Assembly (NCBI RefSeq): GCF_037975445.1
Contig: NZ_CP150254.1
Coordinates: forward strand, 2,974,001 to 3,038,000
DNA: 64,000 bases
Direction of reading: 5' to 3'
DNA from: Peribacillus sp. FSL P2-0133
Lineage (GTDB): Bacteria; Bacillota; Bacilli; Bacillales; DSM-1321
Part shown: positions 1 through 64,000 of the stretch, in pieces
How the letters are laid out: each line of letters begins with the position of its first letter
Position numbering within the stretch: the first letter of the stretch is position 1
Position numbers and translations under genes: made by a program
The notes under the pieces: generated by a model
Told to the model about the DNA's origin: nothing
Database searches by the model: none
The model's input: only the letters and a program-made list of their open reading frames with translations

Positions 1-1
1 C

Positions 2-877
2 CATTCAGCAAGGAAATACAAAAAAAGCATAGATGGCATTAAACAGACCGTCCGTTATGACTCTGCAAAATACATGTTCGCTTTCCCAGATCAATATTTC
101 TGGCAAGGAGCCGTATTCAGCAAAGCCACACCGGTCTTCAATGTCCCGATCACGAAACCGGAATTCGAAATGCTAACTGAAGCCGGCCAGCATTGGAAGG
201 ACGCTATGGACCACCCAGAACAGACAAAGCCTCAAATGGTTGGAAAGAAAATACCGGGAGCTGTAGGAGACAGCACACTGACACGGATGTATACAAAACG
301 TCATCAGGAGGAATACAACCGTAATAGAAACAAGACAAGAAGGATTTGTGACCGGGAGTTCGGAGATGAGGATCGGACAGGAAAGCAGTGTGACGAATAT
401 CCTTTCGCTTCCACCTGGGAAGGTTCATCGACGAACGGATCGGATAATTTTTCTGTAAGAATGATTTCCGCTGATTCGAACGGTGCTGCAGGGACATGGC
501 TCGGTGCCTGGTACGCCTATGACCGGATTCTGGATGGAGATGCTTTTAATGTGGAGGTCGAAGCTCCTGAGAAAATCGCGACGATCCGATCGGAAGGTCA
601 GCCTCAGGACGGCCAGGATAACCGATCAAGTGATAACTTCACGATCGGGAACATCCCTACTTACGCGACCAAGTTACAATGGAAAATCGTCGACGGTCCT
701 AAAGATGCAAAATTCGATGTCATGAAAGACATCAGCTTCGGTATCGACGAAACGATCTTCTATGATCTTACAGACGGGTCCGAGTCAGAAATCAAAACGA
801 GTGAAGATTTCTACATCGCCAGACCGGAAAACACCGATGGAGAAAGCTTCACTGTCGAAGTCTATGCAATCCCTTAA
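2..877 (+). CDS. NucA/NucB-type deoxyribonuclease domain protein, 5'-truncated by window edge
   Basis: The frame is open from base 2, so the true start lies before the window; the first internal ATG is at 74. About 105 residues after that ATG is a CDEYPFAST block followed by a region ending NGAAGTWLGAWYAYDRILDGD, which fits the NucA/NucB (sporulation/competence secreted DNase) domain, where the C-D-E-Y-P-F-A core is the hallmark. Such domains hydrolyse DNA outside the cell, or act as toxin modules on larger proteins. Two things are unusual: at least 100 residues precede the domain, and about 100 residues of acidic, beta-rich sequence follow it, whereas plain NucB ends shortly after the domain. 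The N-terminal secretion or delivery signal cannot be seen. Domain call fairly confident, full architecture unknown. Confidence 0.7.
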   Translation, partial: HSARKYKKSIDGIKQTVRYDSAKYMFAFPDQYFWQGAVFSKATPVFNVPITKPEFEMLTEAGQHWKDAMDHPEQTKPQMVGKKIPGAVGDSTLTRMYTKRHQEEYNRNRNKTRRICDREFGDEDRTGKQCDEYPFASTWEGSSTNGSDNFSVRMISADSNGAAGTWLGAWYAYDRILDGDAFNVEVEAPEKIATIRSEGQPQDGQDNRSSDNFTIGNIPTYATKLQWKIVDGPKDAKFDVMKDISFGIDETIFYDLTDGSESEIKTSEDFYIARPENTDGESFTVEVYAIP

Positions 878-909
878 TAATAGAAGGTTAGTTGAATAAA
901 AGACCAAGG

Positions 910-954
910 CTAGTCAAAGAGCTTGGAGACTCCTATCTAAGCTCTTTTGACTAG
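910..954 (+). terminator. Hairpin downstream of the nuclease gene
   Basis: Inverted repeat CTAGTCAAAGAGCTT (910-924) / AAGCTCTTTTGACTAG (939-954) starts 33 bases after the stop codon. The stem is nearly perfect (one bulge) but the T-tract after it is weak, so it is a probable rather than certain intrinsic terminator. Confidence 0.55.
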
Positions 955-1038
955 GTATTTATAGTGACTACTTCCACCATATCCCCGATAACGAAATAAA
1001 CAAAAATGTCTTATTCACAGATAACATTCCATTAATTT

Positions 1039-1245
1039 TTAAAAGACTTCTTCAATGTTAAGCATCCTATTATTCTCAACACGCATTTTTGCATTTTCAA
1101 GCGAGTTAACAACACTTCTTAATTAATATCTGTATTAATTCTCTTCTACATTTATATCTCCTTTAGTTCTTGTTTCACTAATCTGATACGTTGTTTTTTC
1201 ACAGCTACCACTTTTATCCCCCTTAATGACAACTTTATTTCTTGT
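1039..1245 (-). pseudogene. Decayed coding remnant in the 878-1600 intergenic region
   Basis: Two short minus-strand stretches look coding: one ending ...TKGDINVEEN and one ending ...ENNRMLNIEEVF, separated by stop codons. No family was recognised and neither has a convincing start. The rest of the 700-base gap before brnQ is AT-rich with no recognised RNA element; no T-box-like motif was seen. Confidence 0.2.
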
Positions 1246-1600
1246 TTTTTCCTCCTTTGTATCCTTTTAAGAGAAAGAAGTATGTATTACAATATATCAA
1301 TAGTTATAAAATGGAATATTAGTTAATGATTACATATCACTAATAGGGGGCTAAGTAGGGGAATTTTCTGTAATTCACAGCAGTTATCATTTGAATCGTA
1401 ATCATGGTAGTAACAATCTGCTTGTCGTTAAAATTTGAAAGAACCTTATTGCATATTAAATAAGGCCGCCCATAAGGAAAAACTTAAAAAATTAATTTTA
1501 TCAGGTCATTATACAATCTTATGTATTAAGTTTGTGATCATTTTTTTGAAAATTATTTCTTTTTTAAAGTAAAATTTTGTTCTTTCATGGAGGTTTTAAT

Positions 1601-2944
1601 TTGGCTACTAGAGTACCATTTTCATTTATATTAGTTATTGGGTTAATGTTATTTGCTCTATTTTTTGGTGCAGGAAATTTAATTTTTCCACCAATGCTTG
1701 GTCAATCAGCAGGAATGAATATTTGGTCAGCAAATGCAGGGTTTTTAATAACAGGAGTTGGCTTACCGTTACTTGGTGTGTTAGCACTTGGTTTTTCGGG
1801 GAAAGATGATTTACAGTCGTTAGCAAGTAGGGTACATCCTGTATTTGGTATTGTATTCACAACCGTTCTTTATTTAGCCATTGGTCCTTTATTTGCTTTG
1901 CCTAGATCAGGAAACGTTTCTTTTGAAATCGGTGTAAAACCTTTTTTGTCCGAAAATTCAGGCCCTCTACCTTTACTTATTTTCACAATCATCTTTTTTA
2001 GTATTACGTGCCTTTTTTCGATCAATCCCGCGAAAGTTGTCGGAATTGTCGGGAAAATATTAACACCAATCAAGATAACGTTCATTGGAATCCTCGTAGT
2101 AGTTGCTTTTAATCATCCAATCGGAGATTTTCAATCACCTATTAAGAATTATTCAGTTCAACCATTTTTTAATGGGTTTAGAGAAGGTTATTTAACAATG
2201 GATACGCTTGCATCTTTTGTTTTTGGCATCATAATCATTAATGCCATTAAAGAAAAAGGTGCTAAAACAAAAAAACAAATTATGGTTGTTTGTGCAAAAG
2301 CAACTGGAATTGCTGCCTTTTTCCTGGCAACCATGTATTCAGCTCTTTCTTATATGGGTGCTTCAAGTGTAGAAAAACTTGGGCACCTGGAAAATGGAGG
2401 TACCATCTTAGCAAAAGTCTCGGATTATTATTTTGGAGCTTATGGCGGGATATTATTAGGATTAATGATTACAGTAGCTTGTTTAACAACAAGCGTAGGA
2501 CTTGTTACATCTTGTTCTTCATTCTTCCATAAACTATTTCCAAAGGTACCTTACAAAACAATTGCTATAAGTTTATCTATTTTTAGTGCAATAGTTGCCA
2601 ATATTGGGCTAACACAGTTAATTGCTGTTTCTGTTCCTCTCTTAACAGCTATTTATCCATTAGCCATTGTATTAATTTTCTTGACATTTTTTCATTCTTT
2701 ATTTAAAAGGAAAGCTGAAGTGTATCAAGGAAGCTTACTTTTAACATTTATAATTAGTTTATTTGATGGATTAAATCGAGCTGGTATACACTTTTCATCC
2801 ATTAATAATTTTTTTAATGAAATTCTTCCTATGTACGATGTCGGACTAGGGTGGATTATTCCAGCAATTGTTGGAGGATTTATAGGGTTTAGCAGTAGCA
2901 TACTACGAGGGAAATTCGGTCTTAATCCCCCAACTAGTAGTTAA
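1601..2944 (+). CDS. brnQ: Branched-chain amino acid:cation symporter, BrnQ family
   Basis: Integral membrane carrier for leucine/isoleucine/valine uptake coupled to Na+ or H+. The N-terminus carries the family signature GLMLFALFFGAGNLIFPPML, followed by about a dozen hydrophobic segments over ~447 residues, the usual BrnQ length. Start: an upstream TTG at 1577 is in frame, but a GGAGG at 1589-1593 lies 7 bases before TTG 1601, which I take as the start. The gene stands alone, with a strong terminator after it. Substrate preference among the branched-chain amino acids cannot be read from the sequence. Confidence 0.9.
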   Translation: MATRVPFSFILVIGLMLFALFFGAGNLIFPPMLGQSAGMNIWSANAGFLITGVGLPLLGVLALGFSGKDDLQSLASRVHPVFGIVFTTVLYLAIGPLFALPRSGNVSFEIGVKPFLSENSGPLPLLIFTIIFFSITCLFSINPAKVVGIVGKILTPIKITFIGILVVVAFNHPIGDFQSPIKNYSVQPFFNGFREGYLTMDTLASFVFGIIIINAIKEKGAKTKKQIMVVCAKATGIAAFFLATMYSALSYMGASSVEKLGHLENGGTILAKVSDYYFGAYGGILLGLMITVACLTTSVGLVTSCSSFFHKLFPKVPYKTIAISLSIFSAIVANIGLTQLIAVSVPLLTAIYPLAIVLIFLTFFHSLFKRKAEVYQGSLLLTFIISLFDGLNRAGIHFSSINNFFNEILPMYDVGLGWIIPAIVGGFIGFSSSILRGKFGLNPPTSS

Positions 2945-2957
2945 ATAAATATTAAAA

Positions 2958-2986
2958 TAAGGTCAACCATTACTGGTTGACCTTTT
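2958..2986 (+). terminator. Intrinsic terminator of brnQ
   Basis: AAGGTCAACCA / TGGTTGACCTTTT hairpin with a 4-base loop, 14 bases after the brnQ stop codon. Confidence 0.85.
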
Positions 2987-3113
2987 AAAATTGAATGTTG
3001 AATCCAGGAACCGACCTTTTAGTCCGTTCTTGAAGGGTCACCATAACAATCATTTTAGAATCAATCTACTAAAAAAGGCAACTTTACGTAACCTTTTTTA
3101 GTAGAATCATATT

Positions 3114-4046
3114 CTATTTATTTTTTACTTTAAGGGCCTTAATTACTTCTTCTGTTGTCTCAGCAATAAGGTCGTCGTTATAATCAGCATCTTTTTTATC
3201 ACGACTTGAAAGTACAGCAAGGACAATAGGGTCTCCTTTTGATGGCCAAATGATCGAAATGTCATTTCGCGTACCATATGATCCTGCTCCAGTCTTATCA
3301 GCCACTACCCAACCTTTCGGCACTCCAGCACGAATTAACGCATCTCCAGTAGTATTTCTCTTCATCCAATCTATTAAAAGTTCACGTTTCTCAGTTGGAA
3401 GTGCATCTCCCAATGTAAAATCCTGAAGACTAGTAGCAAGTGCTCTTGGTGTACTCGTATCATGAGTTTCACCAGGATTAACTTCATTTAAATCTGGCTC
3501 AAATCGCTCAGGGTTGGTAACATTATCCCCGATTTCCTCCAATGCCTTTTTAAATCCAGTCGGTCCCCCCAGTTGTTTAAGAATAAGGTTTCCAGCAGTA
3601 TTGTCACTGTATCGAAGAGAAGCATCAGAAAGCTCCTTAAGAGTCATCCCCGTATCAACATGCTTTTCTGTAATCGGATTATAATTAACAAGATCTTCAC
3701 GTGTATAGGTAATTCTTTGATTAAGTTCTTCTATTGATTTCTGTTGTAAAAGTGCTCCTACAGCTAGAGCCTTATGAGTAGATGCATAAGCAAAACGCTC
3801 ATCTGGATGATAGGTTACGGTTTGGTTTGTACCAGTATCCAACGCAAAGACACCAAGTTTAGCATCAAATTTTTCTTCAAGCTTAGCAAAGTGATGATTA
3901 TTGGCAGTTGCTTGTTTTTTAGGTTTAGTTAATTCAGCATTAACGTTATTGTTTGAACAACCTACAAGCGTTGCACATGAAAGAAATAGAACAGGCACAA
4001 TTTTTCTGAATGCGGAAGTACTAAAAATGTTACTCAATGATTTCAT
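3114..4046 (-). CDS. blaP: Class A beta-lactamase (penicillinase), lipoprotein form
   Basis: Serine beta-lactamase hydrolysing penicillins outside the membrane. Seen: active-site S-T-H-K (residues 89-92 from the ATG at 4046; Ambler S70-x-x-K73), SDN loop (S-D-N130), the omega-loop ...RFEPDLNEVNPG with the general-base glutamate, and the KTGAGSYG triad. The N-terminus is a signal peptide ending in lipobox TLVG-C30, so it is probably membrane-anchored with a released form, as in B. licheniformis and B. cereus. A TTG lies 9 bases upstream, but the AGAGG site fits the ATG better. It is divergent from blaR1-blaI with BlaI-type operators between them, so it should be inducible by beta-lactams. The residue after S70-T is H, where F or Y is commoner. 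Confidence 0.93.
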   Translation of the reverse strand: MKSLSNIFSTSAFRKIVPVLFLSCATLVGCSNNNVNAELTKPKKQATANNHHFAKLEEKFDAKLGVFALDTGTNQTVTYHPDERFAYASTHKALAVGALLQQKSIEELNQRITYTREDLVNYNPITEKHVDTGMTLKELSDASLRYSDNTAGNLILKQLGGPTGFKKALEEIGDNVTNPERFEPDLNEVNPGETHDTSTPRALATSLQDFTLGDALPTEKRELLIDWMKRNTTGDALIRAGVPKGWVVADKTGAGSYGTRNDISIIWPSKGDPIVLAVLSSRDKKDADYNDDLIAETTEEVIKALKVKNK

Positions 4047-4206
4047 AAGATTCAACCTCTTTCTAAAAAATATTTAGTATGTATTCTCCTGGGATAGCAG
4101 CCGGATCTTTAACACTTGCACCCTATCTTTTGTTCATGATGTAGACCTCCTGATTTTGATTAGACTCTTGTGTACGGATTGAAAAAACTAAGGAGTTTTA
4201 ACGGAT

Positions 4207-4252
4207 TACATTTGTAGTCTTATTACATCTGTAGTACAGTATTACATATGTA
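4207..4252. promoter_or_regulatory. Three tandem BlaI operators in the blaP-blaR1 intergenic region
   Basis: Three 10-bp palindromes: TACATTTGTA (4207-4216), TACATCTGTA (4224-4233) and TACATATGTA (4243-4252), spaced 17 and 19 bp start to start. They match the TACAnnTGTA pattern bound by BlaI/MecI dimers, and three operators is the arrangement known for the B. licheniformis bla locus. The third palindrome lies between a TTGACT -35-like box for blaP (complement of 4262-4267) and a weak -10 (complement of 4239-4244), so repressor binding would block blaP transcription. Confidence 0.85.
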
Positions 4253-4341
4253 ATCAAATAAAGTCAATTCTTTATTTTTTCACCCTCAAGCCACTATAAA
4301 TATGCTATATACCTTTTTTAAAAATTTAAAAGTCAAGAGAG

Positions 4342-6168
4342 TTGGTATTGAAGGACATGTTTTTAACTCATTTTATAATAGGTCTATTGGTGTCTTCATT
4401 TTCCGTTGCTGTTATTCTACTTATACGAAAATGGTTTGGAAGACAATTAACAGCAAAATGGTACTATCATTTGTGGATGTTTCTTTTTATGGCTTTAGCA
4501 CTTCCATTCATACCTACTGATTTATATAATTTTAGTACTCTCTTTAGCGGTGGGGATACATATCAGACTAATGCACCCAGCTCTAATATGAACATACCTG
4601 GAACTGATATGATGCAAGGCCTCCACCTAATACAAGACTTTTCTGTATCGGTCAATCGGCCGGACCTGTCCTTACTTAATATTGGAGTGATGGGTTTTTG
4701 GATGTCAGGGATGCTTTTATTTACCTTTACTATGGTTCGTGGATGGCTCACACTTAGAAGGATAAAGAATTATTCTTCTCCGTTTTCCAATCAAGAAGTT
4801 CTCGTGCTTTTCGAAGAATGCATGAAAAAACTGCAGATAAAAAAATCTATAAAGATTGTTATTTCGAAAAGAGTCCAGTCTCCAATGATATTCGGACTTT
4901 TTCAAACATATATCGTCTTACCTTCCCAGCATGAAAACTGGCTTAGCTTGAAAAATTACGAGTATATCTTTCTTCATGAACTGAGTCACTATAAAAACAA
5001 GGATTTGCTGACTAATTACGTGATATTGTTCTATCAAATCATTTATTGGTTTAATCCCCTTGTCTGGCTTGCTTTTAGAGAAATGAGATTGGATCGGGAA
5101 ATCGCATGTGATACATCTGTTTTACAGTTAATAGATGATCATTCATTTAGTGAATATGGAAATACAATCATTAATTTTTTGGATCTTTCAAAACGGTCAA
5201 GTAAGCTACAGATAGTTACACATTTAAACGGTTCGAAGCTTCAAATCAAAAAACGAATTGAACGAATTTCTGCCTATAAACATTCCACAAAAAAATCAAT
5301 AAGAAAAAGCGTCTTTATTTATGTGTTGGCCAGTATCATTTTGACAATCCAATTACCTTTCGTTTCCGCATTTGCGACGGAAAATGACCGATACTATTTT
5401 AATAATGATGGAGTGGTTTTTGTGGATTTACATCAATTCTTTAAAGGGTATGAAGGAAGCTTTGTTTTATATGATCATGACGCACAGCAATATCGCATTT
5501 ATAATGAAGAGAAAAGTACGTTGCGGGTATCACCTGATTCCACCTATAAAATCTATAGTGCCTTATTTGCACTACAATCAAATGTGATATCACCCGAAGA
5601 ATCCACCCTTTCCTGGGATGGGACTAAGCAACCCTATGACGCTTGGAATATGGATCAGGATGTCTCATCTGCTTTACAAAATTCTGTAAACTGGTATTTC
5701 CAGGAATTAGATCATAGAACAGGATTTGAAACAATCCAATCCAATCTACAAGCGATAAACTATGGAAATTCCGATGTATCTGGGGAATTGGGTGAATTCT
5801 GGCTCGAATCCTCATTGAAAATTTCTCCAGTCGAGCAAGTCCAACTGCTGCAAGCCTTTTATTACAATCAATTGGGATATAATGAAATGCATATCCAAGC
5901 TGTAAAGAAAGCACTGCGCTTAGAAAAGAGTGAGGAAGCTCGCCTATCAGGAAAAACAGGTACAGGAACAGTGAATGGAAAAAACATCAATGGTTGGTTT
6001 ATCGGGTATGTAGAGACGAAGAACAATACTTATTTCTTTGCTACCAATATACAAAATGAAGATGATTCCTCTGGAAGCAAGGCGGGAGAAATTACTTTAT
6101 CAATTTTAAAAGATTTAGGAATCTATAAAGAAAACGGAGGGGAGAAAAATGGAGAAAAACATTCCTAG
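4342..6168 (+). CDS. blaR1: Beta-lactam sensor/signal transducer BlaR1
   Basis: Membrane zinc metalloprotease with an extracellular penicillin-binding sensor. Seen in order: N-terminal membrane segments; cytoplasmic M56 protease domain with HELSH at about residue 212 and a downstream glutamate-containing helix (REIACD); another membrane segment near residue 330; C-terminal sensor with the class D-like motif S-T-Y-K at about residue 400 and KTGTG near the end. Acylation of that serine triggers proteolysis that inactivates BlaI. About 600 residues is the normal length. Start uncertain: TTG 4342, TTG 4348 or ATG 4357 are all possible and none has ideal SD spacing. The 3' end overlaps blaI by 20 bases, indicating translational coupling. 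Confidence 0.93.
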   Translation: MVLKDMFLTHFIIGLLVSSFSVAVILLIRKWFGRQLTAKWYYHLWMFLFMALALPFIPTDLYNFSTLFSGGDTYQTNAPSSNMNIPGTDMMQGLHLIQDFSVSVNRPDLSLLNIGVMGFWMSGMLLFTFTMVRGWLTLRRIKNYSSPFSNQEVLVLFEECMKKLQIKKSIKIVISKRVQSPMIFGLFQTYIVLPSQHENWLSLKNYEYIFLHELSHYKNKDLLTNYVILFYQIIYWFNPLVWLAFREMRLDREIACDTSVLQLIDDHSFSEYGNTIINFLDLSKRSSKLQIVTHLNGSKLQIKKRIERISAYKHSTKKSIRKSVFIYVLASIILTIQLPFVSAFATENDRYYFNNDGVVFVDLHQFFKGYEGSFVLYDHDAQQYRIYNEEKSTLRVSPDSTYKIYSALFALQSNVISPEESTLSWDGTKQPYDAWNMDQDVSSALQNSVNWYFQELDHRTGFETIQSNLQAINYGNSDVSGELGEFWLESSLKISPVEQVQLLQAFYYNQLGYNEMHIQAVKKALRLEKSEEARLSGKTGTGTVNGKNINGWFIGYVETKNNTYFFATNIQNEDDSSGSKAGEITLSILKDLGIYKENGGEKNGEKHS

Positions 6169-6529
6169 CATATCAGAATCAGAATGGGAAATCATGAACG
6201 TGCTTTGGGATAAGGCCCCTCAAACAGCAAATGACATCATAGGTTCCTTACAGGAGAATACCCATTGGAAGCCGAAAACCATACGCACTCTTCTCGATCG
6301 ATTGGTTCAAAAAGATGTAGTAGGTGTCAATAAAAATCTAAGAGTTTACACCTTTTACCCGCTCTATACACAGGAAGAGTGCCAGCGTGCCGAGACTGAA
6401 TCATTTATCAACCGTATCTATGGAGGTACCCTGAAATCCATGCTTGTCCAATTCATTCAGGAAGATACCCTATCTGATGATGATATCAATGAACTACGCT
6501 TTATTTTAAATAAGAAACCTAAAAAGTAA
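6149..6529 (+). CDS. blaI: Penicillinase repressor BlaI
   Basis: Winged-helix dimeric repressor of blaP and of blaR1-blaI. Sequence runs ISESEWEIMNVLWDKAP through TIRTLLDRLVQKD, typical of BlaI/MecI/CopY regulators; 126 residues is the usual length. GGAGGGGAG lies just upstream of the ATG, inside the end of blaR1. In well-studied homologues induction cuts the protein at N101-F102; here the same position reads Q101-F102, so the scissile phenylalanine is kept but the preceding residue differs. An intrinsic terminator follows. Confidence 0.93.
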   Translation: MEKNIPSISESEWEIMNVLWDKAPQTANDIIGSLQENTHWKPKTIRTLLDRLVQKDVVGVNKNLRVYTFYPLYTQEECQRAETESFINRIYGGTLKSMLVQFIQEDTLSDDDINELRFILNKKPKK

Positions 6530-6535
6530 TAATAT

Positions 6536-6573
6536 TAAAAAAGCGATTTGGGATTTTTCCAAATCGCTTTTTT
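6536..6573 (+). terminator. Intrinsic terminator of blaR1-blaI
   Basis: Perfect AAAGCGATTTGG / CCAAATCGCTTT stem with a run of T, directly after the blaI stop codon. Confidence 0.9.
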
Positions 6574-6609
6574 CCTTCGAAATAGCTGAGGACATATGCT
6601 CATGTAATT

Positions 6610-6690
6610 ACTAAACTCCCCCGTTTGTGCCATAAGAAAAAGGCAGCCCCAGCAACCTGCCTTATTGTAGAGTTGACACAAACTGTGAAA
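6610..6690 (-). repeat. Interspersed terminator-like repeat, copy A (variant)
   Basis: Diverged copy of the family described under 14244-14326: ACTAAAC...CCCGTTTGTG, then CATAAGAAAAAGGCAGC...GCAACCTGCCTTAT. It ends 17 bases after the stop codon (reading the minus strand) of the small membrane gene 6708-6989. Confidence 0.65.
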
Positions 6691-6707
6691 TAATGAAATC
6701 TAAAAAT

Positions 6708-6989
6708 TTATGAATATTTTTTTGTCCTGTAATAAATAAATAGACTGTTTATAAGTTGTGTAATAGCTCCTAGTCCTAAATAAACAAAACCAAATATGGA
6801 AACAGCCATTCCTTCAAAACCTCCTACAACTAAAAGGCCAGATACAAAATTAATAATGCCTAAAAAGATGAAAATAAGTGGACAAGCAATGGCTATTCTT
6901 TTTTTGTTCTTTGTAAGGGCTATTCCAAAAGTAACTAGAAGAATAAAGGTTATCAAGTAGCTAGTATAAGAAGAGAATATAATATCCAT
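6708..6989 (-). CDS. Small membrane protein, possibly YesK-like
   Basis: 93 residues with three hydrophobic stretches (about residues 7-27, 33-58 and 62-85) and a KNKKR loop after the first; no catalytic motif. Size and three-helix pattern resemble the YesK family of Bacillus, whose function is unknown; the assignment is by general pattern only. It is followed on its strand by repeat copy A, which could serve as its terminator. Confidence 0.6.
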   Translation of the reverse strand: MDIIFSSYTSYLITFILLVTFGIALTKNKKRIAIACPLIFIFLGIINFVSGLLVVGGFEGMAVSIFGFVYLGLGAITQLINSLFIYYRTKKYS

Positions 6990-7130
6990 TAAATCACCTC
7001 TTTGGTAATGATTAGGTCAATAGCTAATTTTACCATTAAAATACAATTAGGTTATTTAAACACCAATAATTATTATTCTATTTTCATTATTTCGTATTTA
7101 TGACACAGTACGAAGACACTACACTTAATG

Positions 7131-7205
7131 AACCAACCTGCCCCGTTAGTTCCATAAGAAAAAGAGCTGCCAAAGCAACTCTCTTATTCAAGTAAACCAG
7201 CTAAT
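7131..7205 (-). repeat. Interspersed terminator-like repeat, copy B, interrupted by IS110 copy 1
   Basis: AACCAACCTGCCCCGTTAG (7131-7149), then ATAAGAAAAAGAGCTGCC...GCAACTCTCTTAT, then ...ACCAGCTAAT where the IS begins; the remaining CACCAGTTAGTTG lies beyond the IS at 8777-8789. On the minus strand GAGTTGC-TTTG-GCAGCTC followed by TTTTTCTT is a terminator-type hairpin. Confidence 0.75.
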
Positions 7206-7325
7206 AGGTGTCAATATCTTTCTCTAATATTTTCATTTCCCTTATGATATACTATTTTTGACCATGCCAAATAACCCTCCAAAACCCTTTTGGAAGGATT
7301 TTTCTCTGTTTCACAAAACCGTTAA

Positions 7326-8528
7326 TTAGGCTAAATCTAGGAACGTTTCTTTTCTCTTTAATAAAGCATAAATCCAATGAAGCAACTTATTCATACAGGC
7401 AACGATTGACACTTTGGCAGGTTTTCCTTCTGATTTTTTCTTATCATAGAATGCTTTAAGCTTTTTGTTCCTTGAACTTCTTATGCCGCATAGTACGGCA
7501 AGATACAGAGAATAACGTAGTCTGCTCGAACCTCTTTTTGTAATACGATTAATGGTTGCCGTAAACTTACCCGATGAGTGAACACTTGGATCTACTCCAG
7601 CGAAGGCAACCAGTTTTTTCGGATGATTAAACCGATCGATTTCACCAATTTCAGAAATAATCGTGGCTGCGATTTTTTCTCCGATACCGGGAATCGATTG
7701 GATGATCTTATATTCTTCCAGTTCATTTGCCAGGGCCACTATACGATCTTCTAAATCAGAAAGATGTCCCTGGTAATGAAAAAGCAACTCAATATACATA
7801 CGAAGATTGATTACGTGACTTTCATACACGCTTTTTTGAAATGGATTTCTAGATGCGGAATCCATTATTTTTTTTGCTTTTTCACATGCCCATTCACCCG
7901 ATCGGCTAGAACAGAACTCTATAACACTCTCTGCTAGTCTACTTTCTCCGGCTGTTAATACCGCCTCTGAAGTAGGATATTCCTTTAACATCAATAAAGA
8001 AACCTTCGAATATAGATCCCCAAAAACCTTCCGGTATTCAGGAAACACTTGATCTAAAATGGTGTGAAACTGAAGTTTAGCTTCCACATACATATTCGTT
8101 ACGATTTCCTGTTGTCTGGACAAATTCCGAAGGTCTTATAGCTGAATTTCTCTAATTTTATGAGGTTCTAAATCCTCTTTGTAATACAGCACACACAACT
8201 GGTACGCATCGATTGCGTCTGTTTTTACCTTTCGTAAACTGGTCTTCTTTGCCTGATAAGAAATAATGGGGTTTAGTAAGATATATAGAATCCCTTGTTC
8301 CTCCAAGTATTGAATAACAGGAGTATGGTAATGCCCTGTAGATTCTAAAATGACCATAGGCATCTGCCCTGTCACTTCTTCAACCTCTTTTAAAAAGTCT
8401 AAAAAATGATCCAATTCCTCCTTGGTATGCTTCATTGAAAAGCTCTTCCCATACGGTTTAGATTGGTCTAAAAATGCCTGAACTTGGCTCTCTCCTTTTG
8501 CCACATCCAGACCAACAACTGGATTCAT
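7326..8528 (-). pseudogene. IS110-family transposase interrupted by one in-frame TAA
   Basis: The N-terminal DEDD (RuvC-like) half, starting MNPVVGLDVAKGE with D8, E62, D104 and D107, runs to a TAA at 8136-8138. The same frame continues after the stop as DLRNLSRQQEIVT into the C-terminal Transposase_20 half (IIQSIPGIGEKIAATIISEIG...), total about 400 codons. One base change (for example TTA to TAA) explains the interruption. A TTG five codons after the stop could restart translation but has no clear SD. The identical stop is present in copy 3. Confidence 0.85.
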
Positions 8529-8774
8529 TGTTTTTTCCTCCTCTACTTACTAACCAGTACCCCTAGTCCTCCATGTAGTGTCATAGCTTCGCTTGTTATA
8601 CGAAATCTACGTCCCAACCAGCCTCAAACATGTTTCTACAAGTAGGGGGCAGACAGTTTACTTCACGGGATCATGTCCCACGCACCCGTACGTCCTACCC
8701 TGGCTACTGATATAATAGATTCTATTAAAAAAAGGTCAACCAGTAATTTTTACTGGTCAACCTTATAATACGAA
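8529..8774 (-). ncRNA. Candidate bridge-RNA region of the IS110 element
   Basis: IS110 elements are known to encode a structured bridge RNA in the noncoding end upstream of the recombinase, with loops matching target and donor. This 5' noncoding end contains ACGCACCCGT (8680-8689), identical to 10 nt of the repeat family in which the IS lies, and ATACGAAA (8598-8605), identical to 8 nt at the element's own terminus (8768-8775). Short inverted segments are present, but I have not folded the RNA. Extent is approximate. Confidence 0.45.
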
Positions 8775-8867
8775 AGCACCAGTTAGTTGAAGAAGAAGGT
8801 GTTATTTTCTACTTAAATAAAAAGTAAACCTCTCTTAGAGTCTATAATCCAAAATTTATTCCCTGTT

Positions 8868-10634
8868 TTACTCGTCTGATTCACTTTCTTCGAAATCCTC
8901 AAATTCATCATCATCAATTACGATAGGGTGAGGATTATTTTGAATGAATCTTACAGCATTTAAACCGATCATCTGAGCAGGTATTGAAGTGTTACCGTCT
9001 GGTAAAATAGGAGAAACAGAAAGATCAGCGACTTTAAGATTTTTGGTACCAAAGACATTTAGGACTTCATTGACAACACCATCTTGAATTGTCTTCGCCA
9101 TCTTACATTGCCCGCCATAATGGAAGAAATTCGAATAAGATGCTTTGACATAATCTCCAAGCTGCTTTCTTTTTTCTGCCTCATCCGTTAAAGTGAAGAT
9201 TTGCTCCGGAGGGTATACCACTTCATGAATGCCACTGTTATTTTTTCTAGCCTCTTTAATAATATTGTAAGTGTTGATATATTGATCCACCATGAAATCT
9301 AGATCATTCGTATCTGGCTGTAACGGATTGAAGGAAAACGACGGAAGAGCTTCTGGATCGCTATGGGAGGCCATAATTGTCCCCTTACTTCTTGGATTAA
9401 GGTCTATAATGCCAAAACTCATGATATTGGTAGGCTTGGTTAAATCTTGATTCCACGCATTACTAGTTATATCCGAAGCAGGTATAAATAGGGGTGCTGG
9501 GGCTCCTATCAGTTGAAGGCGGCGGCCCTCCAAACTATCCTTATGCTCTGCTTTAAAAGCACCTAAGGCGATAGGCTGATTAGGATCGGCTACAGCTATA
9601 GGAATTATCTGAGATGTATCCACCCTGACTCCCAAACCGGCATATGCTTGAGTTTGCAGATTGTAACCTACATTTGGATTTTCAATCAATGGTGTAATCC
9701 CTGCGTTAATCAAATCATCGGATCTACCAATCCCTGATCGTTGAAGGATTACTGAGGAGGAAAATCCTGCCGAAACGATAATACCTTTTCGGGCAAACGT
9801 TTTATAAGAAACACCGTCCTTGATATATTCAACTCCGATCGCAATCATCTGCCCTTTCTTTTTCTTAAATAAGATTTTGTTCACCGTTGTTTTAGCGAAA
9901 ATGACCAACTTTCTCTTTCCAACTCCAAACTCATCTGGATGAAACTCGTTACCCTGACTAACAATAATCTCATTTAAATATCCTGTTGCGGTCGAAGAAC
10001 GGGTAGTGGTACTACCAACCTCCTTCTGGTTAAATTGGGATTTGTAAAAAGTACAGTCACGTACGCCTGTGTTATAGTCCTCAACAATGTCAATGTCCAA
10101 TACTTTGGCTGTTGCATTTGTCAGCGTTTGTATGAGCCCATTCGGAGGAATATGCTGTTGTCTAACAAATATTGGTCCCTTACTTCCCCTTTCGTTCGGA
10201 CTTTGTGTTTGTCCAGTATAGGTTTCATTTTCGATAAACAAAGGACGAATTTGGTTGTAGTTCCATTGGTCGTTATCAACAAGATCAGCCCATTCGTCAT
10301 ACAGCTCTCTACTCCCGCGTACAGAATACATATCGTTAACTTCTGAGCTTCCACCAATGGCCCGCCCATTAACCGTAATAAGCTGCCGTAGAATGGAAGA
10401 CTCTATTCTGGATAGAAGGTTAGAGGCAAACTTATTATCACTGGCCAAAATAATGGCATCTAAAATGTTCGGGGTGCTTAACTGAGCAGTCATATTTGTT
10501 CCAGGCTCAAACACAAGTACGGAAGTTTTTCGGTCATCCGTTAATTTCTTAGCGACTACCCCGCCTGCCGTTCCAGCTCCTATGACAATATAATCAAATA
10601 TATTGTATTTATCAGTACCAGGTCTTATACCCAT
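8868..10634 (-). CDS. GMC-family FAD-dependent oxidoreductase
   Basis: Flavoprotein of the glucose-methanol-choline family, oxidising an alcohol or sugar at C-H. Seen: Rossmann FAD motif YIVIGAGTAGGVVAKKL near residue 17; the GMC_oxred_N signature NGRAIGGSSEVNDM; the second signature SAGFSSSVILQRSGIG; C-terminal FFHYGGQCKMA and the PDGNTSIPAQM region that normally bears the active-site His/Asn pair. Here those positions read N-F-F-H and G-N-T. Length 588 is slightly over average because of a very acidic C-terminus (DDDEFEDFEESESDE). AAAGGAG lies 10 bases before the ATG. The gene stands alone, so its substrate cannot be inferred. Confidence 0.85.
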   Translation of the reverse strand: MGIRPGTDKYNIFDYIVIGAGTAGGVVAKKLTDDRKTSVLVFEPGTNMTAQLSTPNILDAIILASDNKFASNLLSRIESSILRQLITVNGRAIGGSSEVNDMYSVRGSRELYDEWADLVDNDQWNYNQIRPLFIENETYTGQTQSPNERGSKGPIFVRQQHIPPNGLIQTLTNATAKVLDIDIVEDYNTGVRDCTFYKSQFNQKEVGSTTTRSSTATGYLNEIIVSQGNEFHPDEFGVGKRKLVIFAKTTVNKILFKKKKGQMIAIGVEYIKDGVSYKTFARKGIIVSAGFSSSVILQRSGIGRSDDLINAGITPLIENPNVGYNLQTQAYAGLGVRVDTSQIIPIAVADPNQPIALGAFKAEHKDSLEGRRLQLIGAPAPLFIPASDITSNAWNQDLTKPTNIMSFGIIDLNPRSKGTIMASHSDPEALPSFSFNPLQPDTNDLDFMVDQYINTYNIIKEARKNNSGIHEVVYPPEQIFTLTDEAEKRKQLGDYVKASYSNFFHYGGQCKMAKTIQDGVVNEVLNVFGTKNLKVADLSVSPILPDGNTSIPAQMIGLNAVRFIQNNPHPIVIDDDEFEDFEESESDE

Positions 10635-10727
10635 ACGTATCTATCTCCTTTCATTAAATTAGTTTATGTTCATAGAAGTCCGAGGTAATGGGGTATAATC
10701 TATTTTTCATAAATTGTGTCTTAGCGC

Positions 10728-10809
10728 ACTATCCTGCTCCTTTAGCCCCATAAGAAAAAGAGCTGCCGAAGCAACTCCCTTATTGAAGTAAAGAATCCTC
10801 TTAGTTGAA
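10728..10809 (-). repeat. Interspersed terminator-like repeat, second hairpin subtype
   Basis: ACTATCCTGCTCC..., ATAAGAAAAAGAGCTGCCGA...GCAACTCCCTTAT, ...TTAGTTGAAAAG. It lies 10 bases beyond the minus-strand stop of the GNAT remnant and would act as its terminator. Confidence 0.7.
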
Positions 10810-10819
10810 AAGAGTGAAG

Positions 10820-11060
10820 TTAAATTATACCTTTCATTCTAATTACCTTCCCAACTAACTCAGATTTAAGTTCTAGCATTCCGTTTTTTTTATAATAGGC
10901 AATTGCTTGTTTGTTACTTGGTGACACTCGAAGGTGGTATTCATCAACTCCATTGTTTCTAAAGAAATTCAAGGCATATTCATGCAATTTTTTTCCTAGA
11001 CCCTCTCCACGTTTTTTTTGTAATAATATAAATTTACATATCCAATTTTGTTGCCTTCAT
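10820..11060 (-). pseudogene. GNAT acetyltransferase, 5'-truncated and frameshifted
   Basis: The last ~65 codons read ...RGEGLGKKLHEYALNFF, then VSPSNKQAIAYYKKNGM, a textbook GNAT acetyl-CoA binding loop (R-x-x-G-x-G) and C-terminal motif B. The strand just before (EYEGNKIGYVNLYYYKK) is in another frame; the frames join at an A8 run (T8 on the plus strand, 11012-11019), where one more A would restore reading. The N-terminal half is missing. Without the indel it would be a simple N-acetyltransferase of unknown substrate. Confidence 0.7.
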
Positions 11061-11459
11061 ATTCTCAATGACTTTCCTTGTTCAGTTCGTGGATAAAAAT
11101 CCACTTCACAGTAGTAGTTACCTTCTCCTACACCCTGATAATTCTTAGGAAACATAATGCTATGCTTTCCAAAGTTAGCCTCCGTATGCCCCCCTCGTGG
11201 GAATATCGAATATGACGATCTCACAATCCCCTTTATATTGTTTCGTCTTATCAGCTAAAACGTTAGGCAGGTCTAACAAAGAATAAACAAATAGGGACCC
11301 TGATAGGAGAAATAAAGAGGCGACTCCAAGAATGTCCTTGATCGGTATCTTATACGAATCTCCGTTTTTCTTTTTCAATTTATAAAAATGCCAAAAATAA
11401 GCCGACATTCCCACAAGCATTACAAATGACAAGATTAGTAAAGAGAAATACTGTGCCAA
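11057..11459 (-). pseudogene. Small membrane protein, frameshifted at a G6 run
   Basis: From ATG 11459 the frame gives two membrane helices (residues 5-25 and 42-64) and an outer segment QYKGDCEIVIFDIPTRG, then ends early at 11175. Removing one G from the run of six (C6 on the plus strand, 11189-11194) opens a continuation, HTEANFGKHSIMFPKNYQ and on to EVDFYPRTEQGKSLRI, ending at TGA 11057-11059. I infer a ~135-residue ancestral membrane protein of unknown function. It may be a true frameshift, a sequencing error in a homopolymer, or a phase-variable run. Confidence 0.55.
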
Positions 11460-11568
11460 TATTCTTCAATTCCTTTTTTAGAGTTTCTTCTTATACGTTT
11501 TCCGAATCAATGGTGTTTCAATTTATCTGTTTCCAAATTAACCCATATAAAGGAATGAAACCTTATTG

Positions 11569-11655
11569 AACTATACTGCCCATTTAGTTCCAAAAGAAAA
11601 AGCTGCCTTAAAGACAGCTCCGATCTTCAGCTAACGCACCCGTTAGTTGCATAAG
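11569..11655 (-). repeat. Interspersed terminator-like repeat, copy C
   Basis: GAACTATACTGCCCATTTAG, then AAAAGCTGCCTTAAAGACAGCTC, then CAGCTAACGCACCCGTTAG; all three modules of the family are present. The rest of 11463-12059 holds only the hairpin at 11721 and AT-rich DNA. Confidence 0.8.
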
Positions 11656-11720
11656 ACTTGTAGCTTTAGATTAATGTTTGATCAAATTGATAATAATAAC
11701 CTTGATAAACAACAAAAAGA

Positions 11721-11762
11721 AAGAGCGTGTTTTGAAAAAAAGATTGATCAAAACACGCTCTT
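11721..11762 (-). terminator. Strong hairpin of the GATTGATCAAAA family
   Basis: Perfect 15-bp stem AAGAGCGTGTTTTGA / TCAAAACACGCTCTT with a 12-base loop; on the minus strand it is followed by TCTTTTTG. It lies about 300 bases downstream of gltT and may be its terminator. Related hairpins are at 53666 and 59341. Confidence 0.6.
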
Positions 11763-12059
11763 AATATATTCAATTCAATCATTCTTTTATAAAAAAGTTT
11801 GATCACTTCTGTGATCCTTACTCAATAAAAGCGCCCGATTGCGGAAGACCGATATATAGTATATGATAATCGAAATTTGGAAATCACTCTGGATTACTTG
11901 CTTCATATAAAGAGTCCATCTCTTCTCAACTATAATCTTGAAGTTTTACACCAGAACCATAAAAACATTATCGCGGTTATGTTGAGGATGAACCTCCAAT
12001 CATTTAGGTTAATTTCTTCAAAGAGAATTCCGATTCCTATTCTTAGTCATTAAACTCGG

Positions 12060-13316
12060 TCATGAAACATTATGCGACTTTATTTTCACTTCATTAAATT
12101 GACCTTCCCATTTAGAGATGACGATTGCCGCAAGTGAATTACCAATAACGTTTACTACTGTACGTCCCATATCAAGAATACGGTCGATACCGGCAATAAA
12201 TGCTAGACCTTCAATAGGAATACCAACTGTTCCTAATGTCGCTAAAAGAACTACGAAAGATACACCTGGTACACCCGCAATCCCCTTAGACGTGATCATT
12301 AACACTAGCATTAGCGTAATTTGCTCATACACGCTTAAATCAATTCCATACATTTGAGCGATGAAGATAGCTGCTAACGCTTGATATAATGTAGAGCCAT
12401 CAAGGTTAAAAGAGTATCCAGTCGGAATAACAAATGTAGCAATATGTTTCGGACATCCCGCTTTCTCCATTTTTTCCATGATTTTCGGAAGAACCGCTTC
12501 TGAACTTGCTGTAGAGAACGCAAGTATCAATTCTTCTTTTAGAAGTTTAATCAACGTAAAAATATTGAATCCTACAAATTTCGCTATAAGACCCAGAATG
12601 ACAATTACAAAGAAAATCATTGAGCCGTATACAGAAAGCGCTAACTTTCCTAACGGAATTAAAGATTCCAAACCGAACTTGGAGATGGTCACACCGATTA
12701 GTGCAAATACCCCGATAGGAGCAAATTTCATGACCATGTTAGTTAGGTAGAACATTCCTTCTGCTGTACCTTGGAAGAAACGGAATACTGGTTTACCTTT
12801 ATCACCGATAGCCGCAATACTAAGCCCAAACAACACGGAGAAGAAAATGATCGCTAGCATATCGCCTTCTACCATGGCTTTAACTGGATTGGATGGTACA
12901 ATGTGAACGAGTGTATCTACAAAGGATTCATGCTGCTTAGTTTCTGCTGTATCCACATATGTAGAGATATCAGTTTGTTCCAGATTATTCATATTCACAC
13001 CAGCACCAGGCTGGATGATATTCGCTGAAATTAAACCAACAGCAATCGCTATCATAGTTACCACTACAAAGTATGATAATGATTTAGCACCTAGTTTACC
13101 TACCGCTTTCAAATCACCTACACCAGCAACTGCAACGATAAGACTTGACACAATGATTGGCACAACAATCATTTTAATCATTCGTAGAAAAATGTCTCCG
13201 AATGGCTGTAAAAAGTTTTGGGCCGTCTCATTTCCATAAAAAATGGCACCAACGATAATCCCTAGAATTAAACCAATGAAAATTTGGCTAGCTAAACTTA
13301 ATTTAAATTTCTTCAT
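12060..13316 (-). CDS. gltT: Glutamate/aspartate:cation symporter, GltT/GltP type
   Basis: Membrane carrier of the dicarboxylate/amino acid:cation symporter family, importing acidic amino acids with Na+ or H+. Diagnostic motifs: FSTASSEAVLP (the serine-rich hairpin 1), PTGYSFNLDGSTLYQAL (the NMDGT-equivalent ion site of TM7), ITSKGIAGVPG (hairpin 2) and AGIDRILDMGRTVVNVIGN (TM8 substrate site with D and N). 418 residues, usual length. The N-terminus (MKKFKLSLASQIFIGLILGIIVGAIFYG...) resembles B. subtilis GltT more than GltP. It stands alone in a long AT-rich spacer; a 22-bp perfect inverted repeat lies 225 bases upstream. Confidence 0.9.
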   Translation of the reverse strand: MKKFKLSLASQIFIGLILGIIVGAIFYGNETAQNFLQPFGDIFLRMIKMIVVPIIVSSLIVAVAGVGDLKAVGKLGAKSLSYFVVVTMIAIAVGLISANIIQPGAGVNMNNLEQTDISTYVDTAETKQHESFVDTLVHIVPSNPVKAMVEGDMLAIIFFSVLFGLSIAAIGDKGKPVFRFFQGTAEGMFYLTNMVMKFAPIGVFALIGVTISKFGLESLIPLGKLALSVYGSMIFFVIVILGLIAKFVGFNIFTLIKLLKEELILAFSTASSEAVLPKIMEKMEKAGCPKHIATFVIPTGYSFNLDGSTLYQALAAIFIAQMYGIDLSVYEQITLMLVLMITSKGIAGVPGVSFVVLLATLGTVGIPIEGLAFIAGIDRILDMGRTVVNVIGNSLAAIVISKWEGQFNEVKIKSHNVS

Positions 13317-13540
13317 TTACTTTCCTCACCTTTCCCTTTTCATTATGCTTAAGCTCTTTTTACTTTTTGACCTTTACTACCATGACTCTGTATCCCCTAA
13401 CGATTACCATTGTTAATAAAAACTTAACTTTTCATTTACTTTATCATCGAAATTACAACATCCTACAAAAAACTACAAAAACTCACATTTATTATTTTAG
13501 AATATTCTGAAATGTAAACGCGCCCATTTTTTTACGCATG

Positions 13541-13590
13541 CAAATATGCGAAAGAACAAGTATAGGAGTACTTGTTCTTTCGCATATTTG
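13541..13590. repeat. 22-bp perfect inverted repeat
   Basis: CAAATATGCGAAAGAACAAG plus TA, a 6-base loop (TAGGAG), then the exact complement. There is no T-run on either side, so it is not an ordinary terminator. It sits between gltT and the recombinase remnant. Confidence 0.8.
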
Positions 13591-13724
13591 TATAATTAAT
13601 GACTCCTACTTCTATCGCTTCGTTTCAAAATAAAGAACTTGAAAGAATTTTTTCACGTTAATTCGACTATAAGCGAAGCTTGCTCCTGAGCTTTTTTTGC
13701 AGTTCTGTCACCTTTTGGCGGACC

Positions 13725-13847
13725 ATGGCAAAATCAAAAAACTTTGTAGCGTATTTCTCCATTTTCGAGCTTATTATTAGTGAACGAATAAAGTCGGATC
13801 TTCAAGCAGCAAGATCAAGAGGTAAGAAAGGCGGGAGACCTGTATAA
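13725..13847 (+). pseudogene. Serine recombinase (resolvase/invertase) fragment, catalytic-domain end
   Basis: Reads ...FSIFELIISERIKSDLQAAR, then SRGKKGGRPV and a stop. This matches the end of the E-helix and the ARGRKGGRP hinge of Hin/Tn3-type serine recombinases. Only ~40 codons remain; the catalytic serine region is gone and the DNA-binding HTH is missing. A fragment encoding just such an HTH lies at 33942-34034. The DNA around it (13600-13720, 13850-13990) shows no other gene; an isolated repeat end (GCACCCGTTAGTG) lies at 13940. Confidence 0.65.
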
Positions 13848-14011
13848 GTATTTAGACAAGGCACACTAGGTTTACCTCAGTAAATCACGACGGATTAAAG
13901 CAGCACCCCTGTGGTGACTAGGCCTAAATGAAGGAAAGCACCCGTTAGTGTAACAAGAAAACAGCTTAATAACAGTAAAATTTTTATTTCAAGCACCTAT
14001 TAGTACAATTA

Positions 14012-14176
14012 TTATTTTTCCCTAAGATGATTTAATAGTGCAATAGCCAATAAAAGAATTGATAAGCCAGTCCCTGAACTATCAGGTCCTACATCTAAGA
14101 AAATTGGAGAAACAAAGTGATTTAAAACTGTAATGATTACGGCAAATGTAACCAAAGAAATATTTGTTTTCTTCAA
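14012..14176 (-). CDS. 54-residue membrane protein
   Basis: TTG start with AGGAAG 7 bases upstream; encodes MKKTNISLVTFAVIITVLNH..., with a central PIFLDVGPDSSGTG turn and a second helix ILLLAIALLNHLREK. Two hydrophobic helices and a short charged tail. No family recognised. Good SD and codon pattern make it likely real, though it is below usual annotation cut-offs. Confidence 0.5.
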   Translation of the reverse strand: MKKTNISLVTFAVIITVLNHFVSPIFLDVGPDSSGTGLSILLLAIALLNHLREK

Positions 14177-14243
14177 AGTAAAAACTTCCTATTAAATAAC
14201 GAAGGCAAGTAAAAATTCTCCTTTTAAATTATAACTCTTAATG

Positions 14244-14326
14244 AACTATCCGCCCCGATAGTTGCAAAAAGAAAAAGCTGCCTTAAAGACAGCTCTGATC
14301 TTCAGCTAACGCACCCGCTAGTTGAA
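14244..14326 (-). repeat. Interspersed terminator-like repeat, copy D (good representative)
   Basis: Three hairpins in series: AACTATC-CGCCCC-GATAGTT; AAAGCTGCC-TTAAAGA-CAGCTC; CAGCTAACG-CACC-CGCTAGTTG. In the first, both arms have changed together relative to AACTAAC/GTTAGTT copies, which supports RNA or cruciform pairing. Read on the minus strand, the middle hairpin is followed by TTTTTCTTT, i.e. a rho-independent terminator 29 bases after the stop of the CPCC gene. Confidence 0.85.
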
Positions 14327-14354
14327 GATCAAAATAATAACTACTATATGTACC

Positions 14355-14618
14355 TCACTCTAACGGTTTCCAATTTGGGTCCTTTATATCGGATTTATTT
14401 GGCTTTCTTACATACTGTAAACTTCTTTCACCTTTAGCCCCAAATTTTTTAAAACTTTGTTGTGCTTCTCTAAAGGAAACATAATTTGCTCCATCCTCAT
14501 CTGGATGTTCATATTGGTAACCATCATCTTCCCAAAAACAGATTTCACAAATATCATACGTTCCAGGAGGTTCTTCATCTAATGTTTTATATCCACAGCA
14601 AGGACAAGTATATTTCAT
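14355..14618 (-). CDS. CPCC-family cysteine-rich small protein
   Basis: 87 residues. Starts MKYTCPCCGYKTLDEEPPGTY, followed by CEICFWEDDG: the C-P-C-C and C-x-x-C pair of the CPCC family, probably binding one zinc ion. The remaining part, with FREAQQSFKKFGA, is conserved in the family. Function unknown. Followed on its strand by repeat copy D and preceded by copy E. Confidence 0.85.
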   Translation of the reverse strand: MKYTCPCCGYKTLDEEPPGTYDICEICFWEDDGYQYEHPDEDGANYVSFREAQQSFKKFGAKGERSLQYVRKPNKSDIKDPNWKPLE

Positions 14619-14664
14619 ACAATCACCTCGACAATTCTTATGAATTCCACCATGATTTCTTGTT

Positions 14665-14735
14665 CAACTATCCTGCCCCAATCATAAAGAAAAAGCTGCC
14701 TTAAAGACAGCTCCAATCTTAAACTAACGCACCCG
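14665..14735 (-). repeat. Interspersed terminator-like repeat, copy E
   Basis: CAACTATCCTGCCCCA, AAAAGCTGCC-TTAAAGA-CAGCTC, CTAACGCACCCG; the last arm is truncated. It lies between the CPCC gene start and the hydrolase stop. Confidence 0.75.
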
Positions 14736-14829
14736 TTTTTAAAGTGGCTCTGTTATATTCATTGTTGATTTTATCAAAAAAAAAACGATTTTTATCGATC
14801 AGTTTGCAACAATTTACGGTCATTTGTAA

Positions 14830-15666
14830 TCAGCCCTTTAAAAATGTTAGCAGTGCTTCATTAAATTCTTTGGCATGTGTTGCATTGAACCCATGTGGAC
14901 CACCCTTTATTAAAGTTACCTTTGAATCAGGAATTGCTTCATGTGTCAGCTTCCCACTATATTCAAATGGAACAATTGCATCTGAATCACTATGAAGAAC
15001 AAGGGTAGGTATATTAAACTTGGCTAAATCCTCTCTGAAATCCGTTTTGCTGAAAGCAGAAATACATTCTAGTGTCCCTTTAGGCGATGCACCTGCTGCA
15101 ATATCCCTATTGTAAAGTCGGAATGGTTCACTGACTAAGTCAGTTCGTTCTCCAGCAGCAAAAAATCCTCTCGTAAACTCATCAAGAAATGCTAGGCGAT
15201 CATTTTTTACTCCATTTTCTAATCCTTGAATGACTGCATCATCAAATGCTCCCTCAGGATGTTCTGCTGACTTGTAAAGAAATGGTGGTACAGCTCCTGC
15301 AAATACAGCCTTCTCTACTCTATTTGTTCCGTAAGTTCCGATATAGCGGGCTACTTCTCCACCCCCCATTGAAAATCCGACCAGTGTCACATTTTGGATA
15401 TCCAAATGCTCTAGTAACAGGTGTAAATCAGTAGCGAATGTGTCATAATCATAACCGTTCCATGGCTGAGAAGAGTTCCCGAACCCTCGACGGTCATAAG
15501 TTATGACTCTGTATCCAGCCTCAACGAGAGCAGGAACTTGATATTCCCAAGATCGGCCACTTAATGGCCATCCGTGAATTAATACTACCGGCTTCCCTGT
15601 ACCGTGATCCTCATAATATAATTCAATCGGTGTTTCATTTTCGGTTCCTACAGTAATTTTTGCCAT
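14830..15666 (-). CDS. Alpha/beta hydrolase, cofactor-free haloperoxidase/esterase type
   Basis: 278 residues. Oxyanion region LIHGWPLSGRSWE near residue 30; nucleophile elbow VGFSMGGGE (serine near residue 99); acid in HSDSDAIVPFE; catalytic histidine in KGGPHGFNATHA near the C-terminus. This pattern and length are those of the non-heme chloroperoxidase-like esterase group, which hydrolyses esters and can form peracids in vitro. Physiological substrate unknown. Single gene; repeat copy E lies about 95 bases past its stop codon. Confidence 0.88.
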   Translation of the reverse strand: MAKITVGTENETPIELYYEDHGTGKPVVLIHGWPLSGRSWEYQVPALVEAGYRVITYDRRGFGNSSQPWNGYDYDTFATDLHLLLEHLDIQNVTLVGFSMGGGEVARYIGTYGTNRVEKAVFAGAVPPFLYKSAEHPEGAFDDAVIQGLENGVKNDRLAFLDEFTRGFFAAGERTDLVSEPFRLYNRDIAAGASPKGTLECISAFSKTDFREDLAKFNIPTLVLHSDSDAIVPFEYSGKLTHEAIPDSKVTLIKGGPHGFNATHAKEFNEALLTFLKG

Positions 15667-15889
15667 TTTTCTACCTCCAAAAAATATTCCGATATATATC
15701 CTATTCTCTAATAATACGGATGAATCCCGTAGCCTATTTATTCACGTTTTATGTCGCGGACTCCAAGCATAATGAATCCTATTGTTCCGATGATTCATTT
15801 TCTGTTTTGTAACAATTCCCCATCCAATACCTTTTTTATCATGAATGCAACTTAAAAGAAGTTTATCTAAAACTGATAATCTCCTTTTG

Positions 15890-16054
15890 TTAAACTAGAA
15901 CAGGAGTGTGATCGATCCAATGAATAAATTGTCGTAAATAGCTCTGAAGATATCGTTTTGGTTTTTCGTCAGTAAGCGCTTTCTGATTGTAGTCAATCTT
16001 TTCGTGTACTTGCGAAATTAGTACTTTTTGAAATGGAACGACATTAGCTTGCAT
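15890..16054 (-). CDS. Possible 54-residue protein, or frameshifted small gene
   Basis: Open frame MQANVVPFQKVLISQVHEK... ending FIHWIDHTPVLV. The strong AAGGAGGGG at 16071-16079 fits an earlier ATG (16067) whose frame gives only MTKSHAS before a stop at 16044; skipping two bases would join MTKSHAS to NVVPFQKV. It is either a leader peptide plus gene or a small gene broken by a 2-base insertion. No family recognised. 15670-15890 shows nothing further. Confidence 0.3.
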   Translation of the reverse strand: MQANVVPFQKVLISQVHEKIDYNQKALTDEKPKRYLQSYLRQFIHWIDHTPVLV

Positions 16055-16176
16055 GGCTTTTGGTCATATCCCCTCCTTGTTTGAAATACCTATTCATGAT
16101 ACTATACTTTATCAAATGCGGGAATGGGTTCCAATAATGGAATAAAAAAGATAAACGAAAATAAGGTTACATTTCG

Positions 16177-16212
16177 AAAAGCCTTGAATTCAATAGAATC
16201 TAAGGCTTTTTG
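16177..16212 (+). terminator. Terminator-like hairpin
   Basis: AAAAGCCTTG / TAAGGCTTTTTG across a 14-base loop. No gene is seen upstream on the plus strand, so it is probably a relic. Confidence 0.4.
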
Positions 16213-16439
16213 TGTATGGGTTCCGTTAATATAACGTCTGGATGAAAAGAATTGAACAATAGGAAAGACAACTAAAGTAAGAGACAGGGTTGCAAATAAA
16301 GATATATCCCCTTCGTCTTTTTGAACTTTACGTTTAAATCCCCAAGTAGCAATATGTTAGTTAAAACCACAACCATTCCTATAACACCTCTTACTCCTTG
16401 CTAGTTCCAGGATGAAGTCTAATTCTAATTCCTTGTTGA

Positions 16440-16830
16440 ACTGTCCTGCCCCTATTAGCATTCCTGTAGTTCGTTATTTCGGCTTTGCGCTCCTTCGTCA
16501 TGCACGATTGCATCTCGCTGAGGCAAGCTCCGGGATGTGAAAAAGCCAAATTGTCCTTTCCAAATGTGGAGGATCACGACTGCGGCGTTATCCTTCCTTG
16601 CGACCATGAGCCTGGTGATGAATAACCCTGAGTTTAAAGCCCTACACTCCAACAATGTTAAAGTGAAAAAGATTAAGAAAATTAAATCCATCATGAAAAC
16701 TCGCCCGTGTCCTAGTAGGGATTCTAAACCTCAGGTCTTACTTTCAATTAAACCCCAGGCCTGTTTTCTTAAGATGGCTTTGTCAGTACACTTAATCATA
16801 CAAATAAAATTCACTTAAAGGGAGAAAGAA
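16440..16830. other. GC-richer noncoding island, probable mobile-element end remnant
   Basis: Starts with a truncated repeat start (CTGTCCTGCCCCTATTAG, 16441-16458) and continues with G+C richer DNA containing TCCTTCGTCATGC (near 16493). Open frames of 79 (minus) and 93 (plus) codons overlap here, but neither has an SD or a recognisable domain, so I do not call a gene. The same 13-mer occurs near 34786. Sequence after about 16640 is AT-rich and leads into the next gene. Confidence 0.35.
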
Positions 16831-16834
16831 TACT

Positions 16835-17680
16835 GTGATTCTTGGAAAGAAACATGAGCTGTGGACGCATTTATTGATGGGCGCTTTTGTAGCCATGTGC
16901 ATTTTTGTGTTTTTGCCATCGCTGCTGACAATATATAAAGTTATATTTATAGTCATTTTAATAAGCATTCTGTCTATTAATCTTGTTTTGATAATCATGA
17001 AAAAAGAAAACTATTTAAAACTTACACGCCTCGCACTAGTGTACTTGAGCATTTTTTTGATTATTGTTTGTCTGATTTTTTATACAACAAAGTTTTTGGT
17101 TCTGACAGACGGGATCTGTATTGGGAGCGTTTTAGGAGGAACCCCCCTCTTAAGTAAACTCCTTTTCCTCCTTATTTGTTTCCTTCAGCCAATCATATTG
17201 CCCTTGCCTGAAGCTTTAACGGTTCCTGCAGGCAGTGCAGTTTTTGGCTCATTCACCGCAACTTATCTAAGTTTTTTCGGAACTATTTCCGGAATAGCAG
17301 TCATGTTCCTTATAGCTAGGATTGGTGGGCAAAAGCTTGCATTAAGATTAGTAAAAGAAAAACACTTGCAAAGCTACCAGAAATATATGCAAAAAAATGA
17401 AACGGCTATCCTTTTACTTCTGTTCGTTATCCCGATTCTCCCAGATGAAATCATTTGCCTCGGATCGGGGATAAGCGGAGTATCTTTCAGCAGATTTATC
17501 CTGATCGCTTCACTATCAAAACTAATGACAGCCTCGTCCCTATCATATTCAGTCGAATTGGCAAAAGCCCTCTCCTTGACAGGACAGGAATTAATCTCGG
17601 CTGTATCACTTGCTGCTGGAGGATTATTTATTTTATATTTAGGGGTAAAATGGCTTTTAAACAAAAGAAATGAAGAATAG
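16835..17680 (+). CDS. VTT-domain (DedA/TVP38-like) membrane protein
   Basis: 281 residues, GTG start about 10 bases after AAAGGGAG. Two N-terminal helix pairs precede a VTT (SNARE-associated) core: LPEALTVPAGSAVFGSFTA, then FGTISGIAVMFLIARIGGQK and FVIPILPDEIICLGSG, which match the conserved G-x-x-x-G and PxxPD/E features of TVP38/TMEM64 proteins. The family acts in membrane lipid scrambling or flipping (DedA relatives move undecaprenyl phosphate or phosphatidylethanolamine). Stands alone with its own terminator. Confidence 0.8.
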   Translation: MILGKKHELWTHLLMGAFVAMCIFVFLPSLLTIYKVIFIVILISILSINLVLIIMKKENYLKLTRLALVYLSIFLIIVCLIFYTTKFLVLTDGICIGSVLGGTPLLSKLLFLLICFLQPIILPLPEALTVPAGSAVFGSFTATYLSFFGTISGIAVMFLIARIGGQKLALRLVKEKHLQSYQKYMQKNETAILLLLFVIPILPDEIICLGSGISGVSFSRFILIASLSKLMTASSLSYSVELAKALSLTGQELISAVSLAAGGLFILYLGVKWLLNKRNEE

Positions 17681-17693
17681 AGCATGTATTATG

Positions 17694-17725
17694 GGAAAAA
17701 CGCTGGAAAGGAGAGCGTTTTTTTT
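17694..17725 (+). terminator. Intrinsic terminator of the VTT gene
   Basis: AAAAACGCT / AGCGTTTTTTTT hairpin, 16 bases after the stop. Confidence 0.8.
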
Positions 17726-17890
17726 GTGTGATAAAAAAACACCAGGTATCAAATTCATTCATAACGCTGTTGCTACGTTTATGGAACTAACCTTCCCCTT
17801 TTGTATTAATATCCGCTCAAATCCTCGGGATATACTGAGTACCATTTGTGAATAATAAGAGTGTTAAACAATGGATTAAGGAGGACTTGT

Positions 17891-18049
17891 ATGCAACAGG
17901 ATCACCAAGCTAAAAAGAATTCGGGTTCAATTATGAAACCAGGATTTTCAGGAACTGATGCACAAAAAGTAAAACAAGAAATTCAAAAAGATGTAAGCGA
18001 AGGACAAGGTGCAATGACTTCCCGAGAGGCAGGAGCAATGCGAGATTAA
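17891..18049 (+). CDS. Small spore-type protein, gamma-SASP-like
   Basis: 52 residues with AAGGAGG 6 bases before ATG 17891 (a longer in-frame start at 17861 lacks an SD). Hydrophilic, with FSGTDAQKVKQEIQKD followed by GQGAM, resembling the FxxxTxAQxVKQxNQ repeat of gamma-type small acid-soluble spore proteins, although those usually carry two or more repeats. Probable spore storage or coat-associated protein; the family call is tentative. Confidence 0.55.
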   Translation: MQQDHQAKKNSGSIMKPGFSGTDAQKVKQEIQKDVSEGQGAMTSREAGAMRD

Positions 18050-18170
18050 AAAAGAGTAAATACAAGGTTAAATTTAGGTTTTTTTCATCTCGAATAGTGT
18101 GTGTAATTACGTGAGCTAAAAAAGATTTTTTGTAAATTATTCATATCTATTACTTCATGCATACTATTCT

Positions 18171-18392
18171 TTGAAACAGCACATTATAAATCATGTCGAT
18201 TTATTACTTTCGAAAAAGAGCATTCACACAAGTACCTATGGTTTGCTTCCGATTTTATATATGATTGCCATGATACCGAAAAATATCATTGACCTTTTAA
18301 AACTTGGAGATTCTGTCGGCAATGGCGCATTGTTGTTATTCGGTTTACTCCCACTACCCCTGCTTATTATCTTAAGAGTAAAAGAGGAAAGT
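18171..18392 (+). pseudogene. 3' remnant of a GerAB-type germination permease gene
   Basis: About 74 codons read YGLLPILYMIAMIPKNIIDL followed by a last helix LLLFGLLPLPLLIILRVK, typical of the C-terminal two helices of GerAB/GerKB spore permeases. They run in frame, without a stop, into the following Ger(x)C coding sequence. The rest of the permease and the GerAA subunit gene are missing upstream. Confidence 0.65.
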
Positions 18393-19610
18393 ATGAAACA
18401 ATCACAAATCAATATACGGCCCCTCTTCGTTTCACTCTCCGTTCTCTTGTTCTTATCTCTTACAGGATGTTGGAGCACTCGTGAAATTGAAGAGCAAAGT
18501 TTAGGTATAGGTTTGGCATTCGATAAAGGCAAGGAGTCCATCATTGAGAAAAAGTTTAATGGACAAAAGGAAGGATATTATTCAAAAAAAGACCTGATTA
18601 CATCAACCTATCAATTTATCACCCCAGAAGTTGCAAGTTCAACAACTATACAAGCCGGACCACAACAAAAATCTTATATTAATTTTTCGGAAACTGGAGA
18701 TTCCGTCCATCAGATGGTTCGTGAACTCTCATTAAAAATTGAAAATCCCATAACAAGTACTCATATGAAAGTGATTGTCATAAGTGAAGATCTTGCAAAA
18801 TCGTTTAAATTGGGAAATTTACTTGATCAAGTTCTTCGTGATAATGAAATTAGACCAAGCTGTCTTGTGCTCATTAGTAAAGGAAAAGCAAGTGAGACAC
18901 TGGAAACAAAGACAGCAGGAGAGATTCCATCGTTTCGTCTGGTTGGCATTGTAGAAAATGCCTATCGAACAACGAGGATTTTGCCTCCTATGCCGCAAAT
19001 TAAAGTACAGAGCATGCTCCTTTCAGGATCTAGTTTTCTGTTGCAAAAAGTATTATCAGTGAATGGGCAAGTCAAATTTGCCGGAGCCGCAGTAATCAAC
19101 GGAAAGACCCACAAAATGACAGGTGTTTTGAATGAGGAAGAACTAGAAGGCATAACGTGGATAAAAGGCAAGGGAAAAGGCGGTGTAGTGAAAAGCTATG
19201 ATAAAGAGACTGGTCAGCAGATTGTGTATGAGATAGAGTCCATGAAAAGCAGAATTAAACCTCGAGTTAATGGAAACAACATCTCTTTTGATGTAAACAT
19301 TGAATCAGAGGGAAGACTATCTGAAACTTGGGTGGTTCCGGGAAATGCTTTTAATAATGAATTTCTAAAAAAAGCAGAAAAATCCTCTGAAAAAGAAGTA
19401 AAACGCTTGGTGAGAAATGTAGTAGAAAAAATGCAAAAAGAATACCAAGTGGACGTTGCTGGCTTCGGAAATCGATTGAGAATTGAGAACCCCAAAGTAT
19501 GGAAGAAGGTCAAAAAGGATTGGGACCAAACATTCAGTGAAACCCCGGTCAACTACAATGTAAAATTAACGATTAACAATTATGGAACATCAGGGTCTGC
19601 AAAGAAGTGA
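18393..19610 (+). CDS. Ger(x)C family spore germination lipoprotein
   Basis: C subunit of a nutrient germinant receptor, anchored by lipid to the inner spore membrane. ATG 18393 has GAGGAAAG upstream, followed by signal peptide LFVSLSVLLFLSLTGC and then WSTREIEEQSLGIGLAFDKG, the standard start of GerAC/GerKC. About 405 residues, full length, with the C-terminal NYNVKLTI strand. The frame is open further upstream to 18171 through the GerAB remnant, so automatic callers may fuse the two. Without AA and AB partners in cis it is an orphan; it could join another receptor or be a relic. Confidence 0.85.
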   Translation: MKQSQINIRPLFVSLSVLLFLSLTGCWSTREIEEQSLGIGLAFDKGKESIIEKKFNGQKEGYYSKKDLITSTYQFITPEVASSTTIQAGPQQKSYINFSETGDSVHQMVRELSLKIENPITSTHMKVIVISEDLAKSFKLGNLLDQVLRDNEIRPSCLVLISKGKASETLETKTAGEIPSFRLVGIVENAYRTTRILPPMPQIKVQSMLLSGSSFLLQKVLSVNGQVKFAGAAVINGKTHKMTGVLNEEELEGITWIKGKGKGGVVKSYDKETGQQIVYEIESMKSRIKPRVNGNNISFDVNIESEGRLSETWVVPGNAFNNEFLKKAEKSSEKEVKRLVRNVVEKMQKEYQVDVAGFGNRLRIENPKVWKKVKKDWDQTFSETPVNYNVKLTINNYGTSGSAKK

Positions 19611-19963
19611 ACCCTCAGGATAACCACATTGACCTTCCTAGTCTCCATTAAATGTGAAAAATGAATAGGTTAAAAGACGATTTTTAAACTGCAAAAAGTC
19701 TATACATCTTTTTTTAATGGGACCTAAATACTCTATTCGTAAACGTATTTGGGGCTACTTGTTGTTTACCTATATATAGAATAAATAACCCAACAATTAC
19801 TGTACCTTTTGGTATCTGTATCCCCGCTTCTGAAATCAGGCTAAAAAAAGCCGCCCATCATTTGAGCAGCTCTTTATCAGTACTTTAGTTTTAGCTTTCA
19901 GTGAAAATTTGAAAGGTTGGCTTTTGAACTTACACCCGTCAAGTAGGGAGTTCTTTCTCTCCA
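19611..19963. other. Intergenic region between convergent gerC and P450 genes
   Basis: AT-rich; a weak repeat-like segment (GGCTAAAAAAAGCCGCC...GAGCAGCTC, 19841-19873) may be a degenerate member of the terminator repeat. No gene seen. Confidence 0.3.
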
Positions 19964-21217
19964 CTAAAAAGCGACTGGCAGGGATGTTAACCCCTGTGAA
20001 CTCAGCATGAAGTGCCAGTTGACGTTCTCCCGAGGGACGCTGAGTCGTAGGTTGGGCATGCGTCTCAACAGGGTGGAAAACGCAACGTCACCTTCCACAC
20101 GGGCTAGTGGCGCTCCCAAACACATATGAATGCCATGTCCAAAGGCGAGATGACGTTTGATTGTGCGCGTAATATCCAGCCCCTCTGGGTCCGTAAACTG
20201 GAGCTCATCCCGATTCGTTGATTTTAATACGGGAATAACCATATCTCCCTTTTTGATTTGCTGCCCTGCTAGCTCGATATCTTCAGTGGCAAAACGTGGT
20301 CCCGCGATTGTGGCAGGCCCATTGAAGCGCAGTAGTTCTTCCACAGCTGCAGGAACGAGACTGTGGTCGGCTTTTGCCATTTCCAGTTGCTCAGGATGAT
20401 CCAGCAACATCAAAGTGCCTGTAGCGATCAGATTCGAGGTTGTCTCATGACCGGCAAAGATCAATAGCGAGATCATCGAGATTAGTTCTGCTTCGTCGAG
20501 TCGATCTCCCTCCTCTTCGATAGCAACCAACTGACTAATTAAGTCATCTGCAGGATGCTGACGTTTGTCGGCGACAAGCTGCACGATGTATTCCCCGAAT
20601 GCTCGTATCCGCTCTGCTACCCCCGGATCTTGTCTTCCTAGGCCCAGACCGTGCGCGATGGCCTCAGACCAGCCCCGAATTCGTACCTGGTCTGTTTGAG
20701 GCACCCCAAGCATATGTGAAATGACGTTGATTGGTAAGGGATAGGCATAGTCCTTGACAAGGTCCATCTCGCCTTTATCTTGTACCTGGTCAAGTAATTC
20801 GTCAGCAATTTCCTGGACGCGAGGGCGTAAGCTTTCCATATATTTGGGCGTAAAAGCTTTGGACACCAACCTGCGCAACCGTCGATGATCGGGTTCATCG
20901 ACAGAAAGCATGGATTTTGCGTTAAGGAAGGTAGGGGGAGCAGATGGATCAGCATTTTTTTGCCTGATATCACTATTACCATTGATGGAGCCCCCGTCTA
21001 CAGTAAAGCGGGCGTGATCTTTTAACACCTGCATTGCTTCTTCCATACGCGTAACCATCCATGCTTGGCCATCCATCCCACTAATCGGAGACGGGATAGG
21101 AATAACGGCTCCCATTGTCCGCATCTTAACGAATATCGGAAATGGGCTTTCACCACTTTCACCACTAAACACGTCCAATATGGATTTCTCTGGTAAGTTT
21201 TGATCTGAATTATTCAT
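19964..21217 (-). CDS. Cytochrome P450, CYP107-like
   Basis: Heme monooxygenase of bacterial soluble type, 417 residues. I-helix LLIFAGHETTSNLI with the acid-alcohol pair; K-helix E-x-x-R in VEELLRFNG; heme loop FGHGIHMCLGAPLAR with the cysteine ligand near residue 366; BC-region DEPDHRRLRRLVSKAFTP. Closest in pattern to the CYP107 group of Bacillus (YjiB/PksS-type), which hydroxylates polyketides, lipids or xenobiotics; the substrate is unknown. No ferredoxin is adjacent. Base composition is visibly richer in G+C than its neighbours, which suggests transfer. It is followed upstream on the same strand by an efflux pump gene. Confidence 0.9.
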   Translation of the reverse strand: MNNSDQNLPEKSILDVFSGESGESPFPIFVKMRTMGAVIPIPSPISGMDGQAWMVTRMEEAMQVLKDHARFTVDGGSINGNSDIRQKNADPSAPPTFLNAKSMLSVDEPDHRRLRRLVSKAFTPKYMESLRPRVQEIADELLDQVQDKGEMDLVKDYAYPLPINVISHMLGVPQTDQVRIRGWSEAIAHGLGLGRQDPGVAERIRAFGEYIVQLVADKRQHPADDLISQLVAIEEEGDRLDEAELISMISLLIFAGHETTSNLIATGTLMLLDHPEQLEMAKADHSLVPAAVEELLRFNGPATIAGPRFATEDIELAGQQIKKGDMVIPVLKSTNRDELQFTDPEGLDITRTIKRHLAFGHGIHMCLGAPLARVEGDVAFSTLLRRMPNLRLSVPRENVNWHFMLSSQGLTSLPVAF

Positions 21218-21396
21218 GACAACCTTCCTTTCTCATTGTGCCCTTTACGGGAGTCATCTGTTTGTTTAAATATTGTCCAAGGAATTATTTGTTGACCTAA
21301 AAATACCTTTTAAAAACCATCAGGATGATAATCTTTAAGTTTTAAATAACATCCCATTTCCTCCTTAGTTTACAATTGGGATAATTTATACATATT

Positions 21397-22905
21397 TTAT
21401 ATTGTGGATTTGCCTCTTAAATTCTTAGTGGCTTCTTTAATCTTGTGTTGCCTTCCTTCGGAAGCGTTCTTAACACGTTTGATAAAGAAGGAAAGCAATA
21501 AACTAAAAATTCCGATGATAAGAATAACAAAATATGCGTCATTTATCCCCTGGATAGAAGCTTCCATAACCATATGTTGTTGTGTTTCACCCCGGGCTCC
21601 TCCAGTGGCTAAGTCCTGAAGATGATTACTTGTACTGTTTGTCATTACTGTCACAAGTAGTGCAGTACCTATTGCGCCAGCTACTTGTCTGATAGTGTTG
21701 GAAATAGCAGTACCATGTGCATAAAGACTGGATGGTAATTGATTTAAACCTGCAGTCTGTACAGGCATAAGGAACATAGCCATCCCAATACGACGAACTG
21801 TAGACATCACAATGAGAAACGTGTAGCTGGTCGAGTCCGTCAAATCTATAAAGCCAACGGTTGAGATGATAATAATTGCTATACCAATAATAGTAAGCCA
21901 TTTGGCTCCAAATCGGTCGAAGAGCTTTCCAACTACAGGACTTAGTAACCCCATTAGGAGTGCCCCTGGAAGCATCAGTATACCTGACTCCAATGCAGTA
22001 AAACCGCGGGCATTTTGAAGGTACAGAGGAAGCAGCATCATATCTGCATACATCATCATGGTAACACCTATACTTATAAGGGTAGTCAAGGTGAACATAT
22101 TGTATTTAAATGCTCGGAGATTCAGTAGCGGATTTTTGGAGATCAGCTGCCTCCAAGTAAACAGGACAAGGGCCAGGATTCCTATTACTAGAGAAACAAC
22201 TACCTCTGTACTTGACCAACCAGCATTGCCTGCTTCGCTGAAGCCGTACATTAATGCACCAAATCCGATGGTTGAAAGGGCTACACTAATAAAGTCTACC
22301 TTGGAATGAACAGGTTCTGAAACATTTTTCAGATAAATAAAACCGCAGATGATAACAATAATTGTAAATGGAATCATGCCATAAAACATGGCTTGCCAAG
22401 GAAATGTCTCAAGAACATAGCCGGTAAGTGTTGGTCCAATTGCAGGCGCAAAAATAATCGCTAACCCGACGTAACCCATAGCAGACCCTCTCTTCTCTGG
22501 CGGGAAAAGGGATAACACAACATTCATGAGTAAAGGCATAATAATGCCAGCACCGGCTGCTTGAATCAGCCGCCCAGTCAGAAGTACAGGGAAATTGGAT
22601 GCGACTGCAGAAACAATCGTTCCGGCTAGAAAAATAATCATCGAAGTTTGGAACAATTGACGAGTGGAAAATCTCTGGATTAAAAAGGCTGTAATAGGAA
22701 TTAAAACGCCATTCACTAACATATAACCTGTTGTAAGCCACTGAGCTGTTGAAGCTTTAATATTAAAATCATTCATTAATTCCGGAATGGCAACGCTCAT
22801 GATTGTTTGATTAAACGTGGCCAGGAAAGCACCTATTATCAACACAAACATGATTGGTCCCTTTTTGATAGAATTTTTGATTGTTGAATTCTTACTCAAT
22901 TTCAT
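21397..22905 (-). CDS. DHA2-family (EmrB/QacA-type) MFS efflux pump
   Basis: 502 residues with about 14 membrane segments. Signatures: GAFLATFNQTIMSVAIPEL (motif D1), GRLIQAAGAGIIMPLL, and motif C-like VGLAIIFAPAIGPTLTG of drug:H+ antiporters. Expected to export drugs or a secondary metabolite at the expense of the proton gradient. It is divergent from a TetR gene with a palindromic operator candidate between them, so it is probably induced by its substrate. Shares the strand with the P450 180 bases downstream; whether they form one unit is unclear. Confidence 0.88.
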   Translation of the reverse strand: MKLSKNSTIKNSIKKGPIMFVLIIGAFLATFNQTIMSVAIPELMNDFNIKASTAQWLTTGYMLVNGVLIPITAFLIQRFSTRQLFQTSMIIFLAGTIVSAVASNFPVLLTGRLIQAAGAGIIMPLLMNVVLSLFPPEKRGSAMGYVGLAIIFAPAIGPTLTGYVLETFPWQAMFYGMIPFTIIVIICGFIYLKNVSEPVHSKVDFISVALSTIGFGALMYGFSEAGNAGWSSTEVVVSLVIGILALVLFTWRQLISKNPLLNLRAFKYNMFTLTTLISIGVTMMMYADMMLLPLYLQNARGFTALESGILMLPGALLMGLLSPVVGKLFDRFGAKWLTIIGIAIIIISTVGFIDLTDSTSYTFLIVMSTVRRIGMAMFLMPVQTAGLNQLPSSLYAHGTAISNTIRQVAGAIGTALLVTVMTNSTSNHLQDLATGGARGETQQHMVMEASIQGINDAYFVILIIGIFSLLLSFFIKRVKNASEGRQHKIKEATKNLRGKSTI

Positions 22906-22944
22906 ACATCCTCTCGAGCCATCGTGGATTAAATTTACACTGTG

Positions 22945-22959
22945 TTGTATAATTTACAA
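22945..22959. promoter_or_regulatory. Candidate TetR operator
   Basis: TTGTA-TAATT-TACAA, a perfect interrupted palindrome between the divergent pump and regulator genes. Related half-sites (TACAATTTATA, TATTAATTTACAA) follow within 80 bases. Confidence 0.5.
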
Positions 22960-23124
22960 TGTATAAATGAGATTATAAGTACAATTTATAATGTTTTCAA
23001 GCTACAAAATTCCAAAAAGTGTATATTAATTTACAAAAATAAGGTTTATGTTGTTTATCGAGAAGAAATACGACGTAACACTATGAAGTGTAGCTTACTA
23101 TTTGATAAGAAAGGAAAGAGACTG

Positions 23125-23724
23125 ATGGAAAAGAAAAAGCTTCACACAGACCCTCGCATACTCCGTACAAGACAATTAATTAAAGATGCATTTGTTGAAT
23201 TACTTGAGGAAATGGATGTGCAAAAAATAACGGTTAATCGATTGGCAGAGAGAGCAACCATCAATCGTGTTACCTTTTATCTACATTATCGTGATATTCC
23301 AGATATGTTGGAAAAGATGGCAGACGATATGATTGAAGACATTTCAACGATTTTTTGTAATACACCAACGGACCAGACATCCTCTGAAGAGAATAGTTGG
23401 AAAATAGTCGAAAATTTACTTGAGCATATAGCTGAACATTCGAATTTTTATAAAAACCTTTTGGCTTCTAAGAAAGTCCCTATCTTTAGAGAACGTCTAA
23501 CAATGTTTTTAAGGGAAAGGATAGTTACTAAGATAGAGGAAAACGGAAGGTCATCCCACATTCTAACTGAAATTGTAAAGGAAGACATTTTGATATGGTA
23601 TGAAACTTCAGCTTTAATAGGCACAATCGTTTCGTGGCTTCAAAATGATATGCCATATACTCCGACTTTTCTAGCGAAACAATTCTCTTTGCTTCACCAA
23701 AGGAGGATAAATGTAGAAAGTTAA
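23125..23724 (+). CDS. TetR/AcrR-family regulator
   Basis: ATG 23125 (AAGGAAAGAG upstream; the in-frame upstream extension to 22942 crosses the promoter region and is rejected). About 199 residues: N-terminal helix-turn-helix TRQLIKDAFVELLEEMDVQK...VTFYLHYRDIPDMLEKM, then a helical ligand domain with WYETSALIGTIVSWLQNDMP, typical of the TetR_C_8 group. Predicted repressor of the divergent DHA2 pump. A clear terminator follows 140 bases downstream. Confidence 0.85.
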   Translation: MEKKKLHTDPRILRTRQLIKDAFVELLEEMDVQKITVNRLAERATINRVTFYLHYRDIPDMLEKMADDMIEDISTIFCNTPTDQTSSEENSWKIVENLLEHIAEHSNFYKNLLASKKVPIFRERLTMFLRERIVTKIEENGRSSHILTEIVKEDILIWYETSALIGTIVSWLQNDMPYTPTFLAKQFSLLHQRRINVES

Positions 23725-23865
23725 TCATTTATAAAATGTACCTAATGTACCTATTATGGTTTCTAACTCTTGTATATCTAATAGATTACGCAAAAAATTC
23801 CAAAATGTTTTCCAAAATCAACTGGCTTATTTTTAGTGGACTTTGGTATAAAAACCGGAGTGTTT

Positions 23866-23894
23866 CCGTTCAGAAAACTGAACGGTTTTTCCTT
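23866..23894 (+). terminator. Intrinsic terminator
   Basis: Perfect CCGTTCAG-AAAA-CTGAACGG stem followed by TTTTTCCTTTTTTTT; probably ends the tetR transcript. Confidence 0.85.
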
Positions 23895-24149
23895 TTTTTT
23901 ATCATTTATCTCTCCCGTGCTACAAACTTTCTTGTGGAACTAACCTCCCTCTATAAACATTGATGTATCAACGGTTTGCACCACTCGGTGTATTAGGGGA
24001 ATTATTTTTTCATTCTACTTTTAAACAGAGTATTGAAATTCTGGTTTTTATTACTAAATTGAGCGTACGCTTCGCTAAAACTAATGGAAATCATTAGCTA
24101 TTTTCTCCACTTTGTGATGCACAATAGATCTCTGCGAAACTTATGATGA

Positions 24150-24317
24150 CGTACCCTCCCATGTCTCTTAGCGTCATTTGCGCTTACATTCCTTCGTTCG
24201 GTCTATTCATAAGGCAGAGGCCTGCTAAGCTGCCCCGGGGACTCTTGGTCTTAGTTTAGTAATGTTGCTGGCTTCTCCGTGTCATCCTTCTTGTTATAAA
24301 TCGATAGTTAGAAATGC
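24150..24317 (-). ncRNA. Candidate bridge-RNA region of the IS1111-like element
   Basis: In transposase orientation this 3' noncoding stretch contains AACTAAG (complement of 24250-24256) followed by CGGGGCAG (complement of 24230-24237). The second is identical to 8 nt of the target including the core dinucleotide, and AACTAA equals 6 nt of the other target arm. They lie within a stem closed by CTAAG/CTTAG. RNA extent and fold not computed; short matches could partly be chance. Confidence 0.4.
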
Positions 24318-25595
24318 TTACGCTGCCTCTGAGAGGCAGTAGAGATCCTTCATCATATTCTGCTCATTAAAATGGACTTTCTTTTTACAAATACCATGCA
24401 ATACTTTCAACAATTTACCACAGAGTACCACCATCGATTGCTTTCCGCGTAAGGGATTTTGTTGGCGTGTTGTGTAATATTCATGAAGCTGTTTAAACCC
24501 CTCGTTGTGACGAATGAGTGGTACTATTACTTTGAAAAGAATATATCTAAGTCGCTTTCTTCCTCGTTTGGAGATATGTTTTTGTCCCTTATGTTGACCA
24601 GATGAGTTTTCACGTAATGTTAATCCCGCTAGTTTAATCAATTGGCGTGGATTTTCATAAAGTGAAAAACTTCCAACTTCTGAAAGCAAATCAACAATGG
24701 TTGCATCTCCTAATCCAGGAACTGAAGCCAGCAGCTCATATTCCATAGTTGTTTGGGCCATTTCGGATAATTGACTATTCACAGATTCAATTTCGTTTTC
24801 TAGTAAGCGATACTGACGCAGGAGCGTGGCAATTTCATGTCGGGCCATCTGTGTCCCTTCTGTCAGTCCAATTGAGTTCGTCGCTGCTTCAATGAGTAGC
24901 TTTGCTTTTGGTAGCTGTGGGGCTCTCATTCCCTTTACCTTACGGTAAAGAAAGACAAGCTCCTCAGCACTTTTTCCATCGATATCCTGTGGCAACGGAG
25001 TCATTTCCAATGTAGCTAGAGCCATCTTTCCGAAAGCCGGAAAGACTTGAGTAAACTCGGGAAAATAACGATCAAGCCAACGAATGATCCGGTTTTTAAT
25101 ACTCGCTAAATCTTCCGTTAACTTTGAACGAAGAGTAGATCCGATACGAAGTTCTGCTTCTACTTCTTTTAATAAACGTGGATAGCTAAAACGCCCATCT
25201 TTCAATAAACGAGCGATGACTAATGCATCTTTTTTATCGTTCTTTGTCGGTAAATTATCGTCCAGTTCCTTCGATCGTTTGACATGCATTGGATTCACCA
25301 TGACTAGTGGTATGCCGTAATGATCTAAGAAATTAGCTAAGTTCATCCAGTAGTGGCCTGTTGGCTCAATTCCAACAATTACTTCTGTTTTCTTAGCTTC
25401 CTTCATCGTTTGACGAATCTTTTCATACAGGTGTTCAAAGCCCTCTTTTGATTGATGTACTGCGAAGGCTTTTTCTATCACGCGCCCTCGTTCATCAACA
25501 AAACAAGCGTAATGAACACGCTTGGCAATATCCATACCAACAACGAGTGTATTTTCAGTAACTTGATTAATTTTTTCATTCCATTTAAACTGCAT
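24318..25595 (-). CDS. IS110-superfamily transposase (DEDD recombinase), apparently intact
   Basis: Start chosen at ATG 25595, 8 bases after AAGGAGG; an ATG at 25640 is in frame but without SD. 425 residues: N-terminal RuvC-like DEDD domain with D22 (VVGMDIAK), E77 (GIEPTGHYW), D120 and D123 (KNDKKDALV); coiled linker around residues 250-290; C-terminal Transposase_20 domain LLASVPGLGDATIVDLLSEVG ... LTLRENSSGQHKGQKHISKRG with the conserved serine region. Enzymes of this family recombine DNA using a bridge RNA and both domains. No disruption seen, so this copy may be active. Confidence 0.88.
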   Translation of the reverse strand: MQFKWNEKINQVTENTLVVGMDIAKRVHYACFVDERGRVIEKAFAVHQSKEGFEHLYEKIRQTMKEAKKTEVIVGIEPTGHYWMNLANFLDHYGIPLVMVNPMHVKRSKELDDNLPTKNDKKDALVIARLLKDGRFSYPRLLKEVEAELRIGSTLRSKLTEDLASIKNRIIRWLDRYFPEFTQVFPAFGKMALATLEMTPLPQDIDGKSAEELVFLYRKVKGMRAPQLPKAKLLIEAATNSIGLTEGTQMARHEIATLLRQYRLLENEIESVNSQLSEMAQTTMEYELLASVPGLGDATIVDLLSEVGSFSLYENPRQLIKLAGLTLRENSSGQHKGQKHISKRGRKRLRYILFKVIVPLIRHNEGFKQLHEYYTTRQQNPLRGKQSMVVLCGKLLKVLHGICKKKVHFNEQNMMKDLYCLSEAA

Positions 25596-25782
25596 AGAGA
25601 AGTCCTCCTTGTTTGATGCTGAGTCAATGGTCGTTGACACTCATGCATCATACAAGAGGGCTCTTTTTCTTTCAAGACTTCGAACATCCTTCTAACAGGA
25701 ATGCTGCCCCGTTAGTGACAGTGACAAATGAAAAAGGCTGCCGCAGCAACCTTGAGTCTTGTACAAGAGGTAGAAATCACTT

Positions 25783-25980
25783 TCATAATTTGAATATGCC
25801 TGGTTGTTCTACATAGAACTCTATATACCCACATTTAGAACAAACATAAGGAAATACTTTGCTGTAAATCGGACTATCCTTAAAAAAACCTCTTGGTTTT
25901 TTGTTTATCTGAAATTCTCCTTGAATTCCAGAAATATAGGCCTTCGTAAGTTCGTTGCCGCATTTGCTACAAGTTTCCAC
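25783..25980 (-). CDS. Small zinc-ribbon protein
   Basis: 65 residues. METCSKCGNELTKAYISGIQG and YVCSKCGYIEFYVEQP supply two C-x-x-C knuckles of a zinc ribbon; this arrangement is common in short Bacillus proteins of unknown role (PF20097/DUF6487-like). It lies between the rest of the IS-interrupted repeat and repeat copy F. Confidence 0.7.
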   Translation of the reverse strand: METCSKCGNELTKAYISGIQGEFQINKKPRGFFKDSPIYSKVFPYVCSKCGYIEFYVEQPGIFKL

Positions 25981-26068
25981 TATTTATCATCCCTAATAAG
26001 CTATCGTATCCTACCCGCATTACTCTCTTTTATACGATTCCTAAACTAATAAAGTTTCAATCCTTCTT

Positions 26069-26150
26069 CAACAAACCTGCCCCGATAGTTCCATCAGAAA
26101 AAGCTGCCTTAAAGACAGCTCCGATCTTCAGCTAACGTACCCTTTAGTTA
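26069..26150 (-). repeat. Interspersed terminator-like repeat, copy F
   Basis: CAAACCTGCCCCGATAGTT, AAAAGCTGCC-TTAAAGA-CAGCTC, CAGCTAACGTACCCTTTAG. Ends 13 bases from the stop codon of the 26163-26657 gene. Confidence 0.8.
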
Positions 26151-26162
26151 AAGTATAGGATT

Positions 26163-26657
26163 TCACAATCCAACCATTGACACAACCAATTCATGTGACA
26201 TGCCAAGATGGTGGTATTTAATTATGACTCTGTCAATACTATGTTCATGCCCTAACGAAAGAGCATAAATAGTATCATCTTCTGTTGCAGTACCAGCATT
26301 TACTTTATCGAGTTGCTTTTGTGGGTCTGTCTTTGGTTTAAGAGTTATAGAATCTAATCCTTTGAAGGTATATTCACTTTCTTCTTCTCCATTAAAATGG
26401 TCAGAGATAATAAACCCTTTTGGATGATAACTCACTTGTAATTTCACTTTGGAGGGTACAACTTTATCATTGACAAGAACTTCTTCAATTTGAATATCCC
26501 CAAATGGACTTTTATTTCCTACCGAAACCAATTGTACCTGTCTATCATTCGCTGAAGCACTTGGATAAGCTACTAAGGGTTGGTTTAATTTCAAAAAAAA
26601 GAAAAAACCTATAAATAAAACCACAATACTAATAATACCTATTAACATTTTTTTCAA
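26163..26657 (-). CDS. Single-pass membrane or secreted protein of unknown function
   Basis: 164 residues. One N-terminal hydrophobic helix (residues 4-23) and an outer domain of ~140 residues rich in beta strand (VQLVSVGNKSPFGDIQIEEV ... VIIKYHHLGMSHELVVSMVGL). No cysteine or catalytic motif recognised. Flanked on both sides by terminator repeats, so it is probably a one-gene transcript. Confidence 0.65.
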   Translation of the reverse strand: MKKMLIGIISIVVLFIGFFFFLKLNQPLVAYPSASANDRQVQLVSVGNKSPFGDIQIEEVLVNDKVVPSKVKLQVSYHPKGFIISDHFNGEEESEYTFKGLDSITLKPKTDPQKQLDKVNAGTATEDDTIYALSLGHEHSIDRVIIKYHHLGMSHELVVSMVGL

Positions 26658-26670
26658 AAAAACACTCCTT

Positions 26671-26720
26671 TATTATCCTGCCCCGGTAGTTCCATAAGAC
26701 TTATTGTAGAGGTGACATAT
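26671..26720 (-). repeat. Partial copy of the interspersed repeat (hairpin deleted)
   Basis: ATTATCCTGCCCCGGTAGTT and CCATAAG are followed directly by CTTATTGTAGAGGTGACA, as in copy A, with the central hairpin missing. Confidence 0.6.
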
Positions 26721-26744
26721 ACAGTGACATAAAAAAAGACGGTT

Positions 26745-26861
26745 TTACCGTCTAATAGATTGCACTAGTTTTCTTAGTAAAAACAAAACTAATATTGCGA
26801 AAAGAGAAGTTAGAATTAATCCTGGAATATTTATAGTAGTTAACAAATTTGCACCGCCCAA
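26745..26861 (-). CDS. 38-residue membrane peptide
   Basis: TTG start; encodes MGGANLLTTINIPGLILTSL and then FAILVLFLLRKLVQSIRR. One hydrophobic helix with a basic tail. The stop overlaps a hairpin AGACGGT-TTT-ACCGTCT (26737-26753). No clear SD; kept because its form matches the neighbour at 27036. Confidence 0.35.
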   Translation of the reverse strand: MGGANLLTTINIPGLILTSLFAILVLFLLRKLVQSIRR

Positions 26862-26937
26862 TTAATATCATTAACTAAATTTTAGGTGATGTTACATAAA
26901 TAGTCAATGAACAAGGTTCGAATAAGTTACGCTTCTA

Positions 26938-27027
26938 GAACTATCCTGCCCCGGTAGTTCATTTAGCAAAAAAGGCTACCAAATGGCAGCCCTGGATCTC
27001 AACTAACGCACCTGTTAGTTGAATAAG
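26938..27027 (-). repeat. Interspersed terminator-like repeat, copy H
   Basis: GAACTATCCTGCCCCGGTAG, GGCTACC-AAATG-GCAGCC, CAACTAACGCACCTGTTAG. Base changes in the middle hairpin keep most pairs. Ends 9 bases from the stop of the 34-residue gene. Confidence 0.75.
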
Positions 27028-27035
27028 AAATTTAA

Positions 27036-27140
27036 TTAGCTTTTCTTGATCCTCTTAAAAAATAAATAACCTATAACACCTAAAATTAATGCTATACCTC
27101 CGAAAACAATAACTTGAAATATTATATCCCCTATAAACAT
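27036..27140 (-). CDS. 34-residue membrane peptide
   Basis: ATG 27140 with AGGAG 9 bases upstream; MFIGDIIFQVIVFGGIALIL followed by GVIGYLFFKRIKKS. A single membrane helix with a basic C-terminus, a pattern common among small Bacillus membrane proteins of unknown role. Good SD and repeat copy H right after its stop support it as a real gene. Confidence 0.55.
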   Translation of the reverse strand: MFIGDIIFQVIVFGGIALILGVIGYLFFKRIKKS

Positions 27141-27237
27141 AACCTGTTTCTCCTATTCTAAAAAAAATTTCCTAAATCTGTATACGAGATTTCTCCTAAA
27201 AAGGTTCCATCTGACAGTTTGATTCTAAAAGTCTTAT

Positions 27238-27265
27238 TAAACTAAACTGCCCTGTTAGTTCAACA
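27238..27265 (-). repeat. Partial repeat (first hairpin only)
   Basis: ACTAAACTGCCCTGTTAGTT, ending 4 bases from the stop codon of the lipoprotein gene; the rest of the element is absent. Confidence 0.6.
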
Positions 27266-27268
27266 AAA

Positions 27269-27757
27269 TCACTTAACTTTATTATGCAGTTCAAATGACT
27301 CTTCAAAGCCATCCCATTTTACATTTACTTTTATAACTTCGCCTTCACCTACTATTGCTCCATTTTCTGAACCTCCACCAATAGTAAATACTTTTTCGCT
27401 AGGTGGTTCAGTGTATGCCTCTGTTTTACTTCCGCTTGATGTGGTTGTTTCATAAGTATATTCAAGGTTTTTTATCGAGGATAACTCTTCCAAAGACCCC
27501 TTGTATGTTAATACAAGTTTATAGTTATCTTTGCTAGAATGAGTTGTTTGTCCGTCATCTTCTCCCCATAATTCGGTTCCTATATAAGAATATACAGCTT
27601 CCCAATGTTCGCTTTCTCCTATAAATTGATAATTATGTTCAGTCGCTTCCGAACTTGTATCTTTTTTAGTGGTTTCCGATTTAGCATCCTTGTTAGTTGT
27701 ATCTGAACAAGCTATTAAAACCATCATTAAAAATAATACAGTAAAAATTTTCTTCAA
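27269..27757 (-). CDS. Lipoprotein of unknown function
   Basis: 162 residues with signal peptide MKKIFTVLFLMMVLIAC, lipobox LIAC (C17), then a lysine/threonine/serine-rich spacer and a ~115-residue domain with HWEAVYSYIG and VKWDGFEESFEL. The domain form (strand-rich, one repeat of a W-x-G-x-E motif) is seen in many Bacillus lipoproteins without known role. Translation start is supported by AGGAGGAG just upstream. Confidence 0.7.
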   Translation of the reverse strand: MKKIFTVLFLMMVLIACSDTTNKDAKSETTKKDTSSEATEHNYQFIGESEHWEAVYSYIGTELWGEDDGQTTHSSKDNYKLVLTYKGSLEELSSIKNLEYTYETTTSSGSKTEAYTEPPSEKVFTIGGGSENGAIVGEGEVIKVNVKWDGFEESFELHNKVK

Positions 27758-27849
27758 CTTAACTCCTCCTCAATTATAAAATTTCATTATTTTTCAATTT
27801 TACCATTTAAAGGTTTTCGATTGAGTTTCGATTGAAAATTTTTTATTCC

Positions 27850-27930
27850 ACTAACCTGCCCCGATAGTTCCATAAGAAAAAGCTGCCTTAAAGGCAGCTC
27901 TAATCTTCAGCTAACGCACCCGTTAGTTGA
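27850..27930 (-). repeat. Interspersed terminator-like repeat, copy J
   Basis: ACTAACCTGCCCCGATAGTT, a perfect AGCTGCC-TTAA-GGCAGCT stem, CAGCTAACGCACCCGTTAG. Lies 26 bases from the stop of the MFS gene. Confidence 0.85.
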
Positions 27931-27955
27931 TGAAGATATTTTAAATATTGTCTTT

Positions 27956-29179
27956 TTAGCCAGTAATTATTTTTTTATTTTCTTCAAAATATTCAGCCTT
28001 TGAAGGAATAAATATTGTAATGAAAAGTACGGTTGCAAGAATTGTTCCGACAATAGAAAAAATAATACAAACAACTTGTAATGAAACCCATTCTATTGTT
28101 AACCCTAAAAGCAGTGTCAATCCAATTTGAATTATACCTTGAACCATATCTGCAATACTACCGAACCTTCCCATAATTGCTACTGGTACTTTATTTTGAA
28201 AAAAGGTAGCATATCCTGCATTCGCAAATGCCATAAAGAAGCCTAAAAATACAAATGACAATGTTGCGGTTATAAAGTTAAAAGATGCATAAAACAAAAC
28301 ATATCCTATTGATGTCAGTAACATTCCACCACCTATAAATAACCTTAGTTGCAACTTCTTAGATACAACGGCAGCGACAGTAGCTCCTCCCAACGCCCCA
28401 ATACCAGTAATACTTACAATTAAGCCATAATCACTATCAGACAACTCCAAGTGCTGTTTAATAAAAGTAACCTCTTGTGAATCTAGTGCAAAGCCAATTA
28501 GCATTGCACATTGAAACAATAAGTAAACTGATACAAAGAACTTTGCATCCTTTGTAAATTCCCTAACTGCTTTCCAGTCGTTTATGAGAGTTTTCCACCG
28601 AACTGGTTCTCTTATATTATCTAAATCTTCATCAACGTCAGGAAGAAGATAGATAAAAAATGCACAAATTATAAAAGTAATCGCATTAATTACTATGCAT
28701 AATTCTGTCCCTGCATACATAATAATTATCCCTGAAATAGCTGGGCCTAATAAAAATGCACCGGAGCTGGCCAAACTCATAATCGAATTAAATCTTTTTC
28801 GATTTACAGGAGGAACCAGCTTTGTTATGTAAACGGATGAACTTGGACCAAAGAATGAACCGACAATATTAATCAATAAAAGTACTGTATATATAGTCCA
28901 TAATGATGATATGAAAGGAATCACAAATATTAAGACACCTCTTATAATATCAATTGAAATCATTAATCTTCGTTTATTAACACGGTCAATGACACTCCCA
29001 GACCACGTATTAGTGATTAATACGGCAATAGGCCTTATAATATAGAGCACCGCAACTGCTGTTGCAGAGCCAGTTAAGTTTAATATCGAAATATTAAGTG
29101 CAATTAAGTAAATCCAATTCCCTAAATATGAAACCCCTATTCCTGATATTAAAAGAATAGGATTTTTCCAACTGGTCAT
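27956..29179 (-). CDS. MFS transporter, macrolide-efflux (MefA/BacE-like) type
   Basis: 407 residues, about 12 membrane segments. Features: LLISGIGVSYLGNWIYLIAL at the N-terminus and the motif A-like loop NTWSGSVIDRVNKRRLM, typical of the MFS_3/enterobactin-exporter and MefA group rather than DHA1. Probable drug or peptide exporter. Monocistronic between two terminator repeats; the next gene upstream is an APH-type kinase, so both may be antibiotic-related. Confidence 0.78.
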   Translation of the reverse strand: MTSWKNPILLISGIGVSYLGNWIYLIALNISILNLTGSATAVAVLYIIRPIAVLITNTWSGSVIDRVNKRRLMISIDIIRGVLIFVIPFISSLWTIYTVLLLINIVGSFFGPSSSVYITKLVPPVNRKRFNSIMSLASSGAFLLGPAISGIIIMYAGTELCIVINAITFIICAFFIYLLPDVDEDLDNIREPVRWKTLINDWKAVREFTKDAKFFVSVYLLFQCAMLIGFALDSQEVTFIKQHLELSDSDYGLIVSITGIGALGGATVAAVVSKKLQLRLFIGGGMLLTSIGYVLFYASFNFITATLSFVFLGFFMAFANAGYATFFQNKVPVAIMGRFGSIADMVQGIIQIGLTLLLGLTIEWVSLQVVCIIFSIVGTILATVLFITIFIPSKAEYFEENKKIITG

Positions 29180-29363
29180 TCACTCACCTTTTTTCTTATA
29201 AAATTACCTTCCATTTGCATTTGAACACATTATTTTTGGTAAAATGTTACACATCATCCATAACTAAATAATACCATTTGATATCAGTACAGATGCAATT
29301 AAATTTCTTTATATAGTTCTATATATTCAACCAATAACACCCTCACTGTTATCATTTCTTTTT

Positions 29364-29448
29364 CAACTATCCTGCCCCGTTAGTTGCATAAAGAAAAAGC
29401 TGCCTTAAAGACAGCTCCGATCTTCAGCTAACGTACCCGTTAGTTCAA
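29364..29448 (-). repeat. Interspersed terminator-like repeat, copy K
   Basis: CAACTATCCTGCCCCGTTAG, AAAAGCTGCC-TTAAAGA-CAGCTC, CAGCTAACGTACCCGTTAG. Ends 15 bases from the stop codon of the kinase gene. Confidence 0.85.
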
Positions 29449-29462
29449 CAAAAAACCTACGC

Positions 29463-30254
29463 TTAAATCCACTCTTTTCCATGTTCACGAATGAATTTAA
29501 TATCGTTTTGATAATGTTCAAGATGCCCTTCATCTATCATCATTTGAAAAGCAATGTCACCTTCACTGGCTTTTCTTGTAATTGTTTTACATAACCCTTC
29601 CAATCGTAGCAATACCATTTCCAAATAATCTTCTTCTATTCCCTCACCGTAAGATTCAAAAAACAATCTAACTCTTTGTTTTATACGGTTAGCGTGCTGT
29701 AATGAATTATAATAAACTTTCTCACCTGTTTCAGAAAGATTAAATCTACTTAAGGGGACAACAGTATAAAGAGTGTACGCTATGTCCCAAAGTTTTGGGC
29801 CAGGTCCAGCGACATCGAAATCAATAATACCTATTGGTCTTTCATGTTTAAAAATAATGTTGTATATCGCAAAATCATTATGGCATAGTACCTCAAATTG
29901 TTGGGGGGTGTTATCTATCGTTTGCCAGCTATCATCAAATGAAAAATCGCTGACAGAGTCATGATAAAGACGGAGCATTTTCGCTATTTCCATTAAGACA
30001 TCATCAGACCACATGTATTCTTTTAAAGGATGATTACCAGCTTCTCCTTCAATAAATGATAATATCTCTCTTCCTTTTTCATCAATACCTAAAAACTTTG
30101 GGGCATAACTGAAACCTTTGTTCTCTAAATGCTTTAATAGCTTATGAACTTTAGGACTTTCTGGCTTTAATTCCCGTCGCACAGTATCTCCCGAACGATA
30201 AACGTTAGAGACATTCCCTCCTGTCAGCATTTCTTCGTTTTCATTGTTTGACAT
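29463..30254 (-). CDS. Aminoglycoside phosphotransferase (APH)-family kinase
   Basis: 263 residues. Catalytic loop VLCHNDFAIYNIIF (HxDxxxxN with the catalytic Asp) and GIIDFDVAGPGPKLWDIAY (the DxD magnesium site) define the APH/choline kinase fold; the N-terminal LTGGNVSNVYRSGDTVRRE supplies the nucleotide loop. The family phosphorylates aminoglycosides, macrolides, choline, homoserine and others; nothing here fixes the substrate. Confidence 0.82.
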   Translation of the reverse strand: MSNNENEEMLTGGNVSNVYRSGDTVRRELKPESPKVHKLLKHLENKGFSYAPKFLGIDEKGREILSFIEGEAGNHPLKEYMWSDDVLMEIAKMLRLYHDSVSDFSFDDSWQTIDNTPQQFEVLCHNDFAIYNIIFKHERPIGIIDFDVAGPGPKLWDIAYTLYTVVPLSRFNLSETGEKVYYNSLQHANRIKQRVRLFFESYGEGIEEDYLEMVLLRLEGLCKTITRKASEGDIAFQMMIDEGHLEHYQNDIKFIREHGKEWI

Positions 30255-30310
30255 CTAAATATCCCCCTAATCTGACTTTCTTTAACCCGTAAAATAAATC
30301 CTGTTTGTAA

Positions 30311-30395
30311 AACTAACCTGCCGCATTTGTTTCATAAGAAAAGGAGCTGCTGATCAACTCTTGGTAATGAAGTAAAGGACTGTTGGCTAAAGAAC
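30311..30395 (-). repeat. Interspersed terminator-like repeat, copy L (second hairpin subtype)
   Basis: AACTAACCTGCCGCATTTG, ATAAGAAAAGGAGCTGC...CAACTC, TTGGCTAAAG. Lies 40 bases from the stop of the next minus-strand gene. Confidence 0.65.
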
Positions 30396-30435
30396 AACAA
30401 CTATAAATACCTTTCTTGAAGAAAGATTCCAGGAA

Positions 30436-30924
30436 TCAAAAAATCCAGCTAAAGAGTGTGTAAATTCCGATTAATGTAAAGAAAATGATTAATATTAATA
30501 TCGTGATACACCCAATAGTAAATAACTTATCCTCCAATGTCTCATCAGGTTCTTCAGTCAATTTTTCTTTAACTTTATTTTGTATAGGAGAAATTGCCTG
30601 ATCTTGCAGTCCTTTTATAATATCACTATCTCCTTTAAACTTTAGAACTCTGGCAATTCTAATAGGATCGTTACCCATGGACTTTTCGAACTGAATGCAC
30701 GCATCTACCATTTCAGGTGTCTTATTCTTTTCTAGATACCAATATCGACCGGCCATCGAGGGATATTTTAATGCAAAATAAATATCGCCTAACTTTTTAC
30801 GGAGTTCTAATTCATCTGGAAAGGTGATAATTAACCCGTGTATTCTATCTCTTGCTTTTCCTAAATCATTATTTTTAATGTCCTCTTCTATCTTCTTTAA
30901 AGTTTTAACAGGTATTTTTTCTAT
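30436..30924 (-). CDS. DUF6584-like protein with C-terminal membrane helix and non-canonical start
   Basis: 162 codons. The reading frame IEKIPVKTLKKIEEDIKNN... GKARDRIHGLIITFPDELEL ... GRYWYLEKNKTPEM looks like the TPR-like DUF6584 family and ends in a hydrophobic helix (ILILIIFFTLIGIYTLF). The first ATG (30756) would remove the conserved front third. AAGGAGG lies 7 bases before an ATA codon at 30922-30924 that starts exactly where family members start; no ATG, GTG or TTG is in frame nearby. It is therefore either an AUA-started gene or one whose ATG has mutated. Confidence 0.6.
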   Translation of the reverse strand: MEKIPVKTLKKIEEDIKNNDLGKARDRIHGLIITFPDELELRKKLGDIYFALKYPSMAGRYWYLEKNKTPEMVDACIQFEKSMGNDPIRIARVLKFKGDSDIIKGLQDQAISPIQNKVKEKLTEEPDETLEDKLFTIGCITILILIIFFTLIGIYTLFSWIF

Positions 30925-31127
30925 GAGTACTCCTCCTTCATCATCTATTTACAGTCGAAATAATCAGAAACAAATTTTTTTCTATTTATTACTTAATAGA
31001 TAGAATTGTTCCTTTTTCCTTTAACCCGTCCCTATACTTCCTGAAGAAAAAGGAGAAGTAATTTACTCTTCTGTTTTTATTTTTACAAAAAAATCTACCC
31101 TAAAAACTGACCACACACCTTTATATT

Positions 31128-31988
31128 CTATTCCATCCACTTTTTGTATAGGGCATCAAATTTTCCCTGTAGCTTCATTTCATCCATCCACATTTCCAAG
31201 TAGCTTGCATAAATGAAATCACCTCTCGGGATCATATAACCTTTTTCACTGTTTGTGAAAGGCTTGTCAGTTTGAGCCGCATACAGTCTGGGATCAGCTT
31301 TTGCATACAGCATTGCTTCTACTGTGTCAGTGATCATGACATCATACGTACCTTCTGCAACAAGATGTGGGATATCAAGGTTGTTTTCTACAACGGTTAC
31401 GTTAGCTTTGCTTAGATACTGACGGACAAATTCTTCGTTTGTTCCGCCTGGATTTACGCCGATGCGTACAGATGGCTTGTTAATATCCTCAATGGTAAGA
31501 TACTTGTCTTTATCTTCTTTGCGAATTAAAGGCACCTTACCGAATGAAAGGTAACCTTGGGATATATAAGCGCTTTTTTGTCTCGTTGTATTGCGAGTCA
31601 CACCGCCCACAGCGATATCGAATTTGTCCGCTTCCAGGTCTTTCAACATCGCAGGCCATGTAGTAGCGACAAATTCCACCTTCACACCAAGGTCTTTGCC
31701 AAGTTCTTTGGCAGCGTCCACGTCAAAGCCTTCATACTCATTTGTTTCCGGATTCAAATAGGTAAAAGGTTTGTAGTCGCCGGTCATTCCAACCCGAATG
31801 TATCCACGTTTGATTATTTCATCAAGCTGGGAAGCCTCAACTTTTTTCAAATGCCCTGGGGCCTTTTCTGATGCCGGTTCAGCCGAGACGTTTTGCGAGG
31901 AGATCAGATCGTGACCGACGTACCCTGTACCTAGCAGGGATAAGCTGATCACTCCAGCCATTAGTGTTTTTTTCCAATTGTTAAACAT
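31128..31988 (-). CDS. PheC-like periplasmic-binding-fold protein (cyclohexadienyl dehydratase or solute-binding protein)
   Basis: 286 residues with a cleavable signal peptide ending ...SSQNVSA (no lipobox). The mature part begins with RGYIRVGMTGDYKPFTY and includes GFDVDAAKELGKDLG, VEFVATTWPAMLKDLEADKF, INPGGTNEEF-like GVNPGGTNEEFVRQYL and VMITDTVEAMLYAKADPRLY. These match the cyclohexadienyl (arogenate/prephenate) dehydratase PheC, a family-3 binding-protein relative, better than ordinary amino-acid binding proteins. No ABC permease or ATPase gene is adjacent, consistent with an enzyme. Activity unproven. Confidence 0.72.
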   Translation of the reverse strand: MFNNWKKTLMAGVISLSLLGTGYVGHDLISSQNVSAEPASEKAPGHLKKVEASQLDEIIKRGYIRVGMTGDYKPFTYLNPETNEYEGFDVDAAKELGKDLGVKVEFVATTWPAMLKDLEADKFDIAVGGVTRNTTRQKSAYISQGYLSFGKVPLIRKEDKDKYLTIEDINKPSVRIGVNPGGTNEEFVRQYLSKANVTVVENNLDIPHLVAEGTYDVMITDTVEAMLYAKADPRLYAAQTDKPFTNSEKGYMIPRGDFIYASYLEMWMDEMKLQGKFDALYKKWME

Positions 31989-32124
31989 GTGAATTTACCT
32001 CCATTTTTTCTATATTTTTAATTAATCTACCAATTATTAAAAATACAACAAAATAAATGAATCACCTTCTAAAACAAAACACTTTTTTATATTAAGGTGA
32101 ATTAGCGTAACAGTTGATATGAAA

Positions 32125-32164
32125 AGGACTGCACATTTTAGACATTTCTAAAATGTGCAGTCCT
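32125..32164 (-). terminator. Perfect 18-bp hairpin, terminator of the methyltransferase gene
   Basis: AGGACTGCACATTTTAGA-CATT-complement; followed on the minus strand by TTTTCAT, about 150 bases after the methyltransferase stop. A diverged partial repeat (CTGAACCACCTGTTCAT..., near 32176) lies between. Confidence 0.7.
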
Positions 32165-32314
32165 AATTTAATTTATTGCTGAACTGAACCACCTGTTCAT
32201 TCTATTAGCAAAAAAGCAACCCATACGGCGGATCTAGTCTTGAACTCGTTAGTTGCAGTACATTCCTTCACAATCATACAAATACCGAAAAGCATATCTT
32301 AAAAGAGGAAAGTA

Positions 32315-33139
32315 TTACTTTGCACAAACAATGAAACAATTTAATGAATTCTCATTTCCATTTGAAGTGTTCATCAATTCATAATAACTAGTTATCAACG
32401 TTTGTATCATGGAAGGAACTTTAATAAATTCTGCACGGATACTATTTGCATAACTTTTTTCCCATTGACCGTCTTGTAATAAGGTTGCATCGACTGTAAG
32501 TTGTTTCACCACTTCAAAATTTGCTTGCTGGAGTAGCTGGTGAATTTGAGTTTTATGAAACAAGTTTTGGATATTTCCTTCATTCTTAACGAAGTTTGAA
32601 TACAATGCCAGAATGGATACCGCACAAAAATGGGAACGTTGCGTAATGCAGGTAAAATCAAGGTCCCATTCTGCAAAACATATATGTTTTGCCAAACCAC
32701 GAATTTTTCTAAAGTAATTCAATAAATCTTCTGGTTGCTTGAAATACCATGAACAATGGGATAATACCGCCACATCAAATGGCATAGTTGCTTCAAAAAA
32801 ATCAAAATCCATTTCAAAATGGAAGTTAATACGTTCTCCTAATAGAGATTTCTTAATACGTTCAGTTGCTTGATCTAAAGTTAACGGTGCTCCGTAATCG
32901 GGACTAGCAATATCTATTGCGACAACACATCCGTTTTCTCCTACCGCATCGGCTAATGCAACAGTTGTATCCCCCTGCCCGCAACCTATTTCTAATACAC
33001 GCATTCCTTTTTGAATCCCAAATGCTTTTACTAATTCCAACCGGTGCTGCAACTGAACTTGTTGGATCAAATCATCCTCGAATAATTGATATTTCGATAA
33101 AAAAGACATTGTTTTTTCGTTTAGTTGAAATGACTTCAC
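32315..33139 (-). CDS. Class I SAM-dependent methyltransferase
   Basis: 274 residues. SAM-binding motif I GMRVLEIGCGQGDTTVALAD near residue 45, motif II acid VVAIDIASPDY, and a later FDVAVLSHCSWYF post-I region. The N-terminal LSKYQLFEDDLIQQVQLQHR is a typical lead-in of small-molecule methyltransferases. Substrate unknown. IS110 copy 2 lies just upstream of its promoter. Confidence 0.8.
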   Translation of the reverse strand: MKSFQLNEKTMSFLSKYQLFEDDLIQQVQLQHRLELVKAFGIQKGMRVLEIGCGQGDTTVALADAVGENGCVVAIDIASPDYGAPLTLDQATERIKKSLLGERINFHFEMDFDFFEATMPFDVAVLSHCSWYFKQPEDLLNYFRKIRGLAKHICFAEWDLDFTCITQRSHFCAVSILALYSNFVKNEGNIQNLFHKTQIHQLLQQANFEVVKQLTVDATLLQDGQWEKSYANSIRAEFIKVPSMIQTLITSYYELMNTSNGNENSLNCFIVCAK

Positions 33140-33230
33140 GTATCATTCACCCCACATTTATTGTGATTGGTTCATCAACAATGAAAAAGGCTGCCTCAGC
33201 AATCTCCCTTATTGAAGTAAACCGGCTAAT

Positions 33231-33934
33231 AGGATGTCAATATCTTTCTCTAATATTTTCATTTCCCTTATGATATATTATTTTTGGCCATGCCAAATAA
33301 CCCTCCAAAACCCTTTTGGAAGGATTTTTCTCTGTTTCACAAAACCGTTAATTAGGCTAAATCTAGGAACGTTTCTTTTCTCTTTAATAAAGCATAAATC
33401 CAATGAAGCAACTTATTCATACAGGCAACGATTGACACTTTGGCAGGTTTTCCTTCTGATTTTTTCTTATCATAGAATGCTTTAAGCTTTTTGTTCCTTG
33501 AACTTCTTATGCCGCATAGTACGGCAAGATACAGAGAATAACGTAGTCTGCTCGAACCTCTTTTTGTAATACGATTAATGGTTGCCGTAAACTTACCCGA
33601 TGAGTGAACACTTGGATCTACTCCAGCGAAGGCAACCAGTTTTTTCGGATGATTAAACCGATCGATTTCACCAATTTCAGAAATAATCGTGGCTGCGATT
33701 TTTTCTCCGATACCGGGAATCGATTGGATGATCTTATATTCTTCCAGTTCATTTGCCAGGGCCACTATACGATCTTCTAAATCAGAAAGATGTCCCTGGT
33801 AATGAAAAAGCAACTCAATATACATACGAAGATTGATTACGTGACTTTCATACACGCTTTTTTGAAATGGATTTCGAGATGCGGAATCCATTATTTTTTT
33901 TGCTTTTTCCCATGCCCATTCACCCGATCGGCTA
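33231..33934 (-). mobile_element. IS110-family insertion sequence, copy 2, truncated
   Basis: Same 3' end as copy 1 (GGCTAAT, AG core at 33231-33232, GATGTCAATATC). Only the last ~195 codons of transposase remain (33352 to about 33934); homology stops within ...GATCGGCTA and a serine-recombinase fragment follows. Its left side is a repeat of the second subtype (GGCTGCC...CTCCCTTAT, 33189-33212). The transposase half, the 5' noncoding end and the right repeat arm are gone. Confidence 0.85.
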
Positions 33935-33941
33935 AAAGGGA

Positions 33942-34034
33942 GCTTTTTTACTTAAAGGCGGCGTAAGCGAGGTAGCCAAATATTTAGACGTATCCGAAGC
34001 CACTATTTATAGATATTTAAATAAAATCAAATAA
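33942..34034 (+). pseudogene. Serine recombinase C-terminal HTH fragment
   Basis: Reads KGGVSEVAKYLDVSEATIYR followed by YLNKIK and a stop, the helix-turn-helix end of resolvase/invertase proteins. It is joined directly to truncated IS110 copy 2. Together with the 13725-13847 fragment it could represent the two ends of one disrupted gene. Confidence 0.65.
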
Positions 34035-34930
34035 TCTGTCTGGATGTTTAGGGAAAACCTAAAAGATTCGGAGGATTCACTTTGCGGTATGTTGTGAATT
34101 ATTTATGAACCTGTTTCATTTATATCGGGATTTCTCCATCTATCGGTTGAGGTACATTTTCTAAATTACTCCCCTCCCATATTCATACTTCCTATATTGC
34201 GGGTAGTGACAGCTTCGCTGGTAGTACCCACAATATGGAAATGTCAAGATTACAATAAGTTATTTAATTTTAATACTTCAAACATACATACCCCCGTCCT
34301 TATTTAGATGGGAGTAAATGAGTTGTTAAATTTTTTTATAAAAGATACTTTAGCAATAAAGTCGTCTAAAAATCTAGTTTTATTGTACAATCTGGCCCGA
34401 TTGCTTAATAAGAAAAAATCCTACATTATCAAAAAACAACCTATAAACGGCCCACTCAGGGTTATACTCTTCAATCATTACTGATTTCCCCATTACTATT
34501 TTCCTTAACCTGTTGCCCCTTCATCCTTTTCACTTTTATAATCCTTTAAATCCACAATGGCTGCTCATGCATTTCTTGAAGCTGATCGGTTGGAATTTCC
34601 TGTATTCAAACCAGTTGCTGAATTTTCTGAGCCCTTTCCGGTTGCTAGTTGGCCATGTAAACCTACACCTAGTTTTTGAGGGTATTCTCCCCAACCACTT
34701 TTCGGTGTACTGACCTTCCACTGGCCCCCTGGAGGCTTTCCCTCCCATGTTCAACGGGTCAATTGCCCTATCATTCCTTCGTCATGCCTCTCCAAGGGGT
34801 GGAGGCCAGTTATGCTAACCTGATGGGTCGGTGCCCTTTTGTTGAAGAAATCTGGTACTCCGTTCATATCTTCTAAAAAAGAGGACTTAGCAACTTTTCT
34901 TAACTCTGCTCTTCTTATTTTATAAAAAAA
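34035..34930. other. Noncoding region with a long hairpin and a GC-richer island
   Basis: Near 34189-34240 there is a stem TTCCTATATTGCGGGTA / TACCCACAATATGGAA around a loop containing CAGCTTCGCTG. A diverged repeat start (ATCTGGCCCGATTGCTTAATAAG) lies at 34389. From 34500 to 34870 the DNA is G+C richer with CCTTCGTCATGCC and GGGGTGGAGGCCAG; open frames on both strands overlap there but none has an SD or known domain. I read it as a relic of a mobile-element noncoding end. Confidence 0.35.
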
Positions 34931-34967
34931 GAAAGGGAGGAATGCTCTGCATTCCTTCCCCTCTTTT
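34931..34967 (-). terminator. Intrinsic terminator of protease 1
   Basis: GGGGAAGGAATGC-AGA-GCATTCCTCCC followed by TTTCTTTTTTT on the minus strand, directly after the stop. Confidence 0.85.
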
Positions 34968-34971
34968 CTTG

Positions 34972-37900
34972 CTATTGCTTTGGCTCCAGTCCGATCAGGC
35001 GCAGGAAGTATTCCAGACCTTTTTTCCCAATTTTTTCTTTCGGCTGTTTATCGGCAGGCGCATCCGGTCCCTTCGTTAAGAAATTTTTCTCAACGAAGCG
35101 AATGTCTGTCTCGTTCACTTCTCCGTCTTGATTGATATCTTGCGGCACGATGGATGAATCCTTCGTACCATATGCATCAACGACACTCTGGATATCGAGG
35201 ATATCAATCATTTTGTCGCCATTCACATCCCCTGCAAGACTTCTCTGACCAATTCTTAAAAATTGCCCTCGTAGCTCTCCATTTGCATCATGATATCCAG
35301 GAATGAATTTCTTCATCACTTTAAGATGCCCCGGAACATCGAAAACAGCTGTATATACTTGATCGGAAGCAGGAATATCATTGACTGTGAATTTTCCACT
35401 CTTATTAATTGTTCCTGGATATTTTTTACCACTTCTAGAGAGAGCGTATACTTGTGCTCCTATTTTTGAGTAATCCGCTTTTTTCAAAAATGCTGATCCT
35501 GATTCATATATCAAAAATGCTTCCGGTAAGATGGATCCCAGCAACTGTGTATGTGTAGGAATTAATTTAAGATCTTCAGTGCCGTAAAAAGGAATAGCAG
35601 TGTCTGCTGTTTGTCCAGATTTCTTATAAGACCCCTTCTTTACCTCAAATCCAGGAATTTCATCGTAAACTTCATCATTCGATACTTTAAACGTTACATC
35701 GAGGAACGGCATGTCTCCATCCAGTCCTCTGAATGCATTTCCAGTAATGGAAGCACCGATTTTCAAACTATTATTGAATGTACCTTCCGTCACAACAGGT
35801 TTATCTAGTGATACCTGTAAGCCTTTTTCCTTTGCATATTGTTTGACTGCCTTGTTCAGCTTAACGTTCGAAAACTTGAAGAAGTCTTTGTAGTACTCTA
35901 CATTAAATTCTCCCGAGACAAGCTGTTTCACATTATTAAGGCTGAGTGTCATCGTAAAGCTATCGCCGACTTTTAACTCTTTCTTGTTATAACTGGAAGT
36001 CGTATATTCCGTTCCTTCTTTCATGAAGTAATACTTTTGGTAACCAACTGCCGTTGCAGTATCCCACGTTCTCAACCACAATCTCATAGGTTGTTTTGCA
36101 ATATCACTTTCCTCAATTCCTAACTTCACATCTCCATTCGCTTGAATCGGGAAGAACCCAGCCATATATCCAGAGGCACCTGTATAGTAAGCCATAGTGT
36201 TAGACGATTGATCGATGTCCAACCCTTTAGATTGTAATAGATCCACTGTCTCATCCTTAGCTTTTCCATGCAGCCACACCGCTTTTTGGCCATCTTCTAC
36301 TGTAAACATAGAATCATTGATTTCGATTACACCCGATTTTATATCCATGTTGACTTCTGGTGCTGTATTGTCCACGATAAGTGGATTGTGGAAAACATAT
36401 GATTTCCCATCCTCATCGTGTGCAATCAGTTCCAGTATATAGTCGCCTGCTGGAAGCTTTATAGGAATATCACTGATTGGCTGGGACGGATCATTTGTAA
36501 ATGGTAAGACCGTACCGCTGAACGCACCCGTAAGATACACTTCTCTATCTATTGGAAAGTTAGTGTTCGCTGTCCCTATGAACCCTACAGATTTTCCTGT
36601 TTTACTGTCTTTTACAAGCACATCCATGGTTGTCATTGGGCTGTTCAACTTCATGATGAAATGGATCCTTGTGTCATTAAGTTCCCAGAAAGGTGTTGTA
36701 TTTGTCACGGATGGTCTAGTCGCTTTGACATAATCAAATCCTTTTTCCGTCGCCATAACAGCAAATGGAATTTGATAGGATTCGGCTGGATTGTTCGCGT
36801 TGGTCACATGAATATACCCTTCATATCTTCCTGCCGCAGCGCTGGTTGGAATCGTTATTTTTGGCTGGAGCTCCTGTACTTGGCCGCCTCCCACTGTAAT
36901 CGATGAAGGCACCGCCACTTTTACACCGTTCTTTACGGCATCTTGAATGCCTTTACGCTCACCGTGATACTCCACTTCTAGTTTAAAAGATTTCTCTTCC
37001 TGGCTGTTGTTTTGAACCTTCACCTTTTTGCTTGCTTCAATTGGTTCATTACCTTTTTTATAATATCTGCCGAATACGATGGAGCCTGTTTGTTCGTCAA
37101 TTTCTACGAGGTTTCCATTTTCGATATTTTTTGTCTTATCCCATACTTTGATGGATGTGTCTGTATGAACCGCTTGATAGGCATCGATTCGTCCTGCACC
37201 CACTTCGTATACAGAATTATTCCCTTTTAAATCATCCGATGTATTCATGAGTGCCGCTTTTACATCGAAAGGAGTGTATTCCGGATTCTCCTGCAAAATC
37301 AATGCTGCTGCACCTGCCACGTGTGGCGTAGCCATCGATGTACCCGACATGCGCACATAGGCATTCCCGTAATTAATGCCGTCCTGCGGATCGTTGATGA
37401 ATTCCGGTGTCGTAGAGAATATCGACACACCTGGAGCGACTACATCCGGCTTAATATCATAATTTCCATTTACCGGTCCGCGTGAACTAAAATCTGCTAA
37501 ATGATCGCCTTCCGTTTTTGTGTTATTTAACGTTTCAAATGTGAAAGAACCCTCGCCCAGCCCCTTTAATCGCTCACCATCCGCTTTTGACAGGCGGAAA
37601 GAAGGGATTAACCCGACGGCCTCACCCAAGTAGGCAGGTATTTGCCCGTCGACATTGTTATACACAATCACTGATTTAGCCCCAGCGTTTTTGGCGTTTT
37701 TGATTTTTTCATCAAACGCAAGTTCCCCGCGCTGAATCAACGCAATTTTCCCGCTGACATCTTTCCCAGCAAAATCAGTTGCTTTACCAAGTCCCGCAAA
37801 TACAATTGGTAAGGATTTCCCTTGCAATTCTTCTAATCGATCAGAAAAATCTTTGCCTAGCAGCTGCATATTTTCAAATTTCTCGGCGGAAGCGCTTCCA

Positions 37901-39120
37901 TTAAATGCAGGAATGGACATGGAGGCATCGCTTGCACCTACTGATATGCCAAGAGCCGCTGTTCCCGGAGAACCAAGAGTTTTCTCGTTCGGTCCGGCGT
38001 TACCTGCAGCAACGACGGTCACCAAGCCTGAAAGCATGGCGTTATTTACTGCGACAGATGTGGCGTATAAAGGATCGTTAGTCTGCGCGCCAAGCGACAT
38101 ATTGATGACGTCCATGCCATCTTCAATCGCTTGATCGATTCCAGCAAGGATTCCTTCTGTATATCCCCCTCCCCAAGGTCCCAATACTCTATACGCATAT
38201 AAATCTACTTCAGGTGCTACCCCTTTCACAGCGTAATCAACATTGTTTTTCTTTTGGGCTGCAATCGTCCCTGCGACATGTGACCCATGGTTTGTGTAAT
38301 ACACATAGCCTGGTTCTTCTGGCTTGCCAGCATTAATCCAATCCTCGTAGGTCGTTTCCATTGGATCGGCATCATTATCTACAAAATCATATCCGCCTTT
38401 ATAAGCTTCTTTTAAGTCAGGATGATTGTAGTCAATACCTGTATCAAGAACGCCGACTTTTATTCCCTTACCGGTAATGTTCTCGGCATGTAGCTTGTCC
38501 ACGCCAATTTGCGGAATACTGTCTGCCATTTTCGGCTCAATGGCTTCTTTCGTTTTTACCGGCGGTTCCACTTTTACCTCGTAATCTTTAAAAATACGTT
38601 TAACTACTCCAGATTGCAGCAAATCCTTAACTGCCACACCAGGAAGTGTCATCGCTACGCCGTTGATGGCGTTTTTATACTCTCTTGTGATCTTTACATC
38701 TTCCACTTTGTAATTAGTCACATTTTTCTGTGATTTCAATGATTGCACATGCTGTTTAAAATCTTTATGAGCTTTTTCCACTTTCTCATTCGAATCTGCA
38801 GAAGATAGTTTCTTTCCTTTCGCCGCTTGTTTCATCACTTCTATTTTGGCTGGCGCCTGTTCAAATTCGACGATGACTTTGACTAATTCCGGACTATTTG
38901 CATTAATATCCGGAGAAATCGTAAAGTTTGGATTGGCATCCAATTGCTCTAACGCCTTTCTTTGTTCTACAGACAGGCTCGCTAAGATCTCTTCCGCATT
39001 TTCAACTGGATTCAACTCAAACGGGCTTTTCGCCAATACATTATACGGAGCGCCTTGAGATAATAACATGCCAACAGCTAGCGTTCCTGTAAGAATCTTA
39101 CTGATTTTTTTCCTCTTCAT
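34972..39120 (-). CDS. Secreted subtilisin-like serine protease with PA and dockerin-like domains (protease 1)
   Basis: 1382 residues. Signal peptide (residues 1-30); propeptide of inhibitor I9 type (about 75-185, VKVIVEFEQAP...); S8 catalytic domain with D226 (VGVLDTGIDYNHPD), H278 (NHGSHVAGT) and serine near 591 (MSGTSMATPHVAG), split by a PA insert around residues 410-520; Fn3-like domains; a cohesin-like/filamin-type region (LKVGDSFTMTLSLNNVKQL); and at the end two EF-type loops DVNGDKMIDILD and DINQDGEVNETD forming a dockerin-like module. Closest to the Vpr/minor extracellular protease group but much longer. An HK/RR pair lies directly upstream on the same strand and probably controls it. 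Confidence 0.9.
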   Translation of the reverse strand: MKRKKISKILTGTLAVGMLLSQGAPYNVLAKSPFELNPVENAEEILASLSVEQRKALEQLDANPNFTISPDINANSPELVKVIVEFEQAPAKIEVMKQAAKGKKLSSADSNEKVEKAHKDFKQHVQSLKSQKNVTNYKVEDVKITREYKNAINGVAMTLPGVAVKDLLQSGVVKRIFKDYEVKVEPPVKTKEAIEPKMADSIPQIGVDKLHAENITGKGIKVGVLDTGIDYNHPDLKEAYKGGYDFVDNDADPMETTYEDWINAGKPEEPGYVYYTNHGSHVAGTIAAQKKNNVDYAVKGVAPEVDLYAYRVLGPWGGGYTEGILAGIDQAIEDGMDVINMSLGAQTNDPLYATSVAVNNAMLSGLVTVVAAGNAGPNEKTLGSPGTAALGISVGASDASMSIPAFNGSASAEKFENMQLLGKDFSDRLEELQGKSLPIVFAGLGKATDFAGKDVSGKIALIQRGELAFDEKIKNAKNAGAKSVIVYNNVDGQIPAYLGEAVGLIPSFRLSKADGERLKGLGEGSFTFETLNNTKTEGDHLADFSSRGPVNGNYDIKPDVVAPGVSIFSTTPEFINDPQDGINYGNAYVRMSGTSMATPHVAGAAALILQENPEYTPFDVKAALMNTSDDLKGNNSVYEVGAGRIDAYQAVHTDTSIKVWDKTKNIENGNLVEIDEQTGSIVFGRYYKKGNEPIEASKKVKVQNNSQEEKSFKLEVEYHGERKGIQDAVKNGVKVAVPSSITVGGGQVQELQPKITIPTSAAAGRYEGYIHVTNANNPAESYQIPFAVMATEKGFDYVKATRPSVTNTTPFWELNDTRIHFIMKLNSPMTTMDVLVKDSKTGKSVGFIGTANTNFPIDREVYLTGAFSGTVLPFTNDPSQPISDIPIKLPAGDYILELIAHDEDGKSYVFHNPLIVDNTAPEVNMDIKSGVIEINDSMFTVEDGQKAVWLHGKAKDETVDLLQSKGLDIDQSSNTMAYYTGASGYMAGFFPIQANGDVKLGIEESDIAKQPMRLWLRTWDTATAVGYQKYYFMKEGTEYTTSSYNKKELKVGDSFTMTLSLNNVKQLVSGEFNVEYYKDFFKFSNVKLNKAVKQYAKEKGLQVSLDKPVVTEGTFNNSLKIGASITGNAFRGLDGDMPFLDVTFKVSNDEVYDEIPGFEVKKGSYKKSGQTADTAIPFYGTEDLKLIPTHTQLLGSILPEAFLIYESGSAFLKKADYSKIGAQVYALSRSGKKYPGTINKSGKFTVNDIPASDQVYTAVFDVPGHLKVMKKFIPGYHDANGELRGQFLRIGQRSLAGDVNGDKMIDILDIQSVVDAYGTKDSSIVPQDINQDGEVNETDIRFVEKNFLTKGPDAPADKQPKEKIGKKGLEYFLRLIGLEPKQ

Positions 39121-39230
39121 ACCGCATCCCCTTATCCTATATAATTACTATTTTCTCTCTAAACATTTGTTCTTCATAAACAATTCATTTAAAGATGAAT
39201 TCATATATCTAGTAAACTAAGATTCAATAT

Positions 39231-39297
39231 ATCATCCCATATTTCTACTTTTCTGAAAATTAATCATAAGAAGTAATTTTTCATCTATTGGTTCTAG
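39231..39297 (-). promoter_or_regulatory. Conserved promoter block of protease 1
   Basis: ATCATCCCATATTTCT, CTTTTCTGAAAATTAATCAT and TATTGGTTCTA occur in the same order and spacing upstream of protease 2 (46728-46795), whereas DNA nearer each start has diverged. Probably the promoter and/or the response-regulator binding site, 110-180 bases before the start codon. Confidence 0.55.
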
Positions 39298-39392
39298 ATC
39301 AATATATAACTAAAGAACTATTCCAGATCTGTTATTAAAGAAAAATAATAAGGATACTGAACAGTTCTTTTAACCTTTTAAGTAATTATGAT

Positions 39393-40034
39393 TTATGAAA
39401 ATGGAACAAGTTGATTTCGAACGGCATAAATGACTGCCTGTGAACGGCTTTTCACATTCAGCTTTTTGAAAATCTTATTGATGTGAATTTTGACGGTCTT
39501 ATCACTGATAAATAAGGCTTCAGCGATTTCTTTGTTACTAAGACCTTTGGCCAACTCAAACAGTATTTCTTTTTCACGCTTAGTCAAAATATTTTCGTTT
39601 GGCTCTGATTTCGTTTGCTGGTGATGATACGTTATCAGCTTTTTGGTCATGCGAGGATGAATAACCGAATCCCCTTGTGACACCATTCGAATCGCTGCTA
39701 CCACTTGTTCGGATGACGAATCCTTCAATAAATAGCCATCTGCACCAGCCCGAAGTGCTTCCATTAAGTATTCATTATCTTCAAACATCGTCAATACAAG
39801 AACGCGGCAATTCGGATACTGACTTTTCACGAGGGACGTGACCTCAATGCCATTTTTTCCAGGGAGATTGATGTCCATCAAAATACAATCAGGTCGATAC
39901 TCCTCTACTTTCTTCAACACCTCTTCCCCGGACACGGCTTCACCCACGACTCGGATGTCTGATTCGAGATCCAATATACTCCGAATTCCATCACGCAAGA
40001 CCGTATGATCATCTACTAATAATATTTGAATCAT
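39393..40034 (-). CDS. NarL/FixJ-family response regulator
   Basis: 213 residues. Receiver domain with acidic pocket VDDH (D8, D9), phospho-acceptor D54 ([10 protein letters not shown]), T/S and K104-region YLLKD; C-terminal LuxR-type [42 protein letters not shown]. DegU/LiaR-like. Overlaps the kinase gene by 26 bases, with AAGGGAGGAG before its ATG: translationally coupled pair. The likely target is the protease gene 272 bases downstream. Confidence 0.9.
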
Positions 40035-41868
40035 GATACTCCTCCCTTGTTTCTGAATCTGGAATGAACAATGTAATTACTGTACCTTTTCCTGTGGAAC
40101 TATCAATCTGAAGGGTAGCACCTAGCTGTTCAGCTTGTTCATTCATATGTAAAATGCCATAATGGGGCTCATGCTTTGTTTTAATCATGGATTCAAAAAG
40201 GGAAAAGCCAACCCCGTTGTCCTTCACTTTTAAAAGCACATGTTCACGTTGATAGCTTAGAAGAATGTCAACTTCGTCCGCTTTTGCATGTTTTACAATA
40301 TTCTGCAAGCTTTCCTGTAAAGTATCGAAGATGGCTCGTTCTATTGTAAAACTGAGTGTTCGAGAACGGCCCCTTTCATGATATTTAATCGCTAGATTAT
40401 TTTCTTGTTTTATCGATTGAATTTTATTTGCAATCGCTTGTTTTAACCCTAGACTTTGGGTAGGATATGGCTTTAAAGCATAGATAGAATAGCGAACTTC
40501 CCCTAAACTCTTCCGTAATTTTTTTATACTTTTGTCTACCACTTGCTCCATGTTTCCTGATTGATCTGCGGACTGCCTCAGAGCTGATTCCAGCTGAAAT
40601 ATGACCCCGGCTAATACTTGTGCAATTCCATCATGAATTTCCCGAGCAAGCCGATTTCTTTCTTCCAGAATCATTCGTTTTTCTTGTTCAGCGACGAGGG
40701 ACCGTGTTTTCAGCAAGCTGCTCAATTGATTGGCAAACGTAGATAAGGACTGTATATCTTCGGTAATAAAACTCGCCCCCCTGCTTTTACCTGCAACAAA
40801 CATCCCTACTAATTCATGATTTACTATAAGAGGCAGGTAGACAAGGGAACGTATGACATCTTCAAATACTTCATCTCCCGGGGCCATACCTGTTTTCCAA
40901 TCAGTAACAACAAAGGTTTCAGATATTTCTTCAAAATTCGGATGGATATCAGAAGAACTTGAAATATTGGTATGTACTTTTCCATCCTTTAATAGAAGCT
41001 GCCAATCCCCCTCATCTTTTGCCCATAAAGCATATGCTTGTATTCCCAAGAATCCTTTAAGTGATTGTTTCATTTGATCTAAGTTTCCGGCAGACAGCCC
41101 GTGACTTAACTCCGTCGTAATGGTAAAAAGGTTATATAATCGTTCTTTTTCAATCCTTATTTGCCTCATGAAGGAGCTGATGGTGCAGATTGCTACAAGT
41201 GGGAAAAAGAAGAACAGAACGGTAATTCCATCCAACTCCCCTCGATATCGATGTTCTAAGATATAAATAAGGGAGGCGTAACATAAACAAAAACTTGCGC
41301 TCAAAAATAAAAATATATTTTTCTTGTACCACTGTTCTAGTGGATATTGCTGAGGCAGAATCACCATTAAAAGATCATATAAAAGGGTGTTGAAAAGGCA
41401 AAAAAATACGGTAAATAAAAGCAAGCTTATTAATTCTTCATATAAAACTGGCAGGTTCATCTCCGTAATAAAAAAAGAAATACATTCGTTGGAAAACCAT
41501 TCTGCCAAAGTGATACTAAAAGCAAATTGAGTGCAATTAAATAGTGTTCTTTGTATTGGTAAGCGGCGAAGGGTATGTGTAAAAACCATCACACATACAC
41601 AAGCAACAACCGTTATATGTATACCAAACTCCCAATTCATTGGATAAATAAGCGTAAGACTGAGTGTAATACCTCCTCTTCCAATACGGATAGGAAAATA
41701 TTCAATAATCCCCATAAACACTGCTAACAACAAAACGATTATGAATTCAGAAGGCATTTCACTTTTAAATATGGAATTGATTACAGCAATCATACCAAGA
41801 ATAGAAATAGAATAAAGATAAAAACTCGCTATTTGTTCCCTCCTAGTGATAGAATCTATCTTTTTCAA
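40009..41868 (-). CDS. Membrane sensor histidine kinase with GAF and HisKA_3 domains
   Basis: TTG 41868 is preferred (AAGGAAGG, 7-base spacing); a TTG at 41892 is in frame. About 619 residues: N-terminal MASE-like block of 7-8 membrane helices (residues 15-230), a GAF-type sensor domain (about 250-390, [18 protein letters not shown]), HisKA_3 dimerisation helix [17 protein letters not shown] with the phospho-histidine near residue 412, and HATPase_c with VKDNGVGFS and [15 protein letters not shown]. This is the NarX/LiaS/DegS-like class that pairs with LuxR-type regulators. The signal is unknown. Confidence 0.87.
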
Positions 41869-42218
41869 AACGGCACCTTCCTTTATTTGCAAGAATCATT
41901 GTCTATCATTATCTAACAAAAAACCGGCACTGGCAAAATGGCAAAATACCCACTAGCCAATCACCGGCTGTGCCATTACCCTAAATGGCAAGACACAATA
42001 CTAGTATACTCTTAGATTCTTTATTTGCCTGCTCATCAAATGTTGTAAATGTCATGGTCTTTTGTTGTAGATTATATAGTACAAAAAGTGTAAGTAAACT
42101 AAACTTCATCCCCAATAAAAGACGTTGAAGAAAAAGAACCAAAAGATAAATTTTTGGAATTAAGTGAAGATGGAACTGATGCTTTTTGAACGCAGAGAGA
42201 TTGATTTCAAAAGTAATT

Positions 42219-42253
42219 AAAAAACCTTAACCCAATAAAATACAGGGCTAAGG
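42219..42253 (-). terminator. Intrinsic terminator of protease 2
   Basis: CCTTAGCCC / GGGTTAAGG stem followed by TTTTTTAATT on the minus strand, about 90 bases after the stop codon. The rest of 41869-42340 carries no gene; a short GGCAAAATGGCAAAAT direct repeat is at 41932-41947. Confidence 0.7.
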
Positions 42254-42340
42254 CTACTTAAAATCTTATTTAATTACTGTCTATTTACTGTAGTAATCCA
42301 TAAAATGGTTCTTCGTTTGATTATAGAAACTAGCTTAGGA

Positions 42341-45300
42341 TTATTTTAATCCTAACTGATTTAACACAGTATCTAATGTAGAACCTTTATACTTAGTTTT
42401 CGCTTTAGGTGCATTCGGAACTGTCCTATTTTGTAATCGATAGTTTTTAATAAGAAGATCCATATCCTTTTTATCAACAACTCCATCGAAGTTCAAATCT
42501 GCACCTGATTTATTTGTTCCCCAATAAGTTTGTAGATATATTGCATCCATTATATCAATTACATTATCTTTATTTGCATCCCCAGCTTTAGCTTGCTTGG
42601 AAAAACCTCTTAAATTTCCGATTAATTTTCCACGAACGTCATCTGATAGCACAAACGAATTATACATCGTAAAATGACCTGGTACATCTACTTTTAGTGT
42701 ATAAGCATTTTTATCAGCATTCATTCCATCTACAGTGTAGTTTCCATTTTTATTTGGAGCAGCCTCAAAAACAGTTTTACCATCATATGACGTTACCGTT
42801 ACTTTTGCACCAATTTTGGTGTGATCAAACGCGTAATTCGGTTGGCCTGTTAAAGGATCAGTCGTTCCTTCTAATTTCAAGTAACCCTGTATTCTTGAAT
42901 ATTTTTCTTTCATATTAACACTATCCATATAAGTATATACATTATTTGTTACTGCATTTGATTGATCAATTGTAGTTCCAGTCATTTCCATGTTAAACCA
43001 ATTGACAGAGAAACTTGACTTTGGCGAATGATGTTTAACTGTATTTAAATCGAAATTAACTAATTGCATATCTTCTGGTAATGTTTTATTTCCTAAATAG
43101 TTAAAAGTAATTGTATAAGTCGTTAAAACATCATCAGATGTTGATGTTACAGATACTTGTGCATCCCCATATTGCTTAACTGCATCACTTACAACAACAT
43201 TATTAATTGTAGCTAAGTCACCGTTGTCTTTTAATACTGGAATTGTAATCTTTGATGTTTTTAGGTTTTTAATATTATTTGAACGAATAGAATAATTTAT
43301 AGTATCTCCGGTTGAAGCGACTTGTTTATTTGCTTTTAAGTAATAGTAAGGGTAAGTATTAGAAACAAAAGCTACCCTTAGCATTTCCGAAGGACCTGAA
43401 GTAAAGTTCCTAGCCGCATCCATTCCATAAAACTGAACTTTTAAAGGTCTCGTTCTTTTTTTAACTAAAATTTGATCATTGTAATTTCCATTTTTATCTG
43501 TGTTTATTGGATCTGACATATATGGACTATCATATTGGTATAAAATTTTATTACTTGACTGATCAACAGGAAAACCTTCTTGTTTTGCCTCATCTGTCTC
43601 AGGATCATTTAAATTAATATTAAAGTCATATAAATATTCACCGTTTGAATCAAATTGGCTATCTTTATACTCAATAACCTTTTGATCTAACTTATCAAAG
43701 CTTGAAGTCATAATTGGTGCGCCCTTTTCATACATAAAATCTGCTGATTTAGAGAATGTTTTCCCTTGATCATTTGTTCCAATCATTTTTAATTTATAGT
43801 TACCTGTTTTTGCAAACACAGGCTCACTGCTAATCGGATTTTTCGGATCACCAGTGAATGGGAAATAAGCCCCTGTAAATGCATATGCAATCCCGTAAAC
43901 TGTGTTTTCATTTACTCCGAAACCATTTAAAGTTCCAAGGTATCCAATATCTTCACCAGTTGTTGCATCTTGGACTACCACGTCAATATATCTCATGTGC
44001 GATCTTACTGAAAAACTAAATGACATGCCTGGAGCTGCTTGTTCTGGCCAACGTGTATCACCAGAATACATTGGATTAGCAATGGTTAGTGTATCAAAAC
44101 CTTCATTTACTACACGACTACCAAATGGAATTTGATACTTTTCAGTTGGATCTGCATTATTTGTAAAGACGATATATCCCTCATATGTTCCTTTTTCAGC
44201 TGTTTTCGGAATGTTTAAGTCAAATTTAATTGATTTTTGACTAATTCTGGTCAATTTAACTGAAGTTGGACCTGTTAAGGTCACTCCATTTTGAGCTGCA
44301 TCTTTGGAACCTCTTAATTCTGTTTGGAATTTAACATTTACACTAAATGTTTTTGCTTTTTCACTTCTATTTTTCAATGTAATCTTACGTGAATCATGAA
44401 TATCTTGGTCATCAAATCCATATGAACCAAAACTGATTCCACCCGTTAGTTCTTTGATTACCTTTTGTTTTCCATTGATATTTGTAGGTGTTTTATCTAC
44501 TACTTCAAATTCGACATTAGAATGAAGTGCTTCATATGCATCAACACGACCACTACCGATTTCAAATACACTATAAGCTTTTGAAAGTGGATCAGCCGTA
44601 TTCATTAAAATTGATTTAATGTCTGCAGGCTCAAGATCCTTATTCGATTGTAATAATAATGCTGAAACACCTGCCACATAAGGGGTTGCCATTGAAGTTC
44701 CTGATAAACGCTGATATGCATATTTATAATCTTCCGGTTTTGTTCCATCTACTGTTTTATCGTTTACGTAAAATGGGACGGTTGAAAGTATCGAAACACC
44801 TGGTCCAGTTACTTCCGGTTTAATGTCATAATTCATTCGAGATGGACCTCTAGAACTAAATGATGCTAACTCATCGGATGCTGTTTGTATCTTAGTAAAA
44901 TCGCCAAATGTGATATCAGTTTTACCAGTTTTTAATGCTTCCAAGATCGTTAATCCTTCTTCATTTGAAACAGAGAATGAAGGAATCGCATTAACTGATT
45001 CACCTAAGAAAGACTGAATTGCACCCTCGGCCTTGTTTGCTTCATCATTATACATGATAACGCCAGCAGCACCTTTTGCCTTGGCATTCGCAATTTTAGA
45101 GTCCAATGTATAAACTCCTCGGCTCATGAGTACAAATTTCCCTTTTACGTCTTTTCCTGTATAGTTATCTCCGAGCCCCACATCAACAAGTTGGAGGGTT
45201 TTTCCTTTTAATGTAGACAAATCATCTTTATAGTTTTTTGCTAATTGTCTTAAATTGTAATTCTCCCCATTATGCGCACCTGCATATTGATAAATATCAA

Positions 45301-46534
45301 TTGCAACAGATGATGCACCAACAGATAACGCTAAGGCTGCAGCACCTGGTGAACCTAGCGTATAATTTTTATCGCCACTATTCCCCGCTGCAACAACGGT
45401 TGTTACTCCACTTAATACTGCATTGTTTACAGCAATTGAAGTTGCATATAATGGATCATTAAGTGAATTACCTAGTGACATATTAATAACATCCATATCA
45501 TCCTTCACAGCTCGATCGACAGCTGCAATTATGTCATCAGCTTGTCCGCTGCCATATGGTCCAAGCACTCGGTAAGCATAAATATCTGCTTCTGGTGCTG
45601 CTCCAACTGTTGTATACTCAGTATCCTTCGCTACTCCACGGCTTCCAATAATCCCAGCAACATGTGTACCATGATTAGTATAATAAGCTGACGATCCATT
45701 CATTTCTGGCTTACCTGATTGTTTCCAATCAGCATAGGTCGTTTCCATCGGATTACTATCGTCATCTACAAAATCATATCCACCTTTATAAGCATCCTTT
45801 AAATCTGGATGGTTATAATCAATACCTGTATCTAGAATACCGACCTTAATTCCTTTACCGGTATAGCCTTCTGCATGTAACCGGTTTAATCCATCATAAG
45901 GAGTATAATTGGCGATATTGAATTCATCTGCTTTTAATTGATTATTATCTTTTCCTTGAACAGGCGGATCAATCGTAAACGTTTCGTTACTCCAAACGGA
46001 TTTGACAGCTTTTGATTTTAATAGACTTTTAATTTTGTTAGCAGGTAAACTCATTGAAACACCATTAAATGCATGTTTATATGAGCGATTAATCTTATAA
46101 TTTACTTTTTTACTATTTTTATCAGCTAATACTTGTCCTAAATCTTTTTGAAATATTTCATGATCTTGATCGACTAAATTTGATGCTTCAGAATCTGATA
46201 GTTGTTGACCTTCTGATGCCGCTTCAAACTTAGCAACTTTTGCTGGTTTATTTGCAAACTCAACAATTACATGGGTTTGTTCCGTTGTCGTTAAATCAAT
46301 ATCAGAAGAAATTTGAAGACCTGTCTCTTCTTTTGTTGAAAGTTGGTTAAGAGCTTCTCTTTGTTCTGATGTTAAATTAGCAAGTAAACTATCAACATTC
46401 GTATTACCAACTGCTTGGGTAACATTTGATTCATGTCCAAGTGAACCTAAAATAAAACTAGATGATAGAGCAAATACAGCTAAGCTTTTTACGACCTTAC
46501 TTTTGTTGTTTGCTTTTTTTCTCCTTTTCCTCAT
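42341..46534 (-). CDS. Secreted subtilisin-like serine protease with dockerin-like domain (protease 2)
   Basis: 1397 residues, a paralogue of protease 1 with the same architecture. Signal peptide after a basic start MRKRRKKANNKSK; propeptide (THVIVEFANKPAKV); catalytic D235 (VGILDTGIDYNHPD), H288 (NHGTHVAGI), serine near 610 (LSGTSMATPYVAGV); PA insert; long Fn3-like C-terminal region; dockerin-like calcium loops DANKDNVIDIMD and DLNFDGVVDKKD near the end. The two proteases are clearly diverged, so the duplication is not recent. Directly upstream is only a stub of a response-regulator gene. Confidence 0.9.
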   Translation of the reverse strand: MRKRRKKANNKSKVVKSLAVFALSSSFILGSLGHESNVTQAVGNTNVDSLLANLTSEQREALNQLSTKEETGLQISSDIDLTTTEQTHVIVEFANKPAKVAKFEAASEGQQLSDSEASNLVDQDHEIFQKDLGQVLADKNSKKVNYKINRSYKHAFNGVSMSLPANKIKSLLKSKAVKSVWSNETFTIDPPVQGKDNNQLKADEFNIANYTPYDGLNRLHAEGYTGKGIKVGILDTGIDYNHPDLKDAYKGGYDFVDDDSNPMETTYADWKQSGKPEMNGSSAYYTNHGTHVAGIIGSRGVAKDTEYTTVGAAPEADIYAYRVLGPYGSGQADDIIAAVDRAVKDDMDVINMSLGNSLNDPLYATSIAVNNAVLSGVTTVVAAGNSGDKNYTLGSPGAAALALSVGASSVAIDIYQYAGAHNGENYNLRQLAKNYKDDLSTLKGKTLQLVDVGLGDNYTGKDVKGKFVLMSRGVYTLDSKIANAKAKGAAGVIMYNDEANKAEGAIQSFLGESVNAIPSFSVSNEEGLTILEALKTGKTDITFGDFTKIQTASDELASFSSRGPSRMNYDIKPEVTGPGVSILSTVPFYVNDKTVDGTKPEDYKYAYQRLSGTSMATPYVAGVSALLLQSNKDLEPADIKSILMNTADPLSKAYSVFEIGSGRVDAYEALHSNVEFEVVDKTPTNINGKQKVIKELTGGISFGSYGFDDQDIHDSRKITLKNRSEKAKTFSVNVKFQTELRGSKDAAQNGVTLTGPTSVKLTRISQKSIKFDLNIPKTAEKGTYEGYIVFTNNADPTEKYQIPFGSRVVNEGFDTLTIANPMYSGDTRWPEQAAPGMSFSFSVRSHMRYIDVVVQDATTGEDIGYLGTLNGFGVNENTVYGIAYAFTGAYFPFTGDPKNPISSEPVFAKTGNYKLKMIGTNDQGKTFSKSADFMYEKGAPIMTSSFDKLDQKVIEYKDSQFDSNGEYLYDFNINLNDPETDEAKQEGFPVDQSSNKILYQYDSPYMSDPINTDKNGNYNDQILVKKRTRPLKVQFYGMDAARNFTSGPSEMLRVAFVSNTYPYYYLKANKQVASTGDTINYSIRSNNIKNLKTSKITIPVLKDNGDLATINNVVVSDAVKQYGDAQVSVTSTSDDVLTTYTITFNYLGNKTLPEDMQLVNFDLNTVKHHSPKSSFSVNWFNMEMTGTTIDQSNAVTNNVYTYMDSVNMKEKYSRIQGYLKLEGTTDPLTGQPNYAFDHTKIGAKVTVTSYDGKTVFEAAPNKNGNYTVDGMNADKNAYTLKVDVPGHFTMYNSFVLSDDVRGKLIGNLRGFSKQAKAGDANKDNVIDIMDAIYLQTYWGTNKSGADLNFDGVVDKKDMDLLIKNYRLQNRTVPNAPKAKTKYKGSTLDTVLNQLGLK

Positions 46535-46727
46535 TAAACCTCTCCCCCTCCTAACTAAATAGTAGATTAATATATTTGTAAAAATGTGAAGGTTTCGTGC
46601 TGATGACTTAACTTCACATTTAATACGCTGATCTGTCTTTCAACATCAGATTATTAAAATTTTTCAACTAATCTAGTATTAACTAGTAGTTTATTTAATA
46701 TTCAGAAATATCATCTAATTAACCCTT

Positions 46728-46795
46728 ATCATCCCACATTTCTCCTTTTCTGAAAATTAATCATAGGATGTAACTCTTGCTGTTATTGGTTCTAT
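46728..46795 (-). promoter_or_regulatory. Conserved promoter block of protease 2
   Basis: ATCATCCCACATTTCT, CTTTTCTGAAAATTAATCAT and TATTGGTTCTA, matching the block at 39231-39297 with few differences. Confidence 0.55.
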
Positions 46796-46883
46796 ACCTA
46801 CATAAAACAAAAGTACTATACCAAGAGTGGCATAATAAGGGACAGGACATTTTTTATAAGTGATTTTTAAATAAGAAAACGGA

Positions 46884-47043
46884 ACAAGTTGATTTCGAAC
46901 GGCTTAAATGACTGCCTGTGAACGGCTTTTTACATTCAGCTTTTTGTAAATCTTATTGATGTGAATTTTGACGGTCTTGTCACTGATTAATAAAGCTTCA
47001 GCAATTTCTTTGTTGCTAAGACCTTTGACCAACTCAAACAGTA
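46884..47043 (-). pseudogene. Truncated response-regulator copy (HTH end only)
   Basis: About 160 bases nearly identical to the 3' end of the 39393-40034 regulator, covering [20 protein letters not shown] to the C-terminus, but with an in-frame stop (AGCCGTTTAA in place of the ...VIYAV codons). Homology ends abruptly at CAGTAT (47043). It occupies the same place relative to protease 2 as the intact regulator does relative to protease 1. Confidence 0.85.
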
Positions 47044-47059
47044 TACAGGGTACAGTTTA

Positions 47060-47175
47060 TATAGGTCTGCCTTTAAAACAAAAAAAACACCTTGTGTTAT
47101 TCAATTATCTGGCCCGTTTGCTGAACAAAGTTAAACAAGCATACATTTTATATTTGTTCCAAAACTCGTGTTATT
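47060..47175 (-). repeat. Second interspersed repeat family, copy 1
   Basis: TCTGGCCCGTTTGCTGAACA, then a spacer and TTGTTCCAAAACTCGT, matching 58992-59075 (GACCGATTGCTGAACAAAAG ... TTGTTCCAAAACTCGT). Distantly like the first hairpin of the terminator repeat but without the central hairpin. Confidence 0.45.
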
Positions 47176-47191
47176 TTGCACATCCAACTTT

Positions 47192-47232
47192 AAAAACCCA
47201 GCTACCTTCATATAAGAAGATTAGCTGGGTTT
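47192..47232 (-). terminator. Intrinsic terminator of the metallophosphoesterase gene
   Basis: AAAACCCAGCTA / TAGCTGGGTTT stem with flanking T on the minus strand, about 120 bases past the stop. Confidence 0.75.
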
Positions 47233-47351
47233 CTTAATTATTTATAGAACTATTCGGAATTAGCTAGTATTGGAAAGTTTTGTTTATTAATCCTCATCAA
47301 TCTCATCTTCAAATGCAGAATTCAATACAATAAATTCTTTTAAGTTAGAAG

Positions 47352-50300
47352 CTAATTCTTTACAGTTTTTGATGCAAGGACGCTAATCTCCGCAGCCGAT
47401 GCCCAGCCGTTAACACCCGCCGTTGCTTCGAGCTTGACATATGATGCATCTGTCGAGTCAAAAATTGCTTCTTTCTCCACATTGTTATTTGACCAACTTC
47501 CGCTTGCAACCTTGGTAAAGGTCACTCCATCCGTACTTACATATACATTATAGCTTGTTATATTTCCGTTTAGCCCCGATTGCCTTGGTAAATACGTGAC
47601 TTTATTGACTTTGTAAGCTCCTCCAAGGTTTAAAGTAATCGATTGAGGGAGAACATCAGATTTATCCCACTTTGTATGCCACAGCGTTTCTGGGTTTCCG
47701 TCAATCGCCATGGATGCAGCACTATTTTCACCACTTGTTTCCTGACTTGTCGCCGTTGCCGTCATTTGTGACTGAGGGATCTTATTAACAGTTACTTTAA
47801 TGCTTGTTGTCAAAGGTACGTTATTTGGATTTGCCACCCCAGTTGGCAAAGTTACAGCTCCATTTACAGTGAAGGTCTGTACAGTCGTTACAGCAGGATC
47901 ATAGTTTGAAGCATCTACATCCCATGTCACTTTGGCATCGCCACCACCACCATCGGTAACCAAGGATACTATCTTTGGCAATCCAAGGGCGTCTGCTGTC
48001 TTCGCCGCTCCGATTGCCACCCCTGTTTTGTCAGCAGGTGCAGTGATGCTCTCTAAATTAACACCTTGAGGCGAAATGTCAATGTCCTGCGACGAACGGT
48101 TATACATGGAATCCGCAGCGAATACTCGGAGGGTATATGGAGTAATCGGCGACAAACCTGTAATCTTGTATTCCCTGTGTTCATCGAATGGCTTGTCTAG
48201 CGGCAGCGAAAGACTGTTAAACGATTTGTCAACTTCCCCGGTAAGCTTGTTGATAAGCTGAACATTGTATTCCAACACACGCACATTGTCATTGGCTTGC
48301 TTCATTGTAAAAGTAAGTTCGTTGTTTTTGAAGGAATTGATCGTAATACCCTCATCAAACTCCGGAGCGATGAGTTCTCTTGTATCGCTTTTGCTATACG
48401 TAAAGGCATCTTTGCCTTCGCCAACGTAGACTACAGAAGGTATGCCTACAAATTCTTCTGTGCTTAAATTATAATGTTTGATGATAACTTTTGTACCATA
48501 AACCTCTATGAAATTCGAGATGCGAGGTGTGGTATTATAATTGATATATGCACCTTCAATATATCCGCCGGACGGACCGCCATCAATATAACTAGAATAA
48601 CTCGTCGAACCAGCATCGAAATACGATGCTGCACCTTGATAGAGTGAACGTTCGTCGGTCGGATCGTAATGCGTATGACCTGACAGATAGACTACCTGCG
48701 ACAAATTATTGTCAGCAATATATTTACCTACATTATTACTTGCCGAGGTGCTCCATCCCGATCCCCAATTGGTTCCGCTGATAGGGAAGTGAGAAGATAC
48801 AAATATCGGTTTGGTTGGATCGTAGTCCGGTTCTTTTGTAATTTGGTCAAGGAAATTTTTAGCTTTTCCAGACGTGTTGTTGTTGTCATAATTTCCGTCA
48901 AAAACCACAAGATTATATCCTTTTATCTTGACCCGATAAGCATCGTTAAAGAAATTGTTATCGTACGATTTCGTAGATTCGTTCCACGCGCCCGCCGAAC
49001 CGACAGGAATTAATTTTTCGGCGCCGCCCATATCATGGTTGCCTCTTACCAAATAAAGCGCGATATTGTCAAATAAACCTTCATCTTTAAGTTTATTGTG
49101 GACTTTTGTCAGCTCATTCATCCATAGATATTCGATAGCATTGTTACCGCCGGTAACGTCGCCAGGAATCAACATTACGTCTGCCTGCGAGAATATTTTC
49201 AGGCTTTTTCTGAAATCATCTTCCACGCGCGCGATTGCAGCAGGATTACCACTGATTTCCGTGTCGCTGTTCACAATCATATTTAAATCGGCGGGCGTTG
49301 CTGTTTTATTACTTTTTTGATAGATGAAGATGGCATTGGTTAGTTCACGTTCGTAATAATTGATCGTTTCCTGTGTAAATAATTTTTCTTTTTGCGTTGT
49401 TGCAACCGTAGTTGCCTTATTCAAAACCTTTTTCAAATAATCAAAATCGGATTCGCTGAAGCCGTTGCCGAGACCGCCTGCTTTGATTGCATTTGCTTCT
49501 GATATTGTGTCGTTAAGTGCAGTCAAATCTACTTTGTTTACAGCGTAACTATTATAATTCGCTTGAACTACATCACTGCTTAATACGCCTTTCCAAATCA
49601 TCAGATCAGCTATATCGAATGAATTACCGCCGAGGTTGCCCAATCCGTCGACACCTATTTTTAATGGGTTCGATGTATCTAAAGTTCCGAGTTTCAGCGT
49701 AGTTTCAGCCATTTCGTAACCATCAATATACAACGACGCGAGCATTTTATTTCTGTCTACAACATATGTCACGTAACGCCAATCGGAAGCATTAAACGTA
49801 TTGCGCCCAAAGGAAATGTTCTTTTCTTTTGCGGTCGGGAATCCTAAATTCATGTTGACCGAATTGGCTGATGTGTAAATCGCCCAGCCTGCGTTAGAGC
49901 CGTTACTAAAATCCTTGTTTGATAATATGACCTGATTTTTGTTCGTGTCGCCCTTATACCAGAAGGATAGAGTAAAACTGTCATTACCAAAATTCAAGCT
50001 ATGCTTCGTACCGACATAATTGCCGTTTCCGCTGTCTAAGTGCAGAGCTTTGGTCCCGGGTAATACACCGTCTACATAACTATAATTTCCTTTCCCTTCC
50101 AAGTTCTCTTGATTTGCATCGTCCTTTAAATTATTGTCGAATTTCATCGATGCAATAAGGGGGTTGGCATTTAATACTGCGTTCGTGGGCAATGAAGTTT
50201 TACTGGCACCATTTCGCTTTGAAACTACAACGCGCAATTTTTTACCAATATCATTTAACGTTACGGTGTAGCTTTTGGATGTACCACCCGATTTTACATT

Positions 50301-50534
50301 AATATATTTATCGCTTATACGTGATTCCTGTACTTGCCATTGAAATGTTAGATTTTTGCCCATTGAACCATGATCCATGATTACACTGGCGGTGATCTTT
50401 TGACCGTAAACCGGCTGCATATTGTCGATTTTGACGATTTTGTCGCCCGATTTGTTTGCAAGTGCGTCTGCGGTGGTCGATAACATAACGAATATCATCG
50501 TTAATACGAGGGAAATGGATAAAATTCTTTTCAT
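47352..50534 (-). CDS. Secreted multidomain metallophosphoesterase
   Basis: 1060 residues. Signal peptide 1-25; Ig-like strand region (30-120); LamG/Laminin_G_3 concanavalin-type domain (about 130-320, LHLDSGNGNYVGTKHSLNFG); calcineurin-type phosphoesterase (about 420-660) with MLIPGDVTGG, LVRGNHDMGG, VSSHFPISG and YLSGHTHYDP supplying the two-metal site; Fn3 domain; Big-like domain; C-terminal F5/8-type C (CBM32-like) domain with DGNPETLWHTKW. An extracellular nucleotidase or phosphodiesterase bound to polysaccharide is likely. Higher G+C and Paenibacillus-like domain mix suggest horizontal acquisition. Confidence 0.87.
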   Translation of the reverse strand: MKRILSISLVLTMIFVMLSTTADALANKSGDKIVKIDNMQPVYGQKITASVIMDHGSMGKNLTFQWQVQESRISDKYINVKSGGTSKSYTVTLNDIGKKLRVVVSKRNGASKTSLPTNAVLNANPLIASMKFDNNLKDDANQENLEGKGNYSYVDGVLPGTKALHLDSGNGNYVGTKHSLNFGNDSFTLSFWYKGDTNKNQVILSNKDFSNGSNAGWAIYTSANSVNMNLGFPTAKEKNISFGRNTFNASDWRYVTYVVDRNKMLASLYIDGYEMAETTLKLGTLDTSNPLKIGVDGLGNLGGNSFDIADLMIWKGVLSSDVVQANYNSYAVNKVDLTALNDTISEANAIKAGGLGNGFSESDFDYLKKVLNKATTVATTQKEKLFTQETINYYERELTNAIFIYQKSNKTATPADLNMIVNSDTEISGNPAAIARVEDDFRKSLKIFSQADVMLIPGDVTGGNNAIEYLWMNELTKVHNKLKDEGLFDNIALYLVRGNHDMGGAEKLIPVGSAGAWNESTKSYDNNFFNDAYRVKIKGYNLVVFDGNYDNNNTSGKAKNFLDQITKEPDYDPTKPIFVSSHFPISGTNWGSGWSTSASNNVGKYIADNNLSQVVYLSGHTHYDPTDERSLYQGAASYFDAGSTSYSSYIDGGPSGGYIEGAYINYNTTPRISNFIEVYGTKVIIKHYNLSTEEFVGIPSVVYVGEGKDAFTYSKSDTRELIAPEFDEGITINSFKNNELTFTMKQANDNVRVLEYNVQLINKLTGEVDKSFNSLSLPLDKPFDEHREYKITGLSPITPYTLRVFAADSMYNRSSQDIDISPQGVNLESITAPADKTGVAIGAAKTADALGLPKIVSLVTDGGGGDAKVTWDVDASNYDPAVTTVQTFTVNGAVTLPTGVANPNNVPLTTSIKVTVNKIPQSQMTATATSQETSGENSAASMAIDGNPETLWHTKWDKSDVLPQSITLNLGGAYKVNKVTYLPRQSGLNGNITSYNVYVSTDGVTFTKVASGSWSNNNVEKEAIFDSTDASYVKLEATAGVNGWASAAEISVLASKTVKN

Positions 50535-50567
50535 TACAGAAAACCTCCATATTTTTAGTATTTTAAG

Positions 50568-50845
50568 AGCCTGTTCAAAAATCTCGTAAAATTAAGTAAA
50601 AAAACAAAAACGCACCTTAGCGAAACTTTGGTGCGGAACTCATTGATTATATCGATCATATCGACGACTCCATTGTGCTGGAGAAGGTCGCCCCGCTTTA
50701 CAAGGATGGCGGGCATCCTCCCATCGATCGGGATGAGAGGAGATTTTTCGTCACGGAAATCCCCCTTTCGTTTCTAATATTGGAACCTTGATTTTCTCCT
50801 TCTGCTGCTCTCATTAAACAAAAATGGTGCTTTTTGGATAGGCTC
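50568..50845 (+). mobile_element. Internally deleted IS remnant (IS1182-like), 278 bp
   Basis: Imperfect terminal inverted repeats GAGCCTGTTCAAAAA (50568-50582) and TTTTTGGATAGGCTC (50831-50845), 12 of 15 pairing. Inside on the plus strand lies a piece LIDYIDHIDDSIVLEKVAPLY followed by KDGGHPPIDRDE, similar to the start of IS1182/IS5-type transposases (...LYKxDxGRPxID...). The rest of the enzyme is deleted, so it is a MITE-like derivative. Confidence 0.55.
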
Positions 50846-51106
50846 TTTTTGTATTGTAATGTAAAAATATTATATTTATATTTTCTCAGAGTAAATTTAT
50901 AGTAAATCTGGCAGGCAACTATCTTTAAATATAGAATAAGGTAAATGTCTACCTACATTATAAAATGCCTCCTACGGCACCACTCCCGTATAGTATTTAT
51001 AAATAATGTATGAAAATTTCAACTTATATAAAATAATGAGATTATAGATAAAAGTACCTAGTATATTCAAGGAAAACTTAATAGTTCATCAACCAAATAT
51101 TTTATT

Positions 51107-51640
51107 TAAGGGGTACCGCCACATGCCCATCAAGCTAAGCTTATGTAAAACCAATTTCAGGTGAGAAGATTCCTATTTTCTAAAGACTAATTGTATATTA
51201 TTTAAAGAATGGCATACGAAATAAACCCTAACGGGTTTTGTTTTTTTAAATTAAGCTGCATGATTATGAGACATGGAATAATTGTATACGACGCCTAAAA
51301 TATCAAAGATTGTTTTCTTATCATACCTATGGGATTTTCGCCCGCTTTGCTGTAGGAGGTTGAACAGGCGAATTAGAATCTTTGATAGCTCTTGGGTGTC
51401 TTTCTGTATAGCTTGGAATAGAAGAAGAAAATAATCTTTAATCATATATATGGCTTTATATTCACTAAGCTCTCGTTTTTTCTTCATGAGGAGTAATTGC
51501 CGCATTTGAAACATGGTAGAAGAACAGAATAGAATGGCAATCAGTTGCCCATACAAATGGCTTTCCAATCGTTCTCGTTTTATCTTTTTACAATGATGAA
51601 TATGAAAGAATGATTTCCCTATTGAGGCTGCCAAACGACT
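51107..51640 (-). mobile_element. IS4-family element remnant (3' end with transposase C-terminus)
   Basis: The outer end reads GGGGTACCGCCACATGCCC near 51111. The minus-strand frame 51251-51634 encodes [20 protein letters not shown], then [20 protein letters not shown] and [15 protein letters not shown], the C-terminal region of Bacillus IS4-family DDE transposases. Upstream of residue ~10 the homology is lost, so the catalytic core is missing. A related solo end (GGGGTACCGCCAACAT) is at 59222. Confidence 0.7.
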
Positions 51641-51739
51641 TGGAAACGAAGAGATAGTCGATTTGTTGAGTACGAATATGTGAGAATAGAAATTTCATCT
51701 CCTATTTACAAATCTATAAAAGTAGATATAATTGTTGTT

Positions 51740-52051
51740 ATGGAACCTTCATTAATTTATAAAGCATTATCAAATGATACTAGACGTCAAATCTTATTAT
51801 GGCTAAAGAATCCAGAAAAGTTTTTTGACGAAAAGCCTTATTTAGAACAAGGAATTAGTTTTCAAGTTGGAGTATGTGTAGGAGATATCCAGCTCAAAAC
51901 TGGATTAGCCCAATCTGTTGTTTCTAATTATTTATTAACTATGAAAAATGCAGGATTATTAGAATCCGAACGCATTGGGAAATGGACGTATTATCGGCGA
52001 AATGAAAAAAAAATACAAGAATTTTCCAATTATGTCCAAAACAAATTATAA
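51740..52051 (+). CDS. ArsR-family winged-helix regulator
   Basis: About 103 residues from ATG 51740 (an upstream frame to 51680 crosses the promoter zone). MEPSLIYKALSNDTRRQILL and VGDIQLKTGLAQSVVSNYLL...LLESERIGKWTYYRRNEK show the ArsR HTH with the recognition helix QSVVSNYL; no arsenic/metal CxC motif is visible, so the signal is not obviously a metal. No good SD precedes the ATG; possibly leaderless. It lies before, and codirectional with, an MFS pump gene but is separated from it by a terminator, so the pump probably has its own promoter. Confidence 0.75.
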   Translation: MEPSLIYKALSNDTRRQILLWLKNPEKFFDEKPYLEQGISFQVGVCVGDIQLKTGLAQSVVSNYLLTMKNAGLLESERIGKWTYYRRNEKKIQEFSNYVQNKL

Positions 52052-52060
52052 AGTGAAACT

Positions 52061-52096
52061 TGAATCAGTGGGAGTTTTCTTCACCCTCACTGATTC
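52061..52096 (+). terminator. Hairpin after the arsR-type gene
   Basis: GAATCAGTGGGAG / CCCTCACTGATTC stem, 12 bases after the stop; T-run weak. The remaining 52100-52400 contains a strong SD-like GAAAGGAGG (52191) not followed by a frame of any length, and AT-rich promoter DNA with TATAGATATCTG (52232-52243). Confidence 0.55.
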
Positions 52097-52402
52097 TTAG
52101 TCTTCTCGAATTCTGCTTTTACAGGAAGCCGGTTCTCCACCTCACCATTTTGCGAAAGGAACCTTACTGCTCGTTCATGCGAGACAAATAGAAAGGAGGA
52201 TTTTTTTAAAGATTTCATATCTAATTATATAGATATCTGTTATTGTATGTTTGAATAAACAAGAGAACAATGACATTTTTAGTGATATCCCCTTGCAACA
52301 ATACCCAACTATTTTTTACGTTAATGAATTGGATCCCTATAAATTTTAAGCATTTATGTATACATACTTTTAAAATCAATATAAGAATGGAGAATTTTAT
52401 AA

Positions 52403-53578
52403 ATGAAAAAAGTAAACCATCTACTTATTATTATGCTAGCAGTAGGTGTATTTGGAATTATTACAACAGAGATGAGTATTGTCGGCGTATTACCACAAAT
52501 CACTCAAAAATTTGGAATTTCAACTGCACAAGCCGGATTATTAGTAAGTATATTTGCTCTAGTTGTTGCGATTTCTGGACCATTTTTAATACTGCTCGTA
52601 TCTGGGATTAATCGTAAAATACTTTTATTAACAGCAATATCTATTTTTGCTATCTCTAATATGATTTACGCTTATACAACACAATTTGAAATTATGCTCA
52701 TTTTTCGTATTCTACCAGCAGCACTTCACCCACTCTTCTTTTCAATCGCTCTTGTAACTGCTGCTAAACTTGTCCCTCCAGAAAATAGCGGTCAAGCAGT
52801 TACAAAAGTTTTTACGGGAATTACTGTTGGATTTGCTTTAGGTGTACCATTGACTTCTTACCTTGCAGAACAGTTTTCATTAGAAATTGCGTTCCTATTT
52901 GGAGCATTTGTAAATGCTCTCGCATTTATCGGAATATTGATTTTGCTTCCTTCCATGCCCGTTGAAGAAAAAATGTCTTTTGGCAAGCAAATTCGTATAT
53001 TGCGTAAATCAGCATTATGGTTAAATATCGCAACTGTTACCTTTCTTTTTGCAGCCATGTTTTCAGTTTACAGTTACTTTGCCGAGTACCTTGCAAAAGT
53101 AACAGACATGAATAGCTCTCTCATCAGTATCATGCTATTCATATTTGGTGTCACTATGATTTTAGGTAATCATTTATTTGGAGTTTTTCTGCAAAAAAGT
53201 ATAGTAAATACCTTAATATTTTTCCCAATTTTATATTCAGTCGTTTATTTATTGGTTTATTATTTAGGGTCTTATCTTGTTCCAATGATTTTTATGGTAT
53301 TCATTTGGGGAATCGTACATTCCGGCGGTTTAATTGTTGGTCAAACATGGTTAATAAGTGAGGCAAAAGAAGCTCCGGAATTTGGCAATAGCTTATTCGT
53401 CTCGTTTTCCAACCTTGGAATTGCTTTAGGAACCTCTATTGGCGGCTCGTTCATTTCTCAATTAGGCATTCACCAGCTTATCTGGAGCGGATTCACATTT
53501 ACACTGCTTTCGTTTTTATTGATCATCATAAAACTAAAATTTTTCAACTCTAGTAACAAAGCATCGTTATCAAGCTAA
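52403..53578 (+). CDS. DHA1-type MFS efflux transporter
   Basis: 391 residues, 12 predicted membrane segments. VGVFGIITTEMSIVGVLPQI at the start and FRILPAALHPLFFSIAL (motif B region), with motif C-like VGFALGVPLTSYLAEQF; typical of the AraJ/YdhP sugar- and drug-efflux group. Followed directly by a hairpin terminator. Likely controlled by the neighbouring ArsR-type regulator. Confidence 0.82.
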   Translation: MKKVNHLLIIMLAVGVFGIITTEMSIVGVLPQITQKFGISTAQAGLLVSIFALVVAISGPFLILLVSGINRKILLLTAISIFAISNMIYAYTTQFEIMLIFRILPAALHPLFFSIALVTAAKLVPPENSGQAVTKVFTGITVGFALGVPLTSYLAEQFSLEIAFLFGAFVNALAFIGILILLPSMPVEEKMSFGKQIRILRKSALWLNIATVTFLFAAMFSVYSYFAEYLAKVTDMNSSLISIMLFIFGVTMILGNHLFGVFLQKSIVNTLIFFPILYSVVYLLVYYLGSYLVPMIFMVFIWGIVHSGGLIVGQTWLISEAKEAPEFGNSLFVSFSNLGIALGTSIGGSFISQLGIHQLIWSGFTFTLLSFLLIIIKLKFFNSSNKASLSS

Positions 53579-53665
53579 CATAATCTTATATTCATACGAT
53601 CATGTAGCTTTGAAATAAAGTTTGATTTAATTAACGCTTTCAATTTTGATATAAGTTCAAATATA

Positions 53666-53708
53666 AAGAGCATGTTTAGAGATAAAAGATTGATCAAAAC
53701 ATGCTCTT
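53666..53708 (+). terminator. Terminator of the MFS gene, GATTGATCAAAA hairpin family
   Basis: AAGAGCATGTTT / AAACATGCTCTT stem, then TATTTAATATTATTTTTT. Compared with the 11721 hairpin (GCGTG/CACGC), both arms changed together (GCATG/CATGC) while AGATTGATCAAAAC in the loop is unchanged. Confidence 0.7.
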
Positions 53709-53725
53709 ATTTAATATTATTTTTT

Positions 53726-53786
53726 AATCCTGCGAATTAGCGTGTATTCGTGAGCATTATCTAATAAACTGAGGGAGTTTATTAAG
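53726..53786 (+). repeat. 61-bp direct repeat, left copy
   Basis: AATCCTGCGAATTAGCGTGT ... GAGCATTATCTAATAAACTG ... ATTAAG; 57 of 61 bases match 56526-56586. Contains a small palindrome GAATA...TATTC in the other copy. Confidence 0.7.
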
Positions 53787-53875
53787 GTTAATCCTTTTTT
53801 CGGCAAGCTATCTTCAATTAAACATCATTTCATGTGAACTGAATCATTTCACAACAATGCTTTTTATCTCTAGTA

Positions 53876-54049
53876 GTCCTACAAGATATCGCCAAACAAG
53901 TTGGTATTGTACAGCGATCTAGTTAGTATCAAGCAAACGAACTCATTTCCCTGTTCAATCACCTAGTAGCATTAGGATTTGAATTCTTCAAAGTGAAAAA
54001 AAGAAAACTAAATATTATACTAACAAAAGTTGATTATTCCATAACTTAG
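53876..54049 (+). pseudogene. Transposase N-terminal remnant
   Basis: VLQDIAKQVGIVQRSS, a stop, then YQANELISLFNHLVALGFEF; resembles the first residues of IS4-type transposases (LxxLAKExGFVxR). No end or start intact. Confidence 0.35.
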
Positions 54050-54163
54050 ATAAATCAAAAAGGATCTTAAACATATAAAACCAATACATTATAAACACAA
54101 TGCTTCAACATTTCTTTTCTATAATTATAGTTGTATACATATTTTAGATTGGAGATGGAGAAC

Positions 54164-54991
54164 ATGAACAAAAAATTATTAGCAGGTGCCGGGGTAGCGT
54201 TTACGTTGTTATTCAGTCCACTAAGTCAAGCTTTTGCAGCAGAAACAATAGGAGACTTAAGAAAGGTTGATAATGTTGCCCATCGTGGTGCATCGGCATA
54301 TGCACCTGAAAATACGATTGCTGCTTATGATAAAGCAGTAAAAATGAAGGCAGATTATATTGAAATTGATGTTCAAAGAAGCAAGGATGGAGAATTAGTA
54401 CTTATCCATGATACGACAGTTGATCGTACAACGGATGGATCTGGAAAAGTTGGTGATTTCACGTTTGAAGAACTAAGAAGCCTAGATGCAGGCAGCTGGA
54501 AAGGTGAGCAATTTGCTGGTGAACAAATCCCAACATTTGATGAGATTCTTGATCGTTACCACGGAAAAATTGGAATATTAGTAGAATTAAAGGCTCCAGA
54601 GCTATATCCTGGGATTGAAGAAAGTGTAGCTGAAGAATTAAAAAAACGAAATCTTGATAAACCACAAAATGAAAAAATCATTCTACAATCATTTAACCAT
54701 GAATCAATGGAAAAAATGAATGATCTCGTTCCTAAAGTTCCAATCGGTGTGTTAACATCTTCAAGAGCTGACACAACAGAACAAGCCTTACAGGAATTTT
54801 CAACATATGCTGACTATTTTAATCCAAGCTATGGAATTGTTACTAAAGAATTAGTGAATCAAGTTCACTCTCTTGATATGAAAATTGGATCATGGACAGT
54901 ACGTAGTCAAGAGGCAGCAGATTTCCTATTAGATATGAGAGTTGACGCAATTATTACGGATTATCCAGATTATGTGGATCCAAGAAACTAA
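54164..54991 (+). CDS. Secreted glycerophosphodiester phosphodiesterase
   Basis: 275 residues from ATG 54164 (GGAG 9 bases upstream; in-frame starts at 54131 and 54155 fit less well). Signal peptide ending SQAFA-AE. GDPD signature VAHRGASAYAPENTIAAYD (catalytic H-R...E-N) and DYIEIDVQRSKDGELVLIHDTTVDRTT (metal-binding E-x-D and second catalytic His), with the C-terminal WTVRSQEAADFLLDMRVDAIITDYPD. Hydrolyses glycerophosphodiesters, and possibly teichoic-acid glycerol phosphates, giving glycerol-3-phosphate. It lies between two 61-bp direct repeats. Confidence 0.9.
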   Translation: MNKKLLAGAGVAFTLLFSPLSQAFAAETIGDLRKVDNVAHRGASAYAPENTIAAYDKAVKMKADYIEIDVQRSKDGELVLIHDTTVDRTTDGSGKVGDFTFEELRSLDAGSWKGEQFAGEQIPTFDEILDRYHGKIGILVELKAPELYPGIEESVAEELKKRNLDKPQNEKIILQSFNHESMEKMNDLVPKVPIGVLTSSRADTTEQALQEFSTYADYFNPSYGIVTKELVNQVHSLDMKIGSWTVRSQEAADFLLDMRVDAIITDYPDYVDPRN

Positions 54992-55009
54992 TATTTTTGT
55001 ATAATTATT

Positions 55010-55048
55010 AGAAAAAGGTCGATTTCTACAGGAGATTGATCTTTTTTT
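55010..55048 (+). terminator. Intrinsic terminator of the GDPD gene
   Basis: AAGGTCGATTTCT-ACAG-GAGATTGATCTTTTTTT, with wobble pairs, just after the stop codon. Nothing else was recognised in 55050-55400 apart from a short AGAAAGG/CCTTTCT hairpin. Confidence 0.7.
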
Positions 55049-55402
55049 GGGGTTGAAACCTTCTTAACGTTGGAAATCCCCATTTTCCGGACGTCAATTA
55101 TGGAATGTATGACCCTATTTATTTGAATCGAATAGGTAATTATAAGTCTAAATGTAGTTAATTTCGTTGTAGAGCGTTTCTCAGCATCACATTATTTTAA
55201 AAAGTAGTGTTTTTGTCTGGTAAAAGGTATGTTTTCACTTTCAGTTAGGTTTGCGATCAGCTTTTATTTTAAACTTTAGAGATCCCAAAATATATATTTG
55301 GGCGGCAGCACTACAGACTGATCAGAAAGGAAAAACACCTTTCTGTCATTCTGTACGTGTCGCTTTTTTTCTGTATAGATTTCGAATTCACCATAATAAC
55401 TA

Positions 55403-55906
55403 TTATGAAGAAGCAGATGCTATTTTTTCTTTAAATGCCTTCATTTTTTCTGTCGTGTCATTAGTTAACTGCTTTATTTTTTCCACATCTGATTGATCCT
55501 TTTTTATTTCATCGATGAGTGGATAAAGACTTTCTTCGATGTTTTTATAATCTACAGGGTGCTGTTCCTCTACTTGTTTTTCTATTGAATCCCAACTTTC
55601 TTCAAGGTCTTTGCCTGTTGTTTGGATTTGCTCGGTATTTTCAGACTCTGTTTCTATATTGGCCTTTAGTTCCAGCAGTGAAATGATCACTTCTTCGCTA
55701 CCGCTTGAAAGAAAATCTGGCATGTCTTCACTTGTTGCTGTTGCTTCTTCCACAGTCTGCTTTTCTGGTTGTTCACTGTCTGCTCCGTCTTCTGTTAATT
55801 CTGTTTGCTCTTCATTGGCTTTTTCATCGTTAACATTAGAGCTGCAGCCAGCTGTCATTAAAAGCATAAAAATCATCACCACTAAAAAACAACTAAATTT
55901 TTTCAT
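55403..55906 (-). CDS. Acidic lipoprotein with helical C-terminal domain
   Basis: 167 residues. Lipobox MTAGC (C21), then a 55-residue acidic, low-complexity linker rich in E, Q, T and S, then a predicted helical bundle SLLELKANIETESENTEQIQ ... SDVEKIKQLTNDTTEKMKAFKE. This layout is common among Bacillus cell-surface lipoproteins of unknown function. No enzyme motif. Confidence 0.7.
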   Translation of the reverse strand: MKKFSCFLVVMIFMLLMTAGCSSNVNDEKANEEQTELTEDGADSEQPEKQTVEEATATSEDMPDFLSSGSEEVIISLLELKANIETESENTEQIQTTGKDLEESWDSIEKQVEEQHPVDYKNIEESLYPLIDEIKKDQSDVEKIKQLTNDTTEKMKAFKEKIASASS

Positions 55907-55988
55907 TTTAATCCACCTCTGGAAATACTATTTTTATCTTTCATCTGTTCAAAAAAATGAATGGTTTTTGGTGTTCAAGTTTTCTAAC

Positions 55989-56326
55989 TTAAACAACTTT
56001 TTTGCTACTTATCAGCGTTCCTGATTCTTTATTTTTGCAAAAGACATTATTTACGCCTTGACCATTTATATCACCGGCCTGCTTATCTTTCACAAAGTAA
56101 TAAGTGGATGCCCTTTGTACGTTGTTTGCTTTTGTCCGTCATCTCCTATGATTGTTTTAAACTCTTTTTTGTCCAACCATTTAGAGGAGATGATGTTATC
56201 TGCATGGAAAGGCGGCCAAATTTCACTACCTTGACCTTTGCAATTACTGACGCTTGAATCACTTTTTGTGAAATAATAAAGTGTCATTCCTTTTTGGTCA
56301 TTAAATACTTTCCCACTTCGTCTGAT
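55989..56326 (-). pseudogene. COG4315-like secreted repeat lipoprotein remnant, frameshifted
   Basis: Frame 1 holds FNDQKGMTLYYFTKSDSSVS NC and GQKQTTYKGHPL; frame 2 continues KDKQAGDINGQGVNNVFCKN to a stop at 55989. This is the Yx(F/W/Y)xxD secreted-repeat family (PF03640). Adding one T after ...GHPL (near 56098) restores HPLYYFVKDKQAGD. The 5' part (signal peptide, first repeat) is missing or scrambled beyond 56326. Confidence 0.7.
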
Positions 56327-56525
56327 TTAGCATTTTAAGCTTGTACTTTTTTGACTCATCCTGAATTATAGTGAAGGAGAAGGTTTTAGGCATATTTCAC
56401 ATCCTTCCATCTATTCAAACGGAACCTTAGCAAAAAGGTATTGCCAGGCCGTTTTCTGCCCTCATCTTATCAAAACGGTCCTATCTCTTTCGTTCATCTA
56501 AAGCAACCTATACCATGTGGTTTGA

Positions 56526-56586
56526 AATCCTGCGAATAAGCGAGTATTCGTGAGCATTATCTATTAAACTGAGGGAGTTCATTAAG
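56526..56586 (+). repeat. 61-bp direct repeat, right copy
   Basis: AATCCTGCGAATAAGCGAGT ... ATTAAG; partner of 53726-53786, 2.8 kb apart. 56330-56525 shows only degraded DNA. Confidence 0.7.
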
Positions 56587-56613
56587 AAAAGCGATTCTTA
56601 TTAAAGAATCGCG
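56587..56613 (-). terminator. Terminator of cidAB
   Basis: GCGATTCT-TATTAA-AGAATCGC stem followed by TTTTCTT on the minus strand, about 30 bases after the cidB stop. Confidence 0.7.
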
Positions 56614-56644
56614 CCCTTTAATGTAAGGGGTGGCACCAATTTTC

Positions 56645-57337
56645 CTACACGTTCAAAGTATGGATAAAAGGTGTTAGGATTAATGCCCAGATGACTGTAA
56701 AGATGGCAGTCAGAATGTAGGATACACTGGAGATTGTTCCCGCTTTTTCCCCGATTTTAAACGCTTTTGCAGTCCCAAGTGCCTGTGCACCCAAACCATA
56801 CATCATGCCAATAGACAATGGATGCTTAATGGAAAAGTGCTTCATTATAGCTGGCCCTATGAAGACACCTACAAAGCATGTCAACATACTAAAAAGAACA
56901 GTTATGGCAGGGGTCCCTCCAATGGATTCAGACAAACTGACAGCAATTGGAATGGTGACAATGCGAGGAATAATACTGAGCGTATAATCCTTTCCCATTG
57001 CAAGCAGGTAAGTACATAAAATGCCAGAAACAACAGCAATCAAGGAACCGGCTGCAAGACTACATACAATCACGCGCCAATTTTTCGCCAGAAACGACCA
57101 GTTTCGATACAATGGAATGGCTAATGCAACGGTTACAACGTCTAACAATTTATTTAGTGGAAAAGTGCCATTAGCATATTCTTTGTATGGTATATCCATT
57201 ATCAAAAGGAGAACAATGAGCATAACAGGAGTGAGAATGATTGGTGAAAATAACAATCCTGGTTTTTTCCGATTAATCTTTTTCGCCAAAAAATAAAAAA
57301 GGACAGTAATAATTACATAAAAGATCTTGGTAACCAT
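56645..57337 (-). CDS. cidB: CidB/LrgB family membrane protein
   Basis: 230 residues, 6-7 helices. LrgB signature LLDVVTVALAIPLYRNW and IPRIVTIPIAVSLSESIGGTPAITVLF, then YGLGAQALGTAKAFKIG. Partner of a CidA/LrgA holin-like protein; such pairs influence murein hydrolase release, cell death and pyruvate/acetate handling. Overlaps cidA by 25 bases, so translationally coupled. Confidence 0.85.
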   Translation of the reverse strand: MVTKIFYVIITVLFYFLAKKINRKKPGLLFSPIILTPVMLIVLLLIMDIPYKEYANGTFPLNKLLDVVTVALAIPLYRNWSFLAKNWRVIVCSLAAGSLIAVVSGILCTYLLAMGKDYTLSIIPRIVTIPIAVSLSESIGGTPAITVLFSMLTCFVGVFIGPAIMKHFSIKHPLSIGMMYGLGAQALGTAKAFKIGEKAGTISSVSYILTAIFTVIWALILTPFIHTLNV

Positions 57338-57708
57338 TTCCTTGCTTCACCGTCTTTTCTTTCTAAAATCCTATCGGAGATGACACCTGTTGCTATCATC
57401 ATAAGTGCTGTACCACTAACAACAATGAATAAAATACTTAGGCCTTTGATGCCAAATATCCATGAATATTCCATAAATCCAACGACTGCCGGTATGAAAA
57501 ATAACATCATCTCGGAAATAATAAGCGTAGCCCCCGCTTGCACCCAATTTAATTTAATCAAGCGTAAATGAAGACCGAAGAGTAATAAAATCATCCCGAT
57601 AATACTTCCTGGAATAGGTACATGAAGAAGAGAGACAATATAGTCACCGATCCAGGTAAATGCAATAATAACCCCAATTTGCAATAAAATTGTTAAGCCC
57701 TTTTTCAA
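57313..57708 (-). CDS. cidA: CidA/LrgA holin-like protein
   Basis: TTG start at 57708, 9 bases after GGAGG; an in-frame extension to 57795 has no SD and lacks homology. 131 residues, four helices; CidA core LLHVPIPGSIIGMILLLFGL and the SEMMLFFIPAVVGFMEY segment. Works with cidB; controlled by the codirectional upstream LysR gene. Confidence 0.85.
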   Translation of the reverse strand: MKKGLTILLQIGVIIAFTWIGDYIVSLLHVPIPGSIIGMILLLFGLHLRLIKLNWVQAGATLIISEMMLFFIPAVVGFMEYSWIFGIKGLSILFIVVSGTALMMIATGVISDRILERKDGEARKWLPRSFM

Positions 57709-57821
57709 GAGCAACACCTCCGAAATAGAACAATATGTAATATAGATCATTCTACTTGGAGATTCACGATTCGTAAAATATATAAAAGACATCAAAACTA
57801 TTCCATGAAGTTATAGTTAGG

Positions 57822-58694
57822 TTATCCTTCCTGAAGATAAGTAATGAACTCCCGAACTGCATAGGAAAGATACTTATTCTTTTTATAAATCAATGCCAAT
57901 TCCCAATCAACCTGAGGTGAAGTAATAGAAACAATAGAAACCTGATCCTTAAATCGGTTTGCTACCGACTTAGGAACAACAGATATCCCAAATTGTGCCG
58001 CTACCATCTCTCCAACGATATCCCATAAGGAACTTTTGTAGACTAAATTGGGTTCAAATCCCGATTGCAAACAGGCCTTCATTACCACATCATGCAGAAC
58101 ATATTCTTCGGTAAAAAGAATAAAGGCTTCCTCCTTTAATTCAGATAAAAGTACTGATTTTCTTTCCGACAGCCAATGATCCCTGTCAACAATGACAACT
58201 AGTTCTTCTTTGAATAAGGGGATGGATCCGAACACTTCAGAGTCAACTGGTGATACGGTAATACCCACATCCACTTCCCCTTGTACTACTTTTCGTTCTA
58301 ATTGTTTCCCGGTAAATTCGACCATTTGCATTTCAATTTGCGGATAACCCTTTTTAAAATCAGCCAGCACGTTCGGAAATAACATTACACCCAAAGTCGG
58401 CATTAATCCCATTTTAATGGTTCCCTTTTTTACATGAACGACTTCGTTTACAGAAGAATGGATATCTTCCATCATCTGCAAAATTTTCAATGCTTGATCA
58501 TAAACAATCTTGCCCGCATCTGTCAGCTCCACTTTTCTCTCCGAACGATCTAGCAACATCACTTGAAGCTCCACTTCCAGGCTTTTTATCATCTTACTAA
58601 TGGAAGGCTGAGATACATGTAGGCTCTCAGATGCCTTCGTAAAATTCTTTTGTTTGGCTACTTCTACAAAATATTTAAGATGTTGAATATCCAT
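57822..58694 (-). CDS. cidR: LysR-type regulator, CidR-like
   Basis: 290 residues. N-terminal HTH MDIQHLKYFVEVAKQKNFTK ASESLHVSQPSISKMIKSLE is a standard LysR domain; the rest is a periplasmic-binding-type effector domain. Located immediately upstream of cidA on the same strand (113 bases apart), which fits CidR, the acetate-responsive activator of cid operons. The symbol is by context and family, not by unique motif. Confidence 0.72.
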   Translation of the reverse strand: MDIQHLKYFVEVAKQKNFTKASESLHVSQPSISKMIKSLEVELQVMLLDRSERKVELTDAGKIVYDQALKILQMMEDIHSSVNEVVHVKKGTIKMGLMPTLGVMLFPNVLADFKKGYPQIEMQMVEFTGKQLERKVVQGEVDVGITVSPVDSEVFGSIPLFKEELVVIVDRDHWLSERKSVLLSELKEEAFILFTEEYVLHDVVMKACLQSGFEPNLVYKSSLWDIVGEMVAAQFGISVVPKSVANRFKDQVSIVSITSPQVDWELALIYKKNKYLSYAVREFITYLQEG

Positions 58695-59459
58695 TTTAAA
58701 ACTCCCCGGTACTATAATTATAATTCCTTCCCGTCATACTTAATGGTTCCATATTTTCATTTCGAACAACCTTCTAATTCATTATATTTTATTGTGTTCG
58801 ATTCTACATAATTGGGAAGATGATTTTTGGACATCCTTTAACATATTCATTTATTCTTAAAAGTGGTAAATCTCGATATACAATGAAGATTGTATACCTC
58901 ATTGTTTTTAAAGACCTTCATATTTTTATTGGTGGTCTTTTTATTCTTATTACATAAATGTTCAATTTCCTTATAAAGAGTTATTCCACAAAATGGACCG
59001 ATTGCTGAACAAAAGTAAAAAAGCAAACATTTCATAAATAAGTTATTATTTGTTCCAAAACTCGTCCTTTTCTGAACACGCTCAAATTCCCGTTGAAATG
59101 AATGTTTGTTACTTTAGGTGATAATTCCCACTTTTTTTAAGTGCTATTTTGCACGTATATAATTACTGTTACTTTTCATTTGTTTTGTCGTTTTTTTGTC
59201 ATAGAAAAAGGCGTATAGAAGGGGTACCGCCAACATTTCGGATTTTGTACGCTAAGCAAATCCCAGCAAAAAAGGCCGTTTCCTGTACGTTAGGAAATGA
59301 CTTTTTTTATTTCTCTTATAGTGCTAAAGCATCTGTTGAAAAAGAATCAACTGTAACTTTGAAATATAGATTGATCAAAATAGATTCTTTTCTAGTAAAC
59401 AATTTTTATAAAATAGATTGATTATTTTTAGCGATCCTTGTAGAACTAAACCAGCTAAT
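58695..59459. other. Intergenic region with relic repeats
   Basis: Holds a copy of the second repeat family (58992-59075), a solo IS4-like end GGGGTACCGCCAACATTTC (59222-59240) and a third hairpin of the GATTGATCAAAA family (AAAGAATC 59341-59348 / GATTCTTT 59383-59390). No gene supported; a 90-codon frame at 59149 has no SD or similarity. Confidence 0.45.
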
Positions 59460-61008
59460 AGGATGTCAATATCTTTCTCTAATATTTTCATTTCCCTTAT
59501 GATATACTATTTTTGACCATGCCAAATAACCCTCCAAAACCCTTTTGGAAGGATTTTTCTCTGTTTCACAAAACCGTTAATTAGGCTAAATCTAGGAACG
59601 TTTCTTTTCTCTTTAATAAAGCATAAATCCAATTAAGCAACTTATTCATATAGGCAACGATTGACACTTTGGCAGGTTTTCCTTCTGATTTTTTCTTATC
59701 ATAGAATGCTTTAAGCTTTTTGTTCCTTGAACTTCTTATGCCGCATAGTACGGCAAGATACAGAGAATGACGTAGTCTGCTCGAACCTCTTTTTGTAATA
59801 CGATTAATGGTCGCCGTAAACTTACCCGATGAGTGAACACTTGGATCTACTCCAGCGAAGGCAACCAGTTTTTTCGGGTGATTAAACCGATCGATTTCAC
59901 CAATTTCAGAGATAATCGTGGCTGCGATTTTTTCTCCGATACCGGGAATCGATTGGATGATCTTATACTCTTCCAGTTCATTTGCCAGGGCCACTATACG
60001 ATCTTCCAACTCAGAGAGGTGTCCCTGGTCATACGAAGATTGATTACGTGACTTTGATACACGTTTATTTGAAATGGATTTCGAGACGCGGAGTCCATTA
60101 TTTTTTTTGCTTTTTCCCATGCCCATTCACCCGATCGGCTAGAACAGAACTCTATAACACTCTTTGCTAGTCTACTTTCTCCGGCTGTTAATACCGCCTC
60201 TGAAGTAGGATATTCCTTTAACATCAATAAAGAAACCTTCGAATATAGATCCCCAAAAACCTTCCGGTATTCAGGAAACACTTGATCTAAAATGGTGTGA
60301 AACTGAAGTTTAGCTTCCACATACATATTCGTTACGATTTCCTGTTGTCTGGACAAATTCCGAAGGTCTTATAGCTGAATTTCTCTAATTTTATGAGGTT
60401 CTAAATCCTCTTTGTAATACAGCACACACAACTGGTACGCATCGATTGCGTCTGTTTTTACCTTTCGTAAACTGGTCTTCTTTGCCTGATAAGAAATAAT
60501 GGGGTTTAGTAAGATATATAGAATCCCTTGTTCCTCCAAGTATTGAATAACAGGAGTATGGTAATGCCCTGTAGATTCTAAAATGACCATAGGCATCTGC
60601 CCTGTCACTTCTTCAACCTCTTTTAAAAAGTCTAAAAAATGATCCAATTCCTCCTTGGTATGCTTCATTGAAAAGCTCTTCCCATACGGTTTAGATTGAT
60701 CTAAGAATGCCTGAACTTGACTCTCTCCTTTTGCCACATCCAGACCAACAACTGGATTCATTACCTTTACCTCCTCTACTTATTAACCAGTACCCCTAGT
60801 CCTCCATGTAGTGTCATAGCTTCGCTTGTTATACGAGATCTACGTCCCAACCAGCCTCAAACATGTTTCTACAAGTAGGGGGCAGACAGTTTACTTCACG
60901 GGATCATGTCCCACGCACCCGTACGTCCTACCCTGGCTACTGATATAATAGATTCTATTAAAAAAAGGTCAACCAGTAATTTTTACTGGTCAACCTTATA
61001 ATACGAAG
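59460..61008 (-). mobile_element. IS110-family insertion sequence, copy 3, degenerate
   Basis: Bounded by AG at 59460-59461 and 61007-61008, with ACCAGCTAAT on the left and CACCCGTTAGTTG on the right, as in copy 1. Very similar to copy 1 throughout, including the 5' noncoding end (ACGCACCCGT at 60913-60922) and the outer hairpin, but one A shorter at the right terminus. Confidence 0.85.
59581..60761 (-). pseudogene. IS110-family transposase, doubly broken
   Basis: Same N-terminal half MNPVVGLDVAKGE... and same in-frame TAA (60369-60371) as copy 1. A further 22-base deletion near 60027 (within ...CCTGGT/CATACG) shifts the frame in the C-terminal half. Confidence 0.85.
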
Positions 61009-61025
61009 CACCCGTTAGTTGAACA
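61009..61025 (-). repeat. Right arm of the repeat interrupted by IS110 copy 3
   Basis: CACCCGTTAGTTGAACA continues the family consensus after the IS; the left arm at 59449-59459 is CCAGCTAAT. It ends 14 bases from the stop of the DinB remnant. Confidence 0.65.
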
Positions 61026-61039
61026 AAATAACGAACATC

Positions 61040-61290
61040 TCAACTTTGGCTAAACCATTTACCTAGGCTAATATGAGCTTGATGATATCTATTATGATCT
61101 GCCATGTGCCAAATACCCCATTTAATTGTGGCTTCGTTACCATTTTCATATTCAACTTGTTGATTTAACTGTTTATCTGTTAACTGGTAGCATAAAGATT
61201 TAATCATGCTTATAACATCGCCATGATCATTTATGAGTACATCCAGGGAAATGCCTTTAAGTTGTGGTAACTGATTGTTTTCAAATCCTC
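61040..61290 (-). pseudogene. DinB-family protein, 5'-truncated
   Basis: The remaining 83 codons end KWGIWHMADHNRYHQAHISL GKWFSQS, the C-terminal helix with the metal-binding H-x-x-D-H...H set of DinB/YfiT-like proteins (thiol-dependent transferases). A stop codon precedes the first readable residue (GFENNQLPQLKGI), so the N-terminal half is lost. Confidence 0.65.
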
Positions 61291-61349
61291 AGTTCCTGTT
61301 ATGATTTCTACCAATATTATACATTAAATAAACTATATTCAGTTATTGA

Positions 61350-61412
61350 ACTAAACTGCCCTGTTTGCTCCATAAGAAAAGGAGCTGCCAAAGCAACTCC
61401 TGTTTAAAGTAA
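61350..61412 (-). repeat. Interspersed terminator-like repeat (second hairpin subtype)
   Basis: ACTAAACTGCCCTGTTTGC, ATAAGAAAAGGAGCTGCC-AAA-GCAACTCC, TTTAAAGTAA. The next ~200 bases (to 61619) hold only a short unplaced coding-like scrap (KVIITITGEVAWQTVGGKG, plus strand near 61435). Confidence 0.7.
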
Positions 61413-61619
61413 TATTATGTTTCACGATATTTTGAAGGTAATTATCACCATTACCGGCGAGGTGGCTTGGCAAACAGTCGGCGGAAAGGGAGCGGATTTC
61501 GGAAATTAACTGGAACGTTTTTCAAATGAAATAAAATGCAGGCAAACTCTCTTTTCTTCGAGTTTTGTCTAAGTAATATATTATTAATTCTTTTGCATTT
61601 TATATAAATGATAATTGGA

Positions 61620-62711
61620 TCATAAACGGTTCCTCCACTTTTTTATGCTTATTAAAACCAAAAGAAGAGGCAAGTATAAAACAAGGAAGGCCACGCTGTA
61701 AGGATTGATTATTTTATTTAATACATATAAGGAATCGACATCGAAAAAGAATATGTTGACGAGTATTATGATTATGGACATTACCCATAAGGGATACTTT
61801 TGTTGGACGTTGAATAGGCGCTTGACCCCCCTGCTAGCAGCCCACAAAGGAATGACCATGTTAGTTATAATAACGATGTTCCACCAAGAAACGGTTATGT
61901 ACTCGAACCGTTGTATAAAGGGCAATTCAATAATACTGGTCAATGAGAGTGTTGGCCAAAGGGTAAGGACCAACTGTTTCTGTGAATAAAAGACTGTCGA
62001 AACAAAATAAAGTAATAGGAGCAATAGCGTAGTAGCCAAGGCTCCCCCATGAGCATATTTTTGTGATGTTTCAGGATTTTTGATGAACGGATAAAACATC
62101 AGGATCATTTCAAAACCGAGCATTGATAATGATGTACTTCTGGTTCCTTTCATTATTTCGATTAACGTATGATCGAAAATAGGGAGAAAACTGGTGAAAT
62201 CAGCGTATTTAAAACCATATAGAGGTACAAATAAAAGCCAGTATGAAACAACTACACTTAAAAAGGCAATACCCGTAATGGTTCGGAACCCTCCCGAAAT
62301 GATGTAATAAATCAGGACCAGGAAAACCAAAGCAAATGCCCAAGAAGGTACCTCTTCAAACATCCAAACATGAATGACATTTATATAGCCGATTATGATC
62401 GTCATTCCAAGGGCGAAAAAGTACAGAATGAATAAGAGACTAAAGAAATTCCCAATCCATTTACCCAATGCATGATTATTAGCAGAAATGATATCACCGG
62501 GAACAATACTGAAAATCTTATATATAAGCCAAATTAAGATATGAACAATCAGTCCGGCTAGGAGTATGGAGATCCAGCCATCCGTCCCCGTCGCCTTGGC
62601 TAAATCTCTTTGAAAGTTCAACACGCCTAATCCTGTTTGCATGGAATGCAGTAAAAAAAACACATAGAATGGCGATACCTTATACTTTTCATTCACACCA
62701 GCTTGGTTCAT
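61620..62711 (-). CDS. GerAB-family spore germination permease
   Basis: 363 residues with about 10 helices. Spore_permease (PF03845) pattern: VSPFYVFFLLHSMQTGLGVLN at the start, AKATGTDGWISILLAGL, FEEVPSWAFALVFLV and LGFEMILMFYPFIKNP. GerAB proteins are the amino-acid-binding B subunits of germinant receptors in the inner spore membrane. No A or C subunit gene is adjacent in the window (the only GerC is 42 kb away), so this is a lone permease such as YndE-type paralogues. 62712-63014 has no gene. Confidence 0.85.
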   Translation of the reverse strand: MNQAGVNEKYKVSPFYVFFLLHSMQTGLGVLNFQRDLAKATGTDGWISILLAGLIVHILIWLIYKIFSIVPGDIISANNHALGKWIGNFFSLLFILYFFALGMTIIIGYINVIHVWMFEEVPSWAFALVFLVLIYYIISGGFRTITGIAFLSVVVSYWLLFVPLYGFKYADFTSFLPIFDHTLIEIMKGTRSTSLSMLGFEMILMFYPFIKNPETSQKYAHGGALATTLLLLLLYFVSTVFYSQKQLVLTLWPTLSLTSIIELPFIQRFEYITVSWWNIVIITNMVIPLWAASRGVKRLFNVQQKYPLWVMSIIIILVNIFFFDVDSLYVLNKIINPYSVAFLVLYLPLLLVLISIKKWRNRL

Positions 62712-63014
62712 AATGTACCCTCATTTATATCACTCGTATTTCCTATGTTAATAATCTGGCTTTTAAAGGAGTAATTTATTCAAAGGATACAAACGGTAAG
62801 TACAGTTCGAACCTCCCTCAATAAACTAATCACAATCTTACGACTGCTCTGGAAGGAAGGTTGCATTCCTATTTTAGTCGGTATACATTTCTACAGTGTA
62901 TTAGACATAAAAACTAATTCACTATAAATACATAAAAATACAGTGTAAATTCGGGAATTTTCGAATTTACACCGTTAAGTCTTTTTTAAAGAAAATCTTA
63001 TATAGATTTGAAAC

Positions 63015-63360
63015 TTAGGAAACCATCGTCAACACTACGCTGGCCACTTGCTTCGGCTGGATGAGCTTTTCCCGCATATGCTGTGCAGCTAGAGCATTTT
63101 TCACTTCTTCATTGTCACCAAGTATGGACGAATCAATGAATCCTGGAGCAACTCCTACAACTCGGATACCGTGTTCAGCTAACTCTAATGCCCCAGATTT
63201 AGACATCATAACCACAGCTGCCTTAGCTGGGTTGTAATTAATACTTCCAAATGCTGCCATTATCCCATGGATTGATGCTGTATTAACGATAGTTCCTTTT
63301 CATTTAATTCAACCATTTTTTTAGCATCGGTAACGACAAAGAGAGGTACCCCAAAGGAAG
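63015..63360 (-). pseudogene. Short-chain dehydrogenase (SDR) remnant
   Basis: The C-terminal part NYNPAKAAVVMMSKSGALELA, VVGVAPGFIDS and QPKQVASVVLTMVS shows the SDR Y-x-x-x-K catalytic pair and PG motif. Upstream KGTIVNTASIHGIM joins out of frame to FGVPLFVVTDAKKMVELNE, so there is an internal deletion or frameshift and no N-terminal cofactor motif. Confidence 0.7.
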
Positions 63361-63420
63361 TGACCTCACTATTATGTGGGCCTCTGCCCCTTTGGGATAG
63401 CCTCTCATTCTTAAGCAGTT

Positions 63421-63552
63421 TTACTTATTTTCAGATTCATTTTTGCCCATGCCTTCAGCTAATTGTTCAAATGATTTAACCTTACCATGTGGATTCTGCG
63501 ATTGTTTACGATCTTTCCATTGGCGTTCTTCTTGTCGCTTAGATTGAGTCAT
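63421..63552 (-). CDS. 43-residue conserved small protein, DUF6254-like
   Basis: ATG 63552 with AAAGGAG 9 bases upstream; encodes MTQSKRQEERQWKDRKQSQN followed by PHGKVKSFEQLAEGMG. Highly charged; the form resembles the DUF6254 family found in spore formers. Too short for most gene callers but with an excellent SD. Confidence 0.6.
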   Translation of the reverse strand: MTQSKRQEERQWKDRKQSQNPHGKVKSFEQLAEGMGKNESENK

Positions 63553-63632
63553 CTAAATAAGCTCCTTTACATAAAGTCTTTTTACTCGGTGCAGTCATCA
63601 CTTATCATCAGTTCGAGTCTAGCAAGTATTAA

Positions 63633-63815
63633 TTAATGCATGCCTTTCCACTCACCTTGATTTTTAGATGCTTTTTCTTTTTTTGCTTTATTTTTATGTG
63701 CTTGATTAGCTTTTGCACTGCCAAATTCTTGGGAAAATTCTGAATCAGTTTTGCTTGAATTGAATCCTTGTTTGTTCTTTTGGTCTGCATCATTTTTCTT
63801 TGTTCGTTTTGCCAT
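63633..63815 (-). CDS. Small basic SASP-like protein
   Basis: 60 residues, MAKRTKKNDADQKNKQGFN then SEFSQEFGSAKANQAHKNKA, with AAGGAGGGG before the ATG. Lys/Asn/Gln-rich and without hydrophobic segments; similar in composition and in the SEFxQEF...Q pattern to gamma-type small acid-soluble spore proteins. Probable spore protein; the family is not certain. 63816-64000 is an AT-rich promoter-like region. Confidence 0.5.
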   Translation of the reverse strand: MAKRTKKNDADQKNKQGFNSSKTDSEFSQEFGSAKANQAHKNKAKKEKASKNQGEWKGMH

Positions 63816-64000
63816 GGATACCCCTCCTTCTTATTTTTAGTATGAGATCAGAAAGAAGAAATATACACCGAATTAAAACCGTTAGTAACATGAATCTGTC
63901 ATGTAATTCGGGTAAAAAACAAAGTGAATAATAAGTTCCGGTTCGGTTATTTTATAAGTTACATACCTACAATGTTGCCGTTTCCACATAAGGTGTTTGA

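Follow-up and report, generated by a model that had tools for sequence, protein, structure and literature searches.

A predicted two-loop guide RNA in the 3′ noncoding end of an IS110-superfamily element matches the interspersed repeat that the element occupies in Peribacillus

Introduction

Two described groups of RNA-guided insertion sequences bear most closely on the locus studied here. In the IS621/IS110 bridge-RNA elements, as set out in the accessible parts of PMC11208160 and PMC11208158, the RNA presents a target loop followed by a donor loop, its guides address both target strands and a CT core lies within the target pairings; in IS621 this RNA is encoded upstream of the gene. The IS1111-type seekRNA elements ISEc11, ISPa11 and ISKpn4 instead take their RNA from the 3′ noncoding region and, in the accessible sections of PMC11187229, their guides run opposite to those of IS110 on the gene strand; ISPa11 targets a palindrome, REP. 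Donor-pairing bases have been predicted for IS1111 types too (PMC11208160, accessible part). The available text of PMC11187229 also describes IS110-type elements that have a 3′ noncoding region and no clear subterminal inverted repeats.

Here we analyze an element in a 64,000-nt stretch of the Peribacillus sp. FSL P2-0133 chromosome (NZ_CP150254.1, positions 2,974,001 to 3,038,000; hereafter the window, whose own numbering is used throughout). Like ISEc11, ISPa11 and ISKpn4, it appears to draw its RNA from the 3′ noncoding region and has the same order of guide matches, and like ISPa11 it is found at a palindrome; like IS621, it has a predicted target loop before a donor loop, guides for both strands and a CT core within the target pairings. 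It differs from IS621 as described in the accessible sources in that the RNA lies downstream of the gene, the core CT is on the strand opposite the gene, and the donor guides are not seen pairing with the core on both sides. From the IS1111 types in the sections of PMC11187229 at hand it differs in that no subterminal inverted repeats were found, in a transposase of 425 rather than 330–350 aa, and in a promoter-like site in its left end. The description of IS110-type elements having a 3′ noncoding region suits it, and it possibly belongs to that group.

Results

The element occupies positions 23947–25703 on the minus strand and, counted with one CT core, is 1759 bp long. It parts an interspersed repeat into a left half (AACTAAC plus the CT core, 23938–23946) and a right half (the CT core plus GCCCCGTTAG, 25704–25715); the flanks read AACTAACCT on the left and CTGCCCCGTTAG on the right from 25704, with one CT common to both. 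Noncoding DNA is unevenly divided around the gene: 371 nt lie downstream (the 3′ noncoding end, 23947–24317, minus strand) versus 108 nt upstream (the left end in the transposase frame, 25596–25703, minus strand, beginning CATTCCTGTTAG). An identical second full copy sits at C1:2816150–2817906 in the same kind of site, another copy of the repeat. Searching 36 genomes of the genus with the left flank gave eight matches, the element's own genome included, and in three of these the repeat is uninterrupted at the orthologous place (G041, G035 and G030, with left-flank identities of 89%, 85% and 77%; in G041 the start of the repeat has decayed). The original prediction, made from the sequence of the window, had described a complete element at a CT inside a repeat, and the flanks, the core, the second copy and the uninterrupted orthologous sites all confirm it. 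Past the repeat, the right flank (25704–25760) is unlike the loci to which the left flank is orthologous; probably the site has been rearranged or recombined.

On the same chromosome (5.81 Mb, one contig) a 338-bp remnant of the noncoding end adjoins AGGTTAGTT, and among genus mates G023 carries two full copies and one deleted, G027 one, and G036 one deleted, with all readable ends at the same point of the repeat. Copies of an unchanged noncoding end at unrelated sequences had been named beforehand as a sign against guidance; none was found, and the one observation that counts in that direction is a 30-bp end fragment on the same chromosome, 93% identical and without a guide, which is not flanked by the repeat. 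The guides differ in relatives that occupy other sites, and the same noncoding end goes with the same repeat. Across the relatives, in which element ends were placed by motif, the core AG (gene strand) is present at 64/64 left-flank and 62/62 right-flank sites. The two identical full copies in the chromosome are the basis for calling the element perhaps active at present. The deleted G036 copy (L034/L071, contig 13) has a noncoding end that breaks off precisely at the guide CGGGGCAG and continues into GATAGCGG, which looks as if guide DNA had acted as target or as microhomology.

The transposase gene (24318–25595, minus strand) encodes 425 aa from an ATG, or 440 aa from an upstream GTG, and has a Shine-Dalgarno sequence, AAGGAGG, just upstream. 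Its product matches PF01548 (2.1e-37), PF02371 (1.7e-20) and NF033542 (230 bits, cut-off 140), and the only PDB sequences that it matches at E ≤ 0.01 are IS621 and ISCro4. Aligned with these two, and with the residue list in the accessible part of PMC11208158, the motifs GMDIAK at 20, GIEPTG at 75, NDKKDA at 119 and SSG at 331 can be read as the DEDD/Ser residues; the protein thus combines the DEDD RuvC domain and the C-terminal domain with an SG motif that define the IS110 superfamily. A promoter-like site, TTGAAA-17-TATGAT, lies inside the left end (25647–25675, minus strand; one found, 0.2 expected), and six of the seven members inspected have a similar site with a spacer of 17–18. A promoter created by the junction, sought by eye, was set aside. 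The gene's own AAGGAGG (25603–25611) would suit, as a target, the Shine-Dalgarno-aimed relatives described below.

The 3′ noncoding end is predicted to encode a conserved two-loop RNA of the bridge/seek type (24116–24286, minus strand). Guide regions were collected from 46 loci in named records, from an order-wide search in which 21 of 397 genomes matched at 1e-180, and from plasmid records; 69 distinct regions were parsed, 39 of which, after dereplication, form an alignment of 191 columns (A1). It reveals a constant scaffold, with a mean column identity of 85%, in which the two target guides are the variable part. A hand-drawn structure of 38 pairs with two internal loops leaves 98.9% of cells paired, a figure favored by its having been drawn on one member (L058), and sliding the 3′ partners cuts pairing to 27–39%. 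Six pairs have changed on both sides, in 42 cells (shuffles, 3.2 and 12.6). Against it count the further pair types, 16 versus 17.6 in shuffles, and one pair of the outer target-arm stem is non-standard in 11 of the 39 members, the window element included. RNAalifold, unaided, predicts the closing, apical and donor-arm stems; it lacks the outer target-arm stem and pairs columns 64–66 with 72–74 instead. The original prediction's expectation of a conserved structure over 24230–24260 was therefore borne out, with a target arm that RNAalifold draws differently, whereas the CTAAG...CTTAG stem in which it had placed the guides is not conserved. Rfam gave no match at E ≤ 1 for 23700–26200.

Within this predicted RNA, all on the minus strand, an apical hairpin GAC-CAAGA-GTC (24240–24250; helix 4 of the drawn structure, also found by RNAalifold) separates the two target guides. 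The donor loop holds a putative right donor guide GGAATG (24187–24192), the complement of the left end CATTCC, and a putative left donor guide GGGAG (24156–24160), the same as the right end ...GAGGG plus the AG core; both are invariant in A1, and the hairpin between them (24170–24184, helix 8) includes two pairs changed on both sides. A CT directly after the left target guide (24228–24229) may occupy the place of the IS621 handshake guide, judging from the accessible part of PMC11208158 and the alignment. Counting dinucleotides at this place as evidence for a handshake guide was set aside: the parsers required a C there (CA in one parser), so the count holds by construction and carries no weight. 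By eye, L182, L186, L183, L184, L187 and L079 have CA following the guide, and L080 and L185 have CT.

The left target guide is CGGGGCAG (24230–24237, minus strand), with the core AG at its 3′ end. Both it and AACTAA, the second guide originally proposed, occur once in the 371-nt noncoding end, and among 2000 dinucleotide shuffles of that end CGGGGCAG appears in 6, AACTAA in 409 and ACTAAACT in 23; the 8-mer is therefore telling and the 6-mer alone is not. One of the 2000 shuffles had CGGGGCAG no more than 60 nt away from one or the other right-guide word. Covariation was assessed in 64 of the 69 records (five without a left flank were dropped, and the flank of L030 was set by hand), with flank positions numbered −8 to −1 relative to the insertion point. 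In group A, the window element's own group, all 16 sites match at −7 to −1 through seven different 8-mers, and none of 2000 shuffles did as well; variants that match their sites include CGGTGCAG, CGAAGCAG, GGAGCAG, GGTGCAG and GCGGCAG. In group B, relatives that are 63–71% identical, the mean over 48 sites is 4.73 matches out of 6 at −8 to −3, versus 4.18 when shuffled (again 0/2000). Further examples from the two groups are TGAGTAG, TAAGAAAG, and TAGGAG in four G294 copies; misfits are L107, with 3 of 8, and L059 and L104 at inner positions. In the window element's group, the left guide covaries with the target flank base by base.

The right guide is best read as ACTAAACT (24253–24260, minus strand), which would pair with AGTTTAGT including the core AG and has weaker support than the left guide. 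It is the better reading because it spans the core and because the register of AACTAA is not kept in relatives (AACTTA, AACTCA), so that AACTAA, though present, was set aside. In a register test on 61 of the 69 records, ACTAAACT had the highest total and, in the comparison of group A with group B, exceeded 500/500 shuffles; registers 3 and 6 did likewise with lower totals, and no clear excess was seen within group A (p = 1.0) or within group B (p = 0.11). Covariation of the right guide emerges in a related lineage, 36% identical, in which 25 sites average 7.68 of 9 versus 6.81 shuffled (0/5000), as do its 16 distinct pairs (0/5000). Guide–target shuffles treat kin as independent, and collapsing to distinct pairs weakens the left-guide signal, from 0/5000 at 26 sites to 125/5000 with 14 distinct pairs in the 36% lineage, and in a 45% lineage from 5/5000 at 18 sites (or 3/5000 at 19, with L054 and its one guide mismatch included) to 497/5000 with six distinct pairs. 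The right guide of the 45% lineage, assessed without the tandem copy L133, gave 209/5000. Among single members of further lineages, Paenibacillus L187 fits its guides by reading (12 bases left, 6 right), as do Alicyclobacillus L183 (GGTTAGTT, right guide) and Priestia L182 (AAACTAG, left guide). Read from sequence, the predicted RNA thus carries guides for both target strands, as expected of the IS110 superfamily, the left covarying in these elements and the right in the 36% lineage.

The repeat in which the element lies is abundant, as first noticed from two other places in the window. The window holds 12 matches to its start at up to 3 mismatches (0.01 expected), and AACTAACCTGCCCCGTTAGTT has 103 copies in the chromosome at the same threshold (72 plus, 31 minus; reversed control 0), in units of roughly 80–90 bp. 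The copies are clustered in a few regions, those in the window including 7132, 26071, 26940, 27850 and 29366. With dnaA at 337 of the chromosome, repeat orientation follows the replichore in 99 of the 100 listed copies with a data-derived cut that puts the terminus at 2.81 Mb, and in 94 of 100 when the cut is placed at half the chromosome. This orientation suggests single-strand or lagging-strand mobilization, as in REP or IS200-like elements.

Within the genus, this repeat is used by four IS110-type lineages. Besides group A they are the 45% clade; the 36% clade, which inserts directly after ...GGTTAG or ...CCCGTTAG of the repeat; and a lineage of about 26% identity whose noncoding RNA region lies on the 5′ side. 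The last is represented in the window by three minus-strand copies inside the same repeat family (about 7182–8788, 33208–33934 and 59437–61020), of which two are nearly full-length but interrupted by stops and one is partial. At L047, L019, L128 and L130, elements with 3′ and 5′ RNA adjoin in one repeat copy with about 9–10 bp between them. To the right of L133 (G010), in the 45% lineage, AG is followed by another copy's left end, making a head-to-tail tandem with one core.

Group B carries guides for Shine-Dalgarno sequences, and most of its insertions lie in them. Among 61 sites (43 B, 18 A) that have a right end and no less than 220 nt of downstream sequence, a start codon opening a frame of 50 or more codons follows the core by 4–12 nt at 30/43 group B sites, versus 0/18 in group A, 93/361 at AGGAG motifs in the same loci and 142/2040 at random places. 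By inspection, a Shine-Dalgarno-like sequence would stay in place after insertion, formed by the right end GAGGG with AGG. Since relatives at 63–71% identity carry such guides and mostly sit at such sites, target guides appear to have been rewritten naturally between the repeat and Shine-Dalgarno sequences on one scaffold. A tree of 56 transposases (four of 60 dropped as short; bootstrap not settled, some branches long) recovers group A as one clade (100/100) that joins B elements, and the 45% clade, whose insertion point in the repeat is identical to that of group A, lies apart, so that repeat targeting probably arose more than once. The five labels need six changes on this tree, with four the least possible. 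Hits to named elements were on plasmids, most of them enterobacterial.

On the gene strand of the window element the top-strand match lies 5′ of the bottom-strand match. Read on the CT strand, the left guide comes first and the right guide second, the target loop precedes the donor loop and the core lies inside both target guides, which is the arrangement published for IS621. In the 5′-RNA lineage of the same genome, the left guide precedes the right on the gene strand itself, and the core lies within GTT. Of the 26 copies parsed in this lineage, 17 have a right flank; the left guide covaries (26 copies, 1/5000), and the right guide is no better than shuffles within the lineage (17 copies, 2416/5000).

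Discussion

Our analysis argues strongly that this is an autonomous IS110-superfamily element whose DEDD/Ser recombinase is very probably directed by an RNA encoded in the element's 3′ noncoding end. The RNA would be transcribed together with the transposase; in its target loop, two guides would pair with opposite target strands and overlap at the AG core (gene strand; CT on the window's plus strand), and in the window element this loop appears written for the palindromic repeat AACTAACGGGGCAG/GTTAGTT. The donor loop would pair with the joined element ends, presumably in a circular intermediate with the junction ...TATAGAGGG-AG-CATTCC..., and strand exchange would take place at CT. This reading draws, at the level of sequence, on the complete element and its exact site, the uninterrupted orthologous sites, the two-loop structure and the left guide–target covariation, and it upholds the original proposal that the RNA programs insertion into the repeat.

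The transposase protein might instead read the repeat by itself, the guide matches being due to chance or common descent, and it would agree with that view that two groups defined by their targets, group A and the 36% lineage, each form a single transposase clade. Yet single-base changes in the guide go with the same changes in the flank inside one target group, and the target guides vary on a scaffold that, like the donor loop, does not change, leaving this explanation scarcely credible. Guides copied from the flanking DNA after insertion, with the match a result rather than a cause of the site, are hardly more plausible and very unlikely in our view. The deleted G036 copy lends them something, its junction with the repeat half falling exactly at the guide, and therefore guide and target DNA can recombine; however, one guide serves many unrelated sites that agree in little beyond the guide, as in the four G294 copies and at 36 sites with the guide TAAAGGAG.

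How the element should be classified is a separate matter, since it was originally called IS1111-like. Its layout and guide order do fit: the long noncoding region lies downstream of the transposase gene, and the top-strand match precedes the bottom-strand match, as published for IS1111 types. The departure from the IS621 guide order, which the original prediction had remarked on, is thus a trait already reported for IS1111-type elements in the accessible part of PMC11187229. Its ends and its protein do not fit. In the outer 40 nt no subterminal inverted repeat of the IS1111 kind (about 7–17 bp) was found in any of six members, the best being 5 bp, as in shuffles, and the transposase, at 425–440 aa, exceeds the roughly 330–350 aa given in the same source. 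True membership of the IS1111 family is accordingly improbable, and for these two reasons we place the element in the IS110 superfamily and do not file it as IS1111. Nor does it follow IS621 throughout, as the RNA is not upstream of the gene and the bottom-strand match comes first only on the opposite strand; it shares with IS621 the two-loop RNA, with the target loop 5′ of the donor loop, and the CT core, here on the plus strand. We would describe it as an IS1111 layout on a long IS110-type transposase, a combination that appears new for a mechanism that is known.

The simplest reading of this mixture may be that, in 3′-RNA elements, the cassette of gene plus RNA is flipped with respect to the element ends, since such an inversion alone would explain the ‘reversed’ guide order. 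A different mechanism of target reading, with no flipped cassette, is possible but to our mind rather doubtful. It was raised as a possibility in the accessible text of PMC11187229, and it gains from the dinucleotide at the handshake place, which in groups A and B, among rows that the parser selected for C, is mostly CT and not the CA that the donor TG asks for. Against it, the order of guides on the CT strand, the core and the order of loops all agree with the available description of IS621, and two lineages with the RNA on opposite sides use the same repeat. A search of mostly open-access journal papers found none on cassette inversion. If correct, the inversion would be a simple resolution of the opposite guide order in IS1111-type and IS110-type elements.

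Taken together, these observations allow a wider reading, to which we give about as much credence as doubt: a repeat biased by replication strand would serve as a landing pad for at least four RNA-guided lineages, with guides that are naturally rewritten and a reversed order that reflects cassette inversion. Several of these lineages would then read different stretches of the repeat, with some adjoining in one copy.

The Shine-Dalgarno sites of group B have a possible counterpart in IS900, a mycobacterial element that reportedly inserts beside start codons. The target motif of this IS110-family element, CATGNNNNNNTCTCCTT (PMC8141618), corresponds on the other strand to AAGGAGA-N6-CATG, and as a motif it resembles group B sites. 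For targeting of Shine-Dalgarno sequences by a bridge or seek RNA, the same kind of search, of mostly open-access journal papers, found none. The elements assembled here amount to a natural experiment in guide rewriting, with one scaffold, a constant donor loop and many target guides, most of which match their own site. They point to a group of RNA-guided transposons aimed at translation start signals, in which the Shine-Dalgarno-like sequence supplied by the inserted right end would stand before the downstream gene.
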